Shown here: positions 1-64,000 of the stretch, piece by piece
Layout of the letters: each line of letters starts with the position of its first letter
Position numbering within the stretch: position 1 is the first letter of the stretch
The notes under the pieces: model-generated
The model's input: the letters and a program-made list of their open reading frames with translations, nothing else
What the model was told of the DNA's origin: nothing
Databases searched by the model: none
Assembly: GCF_009826975.1 (NCBI RefSeq)
Contig: NZ_WUMO01000007.1
Span: 248,001 to 312,000, forward strand
Length of the DNA stretch: 64,000 nt
Reading direction: 5' to 3'
DNA from: Flavobacterium sp. HBTb2-11-1
GTDB lineage: Bacteria > Bacteroidota > Bacteroidia > Flavobacteriales > Flavobacteriaceae
Made by a program: the position numbers and the translations under genes

Positions 1-49
1 AAATTCGATGTGCAATGCTAATTAAATCAGCTTCCAATTTTTTTTTCAT
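1..49 (-). CDS. Start of a hypothetical protein, cut by the window edge
   Basis: On the minus strand an ATG at 49 opens 16 codons without a stop up to the window edge, starting MKKKLEADLISIAHRI. The lysine-rich start and helical pattern look like the N-terminus of a real cytoplasmic protein, and the gene is divergent from thymidine kinase. Only this fragment is visible, so no function can be given. The reading rests on the start codon and the open frame alone. Confidence 0.45.
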   Translation of the reverse strand, partial: MKKKLEADLISIAHRI

Positions 50-187
50 AACTGTTGAAAATTATAGTGAATAAGGTATTTTAGTGTATTTAATGTCTGA
101 ATGTCTCTATTCTCAAGGAAATTCAAAAGATAATTTTTTATTTCTGTTAATACGCTTTCGCGAATCTAAGGTTTGGTAAAAATTTTC

Positions 188-195
188 TACTTTTG
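188..195 (+). promoter_or_regulatory. Possible -7 element for thymidine kinase
   Basis: TACTTTTG fits the Bacteroidota -7 pattern TAnnTTTG. It would start transcription near 203 and leave a leader of about 80 nt before the ATG at 286. No good TTTG lies at the usual distance upstream, so the match is partial. It argues against the in-frame TTG at 193 as the start, because that codon sits inside the element. Confidence 0.35.
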
Positions 196-285
196 AAAAA
201 ATGTAAAACAGTACATTTTTACATCAATTTATTGCCAGTACAAAGTAATAAAAACTATTCATTTTTAAAGGTAGAAAAATACAAA

Positions 286-876
286 ATGTTTCTCGAAAAT
301 ACAGTAAATCACAAAGAACAATTTGGTTGGATTGAAGTTATTTGTGGATCAATGTTTTCGGGTAAAACCGAAGAGCTGATCCGAAGATTAAAGCGCGCCC
401 AATTTGCCAAACAAAGAGTCGAAATCTTTAAACCAGCTATTGATACCCGTTATCATGACGAAATGGTGGTGTCTCATGATGCCAACGAAATTCGTTCAAC
501 TCCCGTTCCTGCCGCTGCCAATATTATGATTTTAGCTCAAGGCTGCGATGTAATCGGTATTGATGAAGCGCAGTTTTTTGATGATGAAATTATTACGGTT
601 TGCAACGATTTGGCAAATCAGGGAATTCGCGTAATTGTTGCAGGATTGGATATGGATTTTAAAGGAAATCCGTTTGGGCCAATGCCTGGACTTATGGCAA
701 CCGCTGAATATGTAACTAAAGTTCATGCCGTTTGTACCAGAACAGGAAACTTAGCCAATTATAGTTTTAGAAAAACCGATAATGATAAATTGGTTATGCT
801 TGGAGAAACAGAAGAATACGAGCCACTTAGCCGTGCAGCGTATTTTAAAGCGATGAAAAAGAATCACGAAAAATAG
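286..876 (+). CDS. tdk: Thymidine kinase
   Basis: A cytosolic salvage enzyme that phosphorylates thymidine to dTMP with ATP. The 196-residue protein has the P-loop GSMFSGKT (residues 21-28), the DEAQFF motif with the likely catalytic Glu at 94, and the [15 protein letters not shown] lasso region near 120-134, which is the full type II TK layout. The ATG at 286 was preferred over the TTG at 193 because the family starts shortly before the P-loop and the -7 element overlaps 193. The C-terminal zinc-ribbon cysteines of well-studied enzymes are largely missing: CTRTG replaces CxxC, and the second pair is absent. The small membrane-protein gene at 920 follows 43 nt downstream on the same strand. 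Confidence 0.95.
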
Positions 877-919
877 ATTATTTTACTTAATATAAGCCTT
901 GACAAAAACATTTTAAAAT

Positions 920-1339
920 ATGAGAAAATCGACTGTTTTATTGTTAATATTAATTGGAATTGCTGCCGCTTTTGTAGCTTATTTTCAATTTTACCTAGGC
1001 GAAAAAGAAGATGAAGTAAATACTGAAGTAGTAGAGTTAATTGCAAAATATAATAAAAGCTGTCCTTTAAATATTCAGGAAGGGATTCGTTTAGACAGCG
1101 TAAGTTTGCATGGAGAAAAAACAGTTCAATACAATTTAACATTATTGAATGTGACTAAAGAAACTGCTGAGGTAAATGTAATTCAAGAAGAAATAAGAAA
1201 AAGTCTTTTAAGCACTGCAAAAGCAAATACAGGACTTCAGGTTTTTAGAGAAAATGATTATACTCTGATTTATAGCTACAGTGATAAAAAGAAAGATTTT
1301 TTGTTTGATATAAAAATATTTCCTGATCAGTATAAATAA
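920..1339 (+). CDS. Small membrane-anchored hypothetical protein
   Basis: A 139-residue protein with one N-terminal hydrophobic helix (residues 5-25, VLLLILIGIAAAFVAYF), then a soluble domain with a single Cys in the segment NKSCPLNIQEGIRLDSV. The pattern suggests an inner-membrane anchor with a periplasmic or cytoplasmic tail. I recognise no named domain. It lies 43 nt behind thymidine kinase on the same strand and may be cotranscribed with it; nothing else indicates a function. Confidence 0.75.
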   Translation: MRKSTVLLLILIGIAAAFVAYFQFYLGEKEDEVNTEVVELIAKYNKSCPLNIQEGIRLDSVSLHGEKTVQYNLTLLNVTKETAEVNVIQEEIRKSLLSTAKANTGLQVFRENDYTLIYSYSDKKKDFLFDIKIFPDQYK

Positions 1340-1360
1340 GGTTTAGAGGTATTATAAATT

Positions 1361-1472
1361 AAATCCGACAGGTTTCTGATACCTGGCGGGTTTATTGTTT
1401 TAAAGCAATTGTCAGGTTGAGCGGAATTGAAGCCTCATTTAGCCGAAGCTTTGACTCCGCTCAGCCTGAAAA
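1361..1472. repeat. Two adjacent intergenic inverted repeats
   Basis: An imperfect stem at 1361-1396 (CCGACAGGT against ACCTGGCGGG) is followed at 1411-1472 by a second palindrome with arms GTCAGGTTGAGCGGAATTGA and ACTCCGCTCAGCCTGA. The same pair in the same order recurs at 29554-29668, where both are closer to perfect, and a half copy occurs at 18784. They are non-coding composite repeat elements. Confidence 0.7.
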
Positions 1473-1511
1473 GACGTAAACATTTAACATTATTGAAATG
1501 GTTTAAAAACA

Positions 1512-1549
1512 AAACCCGATAGCTTTAAAAACTATCGGGTTTGTTTATT
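1512..1549 (-). terminator. Terminator downstream of rpoN
   Basis: Perfect 11-bp stem AAACCCGATAG / CTATCGGGTTT with a 9-nt loop. It lies 46 nt past the rpoN stop and carries a T-rich tail in both orientations, so it can also stop transcription arriving from the small gene at 920-1339. Confidence 0.75.
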
Positions 1550-1587
1550 TTAAATGAACTTACAGCTCTTATATGGTTTAAAAAACC

Positions 1588-3048
1588 TTAAATCTTCTTT
1601 CTCATTCTCGCCACCGGAATGTCCAATTGTTCACGATATTTAGCAATAGTTCTTCTCGCAATTGGGTATCCTTTTTCTTTTAAGATTTCAGCCAATTGAT
1701 CGTCTGGAAGCGGTTTTCTCTTATCTTCTTCTTCAATCGTATTTTGAAGAATTTTTTTGATTTCAAGAGTGGAAACATCTTCTCCCTGATCATTTTTCAT
1801 CGCTTCAGAGAAGAATTCTTTAATCAGTTTGGTTCCGTATGGCGTTTCTACATATTTGCTGTTTGCCACACGCGAAATGGTCGAAATGTCCAAACCAACC
1901 ATATCTGCAATATCTTTTAAGATCATTGGTTTAAGTTTGGTTTCGTCGCCATCTAAGAAATATTCTTCTTGATAATGCATGATTGCATTCATTGTTACAA
2001 AAAGAGTTTCCTGACGCTGTCTAATGGCATCAATAAACCATTTAGCAGAATCTAATTTTTGCTTGATAAACTGAACCGCATCTTTCTGTGCAGTCGATTT
2101 GTCTTTAGATTCTTTATAAGTCTGCATCATTTCCTGATAATCTTTAGAAACGTGCAGGGAAGGAGCATTTCTTCCGTTTAAAGTCAATTCCAATTCGCCG
2201 TCCACAATTCTAATGGCAAAGTCGGGAACAATGTTTTCTGTTACTTTATTGTTTCCAGCAAAAGAACCGCCCGGTTTAGGGTTTAATCTTTCAATTTCGT
2301 GAATTGCTTTTTTAAGCTGTTCGTTAGACACGCTATACTTCTGTAACAGTTTATCGTAATGTTTTTTCGTAAAAGCATCAAACTGATTTTCGATGATGTC
2401 AATCGCTAAATCAACATATTCAGTTGGTGTTTTATGTTTCAATTGGAGCAATAAACATTCCTGTAAATCACGCGCGCCAACTCCAGAAGGTTCAAGCTCA
2501 TGAATTACGGTCAACATTTTTTCGACCATTGCTTCATCAGTATAAATTCCCTGAGTAAAAGCCATATCGTCTACAATGTCAGGAATACTTCTGCGGATGT
2601 AACCCATATCATCAATACTTCCCACAAGGAATTCGGCGATTTCGCGTTCTTCATCATTCAAAATAAAAGTATTCAGCTGATTGATTAAATCCTGATGAAA
2701 ACTGATCGGAGCCGCAAAAGGAGTTTCGCGTTCCTCGTCATCACTGTAATTATTAACCTGAGTTTTGTAATCAGGCGTGTCATCGTCGCTTAGATATTCG
2801 TCAATGTTAATGTCGTCTGCTTCGATTCTGTCAGATTCGTTATCATCATAATCATCGTAGTCGTCATTAGCATATTCATCAGCTTCGTAATCGTCTTCTT
2901 TACCCGCTTCAAGAGCCGGATTTTCGTTCATTTCTTCTAATAAACGCTGTTCAAAAGCTTGCGTAGGCAATTGAATTAACTTCATCAGCTGAATTTGCTG
3001 CGGAGATAATTTTTGGGATAATTTTAAATTTAAAAATTGCTTTAGCAT
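1588..3048 (-). CDS. rpoN: RNA polymerase sigma-54 factor
   Basis: The alternative sigma factor that binds -24/-12 promoters and needs an AAA+ activator for open-complex formation. The 486-residue protein shows all sigma-54 regions: a Gln/Leu-rich activator-interacting region (residues 8-47, with SPQQIQLMKLIQLP), an acidic linker (about 50-90), the core-binding domain, and a C-terminal RpoN box ARRTIAKYRE (464-473). No sigma-54 activator is encoded in the window. The gene is 142 nt downstream of asnS on the same strand, separated from it by an inverted repeat. Confidence 0.97.
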   Translation of the reverse strand: MLKQFLNLKLSQKLSPQQIQLMKLIQLPTQAFEQRLLEEMNENPALEAGKEDDYEADEYANDDYDDYDDNESDRIEADDINIDEYLSDDDTPDYKTQVNNYSDDEERETPFAAPISFHQDLINQLNTFILNDEEREIAEFLVGSIDDMGYIRRSIPDIVDDMAFTQGIYTDEAMVEKMLTVIHELEPSGVGARDLQECLLLQLKHKTPTEYVDLAIDIIENQFDAFTKKHYDKLLQKYSVSNEQLKKAIHEIERLNPKPGGSFAGNNKVTENIVPDFAIRIVDGELELTLNGRNAPSLHVSKDYQEMMQTYKESKDKSTAQKDAVQFIKQKLDSAKWFIDAIRQRQETLFVTMNAIMHYQEEYFLDGDETKLKPMILKDIADMVGLDISTISRVANSKYVETPYGTKLIKEFFSEAMKNDQGEDVSTLEIKKILQNTIEEEDKRKPLPDDQLAEILKEKGYPIARRTIAKYREQLDIPVARMRKKI

Positions 3049-3051
3049 ATT

Positions 3052-3187
3052 TTGAGTTAAGAGTTATAAGTTATGAATTATGGGTTTTAGACTCACGAAT
3101 TAGTAACTTATAACAGTTAAATATTTCTCTTAAATGATTATGAGTTAAGATTTAACTCTTAACTCATAACTTATAATTTATAACTTT
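3052..3187. repeat. Imperfect inverted repeat between asnS and rpoN
   Basis: GAGTTAAGAGTTATAAGTTA near 3054 is mirrored by TAACTCTTAACTCATAACTT near 3150, giving a long AT-rich hairpin that fills the intergenic space. It belongs to the general class of AT-rich inverted repeats seen between genes across this window. No gene was found in it. Confidence 0.6.
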
Positions 3188-3190
3188 CTA

Positions 3191-4636
3191 TTAAAATTCC
3201 GCGCTACCAGGAGTTCTTGGGAAAGGAATTACGTCTCTGATGTTTGTCATTCCTGTTACAAACAATACTAAACGCTCAAATCCTAAACCGAAACCTGCGT
3301 GAGTTGCAGAACCAAATCTTCTGGTGTCTAAGTACCAGTATAATTCTTCTTTGTCGATTCCAAGTTTTTCCATTTTTTCAACCAAAACATCGTAACGCTC
3401 TTCTCTTTCAGAACCACCAACGATTTCTCCGATTCCAGGGAAAAGGATGTCCATGGCGCGAACTGTTTCTCTTCCAGGTTCTGTGTTGTCGTTCAAACGC
3501 ATGTAAAACGCTTTAATGTTTGCTGGGTAATCGTATAAAATTACTGGACATTTAAAGTGTTTTTCTACTAAATAACGCTCGTGTTCTGACTGTAAGTCAG
3601 CTCCCCATTCGTTAATTAGGTATTGGAATTTCTTCTTTTTATTTGGAGTTGAATCTCTTAAAATGTCAATTGCCTCAGTATAAGAAACGCGTTTGAAGTT
3701 GTTTTCTAAAACGAAGTTCAATTTCTCTAACAAACTCATTTCGCTTCTTTCGGCCTGTGGTTTTGATTTTTCTTCTTCAAGAAGTCTTCCTTCTAAGAAT
3801 TTCAAATCGTCTCCACAATTATCTAAAGCATATTTAATAACGTACTGAATAAAATCTTCAGCCAAATCCATGTTGTCGTCCAAGTCGTTGAAAGCCACTT
3901 CTGGCTCGATCATCCAGAATTCTGCCAAGTGGCGAGAAGTGTTTGAGTTTTCTGCTCTAAACGTTGGTCCAAAAGTATAAATCTGACCTAAAGCCATTGC
4001 AAAAGTTTCTCCTTCTAATTGTCCAGAAACTGTTAAGTTGGTATGTTTTCCGAAGAAATCTTTTTTGAAATCAATGTTTCCTTCTTCATTTTTAGGAAGA
4101 TTATCCAAAGGCAATGAAGTCACTTGGAACATTTCTCCAGCACCTTCAGCATCAGCTCCAGTGATAATTGGCGTGTTTACATATACGAAACCTTTATCTT
4201 GGAAATATTTGTGAACTGCATAAGACAATACTGAACGCACACGCATAATCGCACCAAAAGCATTTGTACGTACACGCAAGTGAGCGTTTTCACGTAAAAA
4301 TTCTAGAGAGTGTTTTTTAGGTTGCATTGGGAATTTCTCAGCATCAGAATCTCCAAGGATTTCCAATTTAGAAACCTGAATTTCATATTTCTGACCCGCA
4401 CCTTTACTTTCAACCAAAGTTCCAATTACAGAAACTGCTGCTCCAGTAGTGATTCTTTTTAAAGTCTCTTCTGGTGTATTTTCAAAATCAACAACACATT
4501 GAATATTATTAATTGTAGAACCGTCATTTAAAGCGATGAACTGATTATTTCTAAAAGTTCTCACCCAACCTTTTGCATTCACTTCCTGTAACGTTGTCGT
4601 ACTGTTTAATAAGTCTCTAACTTTTGTGTGTTTCAT
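3191..4636 (-). CDS. asnS: Asparaginyl-tRNA synthetase
   Basis: A class IIb aminoacyl-tRNA synthetase that charges tRNA-Asn with asparagine. The 481-residue protein starts with an OB-fold anticodon-binding domain ([20 protein letters not shown], about 19-38), followed by the class II catalytic core: motif 2 with [16 protein letters not shown] (about 227-242) and motif 3 [10 protein letters not shown] near the C-terminus. AsnRS and AspRS share this fold; the length without an AspRS insertion and the overall sequence favour AsnRS. ATG start at 4636. A 382-nt repeat-rich gap separates its start from the exporter gene. Confidence 0.96.
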
Positions 4637-4825
4637 TTTTATATAATTGATATTAAATAATATTCGTTTTGAACAACTGCAAATATAATCGATAATAATT
4701 AATTTTTGAAGCTGTTTCCTGCTATCCGCTATATCTTTTTCTTGCTAAAGGAGCAAGAAAAAGGATGTCGCTTCTATCAGGGCTAGGGCAATCGGTTTCA
4801 AAAGAAGCAATTTCTCTTGTTTTTG

Positions 4826-4923
4826 TCATTCCGAGGAACGAGGAATCACACTAGTAATTCCGTAAAGAAAGTCGCCAATCTTTGTCGATTTCCGAGTGCG
4901 ATTCCTCGTTCCTCGGAATGACA
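4826..4923. repeat. Palindromic repeat with GTCATTCCGAGGAACGAGG ends
   Basis: A 98-nt element whose arms are near-perfect inverses: GTCATTCCGAGGAACGAGGA at the left and TCCTCGTTCCTCGGAATGAC at the right. A related element with GTCATTGCGAGG ends lies at 23125-23193. It has the form of a non-autonomous palindromic repeat. No transposase gene was recognised in the window. Confidence 0.8.
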
Positions 4924-4938
4924 AACTGTGCGTTAATA

Positions 4939-4973
4939 ATCTTTGTCAAAGTTTTAAACTTTGACAAAGATTT
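4939..4973. repeat. Perfect palindrome downstream of the MMPL gene
   Basis: AATCTTTGTCAAAGTTT is followed by its exact complement around a TA centre. The same core, TTGTCAAAGTTTTAACTTTGA, recurs inside the element between phoB and phoR (about 44190-44215). It could act as a terminator for the exporter gene, although its T-run is weak. Confidence 0.6.
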
Positions 4974-5018
4974 ATGTTTTTTAAATTCGTGTCAATTCGT
5001 GAAATTCGTTGCAAAAAA

Positions 5019-7385
5019 TTACTTCTCTAAACTCTCCAATTCCTCTTTTCTCGTTTTCTTCTTTTCAAAAGTTAAAACCAATGAAGGTAATACAACCAAG
5101 TTAGCAAACATTGCAAAAACCAAAGTACAAGAAATTAATCCTCCTAAAGCAATAGTTCCGCTGAAGCTTGATAAAGTGAAAGTCGCAAAACCTAAAATTA
5201 AAACAACAGAAGTATAGAACGTACTTACTCCAGTTTCTCTTAAAGCGCTGAAAACAGATTTCTTTACTTTTCCTTTGTTTTGTATCAGATCATGTTTGTA
5301 TTTCGCCATAAACTGAATTGCATTATCAACCGAGATTCCGAAAGCAATACTGAATACCAGAATCGTTGAAGGTTTTAACGGAATTCCGAAATACCCCATT
5401 AATCCAGAAGTGATGCAAAGCGGTAAAATATTCGTAATCAAAGATGCCGCTACCATTTTGAACGATCTAAACAAATACAGCATCAAAATTGCAATTGTTA
5501 ATATGGCAAAAAGCAATGATTCGATTAAGTTGTGTGCCAAGTAAGTTGTTCCTTTTTGGAAAACCAATGCTTTTCCTGTAATTGTAACTTCATAACGGTC
5601 TTTTGGGAAAATCTCATCAATTTTTTCGCGCAATTTCCCTTCTACTTTTGCCATTTCATCCGTTCCAATATCTTTCATGAAAGTCGTAATTCTGGCATAT
5701 TGCCCAGTTGAATCTACATACGCTTTCATCAAATTTTCTTTGCTGTTTTTGGTTGCATTTTTAGCATAACCCAAAATAAAAGTCTGTTCCTGAGAAGTAG
5801 GCAATTGGTAATATTCAGGATTTCCGTTGTAGAAAGCCTGTTTTGCATATTTAACCAAGTTTACAACAGAAACTGGTTTTGCCAATTCTGGAATTTCAGA
5901 AATAGTATTCTGTAATTCGTCCATTTTGCGAATTGTAGATGGTTTCATAACACCTTTTTTCTTTTTGGTGTCAATCATGATTTCCAATGGCATTACACCG
6001 TTGAATTCTTTTTCGTAAAATAAAATATCTTTAAAGAAAGAAGCCGTTTTTGGCATTTCACCAATTAAACTTCCTGAAACTTTCATTTGTCTAACTCCAT
6101 TTAAACTTACTACAAAAAGTACCGCGTAAATGATATAAACGATAGTTTTTTTGCCTTTCACTACAGTTGCAACCGTATTTAAAAGTGTCGAAATATATGT
6201 TTTGTCTAAATGGTATAAATGTTTTGCTTTTGGCAACGGCATAAAACTGTAGATAATTGGCACGATAAAAAGTGTCAATGTATAAACAGAAAGCACGTTG
6301 ATAGAAGTTACCAATCCAAACTCAAAAAGTAATTCGTTTCCTGTAATCATCAAAGTTGCAAAACCAATTGCAGCTGTTAAATTGGTCATCAAAGTCGAAG
6401 ATCCAATTTTTGAAATCACACGCTGTAATGCTTTTGCCTGATTGTTGTGCAGTTTAATTTCCTGCTGATATTTATTAATCAGGAAAATACAGTTAGTAAT
6501 TCCGATTACGATAATCAGTGGCGGAATAATTGCTGTTAAAATCGTGATTTTATAACCAAATAACCCAAGCGTTCCAAACGACCAAGTTACGCCGACAATT
6601 AAGATGCAAATCGAAATAAAAGTGGCTCTGAACGAACGGAAGAAGAAAAAGAAAATCAAAGAAACCGTCAATAAAGACGCTCCAATAAAAAGCCCGATTT
6701 CGCCTTTCATATTATCCGCATTGATCGTACGGATGTAAGGCATTCCCGAAACTTTAAGATCGATTCCAGTTGTTTTTTCGAATTTATCGATTTTCGGAAC
6801 TAAATCTTTTAAGATAAAAGTCTTTCTCTCAGCCGTGTTTACCAGCGCTTTGTTCATATAGATTGCAGAACGAACACTTCCGCTTTCTTTGTTAAACAGC
6901 AAACCTTCGTAAAAAGGCAGATTGTGAAACAAATCATACTGAACACTTTTTAAATAATTAGCGTCAAGCGCTTTGCTTTCGTCAATAAATGGCGCTAAAA
7001 CAAACTTTTGATTTACAGTATCTTTTTCAAGTTTCTTTAAATCATTCAAAGAAATAACCAAATCAACTTCTTTTGCTTTTTTCAAACCGTTCATTAATTC
7101 GGTCCAAGCCGCATAATTTTTTGGTGTAAAGAATTTAGGATCTTTGAAACCAATAACTATTAGGTTTCCTTCCTCGCCAAATTTGTCTAGGAATTTTTGA
7201 TAATCTTTATTTGCAATATGATTTTTCGGAAGCAAGTTAGCTTCAGTATAAGTCATAGAAAGATTCTTCCACTGATAACCAAAGAAAATAGTTAAAGCAG
7301 AAAGTATAACCAGAATCGTAATTCTGTTTTTAAGTATGATTCGGGCTAATTTTTCCCAAAATCCAACTTGGACAGTGTTTTTCAT
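5019..7385 (-). CDS. MMPL/RND-family exporter
   Basis: An inner-membrane protein of the resistance-nodulation-division superfamily, in the MMPL/patched-like group that moves lipids or hydrophobic compounds with the proton gradient. The 788 residues show the duplicated layout: helix near 20-40, a large periplasmic domain (about 45-225), five helices (about 230-390), helix near 415, a second periplasmic domain (about 440-620), and five closing helices (about 630-775). The Lys/Glu-rich tail is cytoplasmic. No adaptor (HlyD-type) or outer-membrane channel gene is adjacent, unlike drug-efflux operons. Substrate unknown; in Flavobacteria such proteins are usually annotated only as RND family transporters. 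Confidence 0.85.
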   Translation of the reverse strand: MKNTVQVGFWEKLARIILKNRITILVILSALTIFFGYQWKNLSMTYTEANLLPKNHIANKDYQKFLDKFGEEGNLIVIGFKDPKFFTPKNYAAWTELMNGLKKAKEVDLVISLNDLKKLEKDTVNQKFVLAPFIDESKALDANYLKSVQYDLFHNLPFYEGLLFNKESGSVRSAIYMNKALVNTAERKTFILKDLVPKIDKFEKTTGIDLKVSGMPYIRTINADNMKGEIGLFIGASLLTVSLIFFFFFRSFRATFISICILIVGVTWSFGTLGLFGYKITILTAIIPPLIIVIGITNCIFLINKYQQEIKLHNNQAKALQRVISKIGSSTLMTNLTAAIGFATLMITGNELLFEFGLVTSINVLSVYTLTLFIVPIIYSFMPLPKAKHLYHLDKTYISTLLNTVATVVKGKKTIVYIIYAVLFVVSLNGVRQMKVSGSLIGEMPKTASFFKDILFYEKEFNGVMPLEIMIDTKKKKGVMKPSTIRKMDELQNTISEIPELAKPVSVVNLVKYAKQAFYNGNPEYYQLPTSQEQTFILGYAKNATKNSKENLMKAYVDSTGQYARITTFMKDIGTDEMAKVEGKLREKIDEIFPKDRYEVTITGKALVFQKGTTYLAHNLIESLLFAILTIAILMLYLFRSFKMVAASLITNILPLCITSGLMGYFGIPLKPSTILVFSIAFGISVDNAIQFMAKYKHDLIQNKGKVKKSVFSALRETGVSTFYTSVVLILGFATFTLSSFSGTIALGGLISCTLVFAMFANLVVLPSLVLTFEKKKTRKEELESLEK

Positions 7386-7405
7386 AAAATCTTTAAAAAT
7401 GGATG

Positions 7406-7413
7406 CAAATGTA
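7406..7413 (-). promoter_or_regulatory. Possible -7 element of the exporter gene
   Basis: Read on the minus strand this is TACATTTG, a perfect TAnnTTTG, 20 nt before the exporter ATG. No clear TTTG was found at the usual -33 distance. Confidence 0.35.
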
Positions 7414-7672
7414 GTGAAAAGTGCTCGAAATCATAAATATTCGAATCTATTTTACTTAACGTTAACACAAAATTGATAGTGCTATTTTTGTCATAATTTG
7501 CCTTGTTTTAGCTGTAAACCATAACGTTTTCCCATATTTGCAAATAATTTCGATTTTAAGAAAATTTAGATTAGATAGTTTTCTTAACGAAAAAGCCTCA
7601 TGCAGATTCAACAGATTGAATCGGATTCAGTAATTTTATTCGTGAATTTGACTTAAATATAAAACCACGCAA

Positions 7673-8434
7673 ATGCAGCAAAACAATACAACTACTTTTA
7701 TTTTTTTAGCAATTCTGTTGCTTTTAATTGTTATCATTTGTTTTATGATTTATCAATTAATGCAAACCAAAAAAGCTAAGGAAGATGCAGAAAAAAGTTT
7801 TTATGCCTTAGAATCAAAAGTCAACGATTTGCAATTGGAGAATTTGGAATCAAAACTGAATCCGCATTTGTTTAAGAATATTCTAAATTCGATTCAGTCG
7901 CATGCGTATCAGACTTATTTTGCTTTAGATAAACTTGCAAATGTTCTGGATTATATTTTGTACGAAAGCAAAAAGAAGTTTGTAACGGCCAAAGAAGAAA
8001 TTGATTTTGCGATGAATTTAATCGAAATCAATAAAATTAAAATTAGTCCGCTTTTTGAACTTAAAGTCAAAACCAATATCAATCAGGAAGATAAATTGTA
8101 CGATCAGCCTTTGCTGGCGCCTTTAATTTCGATTGATTTAATTGAAAATGCTTTTAAACATGCTGATCTTCAGAGTGCAGATGCTTTTATTTCGGTAGTT
8201 TTTGAGTTTAAAAATAATGCTTTTTTTATGACGGTTTCCAATAAAATTTCCGATAAAAAAGTATTGAAAAAGGAACGAAGCGGTTTTGGACACGCAACGC
8301 TTGAGCACCGTCTTCGCATCATTTATAAAAATAATTTTAAACTCGATAAGTTTATAGAAAACGACGTTTATATTGCTCATCTAAAAATTGATTTACTTGA
8401 ATACAAAACTGAAATGCTTGCTTCTGGACGATGA
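7673..8434 (+). CDS. LytS-type sensor histidine kinase
   Basis: A membrane histidine kinase of the His_kinase (LytS/YehU) family that should phosphorylate the regulator encoded immediately after it. The 253 residues contain one N-terminal helix (9-29), a short coiled region, the phospho-acceptor motif LNPHLFKNILN (about 61-71), an N-box DLIENAFKHA, and a degenerate G-box GFGHATLEHRL. No periplasmic or cytoplasmic sensor domain is present, so the input must come through the helix or a partner. The coding sequence overlaps the response regulator by 47 nt, which indicates translational coupling. The signal is unknown. Confidence 0.88.
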   Translation: MQQNNTTTFIFLAILLLLIVIICFMIYQLMQTKKAKEDAEKSFYALESKVNDLQLENLESKLNPHLFKNILNSIQSHAYQTYFALDKLANVLDYILYESKKKFVTAKEEIDFAMNLIEINKIKISPLFELKVKTNINQEDKLYDQPLLAPLISIDLIENAFKHADLQSADAFISVVFEFKNNAFFMTVSNKISDKKVLKKERSGFGHATLEHRLRIIYKNNFKLDKFIENDVYIAHLKIDLLEYKTEMLASGR

Positions 8435-9116
8435 GATTCCAGGATTAACGTATCTTAAAATGCTTTGCGAACAAATTCCAGAATTGGAAATCGTGAAAAC
8501 ATTTAATAATCCTGAAAAACTTTTGTCTGATATTCGTGAGTTAGATTTTGATCTGCTGATTTCGGATATTGAAATGCCCGGAATTGACGGGTTGCATCTG
8601 GCAGAAAAACTGCAGGACAAATTGGTGATTTTTTGTACGGCCTATAAAGAGTATGCGGCTGAAGCGTTTAATATAGATGCTGTAGATTATATTACAAAAC
8701 CTGTAAAATTAGAACGTTTGCAAAAAGCCATCACAAAGGCTTTTGAGCGTTTTGAGAAATCAAATTCTGATAAAAAGTTTATACAGCTCAACACTGATAA
8801 AGGAAAAACGTTATTGTATTTTAATACAATTCAATACATAAAAACGGCTGCGAGCGATAGTCGCGATAAAACTGTTCTGCTTACTGATGGCAGTTTTTTG
8901 AATTTAAAAAATGTAAAATTCGACACGCTATTAAACGAATTGCCTGATGCTGATTTCTGCCGAATCAATAAAAAAGAAATTGTAGCGGTGAAGGCAATAA
9001 AGTTTTTTAATCATAATGAAATTGTGCTTCATCATTTGGAAGAAACTAATAAAAATACAACTTTAATTTTAAGTGAAACATATCGTTCTGATTTTTTGAG
9101 AAAGGTAAAATTATAA
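8388..9116 (+). CDS. LytTR-family response regulator
   Basis: Partner of the preceding kinase. Of 242 residues, the N-terminal receiver has acidic residues LLLDDE, the phospho-acceptor Asp in DLLISDIEMPG (about residue 61) and the conserved Lys in DYITKPVK. The C-terminal half matches a LytTR DNA-binding domain (FIQLNTDKGKTLLYFNTIQYIKT to the ...SETYRSDFLRKVKL end). No in-frame ATG exists near the start: translation must begin at a TTG, either 8388 or 8397, inside the kinase gene. The target genes are unknown; the antiporter gene that follows is a reasonable candidate. Confidence 0.88.
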   Translation: MIYLNTKLKCLLLDDEIPGLTYLKMLCEQIPELEIVKTFNNPEKLLSDIRELDFDLLISDIEMPGIDGLHLAEKLQDKLVIFCTAYKEYAAEAFNIDAVDYITKPVKLERLQKAITKAFERFEKSNSDKKFIQLNTDKGKTLLYFNTIQYIKTAASDSRDKTVLLTDGSFLNLKNVKFDTLLNELPDADFCRINKKEIVAVKAIKFFNHNEIVLHHLEETNKNTTLILSETYRSDFLRKVKL

Positions 9117-9229
9117 CTTATTACAAAGTTTTTCCGACTTGTTACATACATTTAAAATTAGCAGGAAATTTGCTTTTTCACTTAAAACTCAGTTCTGATA
9201 TTTGCTGCAATAAATCTAAAGAACGAGTT

Positions 9230-11500
9230 ATGAATAACATTAAGAACTCTCTATTCTACGTAACAATTATTGGTGGTTTTACAGCGCTGATATATTGGGT
9301 AATTTCAAAAGGCGCCGCATTAGAAGTGGGGCGAAATATTGTAAAGAAAAGTGTTGAAAGCAACCATTGGAAAGACTTTCTGCATTCTATGGTCGATAAC
9401 CTGCAGCATCCTTTGGCTATTTTATTGGCGCAGATTGTTACCATTATTTTAGTTGCACGTTTATTTGGATGGTTTTTTAGAAAAATAGGACAACCGTCTG
9501 TAATTGGCGAAATGATTGCGGGAATTGTGTTGGGGCCATCTTTGGTCGGAATGTATTTTCCGGAGTTTTCAGCGGCTTTATTTCCAAAAGAATCTTTAGG
9601 CAATTTACAGTTTTTAAGCCAAATCGGTTTAATCCTTTTCATGTTTGTTATCGGAATGGAACTGGATTTAAAAGTCCTAAAAAATAAAGCACACGATGCA
9701 GTTGTTATCAGTCACGCTAGTATTGTTATTCCGTTTGCTTTAGGATTGTCATTGGCTTATTTTATTTACGAAATCTATGCTCCGATGGGAGTAGAATTTT
9801 CTTCTTTCGGATTGTTTATGGGGATTGCCATGAGTATTACTGCTTTTCCTGTTTTAGCCAGAATTGTTCAAGAACGCGGCATGCAGAAAACCAAACTTGG
9901 TACTATTGCCATTACTTGTGCCGCTGCAGATGATATTACGGCTTGGTGTATTTTGGCAGTTGTTATTGCAATTGTAAAAGCAGGTTCGCTTGCAAGTTCA
10001 CTGTATGTAATTGCAATGGCGATTTTGTATGTCATTATCATGCTGAAAATCGTTCGTCCATTCTTAAAAAGAGTAGGAGATTTGAATGCGACACGCGAAA
10101 GTTTAAATAAACCAGTAGTTGCCATTTTCTTTATTACGCTTTTAATTTCTGCTTATGCGTCAGAATTAATTGGAATTCACGCTTTGTTTGGGGCTTTTTT
10201 AGCGGGAGCAATTATGCCAGAAAACAACAAATTCAGAAACATATTTATTGAAAAAGTTGAAGACGTTTCGATTATTGTGCTATTGCCATTGTTTTTCGTA
10301 TTTACAGGTTTACGTACCCAAATCGGATTATTGAATGACCCTGAATTATGGAAAATTACCGGTCTGATTATTTTAGTTGCCGTAGTTGGAAAATTCTTCG
10401 GAAGCGCATTGGCAGCAAAATTCATGGGGCAAAACTGGAAAGACAGTTTGTCAATCGGTGCTTTGATGAATACTAGAGGTCTGATGGAATTGGTGGTCTT
10501 GAATATTGGTTATGATCTAGGGGTATTGTCGACAGAGATTTTTACTATGATGGTCATTATGGCTTTGGTGACCACTTTTATGACAGGTCCGGCATTAGAT
10601 TTTATCGGATTTATTTTTAAAGATAAAACTACAGCAGTTCCAGAAGAAATTGGAACTAAAAGCAAGTATAAAATTCTGCTTTCGTTTGCAACTCCAGAAA
10701 AGGGAAAAAAATTGCTTCAAATTGCCAATAGTTTAGTTAAAAAGCAAGGGGATAATTCTATTGTAACCGCAATGCATTTGTCTTTAAGTACAGAAGTGCA
10801 TTCTTTTGACATTAAAGAACATGAACGCAAAATGTTGGTTCCTGTAATTGAAGAGTCACAGCGTCTGAATCAGAATGTGGTAAGTTTGTTTAAAGTTTCA
10901 AATGATATTGACTCGGATATTATCGATACTGCAAATCAAGGAGAGTATGATTTACTGTTGATTGGTTTAGGACAATCTATTTTTGACGGAACGCTGCTTG
11001 GAAAAATTCTTGGGTTTACAACCAGAATTGTAAATCCAGACCGTTTGATTGATAAATTTACAGGAAAAGAAGGATTGTTTGAGAATTCTCCATTTGATGA
11101 AAGAACACGACATATTATTGCTAAAGCAAAAATGCCAGTTGGAATTTTCATCGAAAAAAATCTAGAAGAGGTTAATCAAGTTTTGATACCTGTTTTTAAT
11201 AAAGAAGATGCTTTTTTAATTGATTATGCTAAAAAACTAATCAATAATAACGGTTCTCAGATTACCGTTTTAGATGCCGGTGGAGAAGTGAAAAATACAA
11301 GAGAGATCCAGGAAACCATTCGTTCTATTGAACAGATTGCGCCAAATCATATCATGATTATGCACGACAGAACATTGAAGAAAGAATTTTTAGAAAGCCA
11401 GGACTTGATGATTATAAGTCTGGAAAGCTGGAAAAAACTAATAGAATCTCAAAGTATTTGGCTGAATAATTCGCCTTCGGTTTTAATTTTGAAACCATAA
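9230..11500 (+). CDS. Cation/proton antiporter, CPA2 family
   Basis: An inner-membrane monovalent cation:proton antiporter of the KefB/NhaS-like CPA2 family. The 756-residue protein has an unusual N-terminal helix (about 10-30) before the family's repeat of about 12 helices (about 70-450), with the double Asp of CPA transporters in ITCAAADDITAW and a helix-breaking motif in FPVLARIVQERG. The C-terminal 300 residues are soluble and look like tandem UspA-like domains (KYKILLSFATPEKGKKL; MPVGIFIEKNLEEVNQVLIPVF), a likely regulatory unit. The ATG at 9230 was chosen over the upstream TTG at 9170, whose extension is Cys-rich and lacks family character. The ion (K+ or Na+) cannot be told from sequence. 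Confidence 0.88.
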   Translation: MNNIKNSLFYVTIIGGFTALIYWVISKGAALEVGRNIVKKSVESNHWKDFLHSMVDNLQHPLAILLAQIVTIILVARLFGWFFRKIGQPSVIGEMIAGIVLGPSLVGMYFPEFSAALFPKESLGNLQFLSQIGLILFMFVIGMELDLKVLKNKAHDAVVISHASIVIPFALGLSLAYFIYEIYAPMGVEFSSFGLFMGIAMSITAFPVLARIVQERGMQKTKLGTIAITCAAADDITAWCILAVVIAIVKAGSLASSLYVIAMAILYVIIMLKIVRPFLKRVGDLNATRESLNKPVVAIFFITLLISAYASELIGIHALFGAFLAGAIMPENNKFRNIFIEKVEDVSIIVLLPLFFVFTGLRTQIGLLNDPELWKITGLIILVAVVGKFFGSALAAKFMGQNWKDSLSIGALMNTRGLMELVVLNIGYDLGVLSTEIFTMMVIMALVTTFMTGPALDFIGFIFKDKTTAVPEEIGTKSKYKILLSFATPEKGKKLLQIANSLVKKQGDNSIVTAMHLSLSTEVHSFDIKEHERKMLVPVIEESQRLNQNVVSLFKVSNDIDSDIIDTANQGEYDLLLIGLGQSIFDGTLLGKILGFTTRIVNPDRLIDKFTGKEGLFENSPFDERTRHIIAKAKMPVGIFIEKNLEEVNQVLIPVFNKEDAFLIDYAKKLINNNGSQITVLDAGGEVKNTREIQETIRSIEQIAPNHIMIMHDRTLKKEFLESQDLMIISLESWKKLIESQSIWLNNSPSVLILKP

Positions 11501-11524
11501 GCTTTTTGAAATTCCAAAATTTTA

Positions 11525-11570
11525 AAATCCCAAAATCCAATTTTACTGATTGGAATTTGGGATTTTTTTT
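11525..11570 (+). terminator. Terminator of the antiporter gene
   Basis: Long stem AAATCCCAAAATCCAAT / ATTGGAATTTGGGATTT followed by a T-run, 25 nt after the antiporter stop. The TCCAAA/TTTGGA arm sequence is reused at several other terminators in this window. Confidence 0.8.
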
Positions 11571-11572
11571 TA

Positions 11573-11712
11573 GCCACGAATTCACGAATTTTAATGAATT
11601 TCTTTATGCGGTACTTGTCAATAAATTTCACAAATTAACCTAGAGGTAATTCGTGAAATTCATCGGTAAAATTTTCGTAAAGTTTTAGTGGGTAAATTTG
11701 TGAATTCGTGGC
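11573..11712. repeat. Inverted repeat with GCCACGAATTCACGAATTT ends
   Basis: A 140-nt element bounded by GCCACGAATTCACGAATTT and AAATTTGTGAATTCGTGGC. Related elements are at 63350-63407 and, with GCCACAGATT ends, at 19917-19978. It is non-coding and lies between convergent genes. Confidence 0.75.
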
Positions 11713-11733
11713 GAAAAAAAATGAATTTTAAAA

Positions 11734-14229
11734 TTAAAGTCCCAGGTCAAGAACATAAGAAATCTTAACCGCGATATTGTCTTCAAACCTCATTAACTGA
11801 TTTGGTCCGTATCTGTAGAATCCGCCCAAACCAAAACCTTTAAAGATTCGGTTCAATTCTAATCCCGATTCAAAATAACCTTTGTCAAGCGTTTTGTATG
11901 CTGGACCAACATGCTGTTCTGGTTTTTCCATGTTTCCCCAGGCCATTCTAGTAACTAAAACCAATGACGGACGAACTTGTTTCATAATTTTGATTCGGTC
12001 AAAACCATGTTTAATTTGAAACATTAAATATTGGCTCGAAAAGAACTCGTTAAAAAACATGGTTTCAAAAGCATTTCTTCCCGCAAAAGTGATACGCTGT
12101 ACGACAGTTTCTTTTGTTAAGTTGTTTGGTGCTGTATTGTACAAATGCGTAATAGGCACATCTCCCATTGCCAAACCTCCCTGTAAAAGTAAACTTGTTT
12201 TCTGACGGTTTAGGTACTGTTTTTCGTATTCGACCTTAAAATCTATTTTGCTAAAAGTAAAATCATTGTCAAAAACATTTGGCAAAGATTGTGTGTATTG
12301 GAAAGTAAACCTCGGAAATTTTTTATCGCTTTCAGTTCTTCCAGTTGGAGTTTGCATATAATTACTAAATGGCGCCCAAACAATAGAAAGCATTGCCGTG
12401 GTCATGGTATAATTAGAATACAGTTTTCCGTTTAGGTTATAGAGATAATCAAATTTTGGTTCAATATAATTTCTCGAAAGTTCTAAAACAGCCTCGGTTT
12501 TCGGAATAAATTTGGTTTGAATATTGGTACGCCATCCTATATACTCGTAAAAGGTACTAATGTTTATTGGGCGCGGATCATAAATTTTAAAAACACGTTT
12601 GTCAACAGAAAAAACAGTACTTGCAATTTCTCGCACATCGTCAGTATAATAACCGTTAAACCAAGTGTTGGTGTGTTTGTCTAATAAAACGCCACCACCG
12701 ACGCTATATTTAAAAACACCATCTTTTGTTCCGTAAGCGCCGTAGCCTTCAACACGAAAATACTTATACAAGCGGTCATTTGTGATACCGCCTACACCAA
12801 GACGAAAGCCTTCGTAATTGTTATAACTTATAATCTTTTTCAGATCCAAATCGACAGGACCAATCGGATAGAAACCATTAATAATTTTTCGGCCAATGCC
12901 TAAACGTTTTTCAATTCTATTTCGAACAGAAAGGCTGTCGAGCAATAAATAGGTTTTTTGGCTTTTTTGATCGAGATTTTCTTTTCGGTAAGCTTCCCAG
13001 AAACTTTCAGGCTTTTTGGCCGCATCGTCTTTTATTTCAATATAAAGCGAAGGATTTTTTATGGGAGTGTCGGTATTTACACGAACATCAAAACTATTGC
13101 TTTCAGAAAGCAGATAGGTGAAATCTGAAGCTACTTTTTTTCTGCGTTCGTAATTATCTTCAACATCTCCGTCAAATTGAATGGTTCCTCCTAAAATACG
13201 AATATCGTCGTCATTTTTTCCTTTGACGATTTTAAAAGTGGTATTGCTCTGAAACCAGATTTTTTCTTTCGGAATATATTCAAATTCATGAATACCGCTA
13301 ATGTCCAAAACGCTTTTAATTCTCATTACGGCTTTCGCGACAGCGTAATTTTCTTTGTCAATATATAAAACCCCTTCCAGTCCAGAAGCTCTGTGTTTTG
13401 ATTTGTTTTTAAAATAAATCATGTACGCATCACGACCTTTTATACTTACGGTATCTAACAGTTTGTAATTGTAGCTTAAAGGAGCATTTTTAGAAATCGG
13501 ATTTTCGTACTTGGTTTCGAACAATTCGTATTTAGGATCGTAAATCGAAATAGATTGAAGGTTGAAAGCAAGTACTTCGTAAATCGGCTGTTTGAAGCCA
13601 GCGATTTTTGTGCCTAGAACCGTTTCTTTTAGTTTGTTATTTCCGAACTGATATTGAGAAACTTTTTCGGTCTGAAATAAGTGCTGTTTGCTTACAATTT
13701 CTTTAAACTTATAATCGGAAGAATCTATGTTGATGATTTTTTTGTTTAAATCTTTGTACGCAGCTGAAGTGTCAATGCGCCCATCAATCGAATCTGGATT
13801 GGCGGTTACGATGAGCTTGTTATAGGTTTTGTATTCAAAATTGTTGAGCTTTTTCTGCGGATCGTTCGTTGCTTTATTGGCAATAACTTTTTTTATTATC
13901 GAAAGTGCTGGATTTTCATTAGAAACCACCACTTCCTTTAAATCATCGGTCTGCTGTAAAAGCGAAATCGAATAAAAGGTTTTGCTGTTGATTAAAGCAA
14001 TAGTTTTCGGCTGGAAACCTATATAAGAAACCGTAAGTGATGTCGCAGAGGAACTGATTTTAAAAATAAATTTTCCGTCAACATCTGTAATTGTATTATT
14101 GTTTTCTGAGGTGGTAATGGTGGCAAACGGAAGAGGTTTGCTGTTTGAATCGGTTACGATTCCGTTTATTTGAATTTGCGCCTGAAGAGTAAGCGTAAAA
14201 AACAAAGTCAAAAAACAAAATAGCTTCAT
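11734..14229 (-). CDS. Carboxypeptidase-like and DUF5686 outer-membrane protein
   Basis: A large surface protein of Bacteroidota. The 831 residues comprise a signal peptide (1-18, ending LQAQ), a carboxypeptidase-like regulatory domain (about 20-100, INGIVTDSNSKPLPFATI to TVSYIGFQPK) as in TonB-dependent receptors, and a DUF5686 region filling the rest, rich in beta strands and ending in an aromatic-flanked strand (VKISYVLDLGL) as expected for a barrel. There is no TonB plug domain. Function is unknown for the family. It is transcribed alone, convergent with the antiporter and separated from frr by a terminator. Confidence 0.85.
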   Translation of the reverse strand: MKLFCFLTLFFTLTLQAQIQINGIVTDSNSKPLPFATITTSENNNTITDVDGKFIFKISSSATSLTVSYIGFQPKTIALINSKTFYSISLLQQTDDLKEVVVSNENPALSIIKKVIANKATNDPQKKLNNFEYKTYNKLIVTANPDSIDGRIDTSAAYKDLNKKIINIDSSDYKFKEIVSKQHLFQTEKVSQYQFGNNKLKETVLGTKIAGFKQPIYEVLAFNLQSISIYDPKYELFETKYENPISKNAPLSYNYKLLDTVSIKGRDAYMIYFKNKSKHRASGLEGVLYIDKENYAVAKAVMRIKSVLDISGIHEFEYIPKEKIWFQSNTTFKIVKGKNDDDIRILGGTIQFDGDVEDNYERRKKVASDFTYLLSESNSFDVRVNTDTPIKNPSLYIEIKDDAAKKPESFWEAYRKENLDQKSQKTYLLLDSLSVRNRIEKRLGIGRKIINGFYPIGPVDLDLKKIISYNNYEGFRLGVGGITNDRLYKYFRVEGYGAYGTKDGVFKYSVGGGVLLDKHTNTWFNGYYTDDVREIASTVFSVDKRVFKIYDPRPINISTFYEYIGWRTNIQTKFIPKTEAVLELSRNYIEPKFDYLYNLNGKLYSNYTMTTAMLSIVWAPFSNYMQTPTGRTESDKKFPRFTFQYTQSLPNVFDNDFTFSKIDFKVEYEKQYLNRQKTSLLLQGGLAMGDVPITHLYNTAPNNLTKETVVQRITFAGRNAFETMFFNEFFSSQYLMFQIKHGFDRIKIMKQVRPSLVLVTRMAWGNMEKPEQHVGPAYKTLDKGYFESGLELNRIFKGFGLGGFYRYGPNQLMRFEDNIAVKISYVLDLGL

Positions 14230-14290
14230 ACAGAATGATATAGTTTCAAAAACGAAAAGAAATTAATTTTCGTATGCAAAAATAGCAATA

Positions 14291-14330
14291 AAAAAATCCG
14301 TCTAGTGCAATAAACCAGACGGATTTTTAT
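14291..14330 (-). terminator. Terminator downstream of frr
   Basis: Stem AAAAATCCGTCT / AGACGGATTTTT with a 16-nt loop, 19 nt past the frr stop, with T-rich flanks on both sides. Confidence 0.8.
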
Positions 14331-14348
14331 TTTATAATCAAAACTTAC

Positions 14349-14912
14349 TTATACTTTCATGATTTCAGCTTCTTTTGCAGCCAATAACTCATCAATTTTT
14401 TTAATGTAAGCATTTGTCAAGTTCTGAACTTCTTCTTCTGCAGATTTACAGATGTCTTCTGAAGTTCCTTCTTTTTCCAATTTTTTGATATCAGTATTCG
14501 CATCTTTACGAGAATTGCGGATACCAATTTTAGCATCTTCAGCTTCAGCTTTTGCTTGTTTTGCTAAATCACGGCGACGCTCTTCTGTCAAAGGCGGAAC
14601 ACTGATGATGATAACGTCTCCGTTATTCATTGGGTTAAAACCAATGTTAGCGATTAAGATTGCTTTTTCAATAACAGAAAGCATATTTTTTTCAAATGGC
14701 TGTAATGTAATTGTTCTAGCATCTGGAACGCTGATTTTAGATACTTGAGAAAGTGGTGTAGAAGAACCGTAATAATCTACAAAAACACCTCCAAGCATAG
14801 CTGGAGAAGCTTTCCCTGCACGAATATTCAGAAATTCTTTCTCTAAGTGTGCAATAGTACCATTCATTGATTCCTCAGTACTTTCTAAAATAAAGTCTAT
14901 TTCTTCAGTCAT
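14349..14912 (-). CDS. frr: Ribosome recycling factor
   Basis: Releases ribosomes from mRNA after termination together with EF-G. The 187-residue length is normal for the family and the conserved segments are present: NIRAGKASPAML, the loop region VSVPPLTEERRRDLAKQAK and C-terminal coiled helices. It is 158 nt downstream of pyrH on the same strand, the order found in most bacteria (pyrH-frr). The spacer holds AT-rich inverted repeats of the TTAGA type, so cotranscription is likely but not certain. Confidence 0.97.
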   Translation of the reverse strand: MTEEIDFILESTEESMNGTIAHLEKEFLNIRAGKASPAMLGGVFVDYYGSSTPLSQVSKISVPDARTITLQPFEKNMLSVIEKAILIANIGFNPMNNGDVIIISVPPLTEERRRDLAKQAKAEAEDAKIGIRNSRKDANTDIKKLEKEGTSEDICKSAEEEVQNLTNAYIKKIDELLAAKEAEIMKV

Positions 14913-15070
14913 TTTGTTTAGATTTTTAGATTGTTAGAAGATTAGATTTTTAGACTATAAAAATAATTTCTTCTAATTTACTAACTAATATTATTTGTTT
15001 TTTGATTGCTTTAATGTTGTGACGAATTTAGAAAATCTAATTATTCTAAAATTCTAACAGTCTAAGCAGT

Positions 15071-15778
15071 CTAGATATTTACTACAGTTCCGATGTTTTC
15101 GCCTTCGCAGATTTTCAAAAGGTTTCCGATTTTATTCATATCAAAAACAACGATTGGCAATTTGTTTTCCTGGCTTAATGTAAATGCAGTGGTATCCATT
15201 ACATTTAATCCTTTTTTGATGACATCGTCAAACGAAATAAAATCAAATTTTACCGCCGAAGCATTTTTTTCTGGATCAGAATCGTAAACACCATCAACAC
15301 GAGTTCCCTTTAGGATAACATCAGCATTGATTTCGATACCTCTTAAAACTGCTGCAGTATCAGTTGTAAAATATGGATTTCCAGTTCCGGCACCAAAAAT
15401 TACAATTCTACCTTTTTCAAGGTGGCGGTCAGCTCTTCTTTTGATATATGGTTCTGCAATAGATTCCATCTTCAAAGCCGTCTGCAGACGCGTTTTCATT
15501 CCTTTATCTTCAAGAGCGCCCTGCAAAGCCATTCCGTTTATTACAGTTGCAAGCATTCCCATATAATCTCCTTGCACTCTGTCCATTCCTGAGCTTGCTC
15601 CGGCAACGCCTCTAAAAATATTTCCTCCTCCAATAACAATAGCAATTTCTACTCCTTTGTCGTGAATCTGCTTGATTTCATCTGCATATTCGCCTAATCT
15701 TTTCGGGTCAATACCGTATTGTAAATCACCCATTAGGGCTTCGCCGCTAAGTTTTAGAAGAATTCTTTTATATTTCAT
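15071..15778 (-). CDS. pyrH: UMP kinase
   Basis: Phosphorylates UMP to UDP in pyrimidine nucleotide synthesis; a hexameric amino-acid-kinase-fold enzyme. The 235 residues show the start [14 protein letters not shown], the glycine loop IGGGNIFRG, the UMP-binding region [27 protein letters not shown] (about 114-140) and a DGVYDSDP motif. It pairs with pyrC elsewhere in the window and with frr directly downstream. A minus-strand TATATTTG (15801-15808) just upstream fits a -7 element, without a clear -33 partner. Confidence 0.97.
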
Positions 15779-15971
15779 GTGTGTGTTGCGTTAATTTGTG
15801 CAAATATAGACATATTCTGATTTTTAAAAATAATGTTTGCAAAAAATTAATTCTTGCTTCAATTTAAGGTTTAAAACGGCATTATGGCTATTTAATTTTA
15901 AATGTGACAAATGTCATTTTTACAGTCTTTCGAAAATTCGTATTTTTATTGTATCCTAAAAATGAAAAAAT

Positions 15972-16589
15972 ATGAAAAGCATCGTAGCCAAAGCATTATT
16001 CAATAGCCATTCTTATGCTGAATACAGAAAATTAGTAACCGATTTGTTGACCGAGGGAAAATCAACAGGAAACGAACAATCTGAAAGTCTTACCAATTAT
16101 TCTAAATTGAATGAAGCCAGAATGAACAGGCTGGAAAAAACGATTACTATTTCAGATGCCATTTCAGAGAAACTTCAACACTTAGACAATCATTACATCT
16201 GGCTTGTGCTTTCAGAAGGGTGGTGTGGAGATGCAGCGCAGATACTTCCAATTTTAAACAAAATGGCTTTGGCTTCTAATAAAAGAATCGATTTGAGAAT
16301 TGCATTGCGCGATGAAAATGACGATTTGATGAGCCATTATTTGACCAACGGCGGAAGAGCAATTCCAAAAGTAATTGTAATTTGCAAAGAAGCTGGAATT
16401 GTACGCGCTGATTGGGGACCAAGACCAAAAGGAGCAACCGAATTAATGGAAAAACATAAAAGAGAGGTTGGCGCTATCGACGAAAAAATAAAAACCGATC
16501 TACAATTATGGTATTTAGCCGATAAAGGAATTTCGGTTCAGGAAGAACTAGTCGAAATCATGGAAAATATCAAATATAATCGCCTTTAA
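15972..16589 (+). CDS. Thioredoxin-fold family protein
   Basis: A 205-residue cytoplasmic protein with an N-terminal helical region and a thioredoxin-like core around residue 75 (WLVLSEGWCGDAAQILPIL), ending in a helical tail. The usual CxxC is reduced to WCGD: the second Cys is replaced by Asp, so classic dithiol exchange is not possible. A cis-Pro candidate is present (RAIPKVIVI). Family members are annotated simply as thioredoxin family proteins in Flavobacteria. Monocistronic, divergent from pyrH. Confidence 0.8.
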   Translation: MKSIVAKALFNSHSYAEYRKLVTDLLTEGKSTGNEQSESLTNYSKLNEARMNRLEKTITISDAISEKLQHLDNHYIWLVLSEGWCGDAAQILPILNKMALASNKRIDLRIALRDENDDLMSHYLTNGGRAIPKVIVICKEAGIVRADWGPRPKGATELMEKHKREVGAIDEKIKTDLQLWYLADKGISVQEELVEIMENIKYNRL

Positions 16590-16646
16590 TTAGATTAATG
16601 TGTTGATAAACAGTATTATTGGTTGATAAAATTATCTTAAAGTCTT

Positions 16647-16675
16647 TTTGTCTTCATAAGAATTTCGTAACTTAG
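16647..16675 (+). promoter_or_regulatory. Possible promoter of a small transcript
   Basis: TTTG at 16647-16650, a 17-nt spacer, then TAACTTAG, which matches TAnnTTTG at all but one position. It would start an RNA near 16682 that runs through the 25-codon frame to the terminator at 16882-16916. Moderate support only. Confidence 0.35.
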
Positions 16676-16761
16676 TGAAAGTAACCCACTTCTATTATAA
16701 CTTTCAGATTTACTCTTTTTATTGGTGTTTATTTAATGTCTCACAATTAAAAAATGCTATT

Positions 16762-16839
16762 ATGAAAAAGTTATTCGAAAGGTTTTATGATTTCTTTTCT
16801 AAATTTTTGTTTGGAGGGAAAAATGTGCCTCACTATTAA
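16762..16839 (+). CDS. Possible 25-residue peptide
   Basis: An ATG frame of 25 codons starting MKKLFERFYDFFSKF and ending GKNVPHY. The first 18 residues form an amphipathic helix with Phe/Leu on one face and Lys/Arg/Glu on the other. It sits in a 336-nt gap with its own possible promoter and a + strand terminator 43 nt after the stop. No Shine-Dalgarno site is expected in this group. It could equally be a non-coding RNA with a chance frame. No known family recognised. Confidence 0.4.
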   Translation: MKKLFERFYDFFSKFLFGGKNVPHY

Positions 16840-16881
16840 AATGAGATGAGTATGGAATAAAATTACTTTCTTAAGAGCTTG

Positions 16882-16916
16882 GCACATTACTTTCAAACAA
16901 TGTAATGTGCTTTTTT
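16882..16916 (+). terminator. Terminator pointing rightwards
   Basis: Stem GCACATTAC / GTAATGTGC with an 11-nt loop, followed by six T on the + strand. Read from truB (minus strand) there is no T-run after the stem, so the polarity favours a + strand transcript, most simply the small unit at 16680-16840. Confidence 0.7.
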
Positions 16917-16925
16917 ATTTTTTAG

Positions 16926-17615
16926 CTATTTAAAACTTTCTTCAAACAAAGTAATGTCAATAGCATTTTTTACATCGTACTCGCCAATTTTAGTTCGGCG
17001 TAAAACGGTTAAATGCGAACCTGAATTCATTGCTTTTCCAAAATCGTAAGCAAGAGAACGAATGTAAGTTCCTTTAGAACAAACTACTCTAAAATCGACT
17101 TCTGGTAATGCAATTCTCGTGATTTCAAATTCGTGAATAGTAGTTTTTCTGCTTTCAATTTCTATTGATTCTCCCGCACGCGCATGTTCATATAGACGAA
17201 CACCATCTTTTTTAATGGCAGAAAAGATTGGTGGTTTTTGGTCGATTTCACCTAAAAATTGCTTTACAGTTTCATGAATCAAATCTTCATTGATATGGTC
17301 TGTTGGAAAAGTTTGATCGATTTCAGTTTCCAAATCATACGATGGAGTAGTAGCACCGATATAAAACGTTCCTGTGTATTCTTTTGCTTGACCTTGAAGT
17401 TCAGAAATCTTTTTAGTGAATTTTCCAGTGCAGATCAATAAAAGACCGGTAGCCAAAGGATCTAAAGTTCCCGCATGGCCAATTTTGAACTTTTTCGGAA
17501 GTCCGACTTTATTAATTAAAAGGTATTTTAATTTGTTGACAGCTTGAAATGAACTCCATTTTAAAGGTTTGTCAATCAATAAAACCTGCCCTTCTAAATA
17601 TTCTTCGGGTGTCAT
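16926..17615 (-). CDS. truB: tRNA pseudouridine-55 synthase
   Basis: Makes pseudouridine 55 in the T-loop of tRNAs. The 229 residues show the catalytic motif GHAGTLDPLATGLLLICTG with the nucleophilic Asp (about residue 52), YTGTFYIGATTPSYD, and the RVVCSKGTYIRSLAYDFG motif. The protein lacks the C-terminal PUA extension of longer homologues, as is usual in this group. The start codon shares its A with the uppP stop (TAATG), which shows tight translational coupling; it is the last gene of the ftsX run. Confidence 0.96.
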   Translation of the reverse strand: MTPEEYLEGQVLLIDKPLKWSSFQAVNKLKYLLINKVGLPKKFKIGHAGTLDPLATGLLLICTGKFTKKISELQGQAKEYTGTFYIGATTPSYDLETEIDQTFPTDHINEDLIHETVKQFLGEIDQKPPIFSAIKKDGVRLYEHARAGESIEIESRKTTIHEFEITRIALPEVDFRVVCSKGTYIRSLAYDFGKAMNSGSHLTVLRRTKIGEYDVKNAIDITLFEESFK

Positions 17616-18412
17616 TATATAATAGTAAGCGGATGAATGAAAAAGTGAATCAATAATAAAATGATTCCGGCAATGATTCGGTAATAACCAAAAACTTTGA
17701 ATCCGTTTTTAGTCAAAAATCCGATGAAAGTTTTTATGGCTAATAATGCTACAGCAAAAGCAACAATATTACCAATAACCAACATGTTTACTTGATCATG
17801 AGACAATTCAAAACCTGCTTTGTAATAGTCATAACATTTTTTTGCAGTCGCGCCCAACATAGTTGGAACCGCTAAGAAAAATGAAAATTCTGCTGCAGAA
17901 GTTCTAGTCAGTTTTTGCGCCATACCCCCAACAATACTTGCTCCGCTTCGAGAAACTCCAGGAATCATAGCAAGACATTGGAATAAACCAATTTTTAAAG
18001 CTTTGGCATACGTAATTTCAGTTGAAACTTCTGGATCGTTTGGTTTGTTAAACCATTCGTCTACTTTTAATAAAATTAAACCTCCAATTAATAGTGAAAT
18101 TGCAACTGTAACTGGGTTTTCTAGTAAACCATCAATAAAATCGCTTAATAACAATCCTAAAACTACTGCAGGGATAAACGCAACTAAAAGTTTAAAATAG
18201 AAATCAAAAGTTTGAAAGAAACGTTTGAAGTATAAGATTACAACCGAAAGTATCGCGCCAAGCTGAATTACAATGGTAAAAAGTTTAGTGAAATCGTCAT
18301 GTGCGATTCCGAAAAAAGAAGAAGCAATAATCATATGTCCTGTAGAAGAAACAGGCAAAAATTCTGTGATTCCTTCAATAATAGCAAGAACAATAGCTTG
18401 TAATGTGTTCAT
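17615..18412 (-). CDS. uppP: Undecaprenyl-diphosphatase
   Basis: An inner-membrane phosphatase that recycles undecaprenyl pyrophosphate to the monophosphate lipid carrier used for peptidoglycan and polysaccharide export; overexpression is known to give bacitracin resistance. The 265 residues carry both signature motifs, [13 protein letters not shown] (about 14-26) and [14 protein letters not shown] (about 151-164), within about eight hydrophobic helices. The gene sits between the DUF3098 gene and truB, and touches truB. Confidence 0.96.
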
Positions 18413-18420
18413 GTAATTGA

Positions 18421-18523
18421 GATTGTTAGATTTTAGACTTCTTAGACTTCTTAGATTTAAAAAGATTAATTTAATAATCTAAAGATCTAAGAAGTCTAAG
18501 CTGTCTAAGAAAGTCTATTTAGA
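18421..18523. repeat. TTAGA-type inverted repeat
   Basis: GATTTTAGACTTCTTAGACTTC on one side is mirrored by GAAGTCTAAGCTGTCTAAGAAAGTC on the other, about 100 nt in total, between the DUF3098 and uppP genes and running a few bases into the former's stop region. Similar TTAGA/TCTAA hairpins lie in the pyrH-frr spacer, before leuS and near 48197-48330. Confidence 0.6.
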
Positions 18524-18772
18524 TTTTTTGAAGATAGAATAAATCGTGATGCCAAAACCGATAAGAACGGTTGTTGGTGCTAAACGAATGCGTCTAAAGC
18601 TGAAAATGTCTTCATTAAAAACATTTGGATCTTTACTTCCTCCGCCAGACATTAAAATAAATCCAAGTGCTATAACCGCAATTCCGATTAATAAGATTTT
18701 GTAATTAATGGCATCAAAAAGGAATTCCTGTTTTTGAACTTGTTGTTCTTCTTTATTTTTATTGTTTTTCAT
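18515..18772 (-). CDS. DUF3098 family membrane protein
   Basis: A small inner-membrane protein of 85 residues with two helices (about 25-43 and 63-80) joined by a Gly/Ser loop (MSGGGSKDP) and a conserved FSFRRIRLAPTTVLIGFG region, which matches DUF3098 as I know it. The ATG at 18772 was chosen because residues before it derive from a repeat (GTCAGCCTGAGCGAAATCGA at 18784). Its fixed place between ftsX and uppP suggests an envelope role, which is inference. Confidence 0.8.
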   Translation of the reverse strand: MKNNKNKEEQQVQKQEFLFDAINYKILLIGIAVIALGFILMSGGGSKDPNVFNEDIFSFRRIRLAPTTVLIGFGITIYSIFKKSK

Positions 18773-18856
18773 TTTTATGTGTTTGTCAGCCTGAGCGAAA
18801 TCGAAGGCATTTTTTTTTAAATCTAAAATCTGCAATCTAAAATCTGCAATCAAAAA

Positions 18857-19732
18857 TTAATAAAGATCGTCAGTTCTTAAATTCAAGAAACGCTGTGTTG
18901 CAAAATGTGTGCTTACCCAAGTAATTAAAACTCCTAATCCGAAAACAGCAACCAAAACCAAACCGGTTAAAGCTTTGTCTTCGAGAATTCCTAAACCAGG
19001 GAAATTAGTGTCTACATATAGTAATAGTGCGATTAAAGCAATAATTGCCAGACCAGCACCCAGCATTCCTAATTTTACGCTTCGCATTACAAAAGGCTTT
19101 CGGATAAATGCTTTTGTCGCACCAACCATTTGCATGGTTTTGATAATAAAACGATTTGAATGTATAGATAAACGTAGTGAACTATTGATTAATAAAACCG
19201 CAATTACTGTCAAGAAACCGCTAATAATCAGGATCCACATACTTACTTTTCTGATATTGTCATTTACAAGATTTACCAATTGTTTGTCGTAAACAATATC
19301 TGAAATCATAGCATTTTTGCGAAAGTTGCTTTCAATCTTAACGATACTGTCTCTTTCTACATAGTCTGCTTTTAAGTGGATGTCGTATGAATTCAATAAC
19401 GGATTTTCTCCCAAAAAGGTTAAAAAGTCTTCTCCGATAATATCAGTATGTTCTTTTGCCGCTTTTTCTTTCGTTACATAAACAAAAGATTTAGCAAAAG
19501 GTGCTCTTTTAAGTTCGGTATTAAATGCTTTGATAATACTATCATTAGCTTCATTTTTGAAGAAAACCGTCATGGCGATTTTTTCTTTAAAATCGTCTGC
19601 CAATTGTTTAGAATTAATAATGAATAATCCCAGTACTCCCAATAGGAATAAAACCAAGAATACACTTAATACTACCGAAAAATAAGAGGAAATTAACCTG
19701 CGCTTTTGAAATTTATCAAAGTTAGAACTCAT
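18857..19732 (-). CDS. ftsX: Cell division protein FtsX
   Basis: Permease-like partner of the ATPase FtsE, which regulates peptidoglycan hydrolases at the division site. The 291 residues have the expected topology: cytoplasmic N-terminus, helix near 20-42, extracytoplasmic domain (about 50-165), then three helices at the C-terminus (about 168-190, 218-240, 258-280). ftsE is not adjacent; in Flavobacteria the two genes are commonly apart, which I state from memory. First gene of the run ftsX, DUF3098, uppP, truB. Confidence 0.93.
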   Translation of the reverse strand: MSSNFDKFQKRRLISSYFSVVLSVFLVLFLLGVLGLFIINSKQLADDFKEKIAMTVFFKNEANDSIIKAFNTELKRAPFAKSFVYVTKEKAAKEHTDIIGEDFLTFLGENPLLNSYDIHLKADYVERDSIVKIESNFRKNAMISDIVYDKQLVNLVNDNIRKVSMWILIISGFLTVIAVLLINSSLRLSIHSNRFIIKTMQMVGATKAFIRKPFVMRSVKLGMLGAGLAIIALIALLLYVDTNFPGLGILEDKALTGLVLVAVFGLGVLITWVSTHFATQRFLNLRTDDLY

Positions 19733-20080
19733 ACTGTGCTTAAATTATGTGGTAAAAATAATAAACAATTTCTTTATTTAAAGTTAATAACAAACTTTTA
19801 TACTTAAAAGTACGATTTAAATATAGAAAAGAAGTTTTATTTGATGCAAAGTGTTACATGAATAATTAAAGCAAAGAACGCAAAGTTTTGCTTAAGGTCC
19901 GCAAAGTAAAAAGTTTGCCACAGATTAAAAAGATTAAAAATTGATTTTTAAGTCTGCTTAAATTCTTTAATCTGTGGCAAAAAAGGAATCTAAGTACATA
20001 TTTTTAATCGTAATAATTCGTGTTTTTACTTAACCCTAAACAAGTAATTCATTATTTTATTTGTTTGCCAATGAAATAGC
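19733..20080. other. Non-coding gap with repeats upstream of leuS
   Basis: The stretch between the divergent ftsX and leuS starts holds no credible gene. It contains a GCAAAG-rich repeat (about 19870-19910), the GCCACAGATT inverted repeat at 19917-19978, and AT-rich sequence leading into the leuS promoter. Confidence 0.65.
19917..19978. repeat. Inverted repeat with GCCACAGATTAAA ends
   Basis: GCCACAGATTAAAAAGATTAA is mirrored by TTCTTTAATCTGTGGC, 62 nt overall. Related in design to the GCCACGAATT repeats at 11573-11712 and 63350-63407. Confidence 0.7.
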
Positions 20081-20111
20081 TTTGCTACAATGCACAATAA
20101 ATGTAAATTTG
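20081..20111 (+). promoter_or_regulatory. Promoter of leuS
   Basis: TTTG at 20081-20084, a 19-nt spacer and TAAATTTG at 20104-20111, an exact fit to the Bacteroidota primary-sigma consensus. The predicted leader of about 55 nt contains TTAGAA/CTTAG repeats. Confidence 0.6.
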
Positions 20112-20174
20112 CGGCTAAATTAATTTAGTGAAAAGCTTAGAACCTTAGTAACTTAGAATCTTAGTCACTTAGAA

Positions 20175-23039
20175 ATGAAGTACAATCCAAACGAAATTGA
20201 AGCCAAATGGCAAAAATATTGGGCAGAAAATCAAACTTTTGCAGCAAAAAACAACTCTGAAAAGCCGAAACATTATGTTCTCGACATGTTTCCTTATCCG
20301 TCTGGAGCAGGATTACACGTTGGGCATCCACTGGGCTATATTGCTTCAGATGTGTATTCTCGTTTCAAAAGACATCAGGGTTTCAATGTTTTGCATCCAA
20401 TGGGGTATGATAGTTTCGGATTACCTGCAGAACAATATGCAATTCAGACAGGGCAACGCCCAGAAGATACTACACGTGTAAACATTGACGGTGGTGTTGA
20501 CAAAGAAGGAAAACAAATTGCTGGATACAGAAAACAATTAGATAAAATCGGATTCTCATTTGACTGGGCGCGTGAAGTGCGTACCTCAAATCCAGATTAC
20601 TATAAGCACACACAGTGGATTTTTATCCAATTGTTTAATTCTTGGTATTGCAGAAAACAAGGAAAAGCATTTGATATTTCAGAGCTTGTGACTGTTTTTG
20701 AAGAAAGCGGAAATGCATTAGTAGAAGCAGTTTGCGATGATAACGTAGCAATTTTTACGGCTGATGAATGGAATTCTTATTCTGCAGATCAAAAAGAGAA
20801 AATCCTTTTACAATATAGATTAACCTATTTGGCAGAAACCGAAGTAAACTGGTGTCCAGGCTTAGGTACTGTTTTGGCAAATGACGAAATTGTAAACGGA
20901 GTTTCTGAGCGTGGAGGCTTTCCTGTTATAAGAAAAAAAATGACACAATGGAGCATGCGAATTTCTGCTTATGCCGAACGCTTGCTTGAAGGCTTAAATG
21001 ATATTGATTGGAGTGAGTCTATCAAAGAATCTCAAAGAAACTGGATTGGAAAATCAGTAGGAGCATTGGTAACTTTTAATGTGAAAGATCACAATGAAGT
21101 AATCGAGGTTTTTACGACAAGACCTGATACTATTTTTGGTGTAACTTTTATGACTTTGGCTCCAGAACATGATTTGGTTGCTAAAATTACAACTCCAGAA
21201 CAAAAAGCAGAAGTTGAAGCCTATATTGAAAAAACAGCGAAACGTTCCGAGCGTGAGCGTATGGCTGATGTAAAAACGATTTCTGGAGTATTTACAGGAG
21301 CGTATGCTGAACACCCATTTACAAAAGAACCAATTCCTGTTTGGATTGGTGATTATGTTTTGGCTGGTTACGGAACTGGTGCTGTAATGGCGGTTCCTTG
21401 CGGAGACGAAAGAGATTACGCATTTGCAAATTTCTTTAAAGGCCAGAAAGGAATGCCTGAAATTAAAAATATCTTCGCAAATGTTGATATTTCTGAAGCG
21501 GCGTATGGATCAAAAGATAACGTTGAAATCGCAAATTCTGATTTCTTAAACGGATTAAATTATAAAGAAGGAACTAAAACAGCAATTGCAAAATTAGAAG
21601 AAATCGGTCAGGGAACGGGTAAAACAAATTACCGTTTGCGTGATGCAGTTTTCTCTCGTCAGCGCTATTGGGGTGAGCCATTCCCAGTTTATTATGTGAA
21701 CGGATTGCCAAAAATGATCGAGTCTCAGCATTTACCAATTATTTTGCCAGAAGTAGAGAAATATTTACCAACTGAAGACGGTTTGCCACCATTAGGAAAT
21801 GCTGCGGTTTGGGCTTGGGATACTAAACAAAACAAAGTTGTCAATACAGATTTAGTTGACAATGTTTCAGTCTTTCCTTTAGAATTAAACACAATGCCAG
21901 GTTGGGCAGGAAGTTCATGGTATTGGATGCGTTATATGGATGCGCACAATGAAAATGAATTTGCGTCTAAAGAAGCTTTGGCTTACTGGGAAAATGTAGA
22001 TTTATACATTGGAGGAAGTGAGCACGCAACAGGTCACTTGTTGTATTCTCGTTTCTGGAATAAATTCTTAAAAGACAAAGGTTTTGCTCCAACTGAAGAA
22101 CCATTTAAAAAACTGATCAATCAGGGAATGATTTTGGGAACTAGTGCTTTTGTTTATAGATTAGAAGGAACAAATATTTTTGTGTCTAAAAATAAAATTG
22201 GAGATCAAAAAGTACAGCCAATTCATGCTGATGTTTCAATGGTTAATTCTTCTGATGAATTAGATGTTGAAAAATTCAAAGCTTGGAGAGAAGATTATGC
22301 TGATGCGGAATTTATTTTAGATGATAACGGAAAATACATTGTAGGCCGTGAAGTCGAAAAAATGTCGAAATCGAAGTACAACGTAGTTACTCCAGATGAT
22401 ATCTGCGCAGAATACGGAGCTGATACATTGCGTTTGTACGAAATGTTCTTAGGGCCTTTAGAACAAGCAAAACCTTGGAATACTGCTGGAATTTCAGGAG
22501 TTTTTGGTTTCTTGAAAAAATTATGGAGATTGTATTTTGATGATAACGGTTTAATCGTAAACAATGATGAGCCAACAAAAGACAACTTGAAATCGTTACA
22601 TAAAACAATCAAAAAAGTTGCAGAAGATATCGAGAATTTCTCTTTCAATACTTCAGTTTCTCAGTTTATGATTTGTGTAAATGAATTGTCTTCTCAAAAC
22701 TGTCATTCAAGAGCCATTTTAGAGCCATTAGCGATTTTGGTTTCGCCTTATGCGCCTCATATTGCAGAAGAATTATGGTCGCAGTTAGGGCATACGACTT
22801 CAATTTCTGAAGTTGCTTTCCCTGTTTTTGAAGAAAAACATTTAGTTGAAACTAATAAAGAATACCCAGTTTCTTTCAACGGAAAAATGCGTTTCACTAT
22901 CGAATTGCCTTTGGATTTAACCGCAGCGCAAATCGAAGAAATCGTAATGAAAGACGAAAGAACTCAAAAACACTTAGACGGTAGAACTCCAAATAAAGTG
23001 ATTATCGTTCCTGGGAAGATTATCAATTTGGTAGGATAG
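20175..23039 (+). CDS. leuS: Leucyl-tRNA synthetase
   Basis: A class I aminoacyl-tRNA synthetase that charges tRNA-Leu, with an editing domain. The 954 residues include the HIGH variant in YPSGAGLHVGHPLGY (HVGH at 48-51), the CP1 editing region with TTRPDTIFGVTFM, and KMSKS at 729-733. The protein is roughly 90 residues longer than the common bacterial enzyme. Visible extra segments are a stretch around residues 160-220 (FDISELVTVFEESGNALVEA and onward) and one around 660-720 before KMSKS. ATG at 20175, behind a clear promoter. Confidence 0.97.
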   Translation: MKYNPNEIEAKWQKYWAENQTFAAKNNSEKPKHYVLDMFPYPSGAGLHVGHPLGYIASDVYSRFKRHQGFNVLHPMGYDSFGLPAEQYAIQTGQRPEDTTRVNIDGGVDKEGKQIAGYRKQLDKIGFSFDWAREVRTSNPDYYKHTQWIFIQLFNSWYCRKQGKAFDISELVTVFEESGNALVEAVCDDNVAIFTADEWNSYSADQKEKILLQYRLTYLAETEVNWCPGLGTVLANDEIVNGVSERGGFPVIRKKMTQWSMRISAYAERLLEGLNDIDWSESIKESQRNWIGKSVGALVTFNVKDHNEVIEVFTTRPDTIFGVTFMTLAPEHDLVAKITTPEQKAEVEAYIEKTAKRSERERMADVKTISGVFTGAYAEHPFTKEPIPVWIGDYVLAGYGTGAVMAVPCGDERDYAFANFFKGQKGMPEIKNIFANVDISEAAYGSKDNVEIANSDFLNGLNYKEGTKTAIAKLEEIGQGTGKTNYRLRDAVFSRQRYWGEPFPVYYVNGLPKMIESQHLPIILPEVEKYLPTEDGLPPLGNAAVWAWDTKQNKVVNTDLVDNVSVFPLELNTMPGWAGSSWYWMRYMDAHNENEFASKEALAYWENVDLYIGGSEHATGHLLYSRFWNKFLKDKGFAPTEEPFKKLINQGMILGTSAFVYRLEGTNIFVSKNKIGDQKVQPIHADVSMVNSSDELDVEKFKAWREDYADAEFILDDNGKYIVGREVEKMSKSKYNVVTPDDICAEYGADTLRLYEMFLGPLEQAKPWNTAGISGVFGFLKKLWRLYFDDNGLIVNNDEPTKDNLKSLHKTIKKVAEDIENFSFNTSVSQFMICVNELSSQNCHSRAILEPLAILVSPYAPHIAEELWSQLGHTTSISEVAFPVFEEKHLVETNKEYPVSFNGKMRFTIELPLDLTAAQIEEIVMKDERTQKHLDGRTPNKVIIVPGKIINLVG

Positions 23040-23059
23040 CCAAATAAATTCCAAATATG

Positions 23060-23099
23060 AAAATCCCAAATTCCGAATTGTTGGAGTTTGGGATTTTTT
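23060..23099 (+). terminator. Terminator of leuS
   Basis: Stem AAAATCCCAAATTCC / GGAGTTTGGGATTTT followed by T6, 20 nt after the leuS stop. Confidence 0.8.
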
Positions 23100-23499
23100 G
23101 CTTTTAGTAATTAGCTCATTTTATGTCATTGCGAGGAGTGAAGCAATCTTACGTTGCGTATTGAAGTGTGGTTGCTTCATTCCTCGCAAAGACTAACTTT
23201 GCGACCTTGCGCCTTTGCGAGCAAAAAAAAATCGTTCTTTGTGTAAATCTTCGCGCACTTTGCGGTTAAAAAAAACATAAAGCAAATATTGGAATTTGGA
23301 ATTTCAGCATTGGAATTTTTATTTTTTTTTATTGAAATTTTCCCCGCCAACATTGGGATTTGGTTCCGATACCTATTGGGATTTATTGAAAATTTCATTT
23401 CAGTTGTAACATTTTAATAGTTGTCGTATCAAAAGCATGGATCCGATTTAATTAACAATTTATTGCTATTAGAATTTTAACAACTTAAAACTATTAAAA
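23100..23499. other. Non-coding gap downstream of leuS
   Basis: About 400 nt without a credible gene. It holds the GTCATTGCGAGG palindrome (23125-23193), a CTTTGCG-rich repeat (about 23195-23270), TTGGAATTT-type repeat fragments (about 23288-23330) and the leader of the hydrolase gene. Confidence 0.65.
23125..23193. repeat. Palindromic repeat with GTCATTGCGAGG ends
   Basis: GTCATTGCGAGGAGTGAAGC is mirrored by GCTTCATTCCTCGCAAAGAC, 69 nt overall. It is related to the element at 4826-4923, and this end sequence is widespread in palindromic intergenic repeats of many bacteria. Confidence 0.75.
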
Positions 23500-24348
23500 A
23501 TGAAAAAGTATATCATCTTAATTATCGCATTCTTATTCTCAGCATTATGTCTAAATGTTTTTGCACAAACAAAACAATATCCTTTTGAAGTAATTAAAAC
23601 TGGTAAAGGAAAACAATCTATAATCTTCATTCCGGGATTTGCTTCTTCTGGCGAAGTTTGGAAAGACACTAAAATCGCATTCGAAAAAGACTTCACTTGT
23701 TATACACTTACAATGTCGGGTTTCGCTGGAATACAACCACAGCCGAATCCATCATTTGAAAACTGGAAAAACGAAATCGCTGCTTATATAAAAGACAATA
23801 AAATCGAAAAGCCAATCTTAATAGGTCATAGTATGGGCGGAGGATTGGCACTTGCCATTGCAGCCGATTATCCAGAATTGATAGGAAAAATTGTTGTTGT
23901 CGATGCGATTCCGTGTCTGGCGGCTTTGAGCGATCCTTCTTTTAAATCAAAAGAAAATAATGATTGTTCGCCAATGGTAGCTCAAATGACGGGTATGAAC
24001 GAAACTCAATTTTACGATATGCAGAAACAAATGATGCCGAGACTTCTGCAAGATCAATCTAAATTGGAGATGGTTATTGGCTGGAGCGTAAAATCAGACC
24101 GATATACTTTTGGGCAAATGTATTGTGACTTTTACAATACCGATTTAAGAGCGAAAATCGCACAGGTAAAATGTCCGTCTTTAGTTTTATTAGAATCTTA
24201 TTTTATAAATTTAAAACCCGCAATTGAAACACAATATGCAAATTTGAAAACAGCTAATTTTAAGTACGCTAACAAAGGGCTTCATTTTATTATGTACGAC
24301 GATACCGCTTGGTACATGGAGCAGTTAAACAATTTTATAAAAGCATAA
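23500..24348 (+). CDS. Secreted alpha/beta hydrolase
   Basis: A periplasmic or secreted alpha/beta-hydrolase-fold protein. The 282 residues begin with a signal peptide (1-22, ending NVFAQ), an oxyanion-hole region IFIPGFASSG (about 42-51), the nucleophile elbow GHSMGG (Ser near residue 111) and a C-terminal catalytic His candidate in NKGLHFIMYD. The substrate cannot be told. The next gene starts one base after its stop, so it forms an operon with an ECF sigma factor and a membrane protein, which suggests shared induction. Confidence 0.87.
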   Translation: MKKYIILIIAFLFSALCLNVFAQTKQYPFEVIKTGKGKQSIIFIPGFASSGEVWKDTKIAFEKDFTCYTLTMSGFAGIQPQPNPSFENWKNEIAAYIKDNKIEKPILIGHSMGGGLALAIAADYPELIGKIVVVDAIPCLAALSDPSFKSKENNDCSPMVAQMTGMNETQFYDMQKQMMPRLLQDQSKLEMVIGWSVKSDRYTFGQMYCDFYNTDLRAKIAQVKCPSLVLLESYFINLKPAIETQYANLKTANFKYANKGLHFIMYDDTAWYMEQLNNFIKA

Positions 24349-24349
24349 G

Positions 24350-24823
24350 ATGGAATTCGAACAAATATATAAAACCTATTGGGATCGAATTTTCAGGCTT
24401 TGCATGGGTTTCGTAAACGATTATGACGCCGCTCAGGATTTGGCTCAGGAAACTTTTATAATTGTCTGGCAGAAATTGGAAACGTTTAGAAATGAATCTT
24501 CTATTGGAACCTGGATTTTTAGAATTGCTTCCAACAATTGTCTGAGGCAGATAGAAAAGCAAAAACGTTTTCCGAAATCTGAACTTCCTGTTCATCTCTC
24601 AGAAGAAAAACTAACCTCATTAGAACCTCAGATTCAATTCTTGTATAAATGTATCGCTGAGCTTCCAGAAACCGATCGTATTATAATTTCGCTAGAGTTA
24701 GAAGATATCAAACAAAATGAAATTGCTAAAATTGTAGGTCTTTCTGAGGCAAATGTTAGAGTGAAAATTCATAGAATTAAAGAAAAACTGACTCAAAAAT
24801 TTAAAGAAAATGGACAACGATAA
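24350..24823 (+). CDS. ECF-type RNA polymerase sigma factor
   Basis: An alternative sigma factor of 157 residues with sigma region 2 (about 5-70, with DYDAAQDLAQETFIIVWQKL for core and -10 binding) and region 4 (about 105-155, with SLELEDIKQNEIAKIVGLSEANVRVKIHRIKEKL as helix-turn-helix). It begins TAAG|ATG behind the hydrolase and overlaps the next gene by 14 nt. The membrane protein downstream is the natural candidate for its anti-sigma partner. No linked TonB receptor or FecR-like gene is present, so it is not of the common iron/polysaccharide type. Confidence 0.9.
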   Translation: MEFEQIYKTYWDRIFRLCMGFVNDYDAAQDLAQETFIIVWQKLETFRNESSIGTWIFRIASNNCLRQIEKQKRFPKSELPVHLSEEKLTSLEPQIQFLYKCIAELPETDRIIISLELEDIKQNEIAKIVGLSEANVRVKIHRIKEKLTQKFKENGQR

Positions 24824-25406
24824 TAATATAGATTTTAAAGATTTATGGAAAAAACAATCCGTAAGTCAGCCAGATATAACCGATTTGCTGGCGAGAGTAG
24901 GCAAGTTTAAAAAAGCAGCTTTACGCAGTTTATGGATCAGTAATATTCTGCTTTGTTTAACAAGTACATTTATAATTTTTGTTTGGGTATATTATCAGCC
25001 GCAATTTATTTCGACAAAAATCGGAATTGTTCTAGTGATCCTTGCTATGGCAATTTATTTATTGGTGTATAATAAATTATTGGAAAATTATAAGAATATA
25101 GATGCTACAGCGACAAATCAGGAATATCTTCAAAAACTGATTTCGATAAAAAAGAAACAGCAATTTCTGCAGACTAAAATGATGAGCCTTTACTTTTTGC
25201 TTTTAACGGCTGGAATTTGTTTGTACATGTATGAATATGCAAGCAGAATGAGCGCTTTAGGAGCGAGTTTGACGTATGGAATTACCTTGCTTTGGATTTT
25301 GTTTAACTGGTTTTATATCCGCCCAAAACAGACCAGAAAACAGCAAGAAAAAATTAATAGTCTGATTGAGAAATTTGAAGAAATAAACAATCAATTTGAA
25401 TCATAA
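24810..25406 (+). CDS. Membrane protein, possible anti-sigma partner
   Basis: A 198-residue protein with a soluble N-terminus (FKDLWKKQSVSQPDITDLLAR, about 9-29), four hydrophobic helices (about 40-60, 66-86, 124-142, 150-170) and a charged C-terminal helix. No zinc-binding HxxxCxxC anti-sigma motif is visible. The 14-nt overlap with the sigma gene and the cytoplasmic N-terminus make a membrane anti-sigma role plausible; this is inferred from position only. Confidence 0.7.
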   Translation: MDNDNNIDFKDLWKKQSVSQPDITDLLARVGKFKKAALRSLWISNILLCLTSTFIIFVWVYYQPQFISTKIGIVLVILAMAIYLLVYNKLLENYKNIDATATNQEYLQKLISIKKKQQFLQTKMMSLYFLLLTAGICLYMYEYASRMSALGASLTYGITLLWILFNWFYIRPKQTRKQQEKINSLIEKFEEINNQFES

Positions 25407-25410
25407 AAAA

Positions 25411-25440
25411 AGAAGCTTCGCAATTGCGAAGCTTTCTTTT
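25411..25440. terminator. Bidirectional terminator
   Basis: Perfect stem AAAGAAGCTTCGC / GCGAAGCTTTCTTT around AATT, between the convergent ends at 25406 and 25476, with T-rich flanks on both strands. Confidence 0.85.
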
Positions 25441-25475
25441 ACCAAAAACAAAAATCTAAAATTTTGAAGTAAGAT

Positions 25476-25877
25476 TTATCTGGGAAAAATGTATGTTTTA
25501 GGATGTACTACAATGATTCCTTCACTATCTGCTTTTCCTGTTAACTCAGAAACTACTTTTCCTCCTACATAAATTTTAGCTGTCACAGTTTGTCCAGCAA
25601 CTCCTCCGTAACCGCCTGTGTGCACTAACGCACCATCAGAATCTGCATCGGCAGTAAATTCTTTAGTCCATGGTAATGAAGGAACATCTTCGATAAGCGG
25701 AGCACCGCTTTTTTCCATATAGGTTACATCAAGTTGTCCAGTATAATTCCCAGTAATTTCATATTTTACATCTCTTGATGCCGGAGCAGAGTTGTTATCT
25801 TCATTATCGCTGCTGCAAGAAACTGCTGTAAAAGCAAGAGTCATTACAACAGCTAAGGTTTTCAAAATTGATTTCAT
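25476..25877 (-). CDS. Predicted lipoprotein
   Basis: A 133-residue exported protein with a lipoprotein signal (TAVSCSSDNEDNN, lipidated Cys near 21) followed by an acidic low-complexity linker and a beta-rich domain (YEITGNYTGQLDVTYMEK; AKIYVGGKVVSELTGKAD). The SSDNED sequence after the Cys resembles the acidic surface-export signal of Bacteroidota lipoproteins. No named family recognised. Divergent from the kinase gene at 26046. Confidence 0.75.
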   Translation of the reverse strand: MKSILKTLAVVMTLAFTAVSCSSDNEDNNSAPASRDVKYEITGNYTGQLDVTYMEKSGAPLIEDVPSLPWTKEFTADADSDGALVHTGGYGGVAGQTVTAKIYVGGKVVSELTGKADSEGIIVVHPKTYIFPR

Positions 25878-26045
25878 AATATATTCTTTTAATTAATAAT
25901 CTGATTCATAACAAAATTAGACCCTAACTTACGGGACGGCAATACCTGATAAAATGTATTTTTTATTACCTGATATCAGGTAAAAGCAAGCGATTTCTTT
26001 TTGAAAGTCATTAAGCTTTAATAACTTTGAGTAAATGCCACATTT

Positions 26046-28034
26046 ATGAAGAAACTCTACGCCTTTTTATTTTTTTTGTTTTTTACTTCAATTTCCAATT
26101 CGCAAGTAATTCTTTCATTAGATGATGATACTGTTTATATTGACAGTATTGTTAAAATCACAAAAAGCACAAAATCCGATAGTGTCAAAAGTTTGAATAG
26201 TTTCAGATTGTCCAAACTGTTTTTAATGGCGCAGGATGCAAAAAAATCTAAAGAATATCTAGAACAGGCTAATAAGCTTAAAGCTAAATTTCCTTTTCTG
26301 AAAGATGCATCTGTTTTTTATAATGCCTACAGTTTTATAGAAAAAGGTGATTTGGAAGGTTTTGAAAAAGCTTTGCTTGAGGCAAATGCAAAACTGAAAA
26401 AATACCGAAATAAAGAAGCCTATAAACTTCGTGCCGTGATACTTCAGAATTATGGTATTATGCAGCAGCGCAAGAATAATGAAAACGCTTATATGAGATT
26501 GCTGGTAAATGAGGCGATTCCGATTGCTAAAAAAAGTGGCGATTACGAATTAATCAGTGCACTAAACAAAGCGGTCGCTATTATTTTTATGAATAATAAT
26601 GAACGCGAAAAAGCAGCTGAATATCTGGATCAAGCACAGAAGTATATTGAAAGTGCCACGAAAAAATCGGCAACCTTAGCAGAATCTAAAATGGAAACGT
26701 ATATTATAAATGCTGAGAATTTAGTTGAGCTGAAGCATTTTTACGACGCCAAAGAAATTCTGGACAAAGCGTATGCTACTTTAGAAAAATACCCAACATC
26801 AAACTTAAACGATTCTTATTTTTACTCGGAAGGAATTTATTATGCCAAGCAAAACAAACACAATGAAGCACTGGTAAGTTTTGAAAAAGGAATAAAATCG
26901 GCAGAAAGCCATCAGAATGCCATTGCGGTAAACCGATTGAAATTTGCCGAATATGAAGTGCTTTTCAAACTAAAAAATTACGAAAAAGCCAAAAGCAATC
27001 TCGAGTATTTGATACAAAAAACGCCTTTTATTATCGACAAAAAGAATTATTACAAAGAGCTATCTAAGGTTTATAATGCCACTAAAGAATATCCGAAAGC
27101 GTATTATTATTCCAATAAATACAATATAATAAATGACAGTTTAAACGATGCTAAACTGAAAAGCGAAATTGTAGAGCTTGAAGCGAAGTATAAAAAAGCC
27201 GAAAGTGAAAAGAAAATTGGTCTGCTGCAGTCGGAAAATGAAAAAGCGGTTTTGCAGGTCAATAACAACCGTTTGAATATGCTGCTTTTTGCGGTGCTTT
27301 CGTTTGTTTTGTTTTTGGCAGTTTTGTTTTTATGGAGCTGGAATAATTATCAGAAAAAAATAAGTTTCCAAAAAGAAGTCAATCACAAACAAGAACTGGA
27401 AGCATTAGAAAATCAGCAAAAATTATCGATTTCAAATGCTTTGATTGAAGGGGAAGAAATCGAAAGGAAAAGAATTGCAAGAGATCTACATGACGGGCTC
27501 GGAAGTATGCTTTCGGGGCTTAAAATGCATTTGAATCTTGCCGATCGCGAGAATAAAGAAAATGCTCCGAATATTAATGGTTTATTGAATGATTCGATCA
27601 AAGAACTTCGTAATATCTCTCAGAATTTAATGCCAGAAAGTTTGATGAAACTTGGACTTGAGCATGCGCTTCGAGATTTATGCGCTTCACATTCAACAGC
27701 TGAAACAGCAATAGAATTTCAGTATTTAAATAAAAAGACAACTTTGCCGCAACATTTTAAAATTATGATTTTCAGAATCATTCAAGAACTTCTGAATAAT
27801 GCTTTAAAATACGCTAAAGCATCACAAATTCTGGTTTCCTGTTCGCAGAATAAAGATGTGTTTTTTATTACGGTAGAAGACAACGGAATTGGTTTTAATG
27901 TTGAACATGCAGAAAAAAGAGATGGAATGGGCTTGCGAAATATAAAAAACCGAGTGGCATTTTTAAATGGAAAACTGGAAATTGATTCTGTGATTGGCAA
28001 AGGAACTTCAACTTATATCGAAATAAAAATATAA
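26046..28034 (+). CDS. TPR-domain sensor histidine kinase
   Basis: A 662-residue kinase with a signal peptide (1-20), a periplasmic region of tetratricopeptide-like helical repeats (about 60-390), a transmembrane helix (about 410-430), a coiled linker, a HisKA_3 dimerisation domain with phospho-acceptor His in IARDLHDGLGSMLSG (about 482) and a HATPase domain (ELLNNALKYAKASQI; GMGLRNIKNRV). It pairs with the NarL-type regulator that starts 9 nt after it. The ligand is unknown; TPR input suggests protein or peptide sensing. Confidence 0.92.
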   Translation: MKKLYAFLFFLFFTSISNSQVILSLDDDTVYIDSIVKITKSTKSDSVKSLNSFRLSKLFLMAQDAKKSKEYLEQANKLKAKFPFLKDASVFYNAYSFIEKGDLEGFEKALLEANAKLKKYRNKEAYKLRAVILQNYGIMQQRKNNENAYMRLLVNEAIPIAKKSGDYELISALNKAVAIIFMNNNEREKAAEYLDQAQKYIESATKKSATLAESKMETYIINAENLVELKHFYDAKEILDKAYATLEKYPTSNLNDSYFYSEGIYYAKQNKHNEALVSFEKGIKSAESHQNAIAVNRLKFAEYEVLFKLKNYEKAKSNLEYLIQKTPFIIDKKNYYKELSKVYNATKEYPKAYYYSNKYNIINDSLNDAKLKSEIVELEAKYKKAESEKKIGLLQSENEKAVLQVNNNRLNMLLFAVLSFVLFLAVLFLWSWNNYQKKISFQKEVNHKQELEALENQQKLSISNALIEGEEIERKRIARDLHDGLGSMLSGLKMHLNLADRENKENAPNINGLLNDSIKELRNISQNLMPESLMKLGLEHALRDLCASHSTAETAIEFQYLNKKTTLPQHFKIMIFRIIQELLNNALKYAKASQILVSCSQNKDVFFITVEDNGIGFNVEHAEKRDGMGLRNIKNRVAFLNGKLEIDSVIGKGTSTYIEIKI

Positions 28035-28042
28035 CTCAAATC

Positions 28043-28678
28043 ATGATTATGAAGTATAAAACGGTAATAGTAGACGATCATCCGATTGTGATTTCTGGAA
28101 TTTCAGGTTTGCTGTCGGATTTAGATAATATAGAAATTGTAGAGAAATTTGAATCTGGAATTGCGCTTTTAGATTATATCGAAGACCATAAAGTCGATTT
28201 GATTTTGATGGATATTTTTCTACCTGTAATTAATGGAGTTGATTTGTGTAAAACCATCAAGCAGAAACATCCGAAAATTGTAATTATTGGTATGAGCAGC
28301 CAGTCTGAAAGAAGTTTGGTCATGCAGTTTATCCAGAATGGAGGAAACGGATATATACTCAAAAATGCTTCTTTTGATGAGTTTAAAGAATGCATTTACA
28401 AAGCAATTGATGGCGAAATTGTCTTTAGTGAAGAAGTGAAAACTATAATTAGCCAGCCATTGTCTGAAGATTTAGAAAGAATTCCAGGTTTGAGCCGAAG
28501 AGAGCGTGATATTGCTCTGTTGCTTTCGCAAGGAAAATCGACTCAGGAAATTGCCGATGATTTGTTTTTGAGTTTTTTAACTGTTCAAACACACCGACGC
28601 AATATTCTTCAGAAATATAAAATGAAAAATGTGGCAGAGTTAATCGCTTTTCTGCTCAAAAACAACATGCTGAATTAA
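28043..28678 (+). CDS. NarL/LuxR-type response regulator
   Basis: A 211-residue regulator with a receiver (VIVDDHP at 8-14, phospho-Asp in LILMDIFLPVING near 56) and a LuxR HTH (LSRRERDIALLLSQGKSTQEIADDLFLSFLTVQTHRRNIL, about 150-189). It follows the TPR kinase with a 9-nt gap. Two possible ATGs, 28043 and 28049, are equivalent. Targets unknown. Confidence 0.92.
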   Translation: MIMKYKTVIVDDHPIVISGISGLLSDLDNIEIVEKFESGIALLDYIEDHKVDLILMDIFLPVINGVDLCKTIKQKHPKIVIIGMSSQSERSLVMQFIQNGGNGYILKNASFDEFKECIYKAIDGEIVFSEEVKTIISQPLSEDLERIPGLSRRERDIALLLSQGKSTQEIADDLFLSFLTVQTHRRNILQKYKMKNVAELIAFLLKNNMLN

Positions 28679-28780
28679 GTCAAAAGTGCTGAAATGATGT
28701 CAAAATGGCATTTTGTTAAAATGGTTCGCAATTTGCAGTTTGTTTTGTAAATTTAAAAATCAATCTAAAAACAGAAAAAA

Positions 28781-29467
28781 ATGGGATCAGGATATTTAAT
28801 TCTTGCCGGAGCTATAATGTTGTTCAGCTGGCTGGTAAGTTCGCAGCTGAAGAGCAAATTTGAGTTGTATTCGAAATTGCAATTGAGAAACGGAATGAGT
28901 GGCCGTGAAATCGCTGAAAAAATGCTTGCCGATAACGGAATTACAGATGTTCGCGTAATTTCAACACCAGGTCAGTTAACAGATCATTATAATCCATCAG
29001 ATAAAACAGTAAATTTAAGTGAAGCGGTTTATAACCATCGTAACGCAGCTGCGGCCGCAGTTGCAGCGCACGAATGTGGTCACGCAGTTCAGCATGCAAT
29101 TGGTTACGAGTGGCTCACTATGCGTTCGAAGCTAGTGCCGATTGTAAGCGTTGCTTCCAATTTTGTACAATGGATTTTAATTGCGGGAATTCTTATGATT
29201 AAAGTTTTTCCTGGATTATTATTAATTGGAATTATCATTTTTGCCGCAACAACTTTGTTTTCGATCATTACGCTTCCTGTAGAATATGATGCAAGTAACC
29301 GTGCTTTGGCTTGGTTAGAAAATAAACACATGTTGACTCAAGAGGAACAAGCTGGAGCAAAAGATGCTTTAAAATGGGCAGCAAGAACTTATGTAGTAGC
29401 GGCAATTGGTTCTATTGCAACGTTGCTGTACTATATATCGATTTATTCAGGAAGCAGGAGAAACTAA
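28781..29467 (+). CDS. Membrane zinc metallopeptidase
   Basis: A member of the neutral zinc metallopeptidase family typified by YugP. The 228 residues contain an N-terminal helix, the zinc-binding HECGH (97-101) in AAHECGHAVQHAIGYEW, and three further helices (about 120-140, 143-165, 200-225), with a third-ligand candidate in PVEYDASNRA. It is expected to be an inner-membrane protease; its substrate is unknown. Single gene with its own terminator at 29490. Confidence 0.88.
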   Translation: MGSGYLILAGAIMLFSWLVSSQLKSKFELYSKLQLRNGMSGREIAEKMLADNGITDVRVISTPGQLTDHYNPSDKTVNLSEAVYNHRNAAAAAVAAHECGHAVQHAIGYEWLTMRSKLVPIVSVASNFVQWILIAGILMIKVFPGLLLIGIIIFAATTLFSIITLPVEYDASNRALAWLENKHMLTQEEQAGAKDALKWAARTYVVAAIGSIATLLYYISIYSGSRRN

Positions 29468-29489
29468 ATAGTTTAAATTTTCAATATTT

Positions 29490-29532
29490 AAAAATTCCAA
29501 ATTCCAAATTTGTTGGGTTTGGAATTTTTTTT
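29490..29532 (+). terminator. Terminator of the zinc peptidase gene
   Basis: Stem AAAAATTCC / GGAATTTTT with extra pairing in the CCAAA/TTTGG segments and T8 at the end. Confidence 0.7.
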
Positions 29533-29553
29533 ATGCACATCTGATACGAAATT

Positions 29554-29668
29554 AAACCCGACAGGTTTTAAAAACCTGTCGGGTTTGTTTTTTTATCAAG
29601 TTTGTCTGGCTGAGCGGAGTCGAAGCCTTTATAGGTAATTAAGCCCTTCGACTCCGCTCAGGGTGACA
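29554..29668. repeat. Composite of two palindromes
   Basis: A near-perfect hairpin AAACCCGACAGGTTTT / ACCTGTCGGGTTT (29554-29586) with a following T-run, then GTCTGGCTGAGCGGAGTCGA / TCGACTCCGCTCAGGGTGAC (29604-29668). The same two units in the same order occur at 1361-1472. Confidence 0.75.
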
Positions 29669-29714
29669 GCAGGCATAAAATTATCTAATTTTCAAATTGG
29701 CACATTATCTAATT

Positions 29715-30185
29715 CTAAAGCTGTATTTGTCTATCAATCTGCTGATCAAGAGAAATGAACGTTTCAGTTCTAGAAACCCCTTCAATGGCTTGGATTTTTG
29801 TGTTCAAAAGTTGCATTAAATGTTCGTTGTCGCGACAGATAATTTTAATCAAAACTGACCAGTTTCCTGTTGTATAGTGGCACTCTAAAACTTCTGGAAT
29901 TTTTCTAAGTTCTTTTACAGCTTCAGAGTTTCGAGAAGCTTTGTCTAAATAAACACCAACAAAGGCCATGGTGTTATATCCGAGGACTTTTGGGTTTACG
30001 GTAAATTTAGATCCGGAAATAACGCCAGATTGCTCTAGCTTTTTTAATCTCTGATGAATTGCTGCGCCTGAAATTCCTATTTTATTAGCAATTTGTAAGA
30101 TTGGCTTTCGGGCATCGTCCATGAGATAGCGGAGTATTTCTTTGTCGATTCCGTCAATTTCAATTAAAAGGGAGTTGATTTTCAT
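29715..30185 (-). CDS. Lrp/AsnC family transcriptional regulator
   Basis: A feast/famine regulator of 156 residues: an N-terminal winged HTH (about 12-62, with ILQIANKIGISGAAIHQRLKKLEQSGVISG) and a C-terminal RAM ligand-binding domain (about 70-150, NTMAFVGVYLDK; GNWSVLIKIICRDNEHLMQLL). Typically an octameric DNA-binding protein responding to an amino acid. Neither neighbour is a metabolic gene, so the target is not indicated. Confidence 0.92.
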   Translation of the reverse strand: MKINSLLIEIDGIDKEILRYLMDDARKPILQIANKIGISGAAIHQRLKKLEQSGVISGSKFTVNPKVLGYNTMAFVGVYLDKASRNSEAVKELRKIPEVLECHYTTGNWSVLIKIICRDNEHLMQLLNTKIQAIEGVSRTETFISLDQQIDRQIQL

Positions 30186-30541
30186 AACTTATAATTTGAA
30201 ACTATTTTTTACGATTTGGGTTTTGAATAGAAATCAAATGTAGTTAAAATGCTGTAGAAAAGAAAATTCCAATTTTTTTAAATTCCAAATTCCAAAAAGA
30301 AATCCCGATTAATAATTCCAAATCAAGCTGATCAATAGGAATTTGAAATTTAATAATTATATATTTTAAAGAATATAGCCCCAAGGTTTCAATCTTGGGT
30401 ATGCAGAGTTGTTTAGGTTGGAATTTGGAATTTGAGATTTGGAATTTGAGATTTGAAATTCTCGCAAAAAAGAAAAATTCCAAACTCCAAGCGATTAACT
30501 TGGAATTTGGAATTTTAAAAATTGAATATTTTTAAAAAGGA
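30186..30541. other. Repeat-rich intergenic stretch
   Basis: No gene was supported here. It holds TTCCAAATTCCAAA repeats (about 30281-30297) mirrored by TTGGAATTTGGAATTTGAG (30418 onward), a small CCCAAGGTTTCAATCTTGGG hairpin (30380-30400), and the hemD terminator at 30473-30516. The long open frame across it is built of these repeats. Confidence 0.65.
30473..30516 (-). terminator. Terminator of hemD
   Basis: Stem AAAATTCCAAACTCCAAG / CTTGGAATTTGGAATTTT with a 7-nt loop, 26 nt past the hemD stop. Confidence 0.65.
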
Positions 30542-31291
30542 TTATTTTCCTTTGTTTGCTTCTGCAACGTATTTTTCTAAAGCCATTGTCATAGAAGGTG
30601 TTTCAGGAGTTGGAGCAAGAATATCAATTCTTAAACCATGATCTAGAGCCTCTTTCTGCGTTGTGCTTCCGAATACGGCGATTCTGGTGTTGTTTTGTTT
30701 AAAATCTGGGAAATTTTTAAACAATGATTTAATTCCTGTCGGACTGAAAAAAGCTAAAACGTCATAGTAAACATCTGCTAAATCAGATAAATCACTCATT
30801 ACAGTTCTGTAGAAAATTGCTTGTGCCCAATCTACTTTTAGACTGTTTAATGTAACAGGAGCATCTGCATTTAATTGGTCAGATGCAGGAAGTAAAAACT
30901 TCTCGTCTTTGTACTTCTTAATCAGCGGAGATAAATCTGCAAAATCTTTTGCTCCAACGTAAATCTTACGTTTTCTGTACACAACATACTTTTGAAGGTA
31001 AAACGCAACAGCCTCAGATTGGCAAAAATACTTCAACCCTTCTGGAACTTTGTAACGCATTTCATCAGCCACTCTAAAAAAATGATCTACAGCATTTCTA
31101 CTTGTTAAAATGATCGCAGTGTAATGATTAAGATCGATTTTTTGTAATCGAATCTCTTTTGCGCTAACCCCTTCTACATGAATAAATGGTCTGAAATCAA
31201 TTTTTATTTTGTGTTTTTGTTGGAGCTCAAAGTAAGGAGAATTCTCCACTTTAGGTTCAGGCTGTGACACCAAAATTGTTTTCACTTTCAT
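30542..31291 (-). CDS. hemD: Uroporphyrinogen-III synthase
   Basis: Cyclises hydroxymethylbilane to uroporphyrinogen III in haem synthesis. The 249 residues show the weakly conserved two-lobed HemD pattern: KTILVSQPEP at the start, AIILTSRNAVDHFF (about 66-79) in the first lobe and VLAFFSPTGIKSLFKNF plus IAVFGSTTQKEALDHGL in the second. The ATG at 31291 was chosen because homologues begin MKVKTILVSQP; the 13 codons before it look like leader. The other haem genes are not adjacent. It follows the DUF4271 gene with a 14-nt gap. Confidence 0.88.
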   Translation of the reverse strand: MKVKTILVSQPEPKVENSPYFELQQKHKIKIDFRPFIHVEGVSAKEIRLQKIDLNHYTAIILTSRNAVDHFFRVADEMRYKVPEGLKYFCQSEAVAFYLQKYVVYRKRKIYVGAKDFADLSPLIKKYKDEKFLLPASDQLNADAPVTLNSLKVDWAQAIFYRTVMSDLSDLADVYYDVLAFFSPTGIKSLFKNFPDFKQNNTRIAVFGSTTQKEALDHGLRIDILAPTPETPSMTMALEKYVAEANKGK

Positions 31292-31305
31292 ATTATAAAT
31301 ATTTT

Positions 31306-31974
31306 CTAAGCACTCCCTTTTGTTATCCAATAATAGAGAAAATAATAAGGGGCTATTTCAAGAGCGCAAAGATACAAAATAAAATAAAATAACTTACCGA
31401 TTATTACGTTTTGATACGTTTTAATTGAAATAAAGTAAGAGTATACGCTAATACACAGGGAAATGCCTATGATTGCTAGAGGAATAATCTGCGGAATATT
31501 ATTGTAATAGAACAAAACAGCATTAATAGGAAGGATTAAAACGCCTATATACGTTCTGTAGGTTACTTTTTGTAAGTTAAAAAGCTCTACAAATTCATCA
31601 ATGTTGAAAGAAGCTGCTACAATTTTTTCGATTAAATATTTTCCTAAAATGAAATAAAGCAGAAAAGTTGCAATTCGGATAAATAAAAGCCAATCGGTTT
31701 TTGAAGCATAACCAAAAATATTCATCGTTAGCAGAATAAAAAAGGCAAACGACACAACCTGCACAAAAAATAAACCAACGGTAAAGCTGTTTTTCATGTG
31801 GCTGTTGTCTCGATAAATTTTGGCGTATTTATCAGAAAAAATAAGTTTACTAAATTCACTAAATCTTGTTTCGTAAGCCGATTTTGTCATGGCAACAACA
31901 GCAAAGGTCAGCACAAATAAAAGTGTTGCCCAGTCTTTGTTTTCAAGAATTCGAGGATGTAATTGTTCAATCAT
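31306..31974 (-). CDS. DUF4271 membrane protein
   Basis: A 222-residue inner-membrane protein with about six hydrophobic helices (first near 17-33, last near 195-215) and no soluble domain. It matches DUF4271, a family found upstream of hemD in Flavobacteria. Function unknown; the constant linkage to hemD hints at a role in porphyrin metabolism or simple co-expression. Confidence 0.78.
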   Translation of the reverse strand: MIEQLHPRILENKDWATLLFVLTFAVVAMTKSAYETRFSEFSKLIFSDKYAKIYRDNSHMKNSFTVGLFFVQVVSFAFFILLTMNIFGYASKTDWLLFIRIATFLLYFILGKYLIEKIVAASFNIDEFVELFNLQKVTYRTYIGVLILPINAVLFYYNNIPQIIPLAIIGISLCISVYSYFISIKTYQNVIIGKLFYFILYLCALEIAPYYFLYYWITKGSA

Positions 31975-32080
31975 AGCGTTACAAAATTAGTAATTTTTTG
32001 GTGCAATACTTTTATTATATATTTATTATGAATCAAATGCTATAAAAAGTTTACTTTTGCGGTGAAATTACCGAGAAAAA

Positions 32081-32806
32081 ATGAATGATAGCATTGTCAT
32101 AATTCCCACATATAACGAAATTGAAAACATAGAAAGTATAGTTAGGGCCGTACTTTCGCAGCATAAATCTTTTCATCTGCTGATTATTGATGATAATTCT
32201 CCTGATCATACCGCAAAAAAAGTAATTGCATTGCAGGAAGAATATCCGGGAAAATTGTTTTTAGAGCAAAGAACTAAAAAGTCAGGATTGGGAACGGCGT
32301 ATGTTCATGGCTTTAAATGGGCTTTGGAGCGCGATTATCAATTTATTTTTGAAATGGATGCCGATTTTTCGCATAACCCAAACGATTTAGAAAAATTGTA
32401 TGATGCTTGCCATTTTGGTGGAGCAGATCTTGCAATTGGATCTCGTTATGTAAAAGGCGTAAATGTAGTTAACTGGCCTTTAAGCCGAGTTCTGATGTCT
32501 TATTTTGCATCTGTTTATGTAAAATTCATCACCGGAATGAAAATTCACGACGCAACTGCAGGTTTTGTGTGTTATAAAAGAGAAGTTTTGGAGAAAATCA
32601 ATCTCAATAAAATAAAGTTTGTTGGGTATGCGTTTCAAATTGAAATGAAGTACAGAACGTACTGTGCTAAATTCCAAATTACAGAAGTCCCGATTATATT
32701 TACAGACCGAACAAAAGGAGTTTCTAAAATGAGCAACGCTATTATCAAAGAAGCTATACTTGGAGTAATTTCACTTAGATTGCGAAAATTAGTCAATTCA
32801 TTATAA
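32081..32806 (+). CDS. Polyprenol monophosphomannose synthase-like glycosyltransferase
   Basis: A GT2-family enzyme of the dolichol/polyprenol-phosphate-mannose synthase type, which moves a sugar from a nucleotide donor to a lipid phosphate at the cytoplasmic membrane face. The 241 residues show IIPTYNEIENIESIV at the start, DDNSPD (about 38-43), the DAD motif in FEMDADFSHNP, and GSRYVKGVNVVNWPL. There is no C-terminal membrane domain, so it resembles the short DPM1 form. A TACTTTTG -7 element (32052-32059) lies 21 nt upstream. It heads the run with pyrC and DUF4296, 10-nt gaps. Confidence 0.88.
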   Translation: MNDSIVIIPTYNEIENIESIVRAVLSQHKSFHLLIIDDNSPDHTAKKVIALQEEYPGKLFLEQRTKKSGLGTAYVHGFKWALERDYQFIFEMDADFSHNPNDLEKLYDACHFGGADLAIGSRYVKGVNVVNWPLSRVLMSYFASVYVKFITGMKIHDATAGFVCYKREVLEKINLNKIKFVGYAFQIEMKYRTYCAKFQITEVPIIFTDRTKGVSKMSNAIIKEAILGVISLRLRKLVNSL

Positions 32807-32816
32807 ACCAACCGAA

Positions 32817-34157
32817 ATGAATAGGATTTTAATAAAAAATGCCAAAATTGTAAACGAAGGGACAATTTTTGAAGGTGATGTTTTAATTGAAAACGATCTG
32901 ATTGTTGAAATTGCAGACAGCATTTCATTAAAAACTTCAGATTGTATTGTCATCGATGCTGAAGGAAATTATTTAATGCCTGGTGCGATAGACGATCAAG
33001 TGCATTTTAGAGAGCCGGGATTGACGCACAAAGGCGATATCGAATCAGAATCCCGTGCAGCTGTTGCGGGAGGAATTACTTCTTTTATCGAGCAGCCCAA
33101 TACGGTTCCGAATGCGGTTACTCAAGAAATTTTAGAAGATAAATATGAAATTGCGTCAAAAAAATCATTTGCAAATTATTCGTTTATGATGGGTGCAACA
33201 AACGATAATTTGGAAGAAGTTTTAAAGACCAATCCAAAAAATGTTGCTGGTATCAAGATTTTCTTAGGTTCATCAACTGGAAATATGCTGGTGGATAATG
33301 AAGCGGTTTTAGAAAAAATATTTTCTAGCACTCCAATGTTGATTGCAGTTCACTGTGAAGACGAAACTACAATTAAAAATAATCTTGCGGCTTTTAAAGA
33401 ACAATACGACGACGATGTTCCAGTAACAGCTCACAATTTAATTAGAAGTGCAGAAGCTTGTTACATTTCTTCTTCAAAAGCAGTGGCTTTGGCAAAAAGA
33501 ACAGGAGCGAGATTGCATATTTTCCATCTTTCTACTGCGAAAGAAATGGAATTGTTTACGAATAAAATTCCGTTAGAAGAGAAAAAAATCACTGCTGAGG
33601 TTTGCGTACACCACCTTTGGTTTACAGATGAAGATTATAAAACAAAAGGAAATTTCATTAAATGGAATCCTGCGGTTAAAACGGCTGATGATCGTGCAGA
33701 ACTTTGGAAAGCTTTGAATGACGGAAGAATTGACGTAATTGCAACAGATCACGCACCTCATACCAAAGAAGAAAAGCAACAGTCATACCTGAATGCGCCT
33801 TCTGGAGGTCCGTTGGTACAGCATGCTGTTGTGGCAATGTTTGAAGCGCATCATCAAGGAAAAATTAGCGTGGAGAAAATCGTGGAGAAGATGTGCCACA
33901 ATCCAGCTAAACTTTTCAAAATTGAAAAAAGAGGATTTATTAGAGAAGGATATCATGCCGATTTAGTAATCGTTAATCCGAGTCTGCCTTGGAGCGTGAA
34001 ACCAGAAAATATTTTATACAAATGCGGATGGTCTCCGTTTGAAGGATATACTTTCAAATCTAGAATTACGCATACTTTTGTAAACGGCGAATTGGTCTAC
34101 AACAATTTCAAAGTAAAAGATACCAGACCGGGTAAAAGATTATTGTTTGACAGATAA
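32817..34157 (+). CDS. pyrC: Dihydroorotase
   Basis: Zinc amidohydrolase that closes carbamoyl-aspartate to dihydroorotate in pyrimidine synthesis. The 446 residues have the signature DQVHFREPGLTHKGD (His pair for metal; a Q replaces the more usual first H of DxHxH), ATDHAPHTKEEK with the catalytic Asp near 305-308, and the PAKLFKIEKRGFIREGYHADLVIV end. Length and motifs fit the class I (PyrC-type, about 430 residues) enzymes; allantoinase or hydantoinase is a less likely alternative. Preceded by the glycosyltransferase gene with a 10-nt gap. Confidence 0.88.
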   Translation: MNRILIKNAKIVNEGTIFEGDVLIENDLIVEIADSISLKTSDCIVIDAEGNYLMPGAIDDQVHFREPGLTHKGDIESESRAAVAGGITSFIEQPNTVPNAVTQEILEDKYEIASKKSFANYSFMMGATNDNLEEVLKTNPKNVAGIKIFLGSSTGNMLVDNEAVLEKIFSSTPMLIAVHCEDETTIKNNLAAFKEQYDDDVPVTAHNLIRSAEACYISSSKAVALAKRTGARLHIFHLSTAKEMELFTNKIPLEEKKITAEVCVHHLWFTDEDYKTKGNFIKWNPAVKTADDRAELWKALNDGRIDVIATDHAPHTKEEKQQSYLNAPSGGPLVQHAVVAMFEAHHQGKISVEKIVEKMCHNPAKLFKIEKRGFIREGYHADLVIVNPSLPWSVKPENILYKCGWSPFEGYTFKSRITHTFVNGELVYNNFKVKDTRPGKRLLFDR

Positions 34158-34166
34158 AAAATAACT

Positions 34167-34655
34167 ATGAAGAATTTTGTAGTCATACTATTGGTTTTAT
34201 TTCTTTCTATAAGCTGTAAAAATGATGTGGTAAAAGAGCCTGCAAAGCTTATTGATAAAGAAAAAATGATTGATATTATGTATGATTTATCTCTTTTGGA
34301 AGCAATGAGATATCAGAAACCATTGTCTTTGGATTCGATAGACAACGATCCGACCAAGTTTATTTTGAAAAAATATAAAGTTGACAGTCTTCAATTTGCA
34401 CAGAACAACATGTATTATGCTTCTGATTATGAGAATTATAAAGATATGTTCGATCAGGTCAATAAAAGAATTGAAGTCAATCAAAGGGCCGCGGATTCAT
34501 TAGCTAAAATTGATGAGAAAAAAGCAGCTAAAGCGGATAAAAATAAACCAAAAGAATTGAAAGAGGTTTCAAAAGATTCAGTTCGAAAAACAATTCCGAA
34601 AATTAATATTGACTCAATTAGATTGGCGCAAAGAAAACACAGAAGAGAGATTTAA
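34167..34655 (+). CDS. DUF4296 lipoprotein
   Basis: A 162-residue lipoprotein (LFLSISCKNDVVKEP, lipidated Cys near 17) with a helical DUF4296 domain (EKMIDIMYDLSLLEAMRYQ; NNMYYASDYENYKDMFDQVNKR) and a Lys-rich tail. The family is widespread in Bacteroidota behind pyrC-like genes and has no known function. Its last four bases overlap the stop of the convergent epimerase gene. Confidence 0.85.
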   Translation: MKNFVVILLVLFLSISCKNDVVKEPAKLIDKEKMIDIMYDLSLLEAMRYQKPLSLDSIDNDPTKFILKKYKVDSLQFAQNNMYYASDYENYKDMFDQVNKRIEVNQRAADSLAKIDEKKAAKADKNKPKELKEVSKDSVRKTIPKINIDSIRLAQRKHRREI

Positions 34656-35647
34656 GCTTCTCTTTTAATATAAAGATGAATATCAGTAAAAACCGTTCCT
34701 AGAGCGGTTTTTATTTTTTCGTTACTATATAGATTTTTCGAGTATGAAGCTTTTGCTGTGGCTTTGGTAATGCTTCTTTTTCTAAAGAATAAAGTTGAAA
34801 ATATTCCGTCAGCAATCCACAACAGATTCATTAAAAAAGGTTTGGCATGAATATGAGGTCTTTTTATTTTAAAAACATCAGAAATCGTATTTAAAAGATC
34901 TTTAAAAACAATATTTTCAGCGATAAGCGTGAAACGTTCATTTTTAATTTCGCTTTTCATCAATTGAATGGTTATTTTGACTACATCATCAACTGAAATG
35001 AAGCCAGTGCTCCCGAGCGTATAGAACGAAAGGCCTTTTGAAACTTTTCGATAAATTTCACTGCTGCCTTCATTAAAAATATCCATCATTTTTGGAGGAC
35101 CTAAAATTACTCCCGGATTTACAACAATAACGTTTAAGCCTTCCTGTTGCCCTCGCCAAACTTCCATTTCGGCGCCATATTTAGAAATGGCATAATCGCT
35201 GTGCGGTTTTTCGGGATTCCAGTCTGTTTCTTCTGTAATATACGTTTCGTGAGCAGCAATATCTCCTAAAGCCGCAATCGAACTGATATAGCAAAATTTT
35301 TCTACATCTTTGGCAATAGCAAAATTGACCATGTTTGCAGTTCCTTCGATATTGGTTTTTCTAAGGATTTCTTCGTCTTTCGGATCAAACGAAATAAAAG
35401 CGGCACTGTGATACACTTGTTTGATATCGATAAAAGCAGTTTCAAGTGAAGGTACGTCTAGAATATCCGCTTCAAGCCAATTGATTTTTTCAAACAAGTG
35501 GGCTTTTTTATAAAAATCAAAAACCGATTTTGTTTTCTGAATATTCTTTTCGGTTCTGTAAATTGCCCGAACATTTTCTCCATTTTCGATTAAATGAAGC
35601 AATAAATGCGCGCCTACTAAACCAGTTCCTCCAGTTACTAATATCAT
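34652..35647 (-). CDS. NAD-dependent epimerase/dehydratase family protein
   Basis: An extended short-chain dehydrogenase of 331 residues. It has the Rossmann motif TGGTGLVGAHLL (5-16), the acidic residue after the second strand, and a YxxxK active site in DYAISKYGAEMEVW. It resembles 3-beta-HSD/dihydroflavonol-reductase-type members more than sugar epimerases, so the substrate is open. The ATG at 35647 was chosen because the frame extends back only into a CGCAAAGTCGCAAAGTCGC repeat. Convergent, overlapping the DUF4296 stop by 4 nt. Confidence 0.85.
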   Translation of the reverse strand: MILVTGGTGLVGAHLLLHLIENGENVRAIYRTEKNIQKTKSVFDFYKKAHLFEKINWLEADILDVPSLETAFIDIKQVYHSAAFISFDPKDEEILRKTNIEGTANMVNFAIAKDVEKFCYISSIAALGDIAAHETYITEETDWNPEKPHSDYAISKYGAEMEVWRGQQEGLNVIVVNPGVILGPPKMMDIFNEGSSEIYRKVSKGLSFYTLGSTGFISVDDVVKITIQLMKSEIKNERFTLIAENIVFKDLLNTISDVFKIKRPHIHAKPFLMNLLWIADGIFSTLFFRKRSITKATAKASYSKNLYSNEKIKTALGTVFTDIHLYIKREA

Positions 35648-35827
35648 GTTGTAAAGATAAGTTTTTGTTTTTTTGCCGCAAAGTCGCAAAGTCGCAAAGT
35701 TCTTGTTTTTTGTTGGAAAGTTGCAAAAGCACAAAGGCAATAAGATTGAAAAAACCTTTGCATCTTAGCGACTTTGCAATAAACTATTTGTGAATCTTCG
35801 TGTCTTTGTGCCTTAGTAGTAGACTTT

Positions 35828-35859
35828 TTTGTCATTACCATTGACATTGATTACATTTG
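35828..35859 (+). promoter_or_regulatory. Promoter of tyrS
   Basis: TTTG at 35828-35831, a 20-nt spacer and TACATTTG at 35852-35859, 17 nt before the tyrS ATG. A good fit to the Bacteroidota consensus. Confidence 0.55.
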
Positions 35860-35876
35860 CGCAAATTATTTAAAAA

Positions 35877-37172
35877 ATGAAGAATCTAGTTGAAGAATTA
35901 AAATGGCGCGGGTTATACCATGATAGTATGCCTGGAACGGAAGAACAATTGCTAAAAGAAGCAACCACTGCCTATATCGGTTTTGATCCAACTGCAGATT
36001 CACTGCACATCGGAAGTATGGTTCAGATTATTTTGTTGGTTCACCTAAAGAATTTTGGTCACAGACCAATCGCTTTAGTAGGTGGAGCAACAGGAATGAT
36101 TGGAGATCCTTCTGGTAAATCTGATGAAAGAAACTTGCTTGACGAAGAGGCTTTGGCTAAAAACGTAGCCGGAATCAAAAGCGTTTTGTCTCGTTTCTTA
36201 GATTTTAATTCAACCGAAGCAAATGCACCGGTAATGGTGAATAACTACGATTGGATGAAAGAATTCTCTTTTATCGATTTTGCACGTGAAGTTGGAAAAA
36301 GAATTACCGTAAACTATATGATGGCTAAAGATTCTGTAAAAAAGAGATTTAGCGGAGAAGGTGAGGGAATGTCTTTTACAGAATTTACATATCAGTTAAT
36401 TCAAGGTTACGATTTCTATCATTTATATAAAAACAACAATTGTATTCTGCAGATGGGTGGTTCTGATCAATGGGGTAACATTACTACTGGTACCGAATTA
36501 GTGCGTAGAATGGGAGGAGAAAATGCGAAAGCTTACGCCTTAACAACTCCTTTGATTACAAAAGCAGACGGATCTAAATTTGGAAAATCTGAAGGTGGAA
36601 ACGTTTGGCTAGATGCTGATAAAACTTCTGTATACAAATTCTACCAATTTTGGGTAAACACAACAGATGCAGATGCTGAGAAATACATTAAAATCTTTAC
36701 TTTCTTAGATAAAGATACTATTGATGCCTTAATTGAAGAGCATAAAACAGCTCCGCATTTAAGAGTTTTACAAAAGAAATTAGCAGAAGAAATTACTGTT
36801 TTTGTTCACAATAAAGAAGAATTAGAGAAAGCAATTCAGGCTTCAAACATTTTGTTTGGAAATTCTACTGCAGAAGATTTGAAAAAATTGGATGAAGCAA
36901 CCTTTTTAGAAGTTTTTGACGGAGTCCCTCAAGCTGAAATCGCAAAAGCGGATTTAGAAAACGGATTGGATATTATTACTGTTTTAAACGAAAAAACAGG
37001 TTTCTTTAAATCGAACGGAGAAGCGAGAAGAGCTTTAACAGCAAACTCGATTTCTGTAAACAGAGAAAAAATAAAAGAAGATTTCGTTTTAACGGCAAAT
37101 GATTTAATCAACAATCAGTTTGTATTGTTGCAAAGTGGAAAGAAGAATTACTTTGTAATTAGAGTGGTTTAA
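35877..37172 (+). CDS. tyrS: Tyrosyl-tRNA synthetase
   Basis: A class I synthetase of 431 residues that charges tRNA-Tyr. The HIGH motif is in [11 protein letters not shown] (HIGS, about 43-46), GGSDQWGNI follows, and the KMSKS loop is KFGKSEGG (about 235). A C-terminal S4-like RNA-binding domain ends the protein ([20 protein letters not shown]). The ATG at 35877 lies directly after the promoter. Confidence 0.97.
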
Positions 37173-37230
37173 CTGTTTAATCGGTTAATTGTTTAATCGA
37201 TTTAGCACAAATCTTTTACAATAAATATAT

Positions 37231-37267
37231 AAATCCCAATGTTCGAAAGAATGTTGGGATTTTTTTA
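37231..37267 (+). terminator. Terminator of tyrS
   Basis: Stem AAATCCCAA / TTGGGATTT with an 18-nt partly paired loop and T7, 58 nt past the stop. A second ACATTCCGTAGGAATGT hairpin follows at about 37276-37294. Confidence 0.75.
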
Positions 37268-37348
37268 TTGAAAAAAACATTCCGTAGGAATGTCTCGTTG
37301 GTAGAAACGTTTGAACAGCACAGTGAATATATCGATTAACCGATTAAA

Positions 37349-38344
37349 CTATAAGACCATCAAATTACACCCACGAATATCAGAATTATCAAAACGTCCC
37401 AATACCTCGAAAGAGTTGTTCGAATATTTTTTGCCTAAATCCTGCGTAGCTATAAAAGAACATGAATTGATATTGGCTAAATCAATTACGTTTATTCCGC
37501 CAGTTTTTCCATCATTCACGTAAGTAAGAGCGTCTTCAGGATCGCGAACTAAAATATGCATCCAAGAAGGACATTCAAAAACACCTTCGCCAAGAGAATA
37601 GGCTTGCGCTAAAAGTTCGGTCATTCCATATTCTGAATGAATAGATGAAACGCCAAAACCTTTGCATAAAATGTCGTGCAATTCTTCACGAATCATTTCT
37701 TTGCGTTTCCCCTTCATTCCTCCAGTTTCCATAATAATGGTATTTTGAAGATTGAATTGATGTTTTTCGATTAAATCTAACAAAGCATAAGTGACCCCAA
37801 TTAAGATTACATTTTTACCAGCTTCGTCCAATTCAAGAAGTTTTTTGATTAAGTCGTCATGATTGTGCAAATAAAACCCGCTTTCAGGCTGATTAGAGAG
37901 TTTTATCAGATCTTCGACCATATAAATTAACGAAGAGCCTTCTCGTTCTAAATAAGACGGCAAAAGGGCTAAAACAACGTAATCCTCTATATTGCCGTAA
38001 AATTGAGAGAATCCTTTGCGGTAACTTTCCTCATATAGGGAAATATCGGTCACTAAATGTTTGCTGGTAATCATTCCGGTTGTACCACTGCTGGTAAAAG
38101 TTACTTGTGCAGGATCTGTATTAGAAACCACATTGTGACTTTTGAAAAACTGAATGGGTAAAAAAGGAATTTGCTGCAGTGATTTTACCTGCTGTGGGTT
38201 GATTTTTAAAAAATCACAAAAATCGCGATAGACTTTATTGTTCTCATGCTGAAAACGAAACACTTTTAGTGCTATTTTTTCAAATTGTTTCTGACTTGAA
38301 ATGGTAAAGATATCGTTGGCTGTGATCAAAACTTTTTTTTGCAA
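37349..38344 (-). CDS. LuxE-like acyl-protein synthetase family enzyme
   Basis: A member of the acyl-protein synthetase (LuxE) family, adenylating enzymes that activate a carboxylic acid. Of 331 residues, the visible motifs are the ATP-binding-like TFTSSGTTGMITS (about 82-94), ETGGMKGKRKEMIREELH and HSEYGMTELLAQAYS, as in the ANL fold. The natural substrate of the flavobacterial proteins is not known to me. No in-frame ATG lies near the start: the frame begins with TTG at 38344, and a TTG at 38329 (MITANDIF) is equally likely. Neighbour of the minimal T9SS protein. Confidence 0.8.
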   Translation of the reverse strand: MQKKVLITANDIFTISSQKQFEKIALKVFRFQHENNKVYRDFCDFLKINPQQVKSLQQIPFLPIQFFKSHNVVSNTDPAQVTFTSSGTTGMITSKHLVTDISLYEESYRKGFSQFYGNIEDYVVLALLPSYLEREGSSLIYMVEDLIKLSNQPESGFYLHNHDDLIKKLLELDEAGKNVILIGVTYALLDLIEKHQFNLQNTIIMETGGMKGKRKEMIREELHDILCKGFGVSSIHSEYGMTELLAQAYSLGEGVFECPSWMHILVRDPEDALTYVNDGKTGGINVIDLANINSCSFIATQDLGKKYSNNSFEVLGRFDNSDIRGCNLMVL

Positions 38345-38360
38345 AGATATTTATTTTTTA

Positions 38361-38510
38361 GTTTTCGGTCTCAGTTTTCAGTCTCAGTTTTCGGTGAGGA
38401 TTTTTACTAAAAGGTATAATTGAAAGAAGTGTTTAGTCACGGTTTTCGGTCGCATTGTTAGACAAAGTTTATAAACTGAAAACTGAGACTGCGACTGTAA
38501 ACCGAAAAAA
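38361..38510. repeat. Inverted repeat of CAGTTTTC type
   Basis: TCAGTTTTCAGTCTCAGTTT near 38370 is mirrored by AAACTGAAAACTGAGACTGC near 38471. It fills the space between the LuxE-like gene and the T9SS gene. Non-coding. Confidence 0.6.
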
Positions 38511-38530
38511 GCTCCAAAGGAGCTTTTTTT
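38505..38530 (-). terminator. Terminator of the minimal T9SS gene
   Basis: Perfect hairpin AAAAAAGCTCC / GGAGCTTTTTT, overlapping the gene's stop codon. Confidence 0.8.
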
Positions 38531-38867
38531 ATCTTATAATGAGTTTTCGTGTTGCCGATGCGTTCTGTTCGCTTATTTTGATGATATAAACACCAGGAGG
38601 CAGTTCTGAAACACTTAATTCTTTTGATACTAAATGCGCCTGCAATACTTTTTTGCCCAAAAGATCGAACACAATAATTTCTTTCTCTAAATCGTTTTTA
38701 GATGATATGTACACTTTTCCGTTTGTCACTGGGTTAGGATACAAGCTGAGACCCTCAATAGAAGTAGATTCTTGAGGTTTTGGTAATTGCTTACTATCTT
38801 GCGCCGCGACGCTAAGAGTAAAGAAAAATGCCAATAAGAAAGTAATATAAAAGTAGTTTTTTGCCAT
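38529..38867 (-). CDS. Minimal T9SS-sorted secreted protein
   Basis: A 112-residue protein made of a signal peptide (1-23, ending SVAAQ), a linker of about 20 residues, and a type A type IX secretion C-terminal sorting domain: LSLYPNPVTNGKVYI, IIVFDLLGKKVLQ, and LPPGVYIIKISEQN to KLIIR. It therefore carries almost no cargo. The start was set at the ATG at 38867, where the signal peptide begins. It has its own terminator. It may be a small surface peptide or a remnant of a larger secreted protein. Confidence 0.85.
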   Translation of the reverse strand: MAKNYFYITFLLAFFFTLSVAAQDSKQLPKPQESTSIEGLSLYPNPVTNGKVYISSKNDLEKEIIVFDLLGKKVLQAHLVSKELSVSELPPGVYIIKISEQNASATRKLIIR

Positions 38868-38926
38868 CGCATGTATTTGATTACCGTAAATATACAAAAA
38901 AAATTACAAAAATGACGCCAAAAAAA

Positions 38927-38953
38927 AACATCCTAAATATTTAGGATGTTTTT
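38927..38953. terminator. Hairpin upstream of the T9SS gene
   Basis: Perfect palindrome AAACATCCTAAATATTTAGGATGTTTT. No gene immediately precedes it on the + strand; on the minus strand it lies between the lipoprotein and T9SS genes and may isolate them. Confidence 0.5.
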
Positions 38954-39019
38954 AACATTATGGACTCTAGGTGATTAGGAATAAACTGTAATTTCAGGGG
39001 AACAACAAGCGGTAAAATG

Positions 39020-39055
39020 AAAAAGCTGCCTGAAATATTCAGGCAGCTTTTCTAT
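39020..39055 (-). terminator. Terminator of the beta-helix lipoprotein gene
   Basis: Stem AAAAGCTGCCTGAA / TTCAGGCAGCTTTT with T-rich flank, 20 nt past the stop. Confidence 0.8.
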
Positions 39056-39075
39056 TTTTTAGAATCTAATTTTTA

Positions 39076-40206
39076 TTATTTAGTCCAGTTAGCCCAAGTT
39101 GGTAACTCAGCTCCGTTACCAGCTCCAAGGTTTCCTGTAGTTGTTCCAGCTAATTTAGGACCCGTAAAATCAGTTACAGAAGCTCCAAAAGTATAGTTTG
39201 TGATAGTAAAGTTACCAGCAGCAAGATTTGCAGTTACACCTGCGTCTGCAGATAATTTAGCAAGAGCAGCAGGCATTCCGTCAGCAACATATACGTTAGT
39301 GTAAGTTTGTTTTCCACCACCTTCTTTGTAATTGATTGCTTTTTCGTCAGCTAAGAAAGTAGCCCCACCTTTAACGATAGAGATGTTGTTGATTTTAGCG
39401 TTTGTCATTGGAGTAGCTCCACTTGGATCTTTAGCGTTAGTAGACCCTTCAACACCAGCTTTAGAAACACCTTTAATGTATACGTTTGTAGCAGTACCTT
39501 GCCACCCGTCAGCAAAATCTAATGAATCATCATAAGAGTTAATGATTGTTAAGTTAGAAGCATTTACAGCTCCTCCAAAGAACTCAATTCCGTCATCACC
39601 ACTTTCGAAAGCGTAAATATCAGATACTATAGTTCCAGAACCTACTCCGAAGAAAGAAATTCCATTGTATTCTTTTTCAGCAGTATATTTAGAACCTGTG
39701 TAAGAAATTTTTAAGAAGTTAATGTTTCCAGAAGAATCTGCATTGTCATTTCCTCCGTAGCTTAAACCACCTACTTCAGAAGTACCATTATCTCCAGTAT
39801 TTACTTTACCATTACCAGCAATGATCAATCCACCCCAGTCACTTTGAGCAGGAGATGCTTTTCCAGAAGTCATAACAACTGGTTTAGCAGCAGTCCCATT
39901 GATGTTAATTTTAGCGTTTCTTTCTACAGCGATATATAAAGAAGTTGCTTCAGCAGTAGGAGAACTTTTGATTACTGTTCCAGCAGGAATTACTAAAGTA
40001 GCTCCACCTTTAACCACTAAGCCTCCAGTTAAAGTATAAGTTTGAGTAGGATCTAAAGTTACTGTACCGTCTTTAATTTCTCCTTTTAAATCGTCAACTT
40101 TTAAAACAAAAGAACTATTGTTAGTGTTTTTGTTATTATCATCAGAACTACAGCTTGTCAAAGTAAGTCCTAATATTGCAGCCATTGCAAATAAACTTTT
40201 TTTCAT
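39076..40206 (-). CDS. Secreted beta-helix lipoprotein of a phosphate-responsive locus
   Basis: A 376-residue surface or periplasmic lipoprotein (LTLTSCSSDDNNKNTNNSS, lipidated Cys near 19 with an acidic Asp/Asn stretch after it). The body is repetitive and beta-rich, with helix-like rungs: GGLVVKGGATLVIPAGTVI, WGGLIIAGNGKVNTGDNG and GDDGIEFFGGAVNASNLTI. It resembles right-handed parallel beta-helix proteins and has no visible enzyme motif. It follows the TonB receptor with a terminator between, and has its own candidate Pho box at 40257-40296. Confidence 0.8.
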   Translation of the reverse strand: MKKSLFAMAAILGLTLTSCSSDDNNKNTNNSSFVLKVDDLKGEIKDGTVTLDPTQTYTLTGGLVVKGGATLVIPAGTVIKSSPTAEATSLYIAVERNAKININGTAAKPVVMTSGKASPAQSDWGGLIIAGNGKVNTGDNGTSEVGGLSYGGNDNADSSGNINFLKISYTGSKYTAEKEYNGISFFGVGSGTIVSDIYAFESGDDGIEFFGGAVNASNLTIINSYDDSLDFADGWQGTATNVYIKGVSKAGVEGSTNAKDPSGATPMTNAKINNISIVKGGATFLADEKAINYKEGGGKQTYTNVYVADGMPAALAKLSADAGVTANLAAGNFTITNYTFGASVTDFTGPKLAGTTTGNLGAGNGAELPTWANWTK

Positions 40207-40239
40207 TTTGTTGTGTTTTATTGTTTTATTTATTCAAGG

Positions 40240-40296
40240 CAAAGTAAACGAACATATGTTTTTGCTGAGTTAAGATGATATTAACAATCCATTAAG
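40240..40296 (-). promoter_or_regulatory. Candidate Pho-box promoter of the lipoprotein gene
   Basis: Read on the minus strand: CTTAATG, GTTAATA, CTTAACT and a degenerate AAAAACA, each 7-mer exactly 11 nt from the next (+ coordinates 40290, 40279, 40268, 40257). The array ends 9 nt before TTACTTTG (40240-40247), a likely -7 element. The same geometry is seen at 43221-43299 and 45479-45546. Confidence 0.55.
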
Positions 40297-40351
40297 TATA
40301 CTGGGGTAAAAATGCATTGTCTTAATATAAAATTTACATTTCAATTTTGGA

Positions 40352-40383
40352 TAAAAAAAAGCGATTGGTTATCCAATCGCTTC
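40352..40383 (-). terminator. Terminator downstream of the TonB receptor gene
   Basis: Stem AAGCGATTGG / CCAATCGCTT with a T-run on the minus strand, 25 nt past the receptor stop. It separates the receptor from the lipoprotein gene, which has its own promoter signal. Confidence 0.75.
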
Positions 40384-40408
40384 TTGTAATTTATTGAATA
40401 TCTTTTTT

Positions 40409-43183
40409 TTAGAAAGTATAGTTTAAAGTAAGTCTAAGATCTGAACCTGCTTTGTAAGAAGTTACGGTGATGTCTCCTACAGACTCTTTTCCAGGTACTT
40501 CTCCCTGCTCTTGTACACGCTTAAAAGTTGGGTTTAAGATGTTATTGTAAATAAGACCAATTTTTAAGTTTTTAGTTAAGCTAGAGTTTACAATAAAGTC
40601 GAGTTTGTTTACGGCTTTATCAACCATGTTTCCAACTCTTGAAGTTCCAATTACAGCTAACTTATCTGAGAAATAAGAGTAAGATACTGTTGCTGAAAGA
40701 TCTGTGTTTTCTGAAAACTCATTTAAGAATGATAAGTTCGCATTGGCAAGGAAATTAGAAGCTCCTGTTAATTTACTTGACGTAAAAGTAAAGTTAGCTC
40801 CAAAATCATTTTCATTGTTTACTTTGTCATTGCTCAGATCTTGTTTAGTGTATAAATATGATCCGTTTGCGTCAAAAGAAAGTTTTGTTTTTAAGTTGTC
40901 TCTTTTTTCAATTTCAAAAAGATCTTTTCTATATTCAACTTCAACCCCAGCTACAGTTCCTTTGTCTCCTGTATTTGCATAAGAAATATCATTTGAAGAA
41001 GAGTTCAAGAACATTTCGTTGATTGGGTTTTGAATGATTTTACCAAAAGCAGTTACCGAAATTAACTCACTTGCTTTAGGGAAAAATTCCCATCCTAAAT
41101 CGAAGTTGTAATTTGTTGAAGCATATAATCTTGGATTTCCTTCGTATGCTTGTGCAACATCTTCGTAAATAATTGGCACTTTTTCTTTAAATTGAGGAAG
41201 AGTATAAGTCTTACTTGCAGAGAATTTTAAATTCTGTCTTTCATTCAAAGTATATTTTGAAATTAAGCTAGGTAAAATATTGAATTTAGAATCGTCAGAG
41301 TTTCCTCCAGATGGAACTGTTGTTGTGATATAGAAAACATTTTGATTTAATTGCTCTAATCTTGCTCCTAGTATTACGCTCAATCTTTCAGTTAAAGAAT
41401 ATTGAACATTAGCAAATGCAGCATTAATATCTAAATTTCCATTATATGTTTGGTGAATTCTGTTTGAGTAAGAAGACCCCCAATGTGCAGGATCTAAATA
41501 ATTATCTACATGGTGAATGTCTTCTTTAGGGAAAGAGATCGAAGTTCTGTTTGGGAAAAATGAAAATTGCTGCATATCATAATCTACATCTTTGAATTTT
41601 CCTGAGTAACCAACTGTTACTTTTCCTTTATAAGTATCATCACTTCCTTTTTTGAAGTTATAAGAAAGAGCAATATTTGCAGCGATTTCATTTTCTTTCA
41701 AGTCGTGAAAAAATCTATGGTTATTAATGTTTGAATTCGTAAAAAACGTGTAATCAATAGCATTAGGCGCGTACACGAAAGAGTTCTGCATACGATCTGG
41801 AATTGCGCTATCAGAAATACTATATCCAACTCCCCAGTTTAAATTCCACTGATCGTTAAATTTGCTTTTTCCTGTTAATTGGTTTACCACCAATTGAGTT
41901 CTTTCAAAAGTTCCACGTTTGATAAAACCGCTAATTTGCTGTTGAGCATCTCCACCACCGTCAAAGTTAATATTAGTTCCTTCATACTCGCTATAGTCTT
42001 GCTCACTAGAGTTTAAGAATAAAGAAGTAAAGAAGATAGAATGTTTGTTATTGATTTTATAATCAGCAGTACCCATAACTGTTGTTGTAGTATTATGTTT
42101 GTAAGCTGTTCTGATAAAATCAGAATAAATATCTCCGTCTGAAGTAATACCTCCTCGACTGTAACCTTGAGTAAATTTGTTTTTTGCACTGAAAGATCCA
42201 GTAACAAAAGCACCAATTGAACTTTCGTCGTTTATTTGAAATCTTTTTCCTCCAGATAAAGTGTAAAAAGCATTTAATACATTTTTACTTTCTTGTCTGT
42301 CCCAGCTTGTTGAATAGCTGTAGGGCAATAGTGGAGAATCCGGAACTCCTACTTTCTTAAATCCTGCATAAGTAGGTCCGTCTTGAAGGTAAAAATGATC
42401 TTGTCCTAAAACATTTGTATTTGCACCAGTACCAATTGAAACGTTAATGAATGGTTTTCCGCTGAATTTCTTTGCACTAATGTCAATATTAGCTCCTCCA
42501 AAGTCAGCATAGTTTTGAGATTCAAAAGTTTTACTAATTCCGATATTATCTACAATGTTTGTAGAGAAAATTTCTAAAAGAATGTTTTTGTTTGCTGGGT
42601 TATTTGATGGTAACGGAAGACCATTTAAAGTAGTTACATTATAACGGTCACCTAATCCTCTAACGAATACGTTTCCAGAATCATCTTGTTTAGAAACACC
42701 GCTTACTTTTGCAACAGCGTTAGCAACGTCATTAACTCCTTTTCTTGCAATTTCTTCAGCACCAATAGCAGCTTTAAATTGAACTGCATTTTTTTGATCT
42801 AATAATAATGCCGATTCTTTTTGTTTGTTTCCTGCAGAAGATTTTACAACTACATCTTTAAGTGTATAACTTCCAGACGAAAGCCCTTGATTAACTGTTA
42901 CAGTTTCATTTGCTTTTACAGCAACTGGAGCTTCAACAGATTCATATCCTAAAAAACTAAAGATTAAAGTATAATTTCCAGGATTTACGCTTAACGAATA
43001 TTTTCCGTCTACGTCGGTATTTACGCTAATATTTGTACCTTTAACTAAAACATTAGCAAATGGCAGAGCTGCGTTGTTCATATCCTTGTCAGTCAGAACT
43101 CCAGAAATCGTACCTTTGTTTTGCGCGATCGAAATCGTACAGATAAATAATGCAATAAAGAGAAATCTTAAATTGAATTTCAT
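40409..43183 (-). CDS. TonB-dependent receptor
   Basis: A 924-residue outer-membrane receptor: signal peptide (1-20), carboxypeptidase-like domain (about 25-110, GTISGVLTDKDMNNAALPFANVLV), plug domain (about 120-235, ENALLLDQKNAVQF onward with VFVRGLGDRYNVTTLNGLPLPS) and a 22-strand barrel ending DLRLTLNYTF. No SusD partner follows, so it is not of the SusCD type. The adjacent lipoprotein, PhoB/PhoR-like genes and OprP-like porin, and the candidate Pho box upstream, suggest uptake of a phosphorus compound. That is inference. Confidence 0.9.
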   Translation of the reverse strand: MKFNLRFLFIALFICTISIAQNKGTISGVLTDKDMNNAALPFANVLVKGTNISVNTDVDGKYSLSVNPGNYTLIFSFLGYESVEAPVAVKANETVTVNQGLSSGSYTLKDVVVKSSAGNKQKESALLLDQKNAVQFKAAIGAEEIARKGVNDVANAVAKVSGVSKQDDSGNVFVRGLGDRYNVTTLNGLPLPSNNPANKNILLEIFSTNIVDNIGISKTFESQNYADFGGANIDISAKKFSGKPFINVSIGTGANTNVLGQDHFYLQDGPTYAGFKKVGVPDSPLLPYSYSTSWDRQESKNVLNAFYTLSGGKRFQINDESSIGAFVTGSFSAKNKFTQGYSRGGITSDGDIYSDFIRTAYKHNTTTTVMGTADYKINNKHSIFFTSLFLNSSEQDYSEYEGTNINFDGGGDAQQQISGFIKRGTFERTQLVVNQLTGKSKFNDQWNLNWGVGYSISDSAIPDRMQNSFVYAPNAIDYTFFTNSNINNHRFFHDLKENEIAANIALSYNFKKGSDDTYKGKVTVGYSGKFKDVDYDMQQFSFFPNRTSISFPKEDIHHVDNYLDPAHWGSSYSNRIHQTYNGNLDINAAFANVQYSLTERLSVILGARLEQLNQNVFYITTTVPSGGNSDDSKFNILPSLISKYTLNERQNLKFSASKTYTLPQFKEKVPIIYEDVAQAYEGNPRLYASTNYNFDLGWEFFPKASELISVTAFGKIIQNPINEMFLNSSSNDISYANTGDKGTVAGVEVEYRKDLFEIEKRDNLKTKLSFDANGSYLYTKQDLSNDKVNNENDFGANFTFTSSKLTGASNFLANANLSFLNEFSENTDLSATVSYSYFSDKLAVIGTSRVGNMVDKAVNKLDFIVNSSLTKNLKIGLIYNNILNPTFKRVQEQGEVPGKESVGDITVTSYKAGSDLRLTLNYTF

Positions 43184-43220
43184 TTTTTTCAGTGTTGTGT
43201 TTGTGTCTTATTATTTTTGT

Positions 43221-43299
43221 GCAAAGAAAGAACCGCTCTGTGAAGTCCATGTTACCGACTTGTTATGTTTTTGTGTTGTTAAGATTATCAAATTGTTAC
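43221..43299 (-). promoter_or_regulatory. Candidate Pho-box promoter of the TonB receptor
   Basis: On the minus strand, six 7-mers follow each other at exactly 11-nt steps: CGTAACA, GATAATC, CAACACA, CATAACA, GGTAACA, CTTCACA (+ coordinates 43293, 43282, 43271, 43260, 43249, 43238). The last ends 9 nt before TTTCTTTG (43221-43228), a possible -7 element. The array lies in the divergent spacer with phoB and could serve that gene too. Confidence 0.6.
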
Positions 43300-43425
43300 G
43301 AGATTAAATTACGGTTAACACCATTTTTTAAAGGTTCTTTTGTTAGTATATTTACCCTGTGAAATAAGAAATATCGAATGTTTAATGAAGAAGTTTCGAT
43401 ATAAAAATCTCAATTTTTGCTATTT

Positions 43426-44109
43426 ATGAAAAAAACACAAACTAAGATTTTATTAGTTGACGATGAACCAGATATCTTAGAAATCGTTGGCTATAACCTT
43501 GCTCAGGAAGGCTATCAGATTGTTACAGCTTCTAATGGAAAAGATGCTATAGCAAAAGCGCAGAAAGAGCTGCCAGAACTAATCATTATGGACGTGATGA
43601 TGGCAGAAATGGACGGAATGGAGGCTTGCGAGCATATTAGAAAAATTCCAGAGTTAAATAATGTTATCATAACATTCCTTACAGCAAGAAGCGAAGATTA
43701 TTCTCAAGTAGCTGGTTTTGATGCCGGTGCTGATGACTATATTACTAAACCAATAAAACCAAAATTATTGGTCTCTAAAGTAAAGGCGCTGTTAAGAAGG
43801 TTAAAAGAACAGGAAGTTGTTACGGATACTTTAAATGTAGGCGGAATCGAAATTAATCGTGAGGAATACAAAATCATAAAAGGCAATGTAGAAATTGCTT
43901 TGCCAAGAAAAGAATTCGAATTGTTCTATCTATTAGCTTCAAAACCAGGGAAAGTTTTTAAAAGAGACGAAATCTTGGATAAAGTTTGGGGAAATGAAGT
44001 TGTAGTTGGAGGAAGAACGATCGATGTTCATATCAGAAAACTGCGCGAGAAAATTGGAGAAGATCTTTTTAAAACCATAAAAGGAGTTGGTTATAAATTT
44101 GAAGTTTAA
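43426..44109 (+). CDS. phoB: PhoB-like response regulator
   Basis: An OmpR/PhoB-family regulator of 227 residues. The receiver has VDDEP, phospho-Asp in ELIIMDVMMAEMDGM (about 54) and the Lys of YITKPIKP; the C-terminal winged helix has VGGIEINREEYKIIKG to EVVVGGRTIDVHIRKLREKIG. The ATG at 43426 was chosen over a TTG at 43417. The paired kinase is 218 nt downstream, across an inverted-repeat element. The phosphate role rests on the kinase, the porin and the shared promoter repeats. Confidence 0.85.
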   Translation: MKKTQTKILLVDDEPDILEIVGYNLAQEGYQIVTASNGKDAIAKAQKELPELIIMDVMMAEMDGMEACEHIRKIPELNNVIITFLTARSEDYSQVAGFDAGADDYITKPIKPKLLVSKVKALLRRLKEQEVVTDTLNVGGIEINREEYKIIKGNVEIALPRKEFELFYLLASKPGKVFKRDEILDKVWGNEVVVGGRTIDVHIRKLREKIGEDLFKTIKGVGYKFEV

Positions 44110-44126
44110 TAACTCACTATAAAGTT

Positions 44127-44291
44127 GAACCATATAAGTGATATAAGTTCATTTAATTATGGTTGCTTTCAAAATAAAAAAGCTCATTTTTGTCAAAGTT
44201 TTAACTTTGATAAAGATGGGCTTTTCAAAATTATTAGTTGTTCGAAAAAAAAGTTATTTTTAAATGAACTTATAGCACTTATATGGTGTAA
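44127..44291. repeat. Inverted-repeat element between phoB and phoR
   Basis: Ends are inverse: ACCATATAAGTGATATAAGT (within 44127-44156) and TAAATGAACTTATAGCACTT (within 44260-44290). A single such end, AAATGAACTTACAGCTCTTA, is also near 1551-1580. Inside is the TGTCAAAGTTTTAACTTTGA hairpin, flanked by AGCTC/GGGCT, which can act as a terminator. So phoB and phoR are not simply cotranscribed without interruption. Confidence 0.7.
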
Positions 44292-44327
44292 AAAAGTTTT
44301 TAATGGTTTATTATTTTAAATATTTCA

Positions 44328-45413
44328 ATGAAGATTAATTTTAAAAAAACATACAAATTTGCTATAAAATCGGCATTGTATATCAGTCTCTTTACAACAG
44401 CATTTGTGCTGATGTTGATGTCGCTATTTTATAAAAATCAATTAAAACACCAAGTTGCGTTTGGAATAATCTTCATTATCGTAATCTATATTTTTTCATT
44501 TCTCGTTTTGCAATATCGCGTAGAACGTTTTATTTACCGAAGAGTAAAGAAAATCTATGATGAGGTTTCATTGTTAGAATCAACAACCTTAATCAATCAG
44601 CCGATTAATACCGATATGGAAACGCTTTCGCGCGAAGTGAAAAAGTTCGCGACCGATAAAAAACTCGAAATCGAAATGCTTGAAATTCGTGAGCAATATA
44701 GAAGAGAGTTCTTAGGAAACGTTTCACACGAATTGAAAACACCTTTATTTACTGTTCAAGGTTACGTTTCTACTTTGCTTGATGGCGCAATGGACGATAA
44801 AAATATTAGAAAAAAATATTTAAAACGCGCCGAAAAAGGAGTAGAGCGTCTTATCTATATCGTAGAAGATTTGGATATGATTACTAAATTAGAATCAGGC
44901 GATTTGGATTTGAATATGACTGATTTTGATATTGTCGAATTAATTCAGAATGTCTTTGAACTGCTCGAAATGAAAGCAGACAAAAAGAAAATAAAACTGG
45001 CTTTTGAAAGTAAAAATGTACAGTCAGTCATGATTAGAGGAGATAAGGATAGAATTCAGCAGGTGCTGGAAAATCTGATTGTCAATTCAATTAAATACGG
45101 AAAGGAAGGCGGCTTGACTGAAGTTGGCGTCGTAAACTTAACTAAGAAAAAAGTTTTAATCCGCATTAGCGATAACGGCGAAGGTGTTGAAAAACAAAAC
45201 ATTCCCAGACTTTTTGAACGTTTTTACCGAGTGGATAAAAGCGGAACTAGATCTGAAGGCGGTTCTGGTTTAGGATTAGCGATTGTAAAGCATATTATTG
45301 AAGCACATAAAGAGAAAGTTTATGTAGAAAGTGAGTTCGGAATTGGCTCTGAATTCTCTTTTACGCTCGAAAAAGCAAATAAAACATCAAAAACTGACGT
45401 TAAAAAATCGTAA
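44328..45413 (+). CDS. phoR: PhoR-like sensor histidine kinase
   Basis: A membrane kinase of 361 residues with two N-terminal helices (about 11-32 and 38-60) separated by only a few residues, a short HAMP-like linker, the HisKA His in GNVSHELKTPLFTVQG (about 134) and a HATPase domain (N-box QQVLENLIVNSIKYGKEG; GSGLGLAIVKHIIE). There is almost no periplasmic sensor, as in PhoR, which senses phosphate through the Pst complex. No pst or phoU genes are in the window. ATG at 44328, after the inverted-repeat element. Confidence 0.83.
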   Translation: MKINFKKTYKFAIKSALYISLFTTAFVLMLMSLFYKNQLKHQVAFGIIFIIVIYIFSFLVLQYRVERFIYRRVKKIYDEVSLLESTTLINQPINTDMETLSREVKKFATDKKLEIEMLEIREQYRREFLGNVSHELKTPLFTVQGYVSTLLDGAMDDKNIRKKYLKRAEKGVERLIYIVEDLDMITKLESGDLDLNMTDFDIVELIQNVFELLEMKADKKKIKLAFESKNVQSVMIRGDKDRIQQVLENLIVNSIKYGKEGGLTEVGVVNLTKKKVLIRISDNGEGVEKQNIPRLFERFYRVDKSGTRSEGGSGLGLAIVKHIIEAHKEKVYVESEFGIGSEFSFTLEKANKTSKTDVKKS

Positions 45414-45478
45414 CGTCAGTTTTGCTAAAAGCCCTAAAACAAAGGTGTTTAACACTAAATAAACATTCCGATTTAGGC

Positions 45479-45546
45479 CATAACATTAAATTTTTATTAT
45501 AGTAACATCTGGTTAATGATTTCTTAACATAGGTGCTCCATCTTTG
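45479..45546 (+). promoter_or_regulatory. Candidate Pho-box promoter of the porin gene
   Basis: CATAACA (45479), an unmatched slot, AGTAACA (45501), GTTAATG (45512) and CTTAACA (45523) lie at 11-nt steps. The last ends 9 nt before CATCTTTG (45539-45546), a likely -7 element without a separate -33. This layout parallels PhoB-activated promoters, where the box replaces the -35 region. Confidence 0.6.
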
Positions 45547-45576
45547 CATCCTGAAATTAAGGGAATTACAGAACTA

Positions 45577-46887
45577 ATGATAAAAAGAAAACTATTGGCA
45601 GTTTTATTACTGCTAACTTGTGCAGCCAATGCGCAAGAAACAAACAAACAAGAATTGAATAAGCAGGATGTAAAAAACGAAGTAATGCGTATTTTAGATT
45701 CTATAAACAAAGCAAAACTTCCGGAAACAAAATCTGGAGGTGGAGTTGAGGAACATTGGTATGATAGAATCTCTTTAAGAGGTTACGCGCAAATCAGATA
45801 TAACGGTTTGTTTTCTACAAATGATAAAGTTTCCTGTGAGCAATGCGATAGATCTTGGGGAACAACATCGACGGCTCCAGATGCAAAAGCAAACAACGGG
45901 CTTTTTATTCGCCGTGCCCGTTTAGTGTTTTCTGGACAAGTGCATCCAAATGTATTTTTCTATTTTCAACCCGATTTTGCGAGTTCGCCGAGTACAGGAA
46001 TTCAGAACTTTGTTCAAATTCGTGACCTGTATTTTGATCTTTCTTTTGATAAGAAAAAAGAATATCGGGTACGTGTCGGGCAGAGTAAAATTCCATACGG
46101 ATTTGAAAATATGCAGTCAAGTTCACAGCGTTTAACTTTAGACCGTGCTGATGCCATCAACTCTTCAATTTTAAATGAGCGTGATTTAGGAATATTCTTT
46201 TATTGGGCGCCGGCCGAAATCAGAAAACGTTTTGAAATGTTGGTTAAAGATGGCTACAAAGGTTCTGGAGACTTCGGGGTTTTTGCTTTAGGAGTTTACA
46301 ATGGTCAGATTGCAAATAAGTTAGACGGAAACAGAGACTTAAATGTTGTGTCTAGAATAACATATCCTTTTGTTATCGGAAGCCAAATTATAGAACCTGG
46401 AATTCAGGCTTATACTGGTAAATGGGCATTCACGGGGGAAGTTTCGCCAGGAGTGGTTGTCAATGATCCGCAATACGTAAAAGATCAGCGAGTTGGAGCG
46501 ACTTTCGTTTTATATCCACGACCATTCGGAATCCAGACGGAATACAACATCGGAACAGGACCTCGATACAATCCTGCAACCAATAGAATTGACCAAACCG
46601 ATTTGAATGGAGGTTACGTTTTATTAAACTATAAATGGGATCTTAAAAAACAGCGTATTTATCCTTTTGCCAAATTCCAATATTATGACGGAGGAAAAAA
46701 ATATGAAAAAGATGCTAGAAGTTATGTGGTTAGAGATTACGAATTTGGTGTAGAATGGCAGCCGATTAAAGCATTTGAACTTACAGCAGAATACGTAGTA
46801 GCCGACCGAACTTTTGAAGATAGTGTCTTGCCTGTAAACAGACAGCAAGGAAATGTTCTAAGATTGCAAGTGCAGTTTAATTTCTAA
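45577..46887 (+). CDS. OprP/OprO-like phosphate-selective porin
   Basis: An outer-membrane porin of 436 residues: signal peptide (1-19, ending AANAQ), a short coiled region (about 20-60), then a beta barrel that ends LRLQVQFNF with a terminal Phe, as required by the BAM machinery. Patterns fit the OprO/OprP family (LRGYAQIRYN; FIRRARLVFSGQVHPNVFFYFQPDF; KIPYGFENMQSSSQRLTLDRAD). It probably admits phosphate or pyrophosphate across the outer membrane. The ATG at 45577 was chosen because the signal peptide begins there. It follows phoR and has a candidate Pho box. Confidence 0.88.
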   Translation: MIKRKLLAVLLLLTCAANAQETNKQELNKQDVKNEVMRILDSINKAKLPETKSGGGVEEHWYDRISLRGYAQIRYNGLFSTNDKVSCEQCDRSWGTTSTAPDAKANNGLFIRRARLVFSGQVHPNVFFYFQPDFASSPSTGIQNFVQIRDLYFDLSFDKKKEYRVRVGQSKIPYGFENMQSSSQRLTLDRADAINSSILNERDLGIFFYWAPAEIRKRFEMLVKDGYKGSGDFGVFALGVYNGQIANKLDGNRDLNVVSRITYPFVIGSQIIEPGIQAYTGKWAFTGEVSPGVVVNDPQYVKDQRVGATFVLYPRPFGIQTEYNIGTGPRYNPATNRIDQTDLNGGYVLLNYKWDLKKQRIYPFAKFQYYDGGKKYEKDARSYVVRDYEFGVEWQPIKAFELTAEYVVADRTFEDSVLPVNRQQGNVLRLQVQFNF

Positions 46888-46896
46888 AATCAGTAC

Positions 46897-47031
46897 GCGG
46901 ATTAAACGGATTTTACAAATTCTTTTCACATAAAAAAAACCTCCAATTTTAATTGGAGGTTTTTCATTTTTATAAAATAAATCAGTTTTTATCAGCGTCT
47001 TTGCGATAGCAAATCCGTTTTATCCGCGTGC
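46897..47031. repeat. Inverted repeat with CGGATTAAACGGATT arms
   Basis: ACGCGGATTAAACGGATTTT near 46897 is mirrored by AAATCCGTTTTATCCGCGTGC near 47010. It surrounds the porin terminator and lies between convergent genes. Confidence 0.65.
46936..46965. terminator. Bidirectional terminator after the porin gene
   Basis: Perfect stem AAAACCTCCAATT / AATTGGAGGTTTT with T-runs on both strands. Confidence 0.85.
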
Positions 47032-47033
47032 AA

Positions 47034-48113
47034 TCAAGCAATTTTGTCCTCAAAAACTTTAAATAATGAATCCCAATCAATATTATTTTCAAATTGGGAC
47101 AATCCTTTAAACGATTTTACTTTTGATAAATCTTCAATGGTAAAATCGTCTTGCATCGCATACGGTACAAGATTTTCTTCCTGAAGTTTTATCGCCAGAT
47201 ATTCCTGCTCATATTGTCCGGGTGTCGGAATAAAGAAGGCTTTTTTGCCCAGCTTTGCCAAATCCATTACCGTTGTATAACCCGAACGGCACAATACAAA
47301 TTCACTTTCATTAAAAGTCTGTTCGAGCTGTTTGGAGTTCATGAAATTATAATAAGTAACATTTCCAGCTTGCCACTTTTCCTGTGATTTTTCTACTTTT
47401 CCTTGTACAAAAACCACTTTTCCAGGATATTTTGCCGCTTCTTTCTGCAGTTTTTCATCCAAAAAAGTACGCTGAGGTTCTGGGCCAGACAATATAATCA
47501 TTAGATCATATATTTTTGGAGTTTCCTTTTTTTTCATGCGGCTCAGCGGACCGATGTATTTTAAATTCAGCTCATTATTTTTTAAATGACCCAAATCTCC
47601 CGTTAGGTTTATTTTTTCGTTGGTGTCAGGAACCCAGCATTCATTGTATTTTTTAATAAAATGCTGATGACATTTACTGGTAAACCAAGTCGTATTTCCT
47701 GTCATAACATTTAATTGGTGCGTAATAAAAACCGAAGGCACTTTTTTACTGATGACTCCCAATCTGTTGTCTGAGATAATACCGTCAATGCCATGTTTTT
47801 TGATCCAATGATTCACCATTTTTTTCTCATCCAAAATAGCAGTAATCATTTTCGGAAGATTTTTAATCAGCTTCCATTTAAAGTTTTTGCCATTTTTAGC
47901 ATATTCAATATGATAAGAAGGCAGTTCTAAAGTTTGTATATAAGGAAATTCTTTTCGTAATAAAGCCAGAGCAACTCCATCAGAAGCAATAATCGGAATA
48001 TAATTATTCTCTTGTAGCGCCTTGATAATAGGTATGCATCGGGTAGCATGTCCAAGTCCCCAATTTAGCGGAGCCACTAAAATAGTTTTATTCGCAGAAT
48101 AATCTATACTCAT
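47034..48113 (-). CDS. MurG/GT28-like glycosyltransferase
   Basis: A GT-B-fold enzyme of 359 residues. N-terminal motif LVAPLNWGLGHATRCIPIIKAL (GHxxR loop) as in MurG and MGDG synthases; C-terminal donor-binding region with ILSGPEPQRT, FVLCRSGYTTVMDLAKLGKKAFFIP and GQYEQEYLAIKLQ, close to the family's GG-EQ pattern. It probably transfers a nucleotide sugar to a lipid or surface acceptor. The convergent Pho-type locus raises the idea of glycolipid synthesis under low phosphate, but no Pho-type repeat array was found in front of it. Confidence 0.78.
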   Translation of the reverse strand: MSIDYSANKTILVAPLNWGLGHATRCIPIIKALQENNYIPIIASDGVALALLRKEFPYIQTLELPSYHIEYAKNGKNFKWKLIKNLPKMITAILDEKKMVNHWIKKHGIDGIISDNRLGVISKKVPSVFITHQLNVMTGNTTWFTSKCHQHFIKKYNECWVPDTNEKINLTGDLGHLKNNELNLKYIGPLSRMKKKETPKIYDLMIILSGPEPQRTFLDEKLQKEAAKYPGKVVFVQGKVEKSQEKWQAGNVTYYNFMNSKQLEQTFNESEFVLCRSGYTTVMDLAKLGKKAFFIPTPGQYEQEYLAIKLQEENLVPYAMQDDFTIEDLSKVKSFKGLSQFENNIDWDSLFKVFEDKIA

Positions 48114-48253
48114 TTTTAACAGTTTTAAAAACGAAGATAGAAAAATATGTTTTTTATGTTATTTCGGAGGTATTACCAAATTATTAATTTAAGGTGTTAA
48201 GTTTCTGAGTTGCTAAGCTTCTAAGTTCAAAGATTTTCTGTTTAGAAAACAAG

Positions 48254-48280
48254 AAAGCCGAACTATAGGTTCGGCTTAAT
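48254..48280 (-). terminator. Terminator near the Lys/Ala-rich gene
   Basis: Stem AAGCCGAAC / GTTCGGCTT (CTATAG loop region), about 50 nt beyond the stop at 48330, within a larger TTAGAA/CTAAG inverted repeat (48197-48330). Confidence 0.65.
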
Positions 48281-48329
48281 TTGTTAATCTTAGAAGCTTA
48301 GCAACTTAGAGTCTCAGCATCTTAGAAAC

Positions 48330-48905
48330 TTAATCTTGAATATACGTTTTATTTCCATTTTTGTTAATGTAGTATTTACCGCCTCTTGGACCTGTATATA
48401 CTTTTTTGCCATTGTACTCGCCAGTTACTTTGTCTGGGACAGCAGGAGCTTTTTCGTTAGTTTCTTTTAAAGTTTTTGCGGCCGATTTTTTGGCAGCTGT
48501 TGCATCTTTTTTAGCAGCGTCAGCTTTTGCGGTCGTTTTCTTGGCATCGGCTTTGGTTTTGTCAGCAGAGCTTTTTGCTTTGTCAGCGGTACTTTTTGCT
48601 TTATCAGATTCTACAGTTGCTTTTTTGGCATCAGCTTTAGCTTTTGCAGCTTCTTTGTCGGCTGTCTTTTTTGCTGCGTCAGCAGATTCTTTTTTGGCTT
48701 TTGTCGAAGCAGCTTTTGCGTCATCTGCTGCTTTTGTAGATTTTGCTGCTTCCTTTTTTGCGTCGGCCGAAGCTTTGTCTGCACTTGCTTTCGCTTTTTT
48801 TGCTGAAGCTTCTGTTTTACTTTTCGTAGTTTTTGCAGTTGTTTCCTGAGCATAAAAATTAGAAGAGAAAACAACCATCAAACAGAACAATACTAATTTT
48901 TTCAT
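48330..48905 (-). CDS. Secreted Lys/Ala-rich protein with PBCV-type basic adaptor domain
   Basis: A 191-residue protein with a signal peptide (1-19, ending SNFYAQ), about 130 residues of Lys/Ala/Asp/Ser/Thr low-complexity sequence (AKKAKASADKASADAKK...), predicted as helical and histone-H1-like, and a compact C-terminus GKKVYTGPRGGKYYINKNGN that matches the PBCV-specific basic adaptor domain (PF08789) as I remember it. Such domains are found as small add-ons on phage, viral and bacterial proteins. The strong positive charge with an export signal suggests binding to DNA or anionic polysaccharide outside the cell. Function unknown. Confidence 0.75.
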   Translation of the reverse strand: MKKLVLFCLMVVFSSNFYAQETTAKTTKSKTEASAKKAKASADKASADAKKEAAKSTKAADDAKAASTKAKKESADAAKKTADKEAAKAKADAKKATVESDKAKSTADKAKSSADKTKADAKKTTAKADAAKKDATAAKKSAAKTLKETNEKAPAVPDKVTGEYNGKKVYTGPRGGKYYINKNGNKTYIQD

Positions 48906-48968
48906 AAGGTTAAAAGTTTAAATTTCAATTAAAATTAAACAATTTATTGTCATCTTTTTCGCAACACA

Positions 48969-51900
48969 TTAAAAATATGCACGAAGCTGAACGTTTCCCG
49001 TATGAATCGTATTTCCCGTTTCGCTTTTTCTGCCCTGATAATTTAAATTGACATCCAAAAATGACGTAATGTTCTTTTGCAGAAGCAGTTTCCAAACCAA
49101 ATTTGATCCCGCTTGAAGTCCTTCGAGCATCTGAAAACCGACTGATGAAAATTCATTTCCGTTAAATTTATTTTCATAAAAAGAAAATTCGCCATTCACC
49201 GTCACTTTCTTTTCGCCTGCATAAGAAAAAGAAGTTCCGATTCTATTTTGATCTAAAGTTTCGAAATTTCCCATCTGATTTTTTTTGTTTTGAAGCTCGT
49301 AAAAGAAATCCAATTTGGTGTTTTTTGAGAATAAATAACTGACTTTTGGTGCCAGTTGCCAGCCTTGAATATCATAGTTTTTTTCAACAAAATCTTTAGA
49401 AACCAAATCGGTTTTTATGGTTTTGGTGAAGAAATTAAATAGCCAGCTGTTTTGGTATAAATGGGTGTACTGAATTTGATGCGAATAATTCTGTACATGC
49501 TGCGAACCAACAGAAAGCAGACTTTTACCTTTATTAATCAAATAAGAATACGTAACCGAATGTTTTTGCTTGCCTCGATTGTAAAATAAACTATTTCTGA
49601 AACTCGAATTCAATCCTAAAATATTGTCTTCTGAAGAATCAAACGGATTCAATTCTAATTTTTCTCCATCGCTTTTCACCTTTCGATCCATTATAAAAGA
49701 GGTCTGATTGTAAAAATAAGACAGCAGTTTTTTAAAACCTTTTTCATTCTGCCATTGCAACGGATTTAAAGTTAAGGATTGCGAAAACTTATTTTGGTTG
49801 GTTTTGATGTAAACCTGATTTGGAAGAAAAACCCTTACATATCGCGCCTGATCTTGGTAAACCGCAACTTCAAATTCTTCCAATTCCTGAATTCCGTTGC
49901 CGTTATAATCATTCCAAGTATAAACACCTTGACCTGTCGGGACTTCTACATATGTAAATTCTTGCTGTGCAATAGTTCCAGAACTAGTTTCGTAAGCCGT
50001 TCCAATCTGCATAAACTGATTAAAAAAACGATCATTGTATAAAATTCTCGAATTTAATGAAGGTTCGTTCTGTCTAGATTTATCAGTAAAATCTAAATTT
50101 CGATAACTTGCATAAACGGCTAAATCAGTTGTTTTGTTCTGGATCAATTTTGATTTTAAATAATACGTCTGCGAATTATTAACGTGCTGTAATAATCCAT
50201 TTTGCAAACTATCGTTTCGTCTTTGTAGAAAACCAACTTCAACAAAAACTTTAGTGCTGTCGCCGCGTCCGGTAAATACTCCATATTCTAAAAATCTTTG
50301 GCTTACAGCCGAAAACTGATTGGTAACTTTATCTTTTTGCTGATTGTCTTCCAATTGCATAGTTCCTCCAACCCAATTTTTTCCAAAATGATATTTAGTC
50401 CTGGTCTGGTTTCTAATGAACTTTGAAGTCGAAGTTGTGGCGTCAGAATTTAGAAAACTTCCGTTGTTTTCAATCGTCCAATTTTTCAATTTGAATAAAG
50501 CGTTTGTTGTATGCCTCGCTCCAGAATAGCTCTCACTAAAATCTAATTTCTCAAATTGATAAGTCAGCAAACCAATATTTGAAGTTTCTTTTTTCGAAAA
50601 TAAGTCAAAATTCAAACCCGTAACCAAAAGGCTTTGATTGCCATACAGAGTTCCAGTTAAATTCCAATCGCGATTAAATTCAATATTGTACAAACGTTCT
50701 ACCGATTTGAAATTCTGCTGTACATATTGATAATTTGCAAAAGCATCTAAATTCCAGCTTCTAGAAAAAAGGCGTTTTTTAAGATTGGTTTTAAAAGCCA
50801 CCCCTTCATTATTAGCATCATCAATTCCAGAAAATAAATTCTGGTCATTATTGCTGACTGCCAATTCAAAATCAACCAACGTTTTCTCATTCGGATTATA
50901 TTTCCCTAAAAAAGTCGCCACCTGAAGTTTCATTGGCGCGACAAGCTGTACAATTGGCTCGTAATTTCCTTGTAGAATTCCGTTTACAGGTTCAACATAT
51001 TGATAAATACGTTCAACAGAATTATTGTTTTGAATAATATAATTTCCAGCATTCGCACCAACTTGACTAAATCTTACATTGTACAAAACATCGGCAGGAT
51101 TATTTGAATATTCATAAGCTTCAACCGAATTGACCAATATTTTTTTGTACAGAATTTTATTCTCCGCATAGGTATCTTCATAGGCAGAAGGCGCTTTCAT
51201 CAAATTAATATCATCTCCAGCTTGGCTTAAAATCTGAACTTGTTCTGGAGAAAGATTTTGCTGCAAAGGCTGATTTTTCATGTCATTTTCAGAATATACA
51301 TAACCTCCAAAACTCCAGTTTTTGTTTTCATGCGTTGCGCCTGCGTATGTCACAAGACGATTGTAATTTCGTTCAGAATATTGGTATTCGACATTAATAC
51401 GCATTTCTGAAGTGATGGTAAAAAGTGACGTAAAGACAATTTCTCCGGCATTGTAATCAATCACATAATCATTGTTTTCGCCTCTTTTTAATAAAACGCC
51501 GTTTACATAAACTCGTTCTGATCCCGAAATCACGAGAACATACAATTCGCCATTCTGGCCTTTTAATTTATACGGACCTTGATTGCCTTCTTGTCCTGTA
51601 AAAGTACTTTTGGCATATTGGCCTTTTACAAAAGCGACTGAGGCAAAAACATTGGTTTTACTTTTTTCGGTATCAAAATCGAAGTTGGCAGAAAGTCCTT
51701 GAACCTTTTTATTAAAGCCTAAAAATTGGGTTTTTCTATTTTCTAAAAAGACATCGCCGGCGCGAATGTTCCAATCGTCACTAAAAAGTTCTATGAAAAT
51801 ATTATCAAACTGATCGAGTTTCTGCGAATAACCGCCATCTTGCAGCGGAATATTATTATCTTGGAGTGAAGCTCTTAAACTCACTTTGTCCGATAGTTTT

Positions 51901-52403
51901 CCTGTAATCTGCAAGTCTAAATTGGAGTTTAAAACCGTACTTTGATTATTTCCCACCGTAACGCCTCGAGTAATGCTTCCAGAAGTTTCAAGTCCGTCAA
52001 AAGGAGTTGCTTTTTTTGCGTTTGAAGTGTTGTCTATTCTGTACAGTTTGTCTGTTCCAACATCACCGCTTACAATCTGATCCGATTTATAAAGGCTATA
52101 TTCTTTGGTTAAGAAGTCAGGATAATTAAGATAATTGACAATCAAAGTATCTGAAATAGCTGGGTATTTTTCATTAAAAAGCAAATATCCTTTTTGAAAA
52201 TCGACCTTATAGGAAGTCGAATCAACAGGTTCGTTTTTAGAATTTAGAATCTGAAAAAATCCAGAGTTGATGGCCACTTTTTCTAGATGAATGGTGTCTT
52301 TTGAAACTACTACTTTTTTGGTTTTGTACAGCGATTCAGTTTCCTGAGCCTGAAGCACAGAAAACCAGAAGAAAACCGTCAAAAACAGTAATTTTTTCAA
52401 CAT
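48969..52403 (-). CDS. Very large outer-membrane beta-barrel protein
   Basis: A 1144-residue exported protein: signal peptide (1-20, ending LQAQ), an N-terminal region (about 30-140) with beta-sandwich character, and a long beta-strand-rich region (about 150-1140) with alternating aromatic strands, ending NVQLRAYF with a C-terminal Phe. There is no TonB box, plug or carboxypeptidase-like domain. It has the look of a cell-surface barrel such as the large hypothetical proteins common in Flavobacteria. ATG at 52403 where the signal peptide begins; a minus-strand TACTTTTG (52427-52434) lies 23 nt upstream. Function unknown. Confidence 0.75.
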   Translation of the reverse strand: MLKKLLFLTVFFWFSVLQAQETESLYKTKKVVVSKDTIHLEKVAINSGFFQILNSKNEPVDSTSYKVDFQKGYLLFNEKYPAISDTLIVNYLNYPDFLTKEYSLYKSDQIVSGDVGTDKLYRIDNTSNAKKATPFDGLETSGSITRGVTVGNNQSTVLNSNLDLQITGKLSDKVSLRASLQDNNIPLQDGGYSQKLDQFDNIFIELFSDDWNIRAGDVFLENRKTQFLGFNKKVQGLSANFDFDTEKSKTNVFASVAFVKGQYAKSTFTGQEGNQGPYKLKGQNGELYVLVISGSERVYVNGVLLKRGENNDYVIDYNAGEIVFTSLFTITSEMRINVEYQYSERNYNRLVTYAGATHENKNWSFGGYVYSENDMKNQPLQQNLSPEQVQILSQAGDDINLMKAPSAYEDTYAENKILYKKILVNSVEAYEYSNNPADVLYNVRFSQVGANAGNYIIQNNNSVERIYQYVEPVNGILQGNYEPIVQLVAPMKLQVATFLGKYNPNEKTLVDFELAVSNNDQNLFSGIDDANNEGVAFKTNLKKRLFSRSWNLDAFANYQYVQQNFKSVERLYNIEFNRDWNLTGTLYGNQSLLVTGLNFDLFSKKETSNIGLLTYQFEKLDFSESYSGARHTTNALFKLKNWTIENNGSFLNSDATTSTSKFIRNQTRTKYHFGKNWVGGTMQLEDNQQKDKVTNQFSAVSQRFLEYGVFTGRGDSTKVFVEVGFLQRRNDSLQNGLLQHVNNSQTYYLKSKLIQNKTTDLAVYASYRNLDFTDKSRQNEPSLNSRILYNDRFFNQFMQIGTAYETSSGTIAQQEFTYVEVPTGQGVYTWNDYNGNGIQELEEFEVAVYQDQARYVRVFLPNQVYIKTNQNKFSQSLTLNPLQWQNEKGFKKLLSYFYNQTSFIMDRKVKSDGEKLELNPFDSSEDNILGLNSSFRNSLFYNRGKQKHSVTYSYLINKGKSLLSVGSQHVQNYSHQIQYTHLYQNSWLFNFFTKTIKTDLVSKDFVEKNYDIQGWQLAPKVSYLFSKNTKLDFFYELQNKKNQMGNFETLDQNRIGTSFSYAGEKKVTVNGEFSFYENKFNGNEFSSVGFQMLEGLQAGSNLVWKLLLQKNITSFLDVNLNYQGRKSETGNTIHTGNVQLRAYF

Positions 52404-52587
52404 AAATACTCTAAACTGTAAAAAGTCAAAAGTAGTATTTATAATCAAGAAATTATGAGGCTTGTATTTATTGAAAAATGAAGCGTTTTGAGATTTTTAA
52501 AATCGGAGAGTAAAATAATTGCAGAAAAAATCTCATAGTAAGCGAATCTTTTTTTTAGCTTTGTTTAGGATATAACTAACTTACATT

Positions 52588-53646
52588 ATGGATACTAGCA
52601 AAGAACTTTTATTCTTTTTTAGTGCTTTAGGAGCTTTCAACGGAATTATTCTCGGAGTTTATTTCTTCTTTTTTACCAAGAAAAAACACCTGACGAATTA
52701 TTTTCTGGGTGCGCTTTTGTTTGCTCTAAGTATCCGAATTGCAAAATCTGTATTTGTTTATTTTCATCCGGAGCTGCCAAAAATGTATCTCCAGTTTGGA
52801 CTAACAGCTTGTTTTTTTATTGGGCCTTGTTTGTATTATTTCGTCAAATCAGCGGTTGATGAAGTTCAGATAATGCCAAAATCTTGGAAGTTTATATTGG
52901 CATTTTGGGGAACTCTTATTGTTGGTGCGGGAATTTTGTACCCTTATGAAACTTATTCTGATCTATGGAGAAATTATTTTATACTGGTCATATACTTTCA
53001 ATGGTTTGTTTACATCGTTTTTTCAGGATTTACTATTAGAAGTATTTTGAAGAAAATTTTCAGCAGCAAAGAAAAAACAAGTCCGTCAGAACTCTGGTTT
53101 GGGACATTGTACTTGGGAAATTTTCTCTTATTTCTATTTTATTTCTTGGCGATTATGGGAGCTTCGGCAGCTACTTATATAAGTGGCGCAGTGGTTTTTT
53201 CGTTCATTTTATACTTAGGAATTTCGATTCTTTTGTACCGAAAAAAAACAGACGATTTGTTTTTATTGAATGGAAAGATTTCGAATAAAAAAATAGATCC
53301 AGCAGAAGCGACAATCTGGTCAGAAAAACTGGAGAACGCCATGTATGAAAAGAGTCTGTACAAAAATCCGAACTTGACACTTCAAGATTTATCCCAAGAA
53401 ATTAATATTTCAAGCCACCAACTGTCGCAGTTTCTGAATAACAATTTAGGAAAGAATTTTACGAGTTATGTAAACGAATTTAGAATCAGTGAAGCTTGTA
53501 AAATTATTACATCTTCAGATAAATTGACTCTAGAATCCGTTGGCTACGATGTTGGTTTTAATTCTAAATCTACTTTTTTCGCGGCCTTCAAAAAACATAC
53601 GGGAACAACCCCACTTAATTATCAAATTCAGGCTTTACAACCTTAA
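52588..53646 (+). CDS. Membrane-bound AraC-family regulator
   Basis: A 352-residue protein with an N-terminal membrane domain of about seven helices (about 8-215) and a C-terminal AraC/XylS double-HTH DNA-binding domain (about 245-345, NLTLQDLSQEINISSHQLSQFLNNNLG and SVGYDVGFNSKSTFFAAFKKHTGTTPLNY). In Bacteroidota such regulators sense a signal through the membrane part. It precedes the barrel gene 53763 by 116 nt and is likely to control it. TAGCTTTG (52556-52563) fits a -7 element. Confidence 0.88.
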   Translation: MDTSKELLFFFSALGAFNGIILGVYFFFFTKKKHLTNYFLGALLFALSIRIAKSVFVYFHPELPKMYLQFGLTACFFIGPCLYYFVKSAVDEVQIMPKSWKFILAFWGTLIVGAGILYPYETYSDLWRNYFILVIYFQWFVYIVFSGFTIRSILKKIFSSKEKTSPSELWFGTLYLGNFLLFLFYFLAIMGASAATYISGAVVFSFILYLGISILLYRKKTDDLFLLNGKISNKKIDPAEATIWSEKLENAMYEKSLYKNPNLTLQDLSQEINISSHQLSQFLNNNLGKNFTSYVNEFRISEACKIITSSDKLTLESVGYDVGFNSKSTFFAAFKKHTGTTPLNYQIQALQP

Positions 53647-53762
53647 AAGGGAGTATTAATTTATAAATCCGTACTCCTGATTTCGCTTTTTGCAATCTCA
53701 TTTATTGATTTTCAGATGACTTTTGTTTCAAATAAAAGTCAAACAGCTAATCATTAAAATTT

Positions 53763-56003
53763 ATGAGATTTCTAAAATGGGTTATCATTTCTATTTTTTT
53801 TCTTGCTTTTTCATCAATAGAAATAAAAGCGCAACGCTTCAAAAATGTTAAAGACAAAAGTTATTACAGCGATGATGTGATTCTCGGAAAAAAGCCATTA
53901 AAGTCTGCTCAAGATACTGTGCTTAGTAAAGAGAAAGAGCAAAATGAATTAAATGAAGTGGTTATAAAAAGCCAGCCTTCATTGCTAAAATATGGAGCAA
54001 ACGGAAACATTGATGTCAATGTAAACGGAACCGTTCTGGCAACAAGCAGTTCGGTAAACGAATTGCTTGGAAGAGTGCCAAATGTTGTGGTCGCCGACGG
54101 AGAAATTAGCGTTGTCGGGAAAGGCGAAGCCATTATTTATCTCAACGGAGTTTTGATTAATTACGAACGGTTTGCCGCAATTCCAGTTTCTCAGATTCAA
54201 AAAATTGAAGTTATTTCCAATCCTTCTTCGAGATATGATGCCGAAGGAAAAGCGGTGATCAATATTATAACCAAACAAAATATGGATAGTGGTGTAATGG
54301 GAACTGTCAATCAGCATGTAACAGTGTCTAAATTTGGAGGAACGCTTTACAACACGCTTTTAGATTTTAATTATTCTAAAGGGAAATTCTCTTTTGTAAC
54401 TAATTACGGTTTGCAGTTAGGAAGAAATCGCGAGCTGCTGTATACGACCAGAACCCGACCAAATCCAGATGATTTTATGAAATCTGAATTGACAACCGAT
54501 TGGAAAAGAAGATTTAATAATTATTCGAATTTCGGATTAGGGCTTCAGTATAGTTTTTCTACAAATAATTATATTTCATTGGCTTATAGCGGAAATGTGA
54601 GCGATTTGGGCGGCATTACAGTAAGCAGGAATTCGATAACCAACAATTCAGGAAAAAGTTTTTATGCTACAGATGTTGACCGAAATGATGTTTTGTTAAA
54701 TCAGTTTGCCAATTTGAATTATAATTGGATAACTGCTAAAGGTTCTACATTATTTATTGGATCACAATTTTCAAATTACAATCAAACGATAAGAGATTTT
54801 ATTGAAGAAAACAATTTGGTAGAACAAACAGATTCTGAAAGATTTTTAAAGAATAATGTTGGAAGCAGAATCAATATAATAGCTGTTCAAGCCGATTATT
54901 CGAAGAAAATAAATGAAAAGACAAAACTCGAAGCAGGAGCAAAGTTTAGTAACGCCACGATAAACTCAGGAACAGATTTTTTGATTTCTGATGACGAAAT
55001 AAATTTTGAATTCGACGATGAGCTTTCGAGTGATTTTAAATACAATGAAAAAATTGCCGCCGCTTACTTTAATTATATTATGACATTAAACGAAAAAGTT
55101 AATTTTTCGCTTGGTGCACGCGGTGAAAAAACAAGCTATAATTTGTTTACAAATGCCAACGGAATTCAGAAATTTGATAAATCGTACGGTAATTTTTTTC
55201 CAAACGCACTTTTGAATTTTGATCTTTCAGAAGATTGGAAAGGACATTTCTCTTATGTTTCCAGAATTACAAGACCCAGATATCAGGCTTTAAATCCGTA
55301 TGTGATTTATCAGGATCCTTTTACTACAATTGAAGGAAATCCAAATCTGCTTCCAGAAAAAACACATGCTTTTGAAATAGGCACGATGTACAAAAAGTTC
55401 GATTTTAAAGTCGGTTACACTTATAAAATTGATCCTATTTCTGCAGCTGCTTTGCGAGGAGATACACCAAACAGTTATATTTTAAGAGCACTGAATCTTG
55501 AAAAAGGGCATACTTTTTTTACCTCGCTTTCCAGATCTTTCAACTTCAAATGGTGGAACTCTGTTAATACAGCCAGCATCACATGGCAGAAATCGGTAGA
55601 CAATTATTATGCATTTGCTTTTAGTCCGGTAGAACCTCAGATTTATTTATATACTAATAATACATTTACGATTCCTAAACTTTTTAAGTTGCAATTTTTA
55701 GCTTGGTATTTAAGCGACCGCAGCTACGGATTAGGAAGCGAAAACGGCCGTTCAACCATAACTTTAGGAATAGAAAGAAATTTTTTTAAAGACGCACTAA
55801 AACTCAATTTTACCGCAAACGACATCTTTCATAAGTTTATGGTTTCAGGTGATTATAATGTCGGGCAAACCCAAATTTATTATCACCGAACCTATAGTAC
55901 TGATTATTTTAAAATAATTGCAACTTACAATTTTGGAGACTCAAAAAAGGTGACTTATAAGAAAACTGAAATTGAACAGTCGGAGAATAATAGGACGAGG
56001 TAG
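53763..56003 (+). CDS. Outer-membrane beta-barrel receptor-like protein
   Basis: A 746-residue outer-membrane protein with a signal peptide (1-23), a plug-like domain (about 62-175: ELNEVVIKSQPSLLKYG, VIYLNGVLINYERFAAIPVSQIQKIEVISNP, KAVINIITKQ) and a barrel with the OMP_b-brl_3 pattern (SYVSRITRPRYQALNPY; IEGNPNLLPEKTHAFEIG). There is no carboxypeptidase-like front domain, so the protein is short. The AraC-type regulator upstream suggests an inducible uptake function; substrate unknown. Confidence 0.85.
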   Translation: MRFLKWVIISIFFLAFSSIEIKAQRFKNVKDKSYYSDDVILGKKPLKSAQDTVLSKEKEQNELNEVVIKSQPSLLKYGANGNIDVNVNGTVLATSSSVNELLGRVPNVVVADGEISVVGKGEAIIYLNGVLINYERFAAIPVSQIQKIEVISNPSSRYDAEGKAVINIITKQNMDSGVMGTVNQHVTVSKFGGTLYNTLLDFNYSKGKFSFVTNYGLQLGRNRELLYTTRTRPNPDDFMKSELTTDWKRRFNNYSNFGLGLQYSFSTNNYISLAYSGNVSDLGGITVSRNSITNNSGKSFYATDVDRNDVLLNQFANLNYNWITAKGSTLFIGSQFSNYNQTIRDFIEENNLVEQTDSERFLKNNVGSRINIIAVQADYSKKINEKTKLEAGAKFSNATINSGTDFLISDDEINFEFDDELSSDFKYNEKIAAAYFNYIMTLNEKVNFSLGARGEKTSYNLFTNANGIQKFDKSYGNFFPNALLNFDLSEDWKGHFSYVSRITRPRYQALNPYVIYQDPFTTIEGNPNLLPEKTHAFEIGTMYKKFDFKVGYTYKIDPISAAALRGDTPNSYILRALNLEKGHTFFTSLSRSFNFKWWNSVNTASITWQKSVDNYYAFAFSPVEPQIYLYTNNTFTIPKLFKLQFLAWYLSDRSYGLGSENGRSTITLGIERNFFKDALKLNFTANDIFHKFMVSGDYNVGQTQIYYHRTYSTDYFKIIATYNFGDSKKVTYKKTEIEQSENNRTR

Positions 56004-56004
56004 A

Positions 56005-56268
56005 TTACTTGATACTTTCTGATAAAATCATTAAAACAAGAATAAGCACAACGCAAAGAAAAACTGAATTAGGATTTGCAAAGTTGATCGTCCAGCCAAA
56101 TTCTTTAATTCTCTTTGGAGGAAAAATTCTTTTATCTTCTGGATTGTAATAGAAAAGTCCCCATACCCAATTGTCTGGATCTTGTTTCCAATTGTTTTTG
56201 TTCTTTTTCAAGGTTAATTGTTGTGGTTCATAAATTTTATTAAGAGATGTTTTCTTTCCAATATTCAC
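56005..56268 (-). CDS. DUF5808 small membrane protein
   Basis: An 87-residue protein with a DUF5808-like core (NWKQDPDNWVWGLFYYNPED, KRIFPPKRIKEFGWTINFANP) and one C-terminal helix (about 68-84). The frame opens with GTG at 56268, overlapping the exporter gene by 29 nt; a TTG at 56211 (68 residues) is an alternative. It is the last gene of the bacteriocin-like operon. DUF5808 occurs in other Flavobacteria without bacteriocins, so its link to the system may be only positional. Confidence 0.7.
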   Translation of the reverse strand: MNIGKKTSLNKIYEPQQLTLKKNKNNWKQDPDNWVWGLFYYNPEDKRIFPPKRIKEFGWTINFANPNSVFLCVVLILVLMILSESIK

Positions 56269-58399
56269 TGTAAAAATTATCTGTTTTCATTAATTCTTCA
56301 TGATTTCCAAACTTTGTTATTGTTCTATTTTCCAATATATAAATCGTATCAGCAATATTTCTTAATTTATGTAAGCGATGCGAAATGAATAAAACCGCAC
56401 AATCTTGTTTTATTTTTTGGAGTAACTGAATAGTGAAATTCTCAGTTTTTCGATCCATAGCTGAAGTGGCTTCATCTAAAATTAAAAATTGTGGCTTTTT
56501 AAAAAGAGCTCTGGCGAGTGCGATAATTTGTTTTTGTCCGCCACTTAAATTGATTCCTTCTTCACCAACAATTGTCATTAAGCCTTGTGGTAATAGGTCA
56601 AAATATAATTCAAAACCATATTTGCGGATAAAATCAATCATGTTTTCAAGCGTTTCTGTAGCTCCCAACAAAATGTTGTCTAATACATTTCCGTTGAAAA
56701 TTGTTATTTCCTGTGGGACTACACCTAATAATTCTCTATAACTTTTTAATCCAATTTCAGAAAGCTTATATTTATTATTAACTGTTATATTTCCGATTTC
56801 ATACGGATAAAAGCGTTTTAGTATTTGACCTAGTGTACTTTTTCCACTGCCACTTTCTCCAACAATTGCAATAATTTTGCCTTTTTCAATTTCTATATGT
56901 AAATCATGAAATAAAAGGCTTCGCCCTGGAAATCTAAAAGAAATATTTTGAATTGAAATTTTATTTATTTCAAAAATTTCTAAACCATCTTCATTTTCTT
57001 TTTCGATTGATGCAAATTCATACATTCTGTTAAAAGCTATTTTAGCTTCGTTTATCGGGATTGAAATTAACGCTAAATTTGCAATCGAAGGAAGTAAGGA
57101 GCCTACAATTCCTAAAATAGCCATCAATTCTCCTATTTTGATTTCTTTATTAAAAACTTGAATTGAAGCATAAATTAAAACTCCAATCAAAAATAAAACA
57201 CTTGCAAAACCTGATTGCCATGATAGAGAAATATTTATTTTTTCTAAATTGAAAATTTTCTCCTGAAAACCAGAAAAAATATTTTGATTTAATTTGCTAA
57301 AAATATATTGTTTGTTGTAGTTTTTTATAGTTGAAATGCCTTGAATTGTATTGATGAAGTTGCTTTCTGTCAAAGCATAATTTTGCATAACATCCACTTG
57401 GGATTTTATAATGTTTTTATTATTCCTGTAAATTATATAGAAATAAATTGGTAAGCTTAGTAACGAAATTATTCCTAATTGCCAGGAAAAACTAAATAGA
57501 AAAACTAAAGAAATAAGTGCAACCAATGTATCAATAACTAATGAACTCGTTAAGGTTTTAATAACACTCTGTATTCGTTGTGTGTCATTTAATCTAGCTA
57601 TTAATTCGCCTATTTTTCGTGTATGGAAAAAAAGTTTGGGCAATTGTAATAATGAAGAGAAAAAGGTATTATTTATTCGGTTGTTGAAATCTTTAGATTG
57701 TTGTATTAAGAAGTGCTGTCTTAAAATTGACAATCCAACTCTTGCAGAAAGTAGGATGAATAGTAGTGTGATTCCGGAAATTAATTTGTTTATATTATTT
57801 GAAGGCAATATATCGTCGATTAATTTTTGAGAAAAGATAGCCATTGCCATTCCTAGTCCAGCAACAAAAATACCAATGATTGTCGAAATGATTAATAGTT
57901 TAAAATCATCTCTAAGTAAGGTAATGAAGTACTTTTTTTTCGTTTTTTCTATTTGTTTCTCAGTTACAAATTTTGAGTTTGGAAATAGTAACAAGCAGTT
58001 CTTTGATTGCCATAATTGGTCAAGATTTTTTTCCGAGATATAATTTATTCCGATAGCTGGATCTCCAATTATAAATCCTTTTTCTTTATCATATTCATAA
58101 CAGACTACATAATGATCTGAATTGTTTTCTGTTTTGATTTGTAGAATTGCAGGTTCTGTATTTTCTTTTAAAGTATCTGTTGAAATGTTAAATCCTTCGG
58201 CATCAAAACCAAGATTGTTGGCAACTTCATACAAACCAAGCATAGTTGTTCCCTGAGACGTTGTGCCACTTAGTTCTCTTAGTTTTTCCAGCGAATAATT
58301 GCCTTTATAAAATTTAATTATGGATAGTAAACAGGCAACTCCACAATCAGATCTGTCAAGTTGTAAAGTATGGGTGTTTCTGATGTGTTTTGAAATCAT
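56240..58399 (-). CDS. C39-peptidase ABC exporter (bacteriocin processing and export)
   Basis: A 719-residue peptidase-containing ABC transporter that removes a double-glycine leader and exports the peptide. The N-terminal C39 domain has Cys19 in QLDRSDCGVACL, His96 (SDHYVVCYE) and Asp113 (GDPAIG); then six helices (about 155-450); then an ATPase with Walker A GESGSGKSTLG (about 512), the signature INLSGGQKQ (about 613), Walker B FLILDEATSAMD (about 635) and a switch His in LFISHRLHKLR. All parts needed for cleavage and export are intact. It lies in one operon with two precursors bearing MAGS leaders. No separate HlyD-type adaptor is present. Confidence 0.93.
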   Translation of the reverse strand: MISKHIRNTHTLQLDRSDCGVACLLSIIKFYKGNYSLEKLRELSGTTSQGTTMLGLYEVANNLGFDAEGFNISTDTLKENTEPAILQIKTENNSDHYVVCYEYDKEKGFIIGDPAIGINYISEKNLDQLWQSKNCLLLFPNSKFVTEKQIEKTKKKYFITLLRDDFKLLIISTIIGIFVAGLGMAMAIFSQKLIDDILPSNNINKLISGITLLFILLSARVGLSILRQHFLIQQSKDFNNRINNTFFSSLLQLPKLFFHTRKIGELIARLNDTQRIQSVIKTLTSSLVIDTLVALISLVFLFSFSWQLGIISLLSLPIYFYIIYRNNKNIIKSQVDVMQNYALTESNFINTIQGISTIKNYNKQYIFSKLNQNIFSGFQEKIFNLEKINISLSWQSGFASVLFLIGVLIYASIQVFNKEIKIGELMAILGIVGSLLPSIANLALISIPINEAKIAFNRMYEFASIEKENEDGLEIFEINKISIQNISFRFPGRSLLFHDLHIEIEKGKIIAIVGESGSGKSTLGQILKRFYPYEIGNITVNNKYKLSEIGLKSYRELLGVVPQEITIFNGNVLDNILLGATETLENMIDFIRKYGFELYFDLLPQGLMTIVGEEGINLSGGQKQIIALARALFKKPQFLILDEATSAMDRKTENFTIQLLQKIKQDCAVLFISHRLHKLRNIADTIYILENRTITKFGNHEELMKTDNFYSEYWKENIS

Positions 58400-58419
58400 T
58401 GATAATGTAGCTAATGAAA

Positions 58420-59262
58420 CTATATTTTATCTTTAACAATATCGTTTGGTGTAAAATAGAAAACGTTTGGTATTGGATTTAAAGGCACATGATCTTTTAC
58501 AATATTTTTTAATCGAATTAGATTATAATACATGCCTTCAAATTCATTTTTGTATATAATACTTCCATTATCCCATTTTATATCACCTGGTAAACCTTCA
58601 ACAATTATGAAATCAAAGAAAGCTTTTATTTTACCTTCTTTTTCTGCTTGTTTAACCACATAAGTCATACTTTGTATTCGCTCTGGAAAATCAAATATTG
58701 AGGCTCCATTCTGCAATTCATAAAATAAAAAATTGCATTCATCAAAACAAAAATGCTCAGGTCTGCTAAAAACAAGTTTATAATCTTTGCTTTGCTTAAA
58801 TAATGTGTTGGTAAATTCAATATTTCGGTACAAACAAAATGTACCAGTTATGAAATCGTGTCTGCTACTTACAACATCATATTCTGAAAGTAATTCTTCA
58901 GTCATAAAATCTCGTATGTTGCCATAAACCATATCAATATCACCATGTCCCCAAAAATCATAGTCCTGTAATATGTCAGAAAAAATAAAACCATATGCAG
59001 GTTTGAAATCGCATAGTTTGTACGGATATTCGAGATTAACGGTAAAACCCAATTTTTGTGAAGCTAAATTTCGAATGTCATCAGGAGTTTTGTAAATAAT
59101 CTTTACATTTTTGGGTTTGTTTGGAATAGTTTCGAGGTTATTGGTAATTATTATAAAATCAACAGTTGGATTGTAGACGCAAGAATGGACAAAATACGGA
59201 AAATACCATGGATAATCGCCATACCAACATGTAAGCATTGCAATAGAAGTTAATTTTGTCAT
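58420..59262 (-). CDS. DUF6625-like glycosyltransferase-fold protein
   Basis: A 280-residue cytoplasmic protein with the start TSIAMLTCWYGDYPWYFPYFVHSC, a DxD-like GHGDIDMVYGNIRDF (about 116-130) and CLYRNIEF. The sequence resembles the family I know as DUF6625, seen beside glycosyltransferases in Bacteroidota, and the DID motif fits a GT-A sugar-nucleotide site. Its place between the thioredoxin-like and exporter genes suggests it acts on the peptide (perhaps glycosylating Ser/Thr or Asn) or on a carrier. This is inference. It overlaps the thioredoxin-like gene by 4 nt. Confidence 0.75.
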   Translation of the reverse strand: MTKLTSIAMLTCWYGDYPWYFPYFVHSCVYNPTVDFIIITNNLETIPNKPKNVKIIYKTPDDIRNLASQKLGFTVNLEYPYKLCDFKPAYGFIFSDILQDYDFWGHGDIDMVYGNIRDFMTEELLSEYDVVSSRHDFITGTFCLYRNIEFTNTLFKQSKDYKLVFSRPEHFCFDECNFLFYELQNGASIFDFPERIQSMTYVVKQAEKEGKIKAFFDFIIVEGLPGDIKWDNGSIIYKNEFEGMYYNLIRLKNIVKDHVPLNPIPNVFYFTPNDIVKDKI

Positions 59263-59780
59263 TGTTTATTTATTTTCTTCAAGATGTGATCAATTTTTAC
59301 TTGACCTTTTATTTTTTCTAATAATTGTTGTTGATTATTATAGATTACAATTGTTGGAAAAGCTTTAACATCAAATGTTTTAGAAAAGACAACTTGTTTG
59401 TCATAGATGAAATGAATGTTATCATGATTCAATAACTGATAATTTTCGGCAAATTTTTTGATTTTTAAAGGTGATTCAAATGAAATAAATATCAATTGTG
59501 TGTTTTTGAATTGCTCAATGTTTTTCTTAATTATTTCAACTTCAGTATTGCAAAACTCACATTCAGTATTAAAATATAAGAATATGGTTGGTGTGTTTTT
59601 TTTTAAGTTATGATTGTTGAATAAAACCCCATTGATATCCTCAAATGAAAATTCAGGTATTTTTTTGATATTTTTTGTGACCTCATTTTTATGATTTATT
59701 CTAAAAATTATTTTAGTTATCAGAAAGGATAAAAGAATCAAAACAGTTAGGGGCAAAAATATTTTTAACGGCTTTTTCAT
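59259..59780 (-). CDS. Membrane-anchored thioredoxin-like protein
   Basis: A 173-residue protein with an N-terminal membrane helix (about 8-27) and a redoxin domain like TlpA/AhpC: IPEFSFEDINGVLFNNHNL (about 42-60), the active site YFNTECEFCNTEV (CxxC, about 75-78) and a cis-Pro candidate in FDVKAFPTIVIYN. It should face the periplasm and handle disulfides. Each precursor in this operon has two core cysteines, so oxidation or isomerisation of the exported peptides is a plausible role. It ends 4 nt into the next gene. Confidence 0.85.
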   Translation of the reverse strand: MKKPLKIFLPLTVLILLSFLITKIIFRINHKNEVTKNIKKIPEFSFEDINGVLFNNHNLKKNTPTIFLYFNTECEFCNTEVEIIKKNIEQFKNTQLIFISFESPLKIKKFAENYQLLNHDNIHFIYDKQVVFSKTFDVKAFPTIVIYNNQQQLLEKIKGQVKIDHILKKINKQ

Positions 59781-59797
59781 TTTTCTTCTTTTATAAA

Positions 59798-60427
59798 TTA
59801 AGTGTAATTAAGAGTGAAAAACATTACTGTCGCAACCCATAAAGCTAATGATGGTATATAGCTTAAGCCAACTATTTTTAATCCATAGTCAGCATTTGTG
59901 TTTGTTATTTTGCCAATTTGATATGCCAAATAAATAATGTATGAGAGTTCAAATAAATTGAGTACCTGAAAAGGATAAATGAACCATGTTTCCAGATTTT
60001 TGTAACCCACAATATTTAAAGCTGATAAGGGGTAGAAATTTTGAACATCTATTAAATTGTAGTCAGGTTGAAAAAATAAAAACCAAAGAGTTTTAATTAT
60101 TGGAACTAATAAAAAAATGAATTCTGTATTGAGAGCAATATTCCATATTTGTTTAAATTTCAAATCTCGGCTATTTAAGAATAAGCCAACATAAAGAATT
60201 GTTGCAATAATCGATGTTTTAAGTAAAAGCATTATTGAAATATAGAAATATGTCAACGAATGCCATTTATCCTGAAATTCAAAATACTTCTCGATTTGTT
60301 GTAATGTGAAAAAATCTGAAAGATAATCACGAATTAAACTATTTAGATGTAGAATCCTACTTGTTATTTCTGCTATAATTATAAGTAATATTGAAAGTAT
60401 TATATATTTTGCAAAAGGACTCTTCAT
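59798..60427 (-). CDS. Five-helix membrane protein of the bacteriocin-like operon
   Basis: A 209-residue inner-membrane protein with about five helices (about 7-24, 63-85, 98-118, 155-173, 186-206). No named family was recognised. It starts 24 nt after the attenuator hairpin and 18 nt before the thioredoxin-like gene. Candidate roles are immunity, helping export, or supplying a redox partner; the position beside a thioredoxin-like gene makes the last two worth testing. Confidence 0.72.
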   Translation of the reverse strand: MKSPFAKYIILSILLIIIAEITSRILHLNSLIRDYLSDFFTLQQIEKYFEFQDKWHSLTYFYISIMLLLKTSIIATILYVGLFLNSRDLKFKQIWNIALNTEFIFLLVPIIKTLWFLFFQPDYNLIDVQNFYPLSALNIVGYKNLETWFIYPFQVLNLFELSYIIYLAYQIGKITNTNADYGLKIVGLSYIPSLALWVATVMFFTLNYT

Positions 60428-60450
60428 AAAGTAAATATTTTACGATTGTT

Positions 60451-60481
60451 AATAAAAGCACTACCTCTTTTGAGGTAATGC
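60451..60481 (-). terminator. Attenuator between precursor and downstream genes
   Basis: Read on the minus strand: GCATTACCTC / GAGGTAGTGC (10 bp with one G-T pair), loop AAAA, then TTTTATT. It lies 31 nt past the second precursor stop and before the five-helix gene. Such a hairpin lets peptide transcripts greatly exceed those for export and modification. Confidence 0.75.
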
Positions 60482-60511
60482 CTTTCTTTTCAATACTATT
60501 ATCTAGTTAAT

Positions 60512-60709
60512 CTAGCTATTCCAGCATGCTTTTGCCATTGTATTCCAAAACTGAGAAGTTGAATTAGCACCAACATTTGCCCACACAAACATGATACCCA
60601 CTGTACCACAACCATATCCGCTTCCAGCCATAATGCTTTCCATTTCAGATGTAGTGAGTTTATTCCCAATATTTGCAAGACATATTTTTTTTACTTTTCT
60701 TTTTTTCAT
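60512..60709 (-). CDS. Bacteriocin-like precursor peptide B
   Basis: A 65-residue precursor. The leader (1-30) is KICLANIGNKLTTSEMESIMAGS and ends in Gly-Ser, a double-glycine-type C39 cleavage site. The 35-residue core begins GYGCGTVGIMFVWANVGANS and ends MAKACWNS, with cysteines at residues 34 and 62 that could form a disulfide, Trp and Gly rich, weakly cationic. The core contains an NST sequence. The leader aligns with precursor A while the core does not, as expected for paired or divergent peptides processed by one exporter. Confidence 0.85.
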   Translation of the reverse strand: MKKRKVKKICLANIGNKLTTSEMESIMAGSGYGCGTVGIMFVWANVGANSTSQFWNTMAKACWNS

Positions 60710-60736
60710 GATTTATGTTTTTTTTAAATTAAAAAC

Positions 60737-60913
60737 TTACTTTTCTTTTATAAACATATACAACAATAACATGTTCCATATTATAAGCATTATGAGTAAA
60801 AAATGAATCCAAATATTGTCAATTTGAAAAAGCAATCTCTCATTACAAAAAACTAATATTGAAGCAATAATGTTAAATGAAATTATGAACAATTTTGATC
60901 CTATTTTTTTCAT
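60737..60913 (-). CDS. 58-residue membrane peptide, possible immunity protein
   Basis: The ATG at 60913 follows the precursor A stop by 11 nt, in the same direction. The frame MKKIGSKLFIISFNIIASIL... has two strongly hydrophobic segments (about 6-24 and 36-55) joined by NERLLFQIDNIW and ends FIKEK. Small membrane proteins encoded directly after a precursor are typically immunity proteins; here it sits between the two precursors. The longer frame opening at 61054 is ruled out because it runs antiframe through precursor A. Evidence is position and hydropathy only. Confidence 0.6.
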   Translation of the reverse strand: MKKIGSKLFIISFNIIASILVFCNERLLFQIDNIWIHFLLIMLIIWNMLLLYMFIKEK

Positions 60914-60924
60914 AGTGTTAAGTT

Positions 60925-61161
60925 TTAAAAGCAATTTGAAGATGCAGCAGAATAAAATCCTCCAATAGCTCCACCAGCAAATAGCATCCCAACACCACCT
61001 CCGATAGCTGAGGCAGCTCCCATGAATCCAATTCCAACGCCCATTAAAAAGCAATTTCTACCTGTACTCCCAGCCATAACATTCTCCATTTCATCTTTTG
61101 TCAATTTGCCTTCAATATTGACAAGACTCATTTTTTTGATTTTAGTTTCAATTTTTTCCAT
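60925..61161 (-). CDS. Bacteriocin-like precursor peptide A
   Basis: A 78-residue precursor. Leader 1-32 includes MSLVNIEGKLTKDEMENVMA and ends in Gly-Ser (31-32), matching precursor B almost position by position. The 46-residue core begins TGRNCFLMGVGIGFMGAAS and ends SAASSNCF; it is very Gly/Ala/Ser rich and hydrophobic with GxxxG-like spacing, as in class IIb two-peptide bacteriocins, and has cysteines at 37 and 77 able to link the ends. First gene of the operon; ATG at 61161, with an inner ATG at codon 11 possible. Confidence 0.88.
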   Translation of the reverse strand: MEKIETKIKKMSLVNIEGKLTKDEMENVMAGSTGRNCFLMGVGIGFMGAASAIGGGVGMLFAGGAIGGFYSAASSNCF

Positions 61162-61211
61162 GATTATATAATTTATTGGTTAATATTAGATTATCAGAAT
61201 AAATGATATAG

Positions 61212-61256
61212 CAAATTTATAATAGGTCACAAAAAAGTCTCAACCGAAAATCGGTT
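61212..61256 (-). promoter_or_regulatory. Operon promoter with overlapping palindromic operator
   Basis: On the minus strand TAAATTTG (+ 61212-61219) is an exact -7 element, and a TTG at + 61241-61243 lies 21 nt upstream as a -33 element. A perfect palindrome, AACCGA AAA TCGGTT (61242-61256), covers that -33 element. This is where the XRE-type regulator encoded next door would be expected to repress. Confidence 0.6.
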
Positions 61257-61279
61257 ATTAAAAACCTGAATTCGAATAA

Positions 61280-61308
61280 TTGTAAAATAATTCTTATGTT
61301 TATATTTG
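61280..61308 (+). promoter_or_regulatory. Promoter of the XRE regulator
   Basis: TTG at 61280-61282, an 18-nt spacer and TATATTTG at 61301-61308, about 19 nt before the ATG at 61327. The palindrome at 61242-61256 lies just upstream. Confidence 0.45.
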
Positions 61309-61326
61309 TTTTTTAAATTGTTAATT

Positions 61327-61680
61327 ATGAATAAAATTGTAGGAGATAATCTAAAAGTTTTGAGAAAATCAAAAAATATGTCGCAAGAAGAGGCTGCGGA
61401 TCATTTGAAAATTTCTCAATCGGCTTATGCTAGAATGGAACGTGGAGAGAGTACATCTTGGGCTATCCATTTTAATAAAATATGTCAGATTTTTGAAATA
61501 TCTCCAGAAGAATTAGTTCGAAAAGGATTAGGAGATTCTGTTTATGAAAGTCTAATGAATACAGAACGACAAACAGAGATTGCAATGTTAGGGGTTTATA
61601 GAAAAATTATAAAGCAATATGAGTTGCAAATTCAAGATTTGAAAACCATTATAAGACACTTAAATAAAGGCAAAAATTAA
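61327..61680 (+). CDS. XRE-family transcriptional regulator
   Basis: A 117-residue regulator with an N-terminal HTH (about 6-60: NLKVLRKSKNMSQEEAADHLKISQSAYARMERG) and a C-terminal coiled helix (about 80-115, YRKIIKQYELQIQDLKTIIRHL) that may dimerise. It is divergent from the bacteriocin-like operon. The ATG at 61327 was preferred to the TTG at 61306, which lies inside the -7 element. It probably represses the operon and itself through the intervening palindrome; no partner sensor or pheromone kinase is encoded. Confidence 0.85.
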   Translation: MNKIVGDNLKVLRKSKNMSQEEAADHLKISQSAYARMERGESTSWAIHFNKICQIFEISPEELVRKGLGDSVYESLMNTERQTEIAMLGVYRKIIKQYELQIQDLKTIIRHLNKGKN

Positions 61681-61691
61681 ATAATTGGGAG

Positions 61692-61883
61692 TTAATTTCT
61701 TCTTCTTTTCAGTTGAGTATAGGTTATAAGAATTCCAACTGTAGATAAAAACGGACCGATTACTAATCTGAAATCTGAAAAAGAGATGTCTTTTATGTCT
61801 TTTGCAAGTAATGGACTTAAAGATATACTGATGTATAATAAACCAAGAATAATGAAAACTAATAAGAAGCCTTTTTTGCTCAT
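61692..61883 (-). CDS. Small two-helix membrane protein
   Basis: A 63-residue protein with hydrophobic segments (about 5-24 and 38-57) and a basic end (QLKRRRN). It starts at the ATG at 61883 and ends 12 nt from the regulator's stop. Unknown family; AT-rich like the island, so it may belong to it, for example as a second immunity candidate. Confidence 0.55.
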   Translation of the reverse strand: MSKKGFLLVFIILGLLYISISLSPLLAKDIKDISFSDFRLVIGPFLSTVGILITYTQLKRRRN

Positions 61884-61955
61884 TTTAAGTTCTTTAGAAA
61901 GAAAAGTAAATATAATCAAAAATTGACTAAATAAAGAAAATTCTTTCGAAATAAA

Positions 61956-61984
61956 AAAGACCTCACAATTATGTGAAGCCTTTT
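61956..61984 (-). terminator. Terminator of lysC
   Basis: Hairpin GGCTTCACA / TGTGAGGTC around TAAT with T6 on the minus strand, about 45 nt past the lysC stop. Confidence 0.6.
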
Positions 61985-62026
61985 CAATAATTTTCGAATT
62001 AAATAATTACCTTTTATAAAGCAATA

Positions 62027-63286
62027 TTAGTTTAATTCTTTAGTCACAATCTGCATGGTTTCACGGCTAACTTGTTTCAACAAAACTTCTTTGTTAGCTT
62101 CAACAGTTTGAGCAGCTTCTTCTGTAAAGTGACGAATAGTATATAAGGTTACATTCTCACTATATTCTACTTTGAATTTTTTAGAAAGAATAGCATTCAA
62201 TTCTGGGAAATTTCCAAATTTATCTTCCACACAAACAGAGAAACTAATTGCTGAGTTCTGGATCAAATTCACTTTGATTTTGAATTCGTGGAATAAACCA
62301 AAAATCTCACTAATGTTTTCTTCCATGATGAAAGAGAAATCAATTGATGAAAGAGAAATCAAAAGTTGTTCTCTTTTTACAATAAAACATGGATATTGAG
62401 GCTCCAAATCTACGCCTTTTGATACACAAGTTCCTTTTAATAAAGGGTTGATAAACGATTTTACGTATAATGGAATTTCTTTTTTCTGTAACGGCTGTAA
62501 TGTTTTTGGGTGAATAACCGTTGCTCCGTAAAACGCCAATTCGATAGCTTCACGATATGAAATTTGGTTTAGCAAACTTGCATTTTCAAAATAACGAGGA
62601 TCGGCATTCATAACTCCAGGAACGTCTTTCCATATCGTTACACTTTCAGCATTTAAGCAGTAAGCAAAAATTCCAGCAGTATAATCAGAACCTTCACGTC
62701 CAAGAGTTGTAGTAAAGTTATTTTCATCTGCACCCAAGAAACCTTGTGTGATGTTTAACTGTTTTCTTGGAACATTTTTGCTGATATTTTGCTGTGTAGT
62801 TTCCCAGTCAACTTCAGCATCTCTATAGTTTGCATTCGTTTTAATGAAATTACGAACATCAAGCCATTGCGTCTGAATTCCTCTGAAATTCATATAATGA
62901 CTTAAGATATTAGTCGAAATCAATTCACCAAAACTTACCACCTGATCATAAACAAAGTTGTAATTTGGAGATTTATTATGGGCCAAGAAGTATTCTAATT
63001 CGTCAAACTGAGCATTTACAGCCGCAAAAACAGCATGATTTTCATCTTCAAACAAATCCAATAAGATCTGATTGTGATATTTTTTAATTTCTTGAACAGA
63101 AGCATTTAATTCTGTCGATTTTTCAAAGTAATTCTTGATTACAACTTCAAGAGCATTTGTTGTTTTTCCCATTGCCGAAACTACAAGAATTACGTCTTCG
63201 TAACCTACTTTTTGTAAAACGTCATAAACGTTTTTAATTCCATCTGCATCTTTTACTGATGCACCACCAAATTTAAATACTCTCAT
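62027..63286 (-). CDS. lysC: Aspartate kinase
   Basis: Phosphorylates aspartate, the first step to lysine, threonine and methionine. The 419 residues show the start FKFGGASVKDADGIKN, VVSAMGKTT, GREGSDYTAGIFAYCL (about 198-213) and an ACT-like regulatory C-terminal part (about 300-419) suggesting feedback control. It is monofunctional (no homoserine dehydrogenase fusion). Core gene at the right border of the accessory island. ATG at 63286. Confidence 0.94.
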   Translation of the reverse strand: MRVFKFGGASVKDADGIKNVYDVLQKVGYEDVILVVSAMGKTTNALEVVIKNYFEKSTELNASVQEIKKYHNQILLDLFEDENHAVFAAVNAQFDELEYFLAHNKSPNYNFVYDQVVSFGELISTNILSHYMNFRGIQTQWLDVRNFIKTNANYRDAEVDWETTQQNISKNVPRKQLNITQGFLGADENNFTTTLGREGSDYTAGIFAYCLNAESVTIWKDVPGVMNADPRYFENASLLNQISYREAIELAFYGATVIHPKTLQPLQKKEIPLYVKSFINPLLKGTCVSKGVDLEPQYPCFIVKREQLLISLSSIDFSFIMEENISEIFGLFHEFKIKVNLIQNSAISFSVCVEDKFGNFPELNAILSKKFKVEYSENVTLYTIRHFTEEAAQTVEANKEVLLKQVSRETMQIVTKELN

Positions 63287-63349
63287 TTTTAATTTTAGAT
63301 TTTTAGATTTTAGATTCCAGATTTAAGGAAATCTAGTATTTTATTTGTT

Positions 63350-63407
63350 GCCACGAATTTCACTAATTTCCACTAATTAATTCGTGCTAATTTGTGAAAT
63401 TCGTGGC
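63350..63407. repeat. Inverted repeat with GCCACGAATTTCAC ends
   Basis: GCCACGAATTTCACTAATTT is mirrored by TTTGTGAAATTCGTGGC, 58 nt overall, between lysC and the acetyltransferase gene. Same family as 11573-11712; may terminate the acetyltransferase transcript. Confidence 0.7.
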
Positions 63408-63417
63408 AAAAAACTTT

Positions 63418-63906
63418 TTATAATTTTTCTAAGAATGCATTAACTCCAGCTTCATCCATTTGAACGACCTGCCAATCGTCAAGGATTTTTGCGCCCGAAT
63501 TTTTATAAAAATTTACAGCTGGAGTATTCCAAGCCAAAACATTCCATTCCACTCTTCTAACATTATCTCTTTTTCCTTGTTTCATGATTTCAGCATAAAG
63601 AGCAGAACCTAAACCTGTGCCTCGCATCTTCTCTTTTACGATCAAATCTTCAAGATGTATGGTTTTTCCTTTCCAAGTAGAATAGCGGTAATAATACAAA
63701 GCTATTCCAACAATTTCTTTCTGTTTTTCTTCATTTTCGATCTCCGCTACAAAAACATTAAATAATGGTTTTTCGCCAAATCCGTCACGCACTAAATCTT
63801 CCTCTGTAATGACAACCGCATCAGGCTCTTTTTCGAATATAGCCAGCTCCTGAATAAGCCCTAACACCGATTTCATATCTTCAGGATTTCCTTTTCTAAT
63901 ATTCAT
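63418..63906 (-). CDS. GNAT-family N-acetyltransferase
   Basis: An acetyl-CoA-dependent acetyltransferase of 162 residues with the GNAT fold: IRKGNPEDMKSVLGLIQEL at the start, HLEDLIVKEKMRGTGLGSALY containing the acetyl-CoA loop (RGTGLG, about 93-98), and NTPAVNFYKNSGAK. It resembles spermidine/diamine acetyltransferase-like members in the ending, but the substrate cannot be assigned. Same strand as lysC; the genes are separated by a repeat. Confidence 0.88.
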   Translation of the reverse strand: MNIRKGNPEDMKSVLGLIQELAIFEKEPDAVVITEEDLVRDGFGEKPLFNVFVAEIENEEKQKEIVGIALYYYRYSTWKGKTIHLEDLIVKEKMRGTGLGSALYAEIMKQGKRDNVRRVEWNVLAWNTPAVNFYKNSGAKILDDWQVVQMDEAGVNAFLEKL

Positions 63907-64000
63907 ATATTCTTATTTTTAACTATTTATTATCTAAAAAAGCGTCATTTTATTGGATGCTTTTTGCAGATTGTTAGCAAATATACAATAGTAGCAAACA

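Follow-up and report, generated by a model that had tools for sequence, protein, structure and literature searches.

A predicted DUF6625 glycosyltransferase and its long leader in a bacteroidetocin-type peptide operon of Flavobacterium

Introduction

The bacteroidetocins (class IIf; Coyne et al. 2019, PMC6671954) are encoded by loci comprising a five-transmembrane protein, a precursor, a thiol oxidoreductase and a C39 ABC exporter; in E. coli these four genes are enough to give an active toxin. Their leaders are 15-16 aa long and end in GG, and the core holds at least two Cys (PMC6671954). The Flavobacterium operon described here combines the same four components, with a precursor of double-glycine type, in the same phylum, Bacteroidota; in both systems a separate cyclase is absent and the core contains at least two Cys. 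The operon differs in its leaders, which are about 29-31 aa long and end in AG|S, and in carrying two precursors and a predicted glycosyltransferase of family DUF6625.

Class II microcins such as microcin V join a two-Cys, Gly-rich core to a double-glycine-type leader and a C39 exporter, all of which the Flavobacterium operon shares, whereas it lacks their HlyD partner and adds a dedicated thioredoxin, a five-helix protein, a long leader and the predicted glycosyltransferase. Thioredoxins are also part of glycocin operons. The glycocins, among them sublancin, glycocin F and thermoglycocin, are made from a leader-bearing precursor by a C39 ABC exporter and a glycosyltransferase (PMC12457901). 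The Flavobacterium operon parallels this set, with its thioredoxin and its predicted glycosyltransferase, but DUF6625 has no family match to the GT2 enzymes SunS and GccA and is nearest in fold to GT6 and GT8. In place of the nested disulfide pairs of the glycocin helix-loop-helix core, each Flavobacterium core allows one possible disulfide, and the operon, unlike glycocins, belongs to a Gram-negative phylum, with glycosylation as a presumed step.

Results

The window is a stretch of 64,000 nucleotides from Flavobacterium sp. HBTb2-11-1. Within it, inspection of open reading frames and sequence placed the island where it was first read, as a single minus-strand operon with a divergent XRE gene:

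61327..61680, plus strand: divergent XRE-family regulator (HTH_3), in a position common to loci L037, L038, L039 and L040
61212..61257, minus strand: candidate operon promoter, TTG-21-TAAATTTG, a consensus match only
60925..61161, minus strand: precursor 1, 78 aa; leader MEKIETKIKKMSLVNIEGKLTKDEMENVMAG; Gly-rich core STGRNC...SSNCF with two Cys
60737..60913, minus strand: 58-aa peptide, predicted to have two membrane helices, an immunity candidate from helix prediction and homologues
60512..60709, minus strand: precursor 2, 65 aa; leader MKKRKVKKICLANIGNKLTTSEMESIMAG; core SGYGCG...KACWNS with two Cys
59798..60427, minus strand: five-helix membrane protein of the bacteroidetocin-type core-module family, from relatives and a model
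59259..59780, minus strand: membrane-anchored thioredoxin-like protein (CEFC; AhpC-TSA), putative thiol oxidoreductase for the core disulfides
58420..59262, minus strand: DUF6625 protein, predicted GT-A-fold glycosyltransferase with D108-x-D110 (Pfam, AlphaFold, Foldseek)
56240..58399, minus strand: C39-peptidase ABC exporter (Pfam), putatively for leader cleavage and export
56005..56268, minus strand: DUF5808 protein (Pfam), at the same site in relatives without DUF6625

Every gene named in the original prediction was recovered in place, with one correction: the XRE start given there as TTG 61306 is less plausible than ATG 61327. The membrane protein, which that prediction had left vague, is present and can now be described from relatives and a model as having five helices. 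The operon is tight, its genes lying 11, 27, 84, 17, -4, 20 and -29 bases apart; the thioredoxin and DUF6625 genes overlap by 4 bases, and the exporter and DUF5808 genes also overlap. GC content falls to 0.23-0.32 in the island against about 0.30-0.39 in both flanks, bearing out its reported AT-richness. The neighbouring lysC and barrel genes were identified by inspection alone. The set is conserved as a unit in Flavobacterium sp. ACN6, F. anhuiense and F. ustbae, which excludes a chance grouping. Upstream, the palindrome AACCGATTTTCGGTT covers the -33 element of the candidate promoter and is retained in loci L058 and L059 with compensating changes, making it a candidate operator for the XRE protein.

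Both precursors carry the long leader pattern KMSL…EM..(V/I)MAG|S, with leaders of about 31 aa (precursor 1) and 29 aa (precursor 2) that end in AG, and exactly two Cys in each core. Precursor 1 resembles the precursor of L042 (phmmer 2e-5). Pfam gave a weak match to MccV (E 0.048). The 719-aa exporter matches the C39 peptidase (E 1e-30), ABC membrane (5e-32) and ABC_tran (6e-27) families and would, judging from the leader ends, cleave after AG. The C39 domain and the two Cys per core agree with the proposal of a C39-exported peptide system in which disulfides are probable. Pfam further assigns the CEFC protein to AhpC-TSA (1e-10), the DUF5808 protein to its family (5e-8) and the XRE protein to HTH_3 (2e-10). 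For the five-helix membrane protein, modelled as five long helices (pLDDT 75), Pfam returned no family and a fold search of the PDB no match, and its tie to the five-transmembrane bacteroidetocin protein is one of architecture. In L058 and L059, homologues of the 58-aa peptide are encoded after the exporter gene.

Membrane protein, thioredoxin, exporter and double-glycine precursor together reproduce the four-gene make-up of bacteroidetocin loci, and the suggestion that the operon lies outside known classes has to be withdrawn. This core module is spread over the phylum, usually without DUF6625, and also occurs on a Flammeovirga plasmid; at L038-L045 and L165-L177, for example, precursor, membrane protein and exporter are present and DUF6625 is absent. 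A Pfam check agrees that the operon holds no cyclase, radical SAM or ATP-grasp enzyme. Lanthipeptide, radical SAM and ATP-grasp RiPPs were ruled out because the matching tailoring enzyme is missing, and a simple class IIa bacteriocin because the YGNGVXC box is missing. A Phocaeicola plasmid match (H12) was set aside, having a different HlyD/TolC-type C39 exporter and no core module.

Our model of the DUF6625 protein (AlphaFold; pLDDT 94, pTM 0.91) points to a likely GT-A-fold glycosyltransferase. All Foldseek matches in the PDB at E <= 0.001 were glycosyltransferases or complexes containing one, with GT8 glycogenin and GT6 enzymes at the top, and the protein unites the features by which GT-A glycosyltransferases are recognised, the fold in the model and a presumed DxD metal/nucleotide-sugar motif in the sequence, D108-x-D110 being invariant in 65 DUF6625 sequences. 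PF20330 (DUF6625, 1e-59) was the sole Pfam match above cut-off, with no match to GT2. In Lactococcus, Lactiplantibacillus and Proteus plasmids, DUF6625 lies within polysaccharide clusters, and the glycosyltransferase assignment made initially is upheld by fold and by this context in other phyla; such a fold is no proof of a peptide acceptor. GT8 proteins are missing from nearly all near relatives. Nucleoporin matches of the DUF6625 profile in a PDB sequence search (E 0.02) were taken as chance. The literature searched, mostly outside subscription papers, contained no mention of DUF6625 and no description of a glycocin-like system in Flavobacterium.

Leader type is closely linked to DUF6625. 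By a regular expression composed after the data had been seen, the long leader occurs in 65 of 74 precursors at DUF6625 loci and in 2 of 70 at loci without it, and Ser stands at core position +1 in 64/74 and 12/70, respectively; among core positions 1-6, only +1 and +2 differ strongly. Across ten independent contrasts on the exporter tree, the leader shifts with DUF6625 in eight and against it in none (p = 0.008), all contrasts with differing leaders thus agreeing in direction, and +1 Ser does so in about six, with none against (p = 0.03). The cores of L039 and L059 are 96% identical and their leaders 23%: nearly the same core follows a short GG leader without DUF6625 and a long AG|S leader with it. 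The link has exceptions, in that +1 Ser precursors also occur without DUF6625 (L240, L257), and longer, divergent DUF6625 proteins are paired with GG|Y/F leaders at L052, L131 and L132. In L096, a Prevotellaceae metagenome-assembled genome, DUF6625 stands in a different gene order and is a separate acquisition, and the leader is once more of the long AG|S type; only two acquisitions at loci with the membrane-protein module are clearly independent.

These patterns bear on whether the locus is simply of bacteroidetocin type, its peptides only cleaved and disulfide-bonded and DUF6625 a passenger or not acting on them. The module usually comes without DUF6625, and synthetic bacteroidetocin A is active unmodified (PMC6671954). 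The original prediction held that relatives lacking both the DUF6625 and thioredoxin-like genes would reduce the island to a simple bacteriocin locus; relatives without DUF6625 are indeed common, but they nearly always retain the thioredoxin and have the short leader of bacteroidetocins (15-16 aa, GG), and for these reasons DUF6625 seems more than a chance neighbour. Its 4-base overlap with the thioredoxin gene, its retention in four Flavobacterium genomes, its re-acquisition at a different position in L096 and the accompanying shift in leader type all make a passenger role unlikely.

Beyond the core module, 57 of 78 named DUF6625 loci have a C39 exporter, adjacent in 37, and the precursors alongside are mostly cysteine-rich; at the other 21 none was seen within the stretch covered. 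Bacteroidota also contain cysteine-rich peptide operons of VKOR-thioredoxin/C39/HlyD type, whose precursors match the NCBIfam model leader_Chryseo ('bacteriocin-like protein') below cut-off only. A DUF6625-bearing branch of these shares the long leader with the Flavobacterium operon, whereas their cores have about six Cys, their oxidase is a VKOR fusion, HlyD is present and the exporter belongs to another clade. Since the Flavobacterium DUF6625 nests among these operons, leader and enzyme could conceivably have moved from them as one block and been co-inherited with no functional contact. Against such a cassette, the membrane protein and thioredoxin genes, of the other system, separate leader from DUF6625 here, even more genes do so in L096, and all leader-differing contrasts point the same way; we regard it as very improbable.

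Discussion

Our best explanation, which we consider probable by a modest measure, is a bacteroidetocin-type pathway for two small secreted peptides to which a leader-guided DUF6625 sugar step has been added. Translation would yield precursors bearing long leaders, and DUF6625 would recognise the KMSL...EM..MAG leader and glycosylate the core close to its N-terminus, with the conserved +1 Ser as the leading candidate acceptor. The C39 domain would then cleave after Ala-Gly and the ABC part export the core, and the thioredoxin would close its single disulfide, with the five-helix membrane protein as a possible accessory to disulfide formation or export. Immunity may be provided by the small membrane peptides, and the XRE protein is a putative regulator. 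The peptides would most likely be antibacterial against relatives.

DUF6625 might instead protect the producer by glycosylating a cell-surface target of the producer and leaving the peptide untouched. Its relatives in polysaccharide clusters would suit such a role, as would the lack of a clear immunity gene in bacteroidetocin loci (PMC6671954) and the surface location of BamA, the target through which bacteroidetocins kill Bacteroidales (PMC8546649). Self-protection leaves the shift of leader and +1 Ser with DUF6625 unexplained, and we think it decidedly unlikely. On the best reading, the operon is of bacteroidetocin type and captured a leader-guided peptide glycosyltransferase, a glycocin-like arrangement built on an unrelated enzyme family. 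More tentatively, and with somewhat less than even confidence, we propose that DUF6625 represents a leader-guided peptide glycosyltransferase of a new kind, with no relationship to the GT2 enzymes of glycocins. Its substrate would be the N-terminal Ser of peptides exported by C39 transporters across Bacteroidota, and it would have joined bacteroidetocin-type operons on two or more occasions, always accompanied by its own leader.

What is new here is DUF6625 and its link to the leader, the core module being of the already known bacteroidetocin type. The phylum-wide pairing of DUF6625 with one kind of leader suggests that a family of sugar-modified bacterial peptides has so far gone unrecognised. 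DUF6625 thereby gains a likely function and the leader signature becomes searchable, and near-identical cores that carry either of two leaders, with or without DUF6625, offer a natural test of leaders recruiting tailoring enzymes as exchangeable modules. If this reading is right, glycosylated secreted peptides would be frequent in one of the major Gram-negative phyla, overlooked so far because the annotation of the enzyme stops at a domain of unknown function.

Results

All the genes that the original prediction had listed for the island are present, in a minus-strand run at 61161-56005 with a divergent XRE regulator gene, and its AT-richness was borne out by a fall in GC to 0.23-0.32.

Genes of the run at 61161-56005, minus strand
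Precursor 1, 78 aa
Membrane peptide, 58 aa
Precursor 2, 65 aa
Membrane protein, 209 aa
CEFC thioredoxin-like protein, 173 aa
DUF6625 protein, 280 aa
C39 ABC exporter, 719 aa
DUF5808 protein, 87 aa

Neither Pfam nor NCBIfam gave an above-threshold match for either precursor, the 58-aa peptide or the membrane protein. Overlaps of 4 bases between the thioredoxin and DUF6625 genes and of 29 bases between the exporter and DUF5808 genes argue for a single transcription unit. A palindrome over the -33 element of the candidate promoter (window 61241-61257), which relatives (L037, L058, L059) retain with compensating changes, is likely the XRE operator.

When co-occurrence of the gene set was checked, the five-helix membrane protein, thioredoxin and C39 exporter proved to recur together, but DUF6625 is often missing. 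Lacking DUF6625, this core module occurs in further Flavobacterium (L038-L043), in members of other families (L044, L045), across the phylum (L165, L168, L169, L170, L172, L177, L181, L186) and on a Flammeovirga pectinis plasmid; the precursors there have Gly-rich cores, most of them with two Cys, behind short leaders such as MKKLELNQMENLEGG. Three genomes (G120, G095, G042) carry the module and XRE gene without DUF6625 at the same chromosomal site, adjoining lysC. These modules match the published bacteroidetocin gene set of five-TM protein, precursor with a 15-16-aa GG leader, thiol oxidoreductase and C39 exporter, four genes that suffice to give E. coli toxin activity (PMC6671954). The island's frame is therefore already known, and DUF6625 is the added part.

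In a bacteroidetocin system the five-helix protein was required for full activity and conferred no immunity (PMC6671954); the model of the island's protein matched no solved fold. Distant homologues with thioredoxin and exporter absent nearby (L178-L184, L187, L188) possibly have another role. Two C39 loci with the membrane protein (L189, L191) have a different protein of ~300 aa in the thioredoxin's place and Cys-bearing KFWG... precursors, and on the Flammeovirga plasmid (L268) the module is followed by a LanC-like protein and a glycosyltransferase.

DUF6625 was named in no paper found in our literature search. Its confident structure model (pLDDT 94, pTM 0.91) matched GT-A glycosyltransferases in a Foldseek search of the PDB, including glycogenin, LgtC and other GT8 members, GT6 enzymes (one bacterial) and GTA/GTB (E values near 1e-4, probabilities mostly 0.97-1.00, and TM scores of at most 0.54 normalised by target length and 0.45 by query length). 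DUF6625 is very probably a glycosyltransferase, given this modelled fold, the invariance of D108 and D110 in 65 sequences, and its placement amid glycosyltransferases and other polysaccharide cluster genes on Lactococcus, Lactiplantibacillus and Proteus plasmids; its acceptor is to be judged from genomic context.

A C39 exporter lies within the stretch examined at 57 of the 78 named genomic loci that hold DUF6625 relatives, and is the immediate neighbour at 37; a VKOR-thioredoxin fusion is present at 38 and HlyD at 44. Precursors at these loci are mostly cysteine-rich, with the common leader form M..(Q/E)KMSLANI.GKLSR.EMK.IMAG|SG. DUF6625 was absent from 38 of 40 control loci chosen by the VKOR-thioredoxin protein alone, where most leaders are short, with a terminal GG and no fixed residue after it. 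VKOR-thioredoxin/C39 ABC/HlyD operons with cysteine-rich precursors are widespread in Bacteroidota, mostly without DUF6625 (L222-L261), and the host has its own (L258, G000:C1:283345). Lantibiotic dehydratase and cyclase-like genes share the stretch with DUF6625 at L056 and L071, which possibly make glycosylated lanthipeptides. In Flavobacterium tagetis (L082), five tandem precursors of one family and leader type precede a single TlpA/VKOR/DUF6625/C39/HlyD set; a DUF6625 peptide operon with an IMAG|S leader also occurs outside Bacteroidota proper, in Rhodohalobacter sulfatireducens (L130, Balneolota).

Over the whole set of loci, the leader extension is found in 65/74 precursors with DUF6625 versus 2/70 without (Fisher 3e-28, ignoring kinship and with the motif defined after inspection of the data). 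Within the first six positions of the core, marked differences are confined to +1 and +2: Ser at +1 in 64/74 versus 12/70 (1e-17, kinship likewise ignored) and Gly at +2 in 43/74 versus 7/70. An exporter tree built from 68 loci shows ten or more changes of DUF6625 state on branches with good support; across ten independent contrasts, the leader follows DUF6625 in eight and runs against it in none (p = 0.008), and +1 Ser follows in about six, again with none against (p = 0.03). Exceptions to the +1 Ser association are L240 and L257, with IMAG|S precursors lacking both the KMSL extension and, in the stretch examined, DUF6625.

Precursors of two loci, one without DUF6625 (L039) and one with it (L059), share 96% identity across 48 core residues and have unrelated leaders (23%). 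A Prevotellaceae MAG (L096) carries the long AG|S leader, as does the window clade, which comprises the window, F. anhuiense, F. ustbae and ACN6. The two most likely gained DUF6625 separately, since they lie on different branches of the membrane-protein tree, where the long branch of L096 makes its position unsure, and differ in gene order (membrane protein-Trx-DUF6625-ABC versus membrane protein-Trx-ABC-DUF6625). The window DUF6625 falls among the DUF6625 proteins encoded by cysteine-rich peptide operons of Chitinophagaceae.

The F. anhuiense island is 97.8% identical to the window over 6.5 kb, but window positions 61066 to 60384 have no DNA match; this interval runs from the point where the leader of precursor 1 meets its core to the first few codons of the membrane protein. 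The cores and the small membrane peptides are thus swapped as a cassette, with leader and machinery left in place. At the junction in F. anhuiense (L037/L057), the long leader is intact but out of frame with an L039-type core, so the exchanged gene looks broken, or reflects a sequencing error.

Discussion

Most likely, DUF6625 would glycosylate the precursor near the core N-terminus, guided by the long leader; the C39 domain would then cleave after AG, the exporter release the core and the thioredoxin make the disulfide. With this inferred glycosylation, the island would resemble a glycocin operon in its way of working, but it departs from glycocins in enzyme family and in how its disulfides are arranged. 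Its gene set is that of bacteroidetocins, from which it differs in leader length. The island is best called a bacteroidetocin-type locus that has captured a GT-A glycosyltransferase, and is new as such a variant. The leader-swap pair, the likely separate gains and the Chitinophagaceae placement together suggest that leader and DUF6625 act as a functional pair brought into a foreign operon, as a leader-guided modifying enzyme would predict.

Follow-up and report, generated by a model that had tools for sequence, protein, structure and literature searches.

A Bacteroidetocin-Like Flavobacterium Locus with Two Candidate Bacteriocin Peptides, an Exchanged Cassette, and a Leader-Associated DUF6625 Gene

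Introduction

Bacteroidetocins were proposed as class IIf bacteriocins by Coyne et al. in 2019 (PMC6671954). In that paper, a TM protein, the peptide, and a thiol oxidoreductase were each required for full activity, and these three together with a C39 ABC transporter, a four-gene region, were sufficient in E. coli; bacteroidetocins were reported there without an immunity protein. The target of bacteroidetocins is reported to be BamA (PMC8546649). In Caulobacter, the Cdz system is described as glycine-zipper proteins that form contact-dependent aggregates on the producer surface and depend on type I secretion (PMC5380434). The open-licence PMC literature was searched by titles and abstract openings, and nothing on a two-peptide bacteroidetocin was found.

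In this study, a stretch of 64,000 nucleotides (the window; contig NZ_WUMO01000007.1, positions 248,001 to 312,000) was analyzed. An operon with two peptide precursors was compared with related loci and with the described systems.

Results and Discussion

Organization of the Operon

The operon genes lie on the minus strand in the order precursor A, 58-aa ORF, precursor B, TM209, oxidoreductase, DUF6625, and C39 ABC exporter (Table 1). They are co-directional, with intergenic gaps of at most 84 bp, and all reading frames are open. The flanks are 92–98% identical to locus L046 of F. anhuiense (NZ_FMVC01000008.1); by this measure, the DNA comes from a Flavobacterium closely related to F. anhuiense.

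Table 1. Features of the operon and its surroundings (coordinates of the window).
Feature	Position	Strand	Basis
Precursor A, 78 aa	60925..61161	-	ORF; leader profile; core homologue in F. circumlabens L050 (z 19.4)
Precursor A leader, through MAG	61161-61069	-	Predicted cleavage
Precursor A core, 47 aa, Cys 6 and 46	61068-60928	-	Predicted cleavage after MAG
Small membrane protein, 58 aa, candidate immunity	60737..60913	-	Between A and B
Precursor B, 65 aa	60512..60709	-	ORF; core homologues in L050 (B, z 17.5) and L052 (B, z 12.3)
Precursor B leader, through MAG	60709-60623	-	Predicted cleavage
Precursor B core, 36 aa, Cys 5 and 33	60622-60515	-	Predicted cleavage after MAG
TM209, multi-TM accessory protein, 209 aa	59798..60427	-	51 related loci; no Pfam family
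TlpA/AhpC-type thiol-disulfide oxidoreductase	59259..59780	-	Pfam AhpC-TSA, 1.3e-10
DUF6625 protein, 280 aa	58420..59262	-	Pfam PF20330, 1.4e-59
C39-peptidase ABC exporter, 719 aa	56240..58399	-	Pfam Peptidase_C39 (1.2e-30), ABC_membrane, ABC_tran
XRE-type HTH regulator, divergent	61327..61680	+	Pfam HTH_3, 1.5e-10
TM75, orphan small TM protein, 63 aa	61692..61883	-	Similarity to genes after FLTSC-type cores
Palindrome AACCGAAAATCGGTT, possible operator	61242..61256		Between HTH gene and precursor A

The oxidoreductase contains a CEFC motif at residue 74, and its single hydrophobic segment is an N-terminal TM segment. Pfam and NCBIfam searches assigned no family to precursor B or to TM209, and precursor A showed a sub-threshold Pfam match to MccV (E 0.048; 14.7 bits against a cut-off of 27). 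The three-dimensional structure of TM209 was modeled by AF2 with a mean pLDDT of 95.7. Comparison of the model with PDB by Foldseek gave no match with E < 0.001, and VIA-align gave a Z of at most 4.4 among the 73 chains compared. The lack of close matches does not by itself make the fold of TM209 a new one.

Homologues of the HTH regulator often adjoin related loci. The palindrome AACCGAAAATCGGTT between the regulator and precursor A was exact in the window, L046, L055, and L064, that is, in only 4 of 17 intergenic regions, and an operator common to all loci was therefore rejected. The same region (61200–61256) carries a promoter-like pair, TTG-N18-22-TAAATTTG, on the minus strand.

Precursor Peptides

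Two precursors had been placed in this DNA by a preliminary description made from the sequence, and both were present as ORFs with ATG starts at the expected positions. Their leaders, called near-identical there, are of one type with only 57% identity in alignment. The cores had been described as unrelated, and no relation between A and B was detected (Smith-Waterman z 1.55; shuffle p 0.085). As also described, each core has a cysteine pair, with exactly two cysteines per core. The net charge of each core is +1.

The consensus of C39 double-glycine leaders has L at −12, E at −8, L or M at −7, I or V at −4, and G at −2 and −1. Both precursors are probably cleaved after MAG and not after GS, since a cut after MAG restores this C39 spacing and related precursors have ISGG/SG (L041), IQGG/SG (L127), and IMGG/SG (L128) at the same place (slash, cut). 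The cores of 46 and 35 aa given earlier would thus begin one residue late, and the cysteine positions 4 and 32 given for core B would become those in Table 1. The rings of 41 and 29 residues, counted inclusively, are retained if the cysteine pairs close.

That the two precursors are no chance reading frames follows from the core homologues in F. circumlabens, with dS above dN, and from the occurrence of the leader in other genomes. The leader profile matched 8 of the 199 genus genomes at E < 1e-5 and 12 at E ≤ 0.01; it was built with rows from six of those 8 genomes, that of the window included. Exactly two cysteines were found in 50 of the 60 leader-bearing ORFs called across TM209 loci. A disulfide in each predicted core is plausible because the operon encodes an oxidoreductase with CEFC and most relatives have two cysteines per core.

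C39 exporters also secrete pheromones, and the HTH regulator adjoins the operon, as would suit an arrangement in which one peptide is the effector and the other a secreted signal inducing the operon via a receptor. This arrangement is very improbable: Pfam searches on ten proteins in and around the operon found no histidine kinase or response regulator. Both cores have 36–47 aa with a cysteine pair, and dS was above dN against the F. circumlabens homologues (core A, dS 1.54 and dN 0.34; core B, dS 1.26 and dN 0.40).

Family of TM209 Loci

TM209 has relatives in 9 of the 199 genus genomes and 17 of 395 genomes of the class, the genome of the window being counted in both numbers; the GTDB species collection yielded 51 loci. 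Matches to the oxidoreductase and to the exporter each occurred in 44 of the 51 collection loci, and some of them were partial. Among 18 class-level TM209 regions, 4 (L179, L180, L181, and L183) had TM209, oxidoreductase, and exporter together. Among 72,556 plasmid records, TM209 occurred in one (Flammeovirga pectinis, 28%).

The precursor survey covered 51 loci: besides the window, these were the collection loci other than L090, a contig-end fragment (50 of 51). At least one leader-bearing short ORF upstream of TM209 was found in 36 of the 51 loci. The ORFs numbered 60, of which 53 were called by the profile of a 15-aa leader resembling MKKLELNQMENLxGG and the other 7 by that of the long leader. 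The short leader, like the gene set of the family, is of the kind described for bacteroidetocins (PMC6671954). At least one ORF called with a low score (L051:5638) looks more like a small membrane protein than a precursor. The precursor of F. anhuiense (L046) was under the length cut of the survey and was added by eye.

Two unusual arrangements were observed. L057, L060, and L064 retain TM209 (split in L057) with no precursor call or oxidoreductase match. They have a 1142-aa ORF downstream; L064 has a fragment of the exporter, and L057 and L060 lack it. In a Flavobacterium MAG contig (L072:35-1719), the set of precursor, small hydrophobic ORF, and precursor occurs twice in tandem, giving four precursors. 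These sets are followed by TM209, the oxidoreductase, and an exporter gene broken into several frames.

Pairing of the Two Cores

Homologues of both cores were found in F. circumlabens locus L050 in the order of the window, with a 66-aa TM gene separating the A core (z 19.4) from the B core (z 17.5). The L050 precursors have 15-aa GG leaders instead of the long leader of the window, and the 66-aa protein is 38% identical to the 58-aa protein. An A-type core, a small hydrophobic ORF, and a B-type core also occur in a second F. circumlabens locus (L052), L072, and L087. L061 keeps this order with a weaker second peptide that fails the B motif, and in L069 the hydrophobic ORF comes after A and B.

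The A and B core motifs were defined after inspecting the sequences. By these motifs, A-type cores occurred in 7 loci and B-type cores in 6; a B-type core accompanied A in 6 of the 7 A loci and was missing from all 29 remaining precursor loci. The hypergeometric p for co-occurrence was 3.6e-6 with the 36 precursor loci treated as independent. In alignments with core A, L050 was far ahead (z 19.4), followed by L061 with 6.2 and the other A-type cores with 2.4–4.8. Other Gly-rich cores gave similar scores (L091, 4.4; L085, 4.2), so the membership of the weaker A-type cores rests on the motif. The second peptides of L061, L069, and L087 were weakly similar to B of the window (z 3.1, 2.9, and 2.2, respectively). 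B of L087 is 73% identical to B of L072, which in turn gave z 5.7 against B of the window.

Pairing that follows the cores, and not the leader, is the favoured reading, because both homologous cores co-occur in L050 under quite different leaders and, by motif, in further loci. The preliminary description had left two options, a two-peptide bacteriocin and a pair of independent peptides served by a single exporter. The comparative data favour the former, as both cores recur together in the same order.

Two independent single-peptide bacteriocins could share the leader, exporter, and oxidoreductase, with the small TM gene guarding against one of them. This is rather unlikely, although several findings agree with it. 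Only one precursor was called in 24 of the 36 loci with precursors, so one peptide can suffice in relatives, and the paired cores of L063, L074, and L078 match neither motif. L052, L065, and L072 each have more than one small hydrophobic ORF, which also fits one immunity gene per peptide. However, the A and B types are paired in 6 loci under two leader types, with a small hydrophobic ORF between them in 5 of the 6 (after B in L069).

Small Membrane Genes and Candidate Immunity

The hydrophobic 58-aa ORF is separated from A by 11 bp and from B by 27 bp, and its product is a candidate membrane immunity protein. The preliminary description had overlooked this ORF, as well as the bacteroidetocin gene set, DUF6625, and the module swaps. 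Compared with a 60%-identical orphan in L047, its gene had dN 0.29 and dS 1.01. A small hydrophobic ORF likewise follows the A-type precursor and precedes the second one in L050, L052, L061, L072, and L087. By eye, the small TM proteins seem to group with the core type: those of the window, L050, and the L047 orphan versus those of L052, L072b, and L087. In the 199 genus genomes, the 58-aa protein had matches beyond its own genome in 7 genomes at E 8e-4 to 0.01, with internal stops in 4 of the 7; these matches were set aside.

TM75 is 38–41% identical to the small TM gene after the FLTSC-type core in L046, L047, L049, and L059; against F. anhuiense, it had dN 0.04 and dS 0.54. A TM75 homologue was found in 10 genus genomes, four with TM209 and six with no TM209 match (G015, G057, G076, G087, G108, and G182). 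In the last five, within neighbourhoods read 1.5 kb to each side, the homologue (66–92% identical) adjoins lysC, with HTH pieces between them in G108. TM75 at lysC in genomes that gave no TM209 match has the look of immunity with no production, as if the gene were kept at an empty site.

We know of no killing test for these Flavobacterium loci, and the peptides might serve a structural or surface role and not be toxins; alternatively, the locus might be decaying. The F. anhuiense copy is frameshifted right after the leader, and the absence of precursor calls and oxidoreductase matches beside TM209 in L057, L060, and L064 would agree with decay. This explanation is nevertheless improbable, with every operon gene open in the window and immunity-like genes present in genomes that have no TM209. 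The gene set also equals that described for a toxin operon proven by experiment (PMC6671954).

Cassette Exchange behind a Fixed Leader

The window and L046 align at 92% through the HTH gene and the A leader, and the alignment breaks off with the final base of the MAGS motif, one codon past the predicted cleavage site. The alignment resumes at base 44 of TM209 and continues at 98% to the operon end; the first bins of the resumed alignment are at 60–87%, and values above 90% are reached from about 200 bases into TM209. In protein, residues 1–55 of TM209 are 55% identical and residues 70–209 are 96% identical. No alignable orthologous stretch lies between the breaks, where only the B leader matches the L046 leader. 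In the window, this interval is filled by core A, the 58-aa gene, and B; L046 has another core (LTSCAGAS...) and another small TM gene, with the frameshift of its precursor directly after the leader.

These alignments indicate a cassette swap in which the leader stayed and the core was exchanged along with the small TM gene and the beginning of TM209, since DNA identity collapses within one codon of the predicted cut and recovers inside TM209. Because relatives exchange peptides as a cassette behind a fixed leader, the leader, the putative toxin, and the putative tailoring gene behave as separable modules.

Leader Exchange and DUF6625

The leader itself can also be exchanged. The FLTSC cores of L047 (Flavobacterium sp. 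ACN6) and L049 (F. ginsenosidimutans) are 98% identical in protein, with dS 0.75 and dN 0.01. The core of L047 stands under a long MAGS leader in a locus with DUF6625, whereas that of L049 stands under a 15-aa GG leader in a locus lacking DUF6625. The two loci thus form a natural control, with almost the same core protein with and without the leader/DUF6625 module.

Among TM209 loci with a precursor, L046 being added by eye, a strong long leader was present in exactly the 5 loci with DUF6625 (window, L046, L047, L059, and L065) and in none of the 32 others. One of the 32, L069, is an exception: a long-leader precursor was called there with a weak score (23 bits), and DUF6625 is absent from the stretch examined. 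In genus genomes, DUF6625 occurred in 7 of the 8 with a strong leader match versus 21 of 199 overall (Fisher 4e-7, relatedness ignored); in the exception, G017, the leader is present and DUF6625 is absent from the genome. The TM209 tree (29 rows) needs two changes for the long leader and DUF6625. The association therefore represents two inferred origins, since the window, L046, L047, and L059 form one clade; L065 is separate and has a different gene order.

The contexts of DUF6625 were also investigated. By Pfam, it is present in another peptide locus with a C39-type exporter and a VKOR-type oxidase (L040). Similar peptide loci were recognized by BLAST to L040 (L125, L127, L129, and L136) or partly by eye (L041 and L042), and L043 ends at DUF6625. 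By eye, DUF6625 lies beside proteins resembling LanB/LanC in L126 and L137 and in apparent polysaccharide clusters in L121–L123; its contexts in L124, L131, L133, and L135 have no assigned type. In the DUF6625 tree, the window copy is among copies from peptide loci and unnamed contexts, and the polysaccharide copies are outside.

A second type of locus was observed (L040:793-6876, L042:1231-6260, and L043:113-4566), with a MAGS leader, Cys-rich cores, and DUF6625. It has a VKOR-thioredoxin protein, which was tested on L040, and in L040 and L042 a different C39-type ABC protein.

The alignment of DUF6625 shows an invariant WG..D.D. Its AF2 model from 5 sequences was poor (pLDDT 48), so the Foldseek list, with VP39 methyltransferase in the first four rows followed by glycogenin at E 0.011 and weaker matches, is not evidence. 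DUF6625 had no match up to E 1 among PDB sequences, no relative was found in the viral contigs scanned, and the search of the open-licence PMC literature found no paper on it. The distribution of its gene suggests that DUF6625 is a leader-linked tailoring enzyme, plausibly a glycosyltransferase. A leader-directed glycosyltransferase that recognizes the MAG/S leader and modifies peptides in other respects bacteroidetocin-like, which would make the product of the window a glycosylated, disulfide-ringed two-peptide bacteriocin, is a doubtful extension of this reading.

Proposed Mechanism

The locus is, with modest confidence, a bacteroidetocin-like two-peptide operon that has undergone cassette exchange and in which DUF6625 acts on the long-leader precursors. 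One C39 ABC exporter would read both leaders of the same type, cut after MAG, and export both cores, and the oxidoreductase would close one disulfide per core. TM209 may assist maturation or release, and the 58-aa membrane protein would protect the producer. The two mature peptides would jointly attack the envelope of competing Bacteroidota. Behind the fixed leader, the segment running from the core to the TM209 start is exchanged between strains as a cassette. The long MAG/S leader would have arrived with DUF6625 in the two events derived from the tree, and DUF6625 would most likely act on precursors that bear this leader.

If so, these loci supply a paired version of bacteroidetocins, previously described as four-gene regions with no immunity protein. 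They also supply candidate immunity genes, some of them orphans in genomes lacking TM209, and a leader exchange made in nature whose breakpoint falls within one codon of the predicted cut. Three questions come within reach of direct tests: whether a Gram-negative bacteriocin can consist of two co-operating ringed peptides, by what means Bacteroidota producers of this kind escape their own peptides, and whether the leader selects DUF6625 as an enzyme for peptide tailoring.

Comparison with Known Systems

Core A resembles class II microcins such as microcin V in being a Gly/Ala-rich hydrophobic core with cysteines. It differs in having its two cysteines at opposite ends, and the MccV match was below the cut-off. 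To our knowledge, microcin V has no partner peptide.

Class IIb bacteriocins of Gram-positive bacteria have two adjacent small peptides, a small membrane immunity gene, and a C39 exporter; the window likewise has two such peptides and a C39 exporter, with a candidate immunity gene. Two different peptides conserved as a pair, a feature of the class, were found by alignment in L050 and by post-hoc motif elsewhere. The window differs in the cysteine pair of each peptide, the Gram-negative producer, and the position of the immunity-like gene between the peptide genes.

In the Cdz system of Caulobacter (CdzC/CdzD/CdzI; PMC5380434), a Gram-negative producer secretes two glycine-zipper proteins and has a small TM protein for immunity; by description, the window resembles it in its Gram-negative producer, its two putatively secreted peptides, and its candidate immunity protein.

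Bacteroidetocins share with the window a multi-TM protein, a thiol oxidoreductase, a C39 ABC exporter, a small Cys-bearing peptide with a cleavable leader, and a Bacteroidota producer. This likeness is by gene set and published description, with TM209 as the counterpart of their five-TM protein. The leaders of the window, 31 and 29 aa and ending in MAG, are not short GG leaders, unlike those of bacteroidetocins with 15–16 aa and a GG end; the homologous cores in L050 do have a 15-aa GG leader. The window further differs in its two precursors with unrelated cores and a small TM gene between them, and in the DUF6625 gene inserted in the operon. Its cores have two cysteines each, compared with four in bacteroidetocins A and B, and at least two core cysteines are thus present in both. 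Mature bacteroidetocins have about 42–53 aa, a range in which the predicted core A (47 aa) lies inside and the predicted core B (36 aa) outside.
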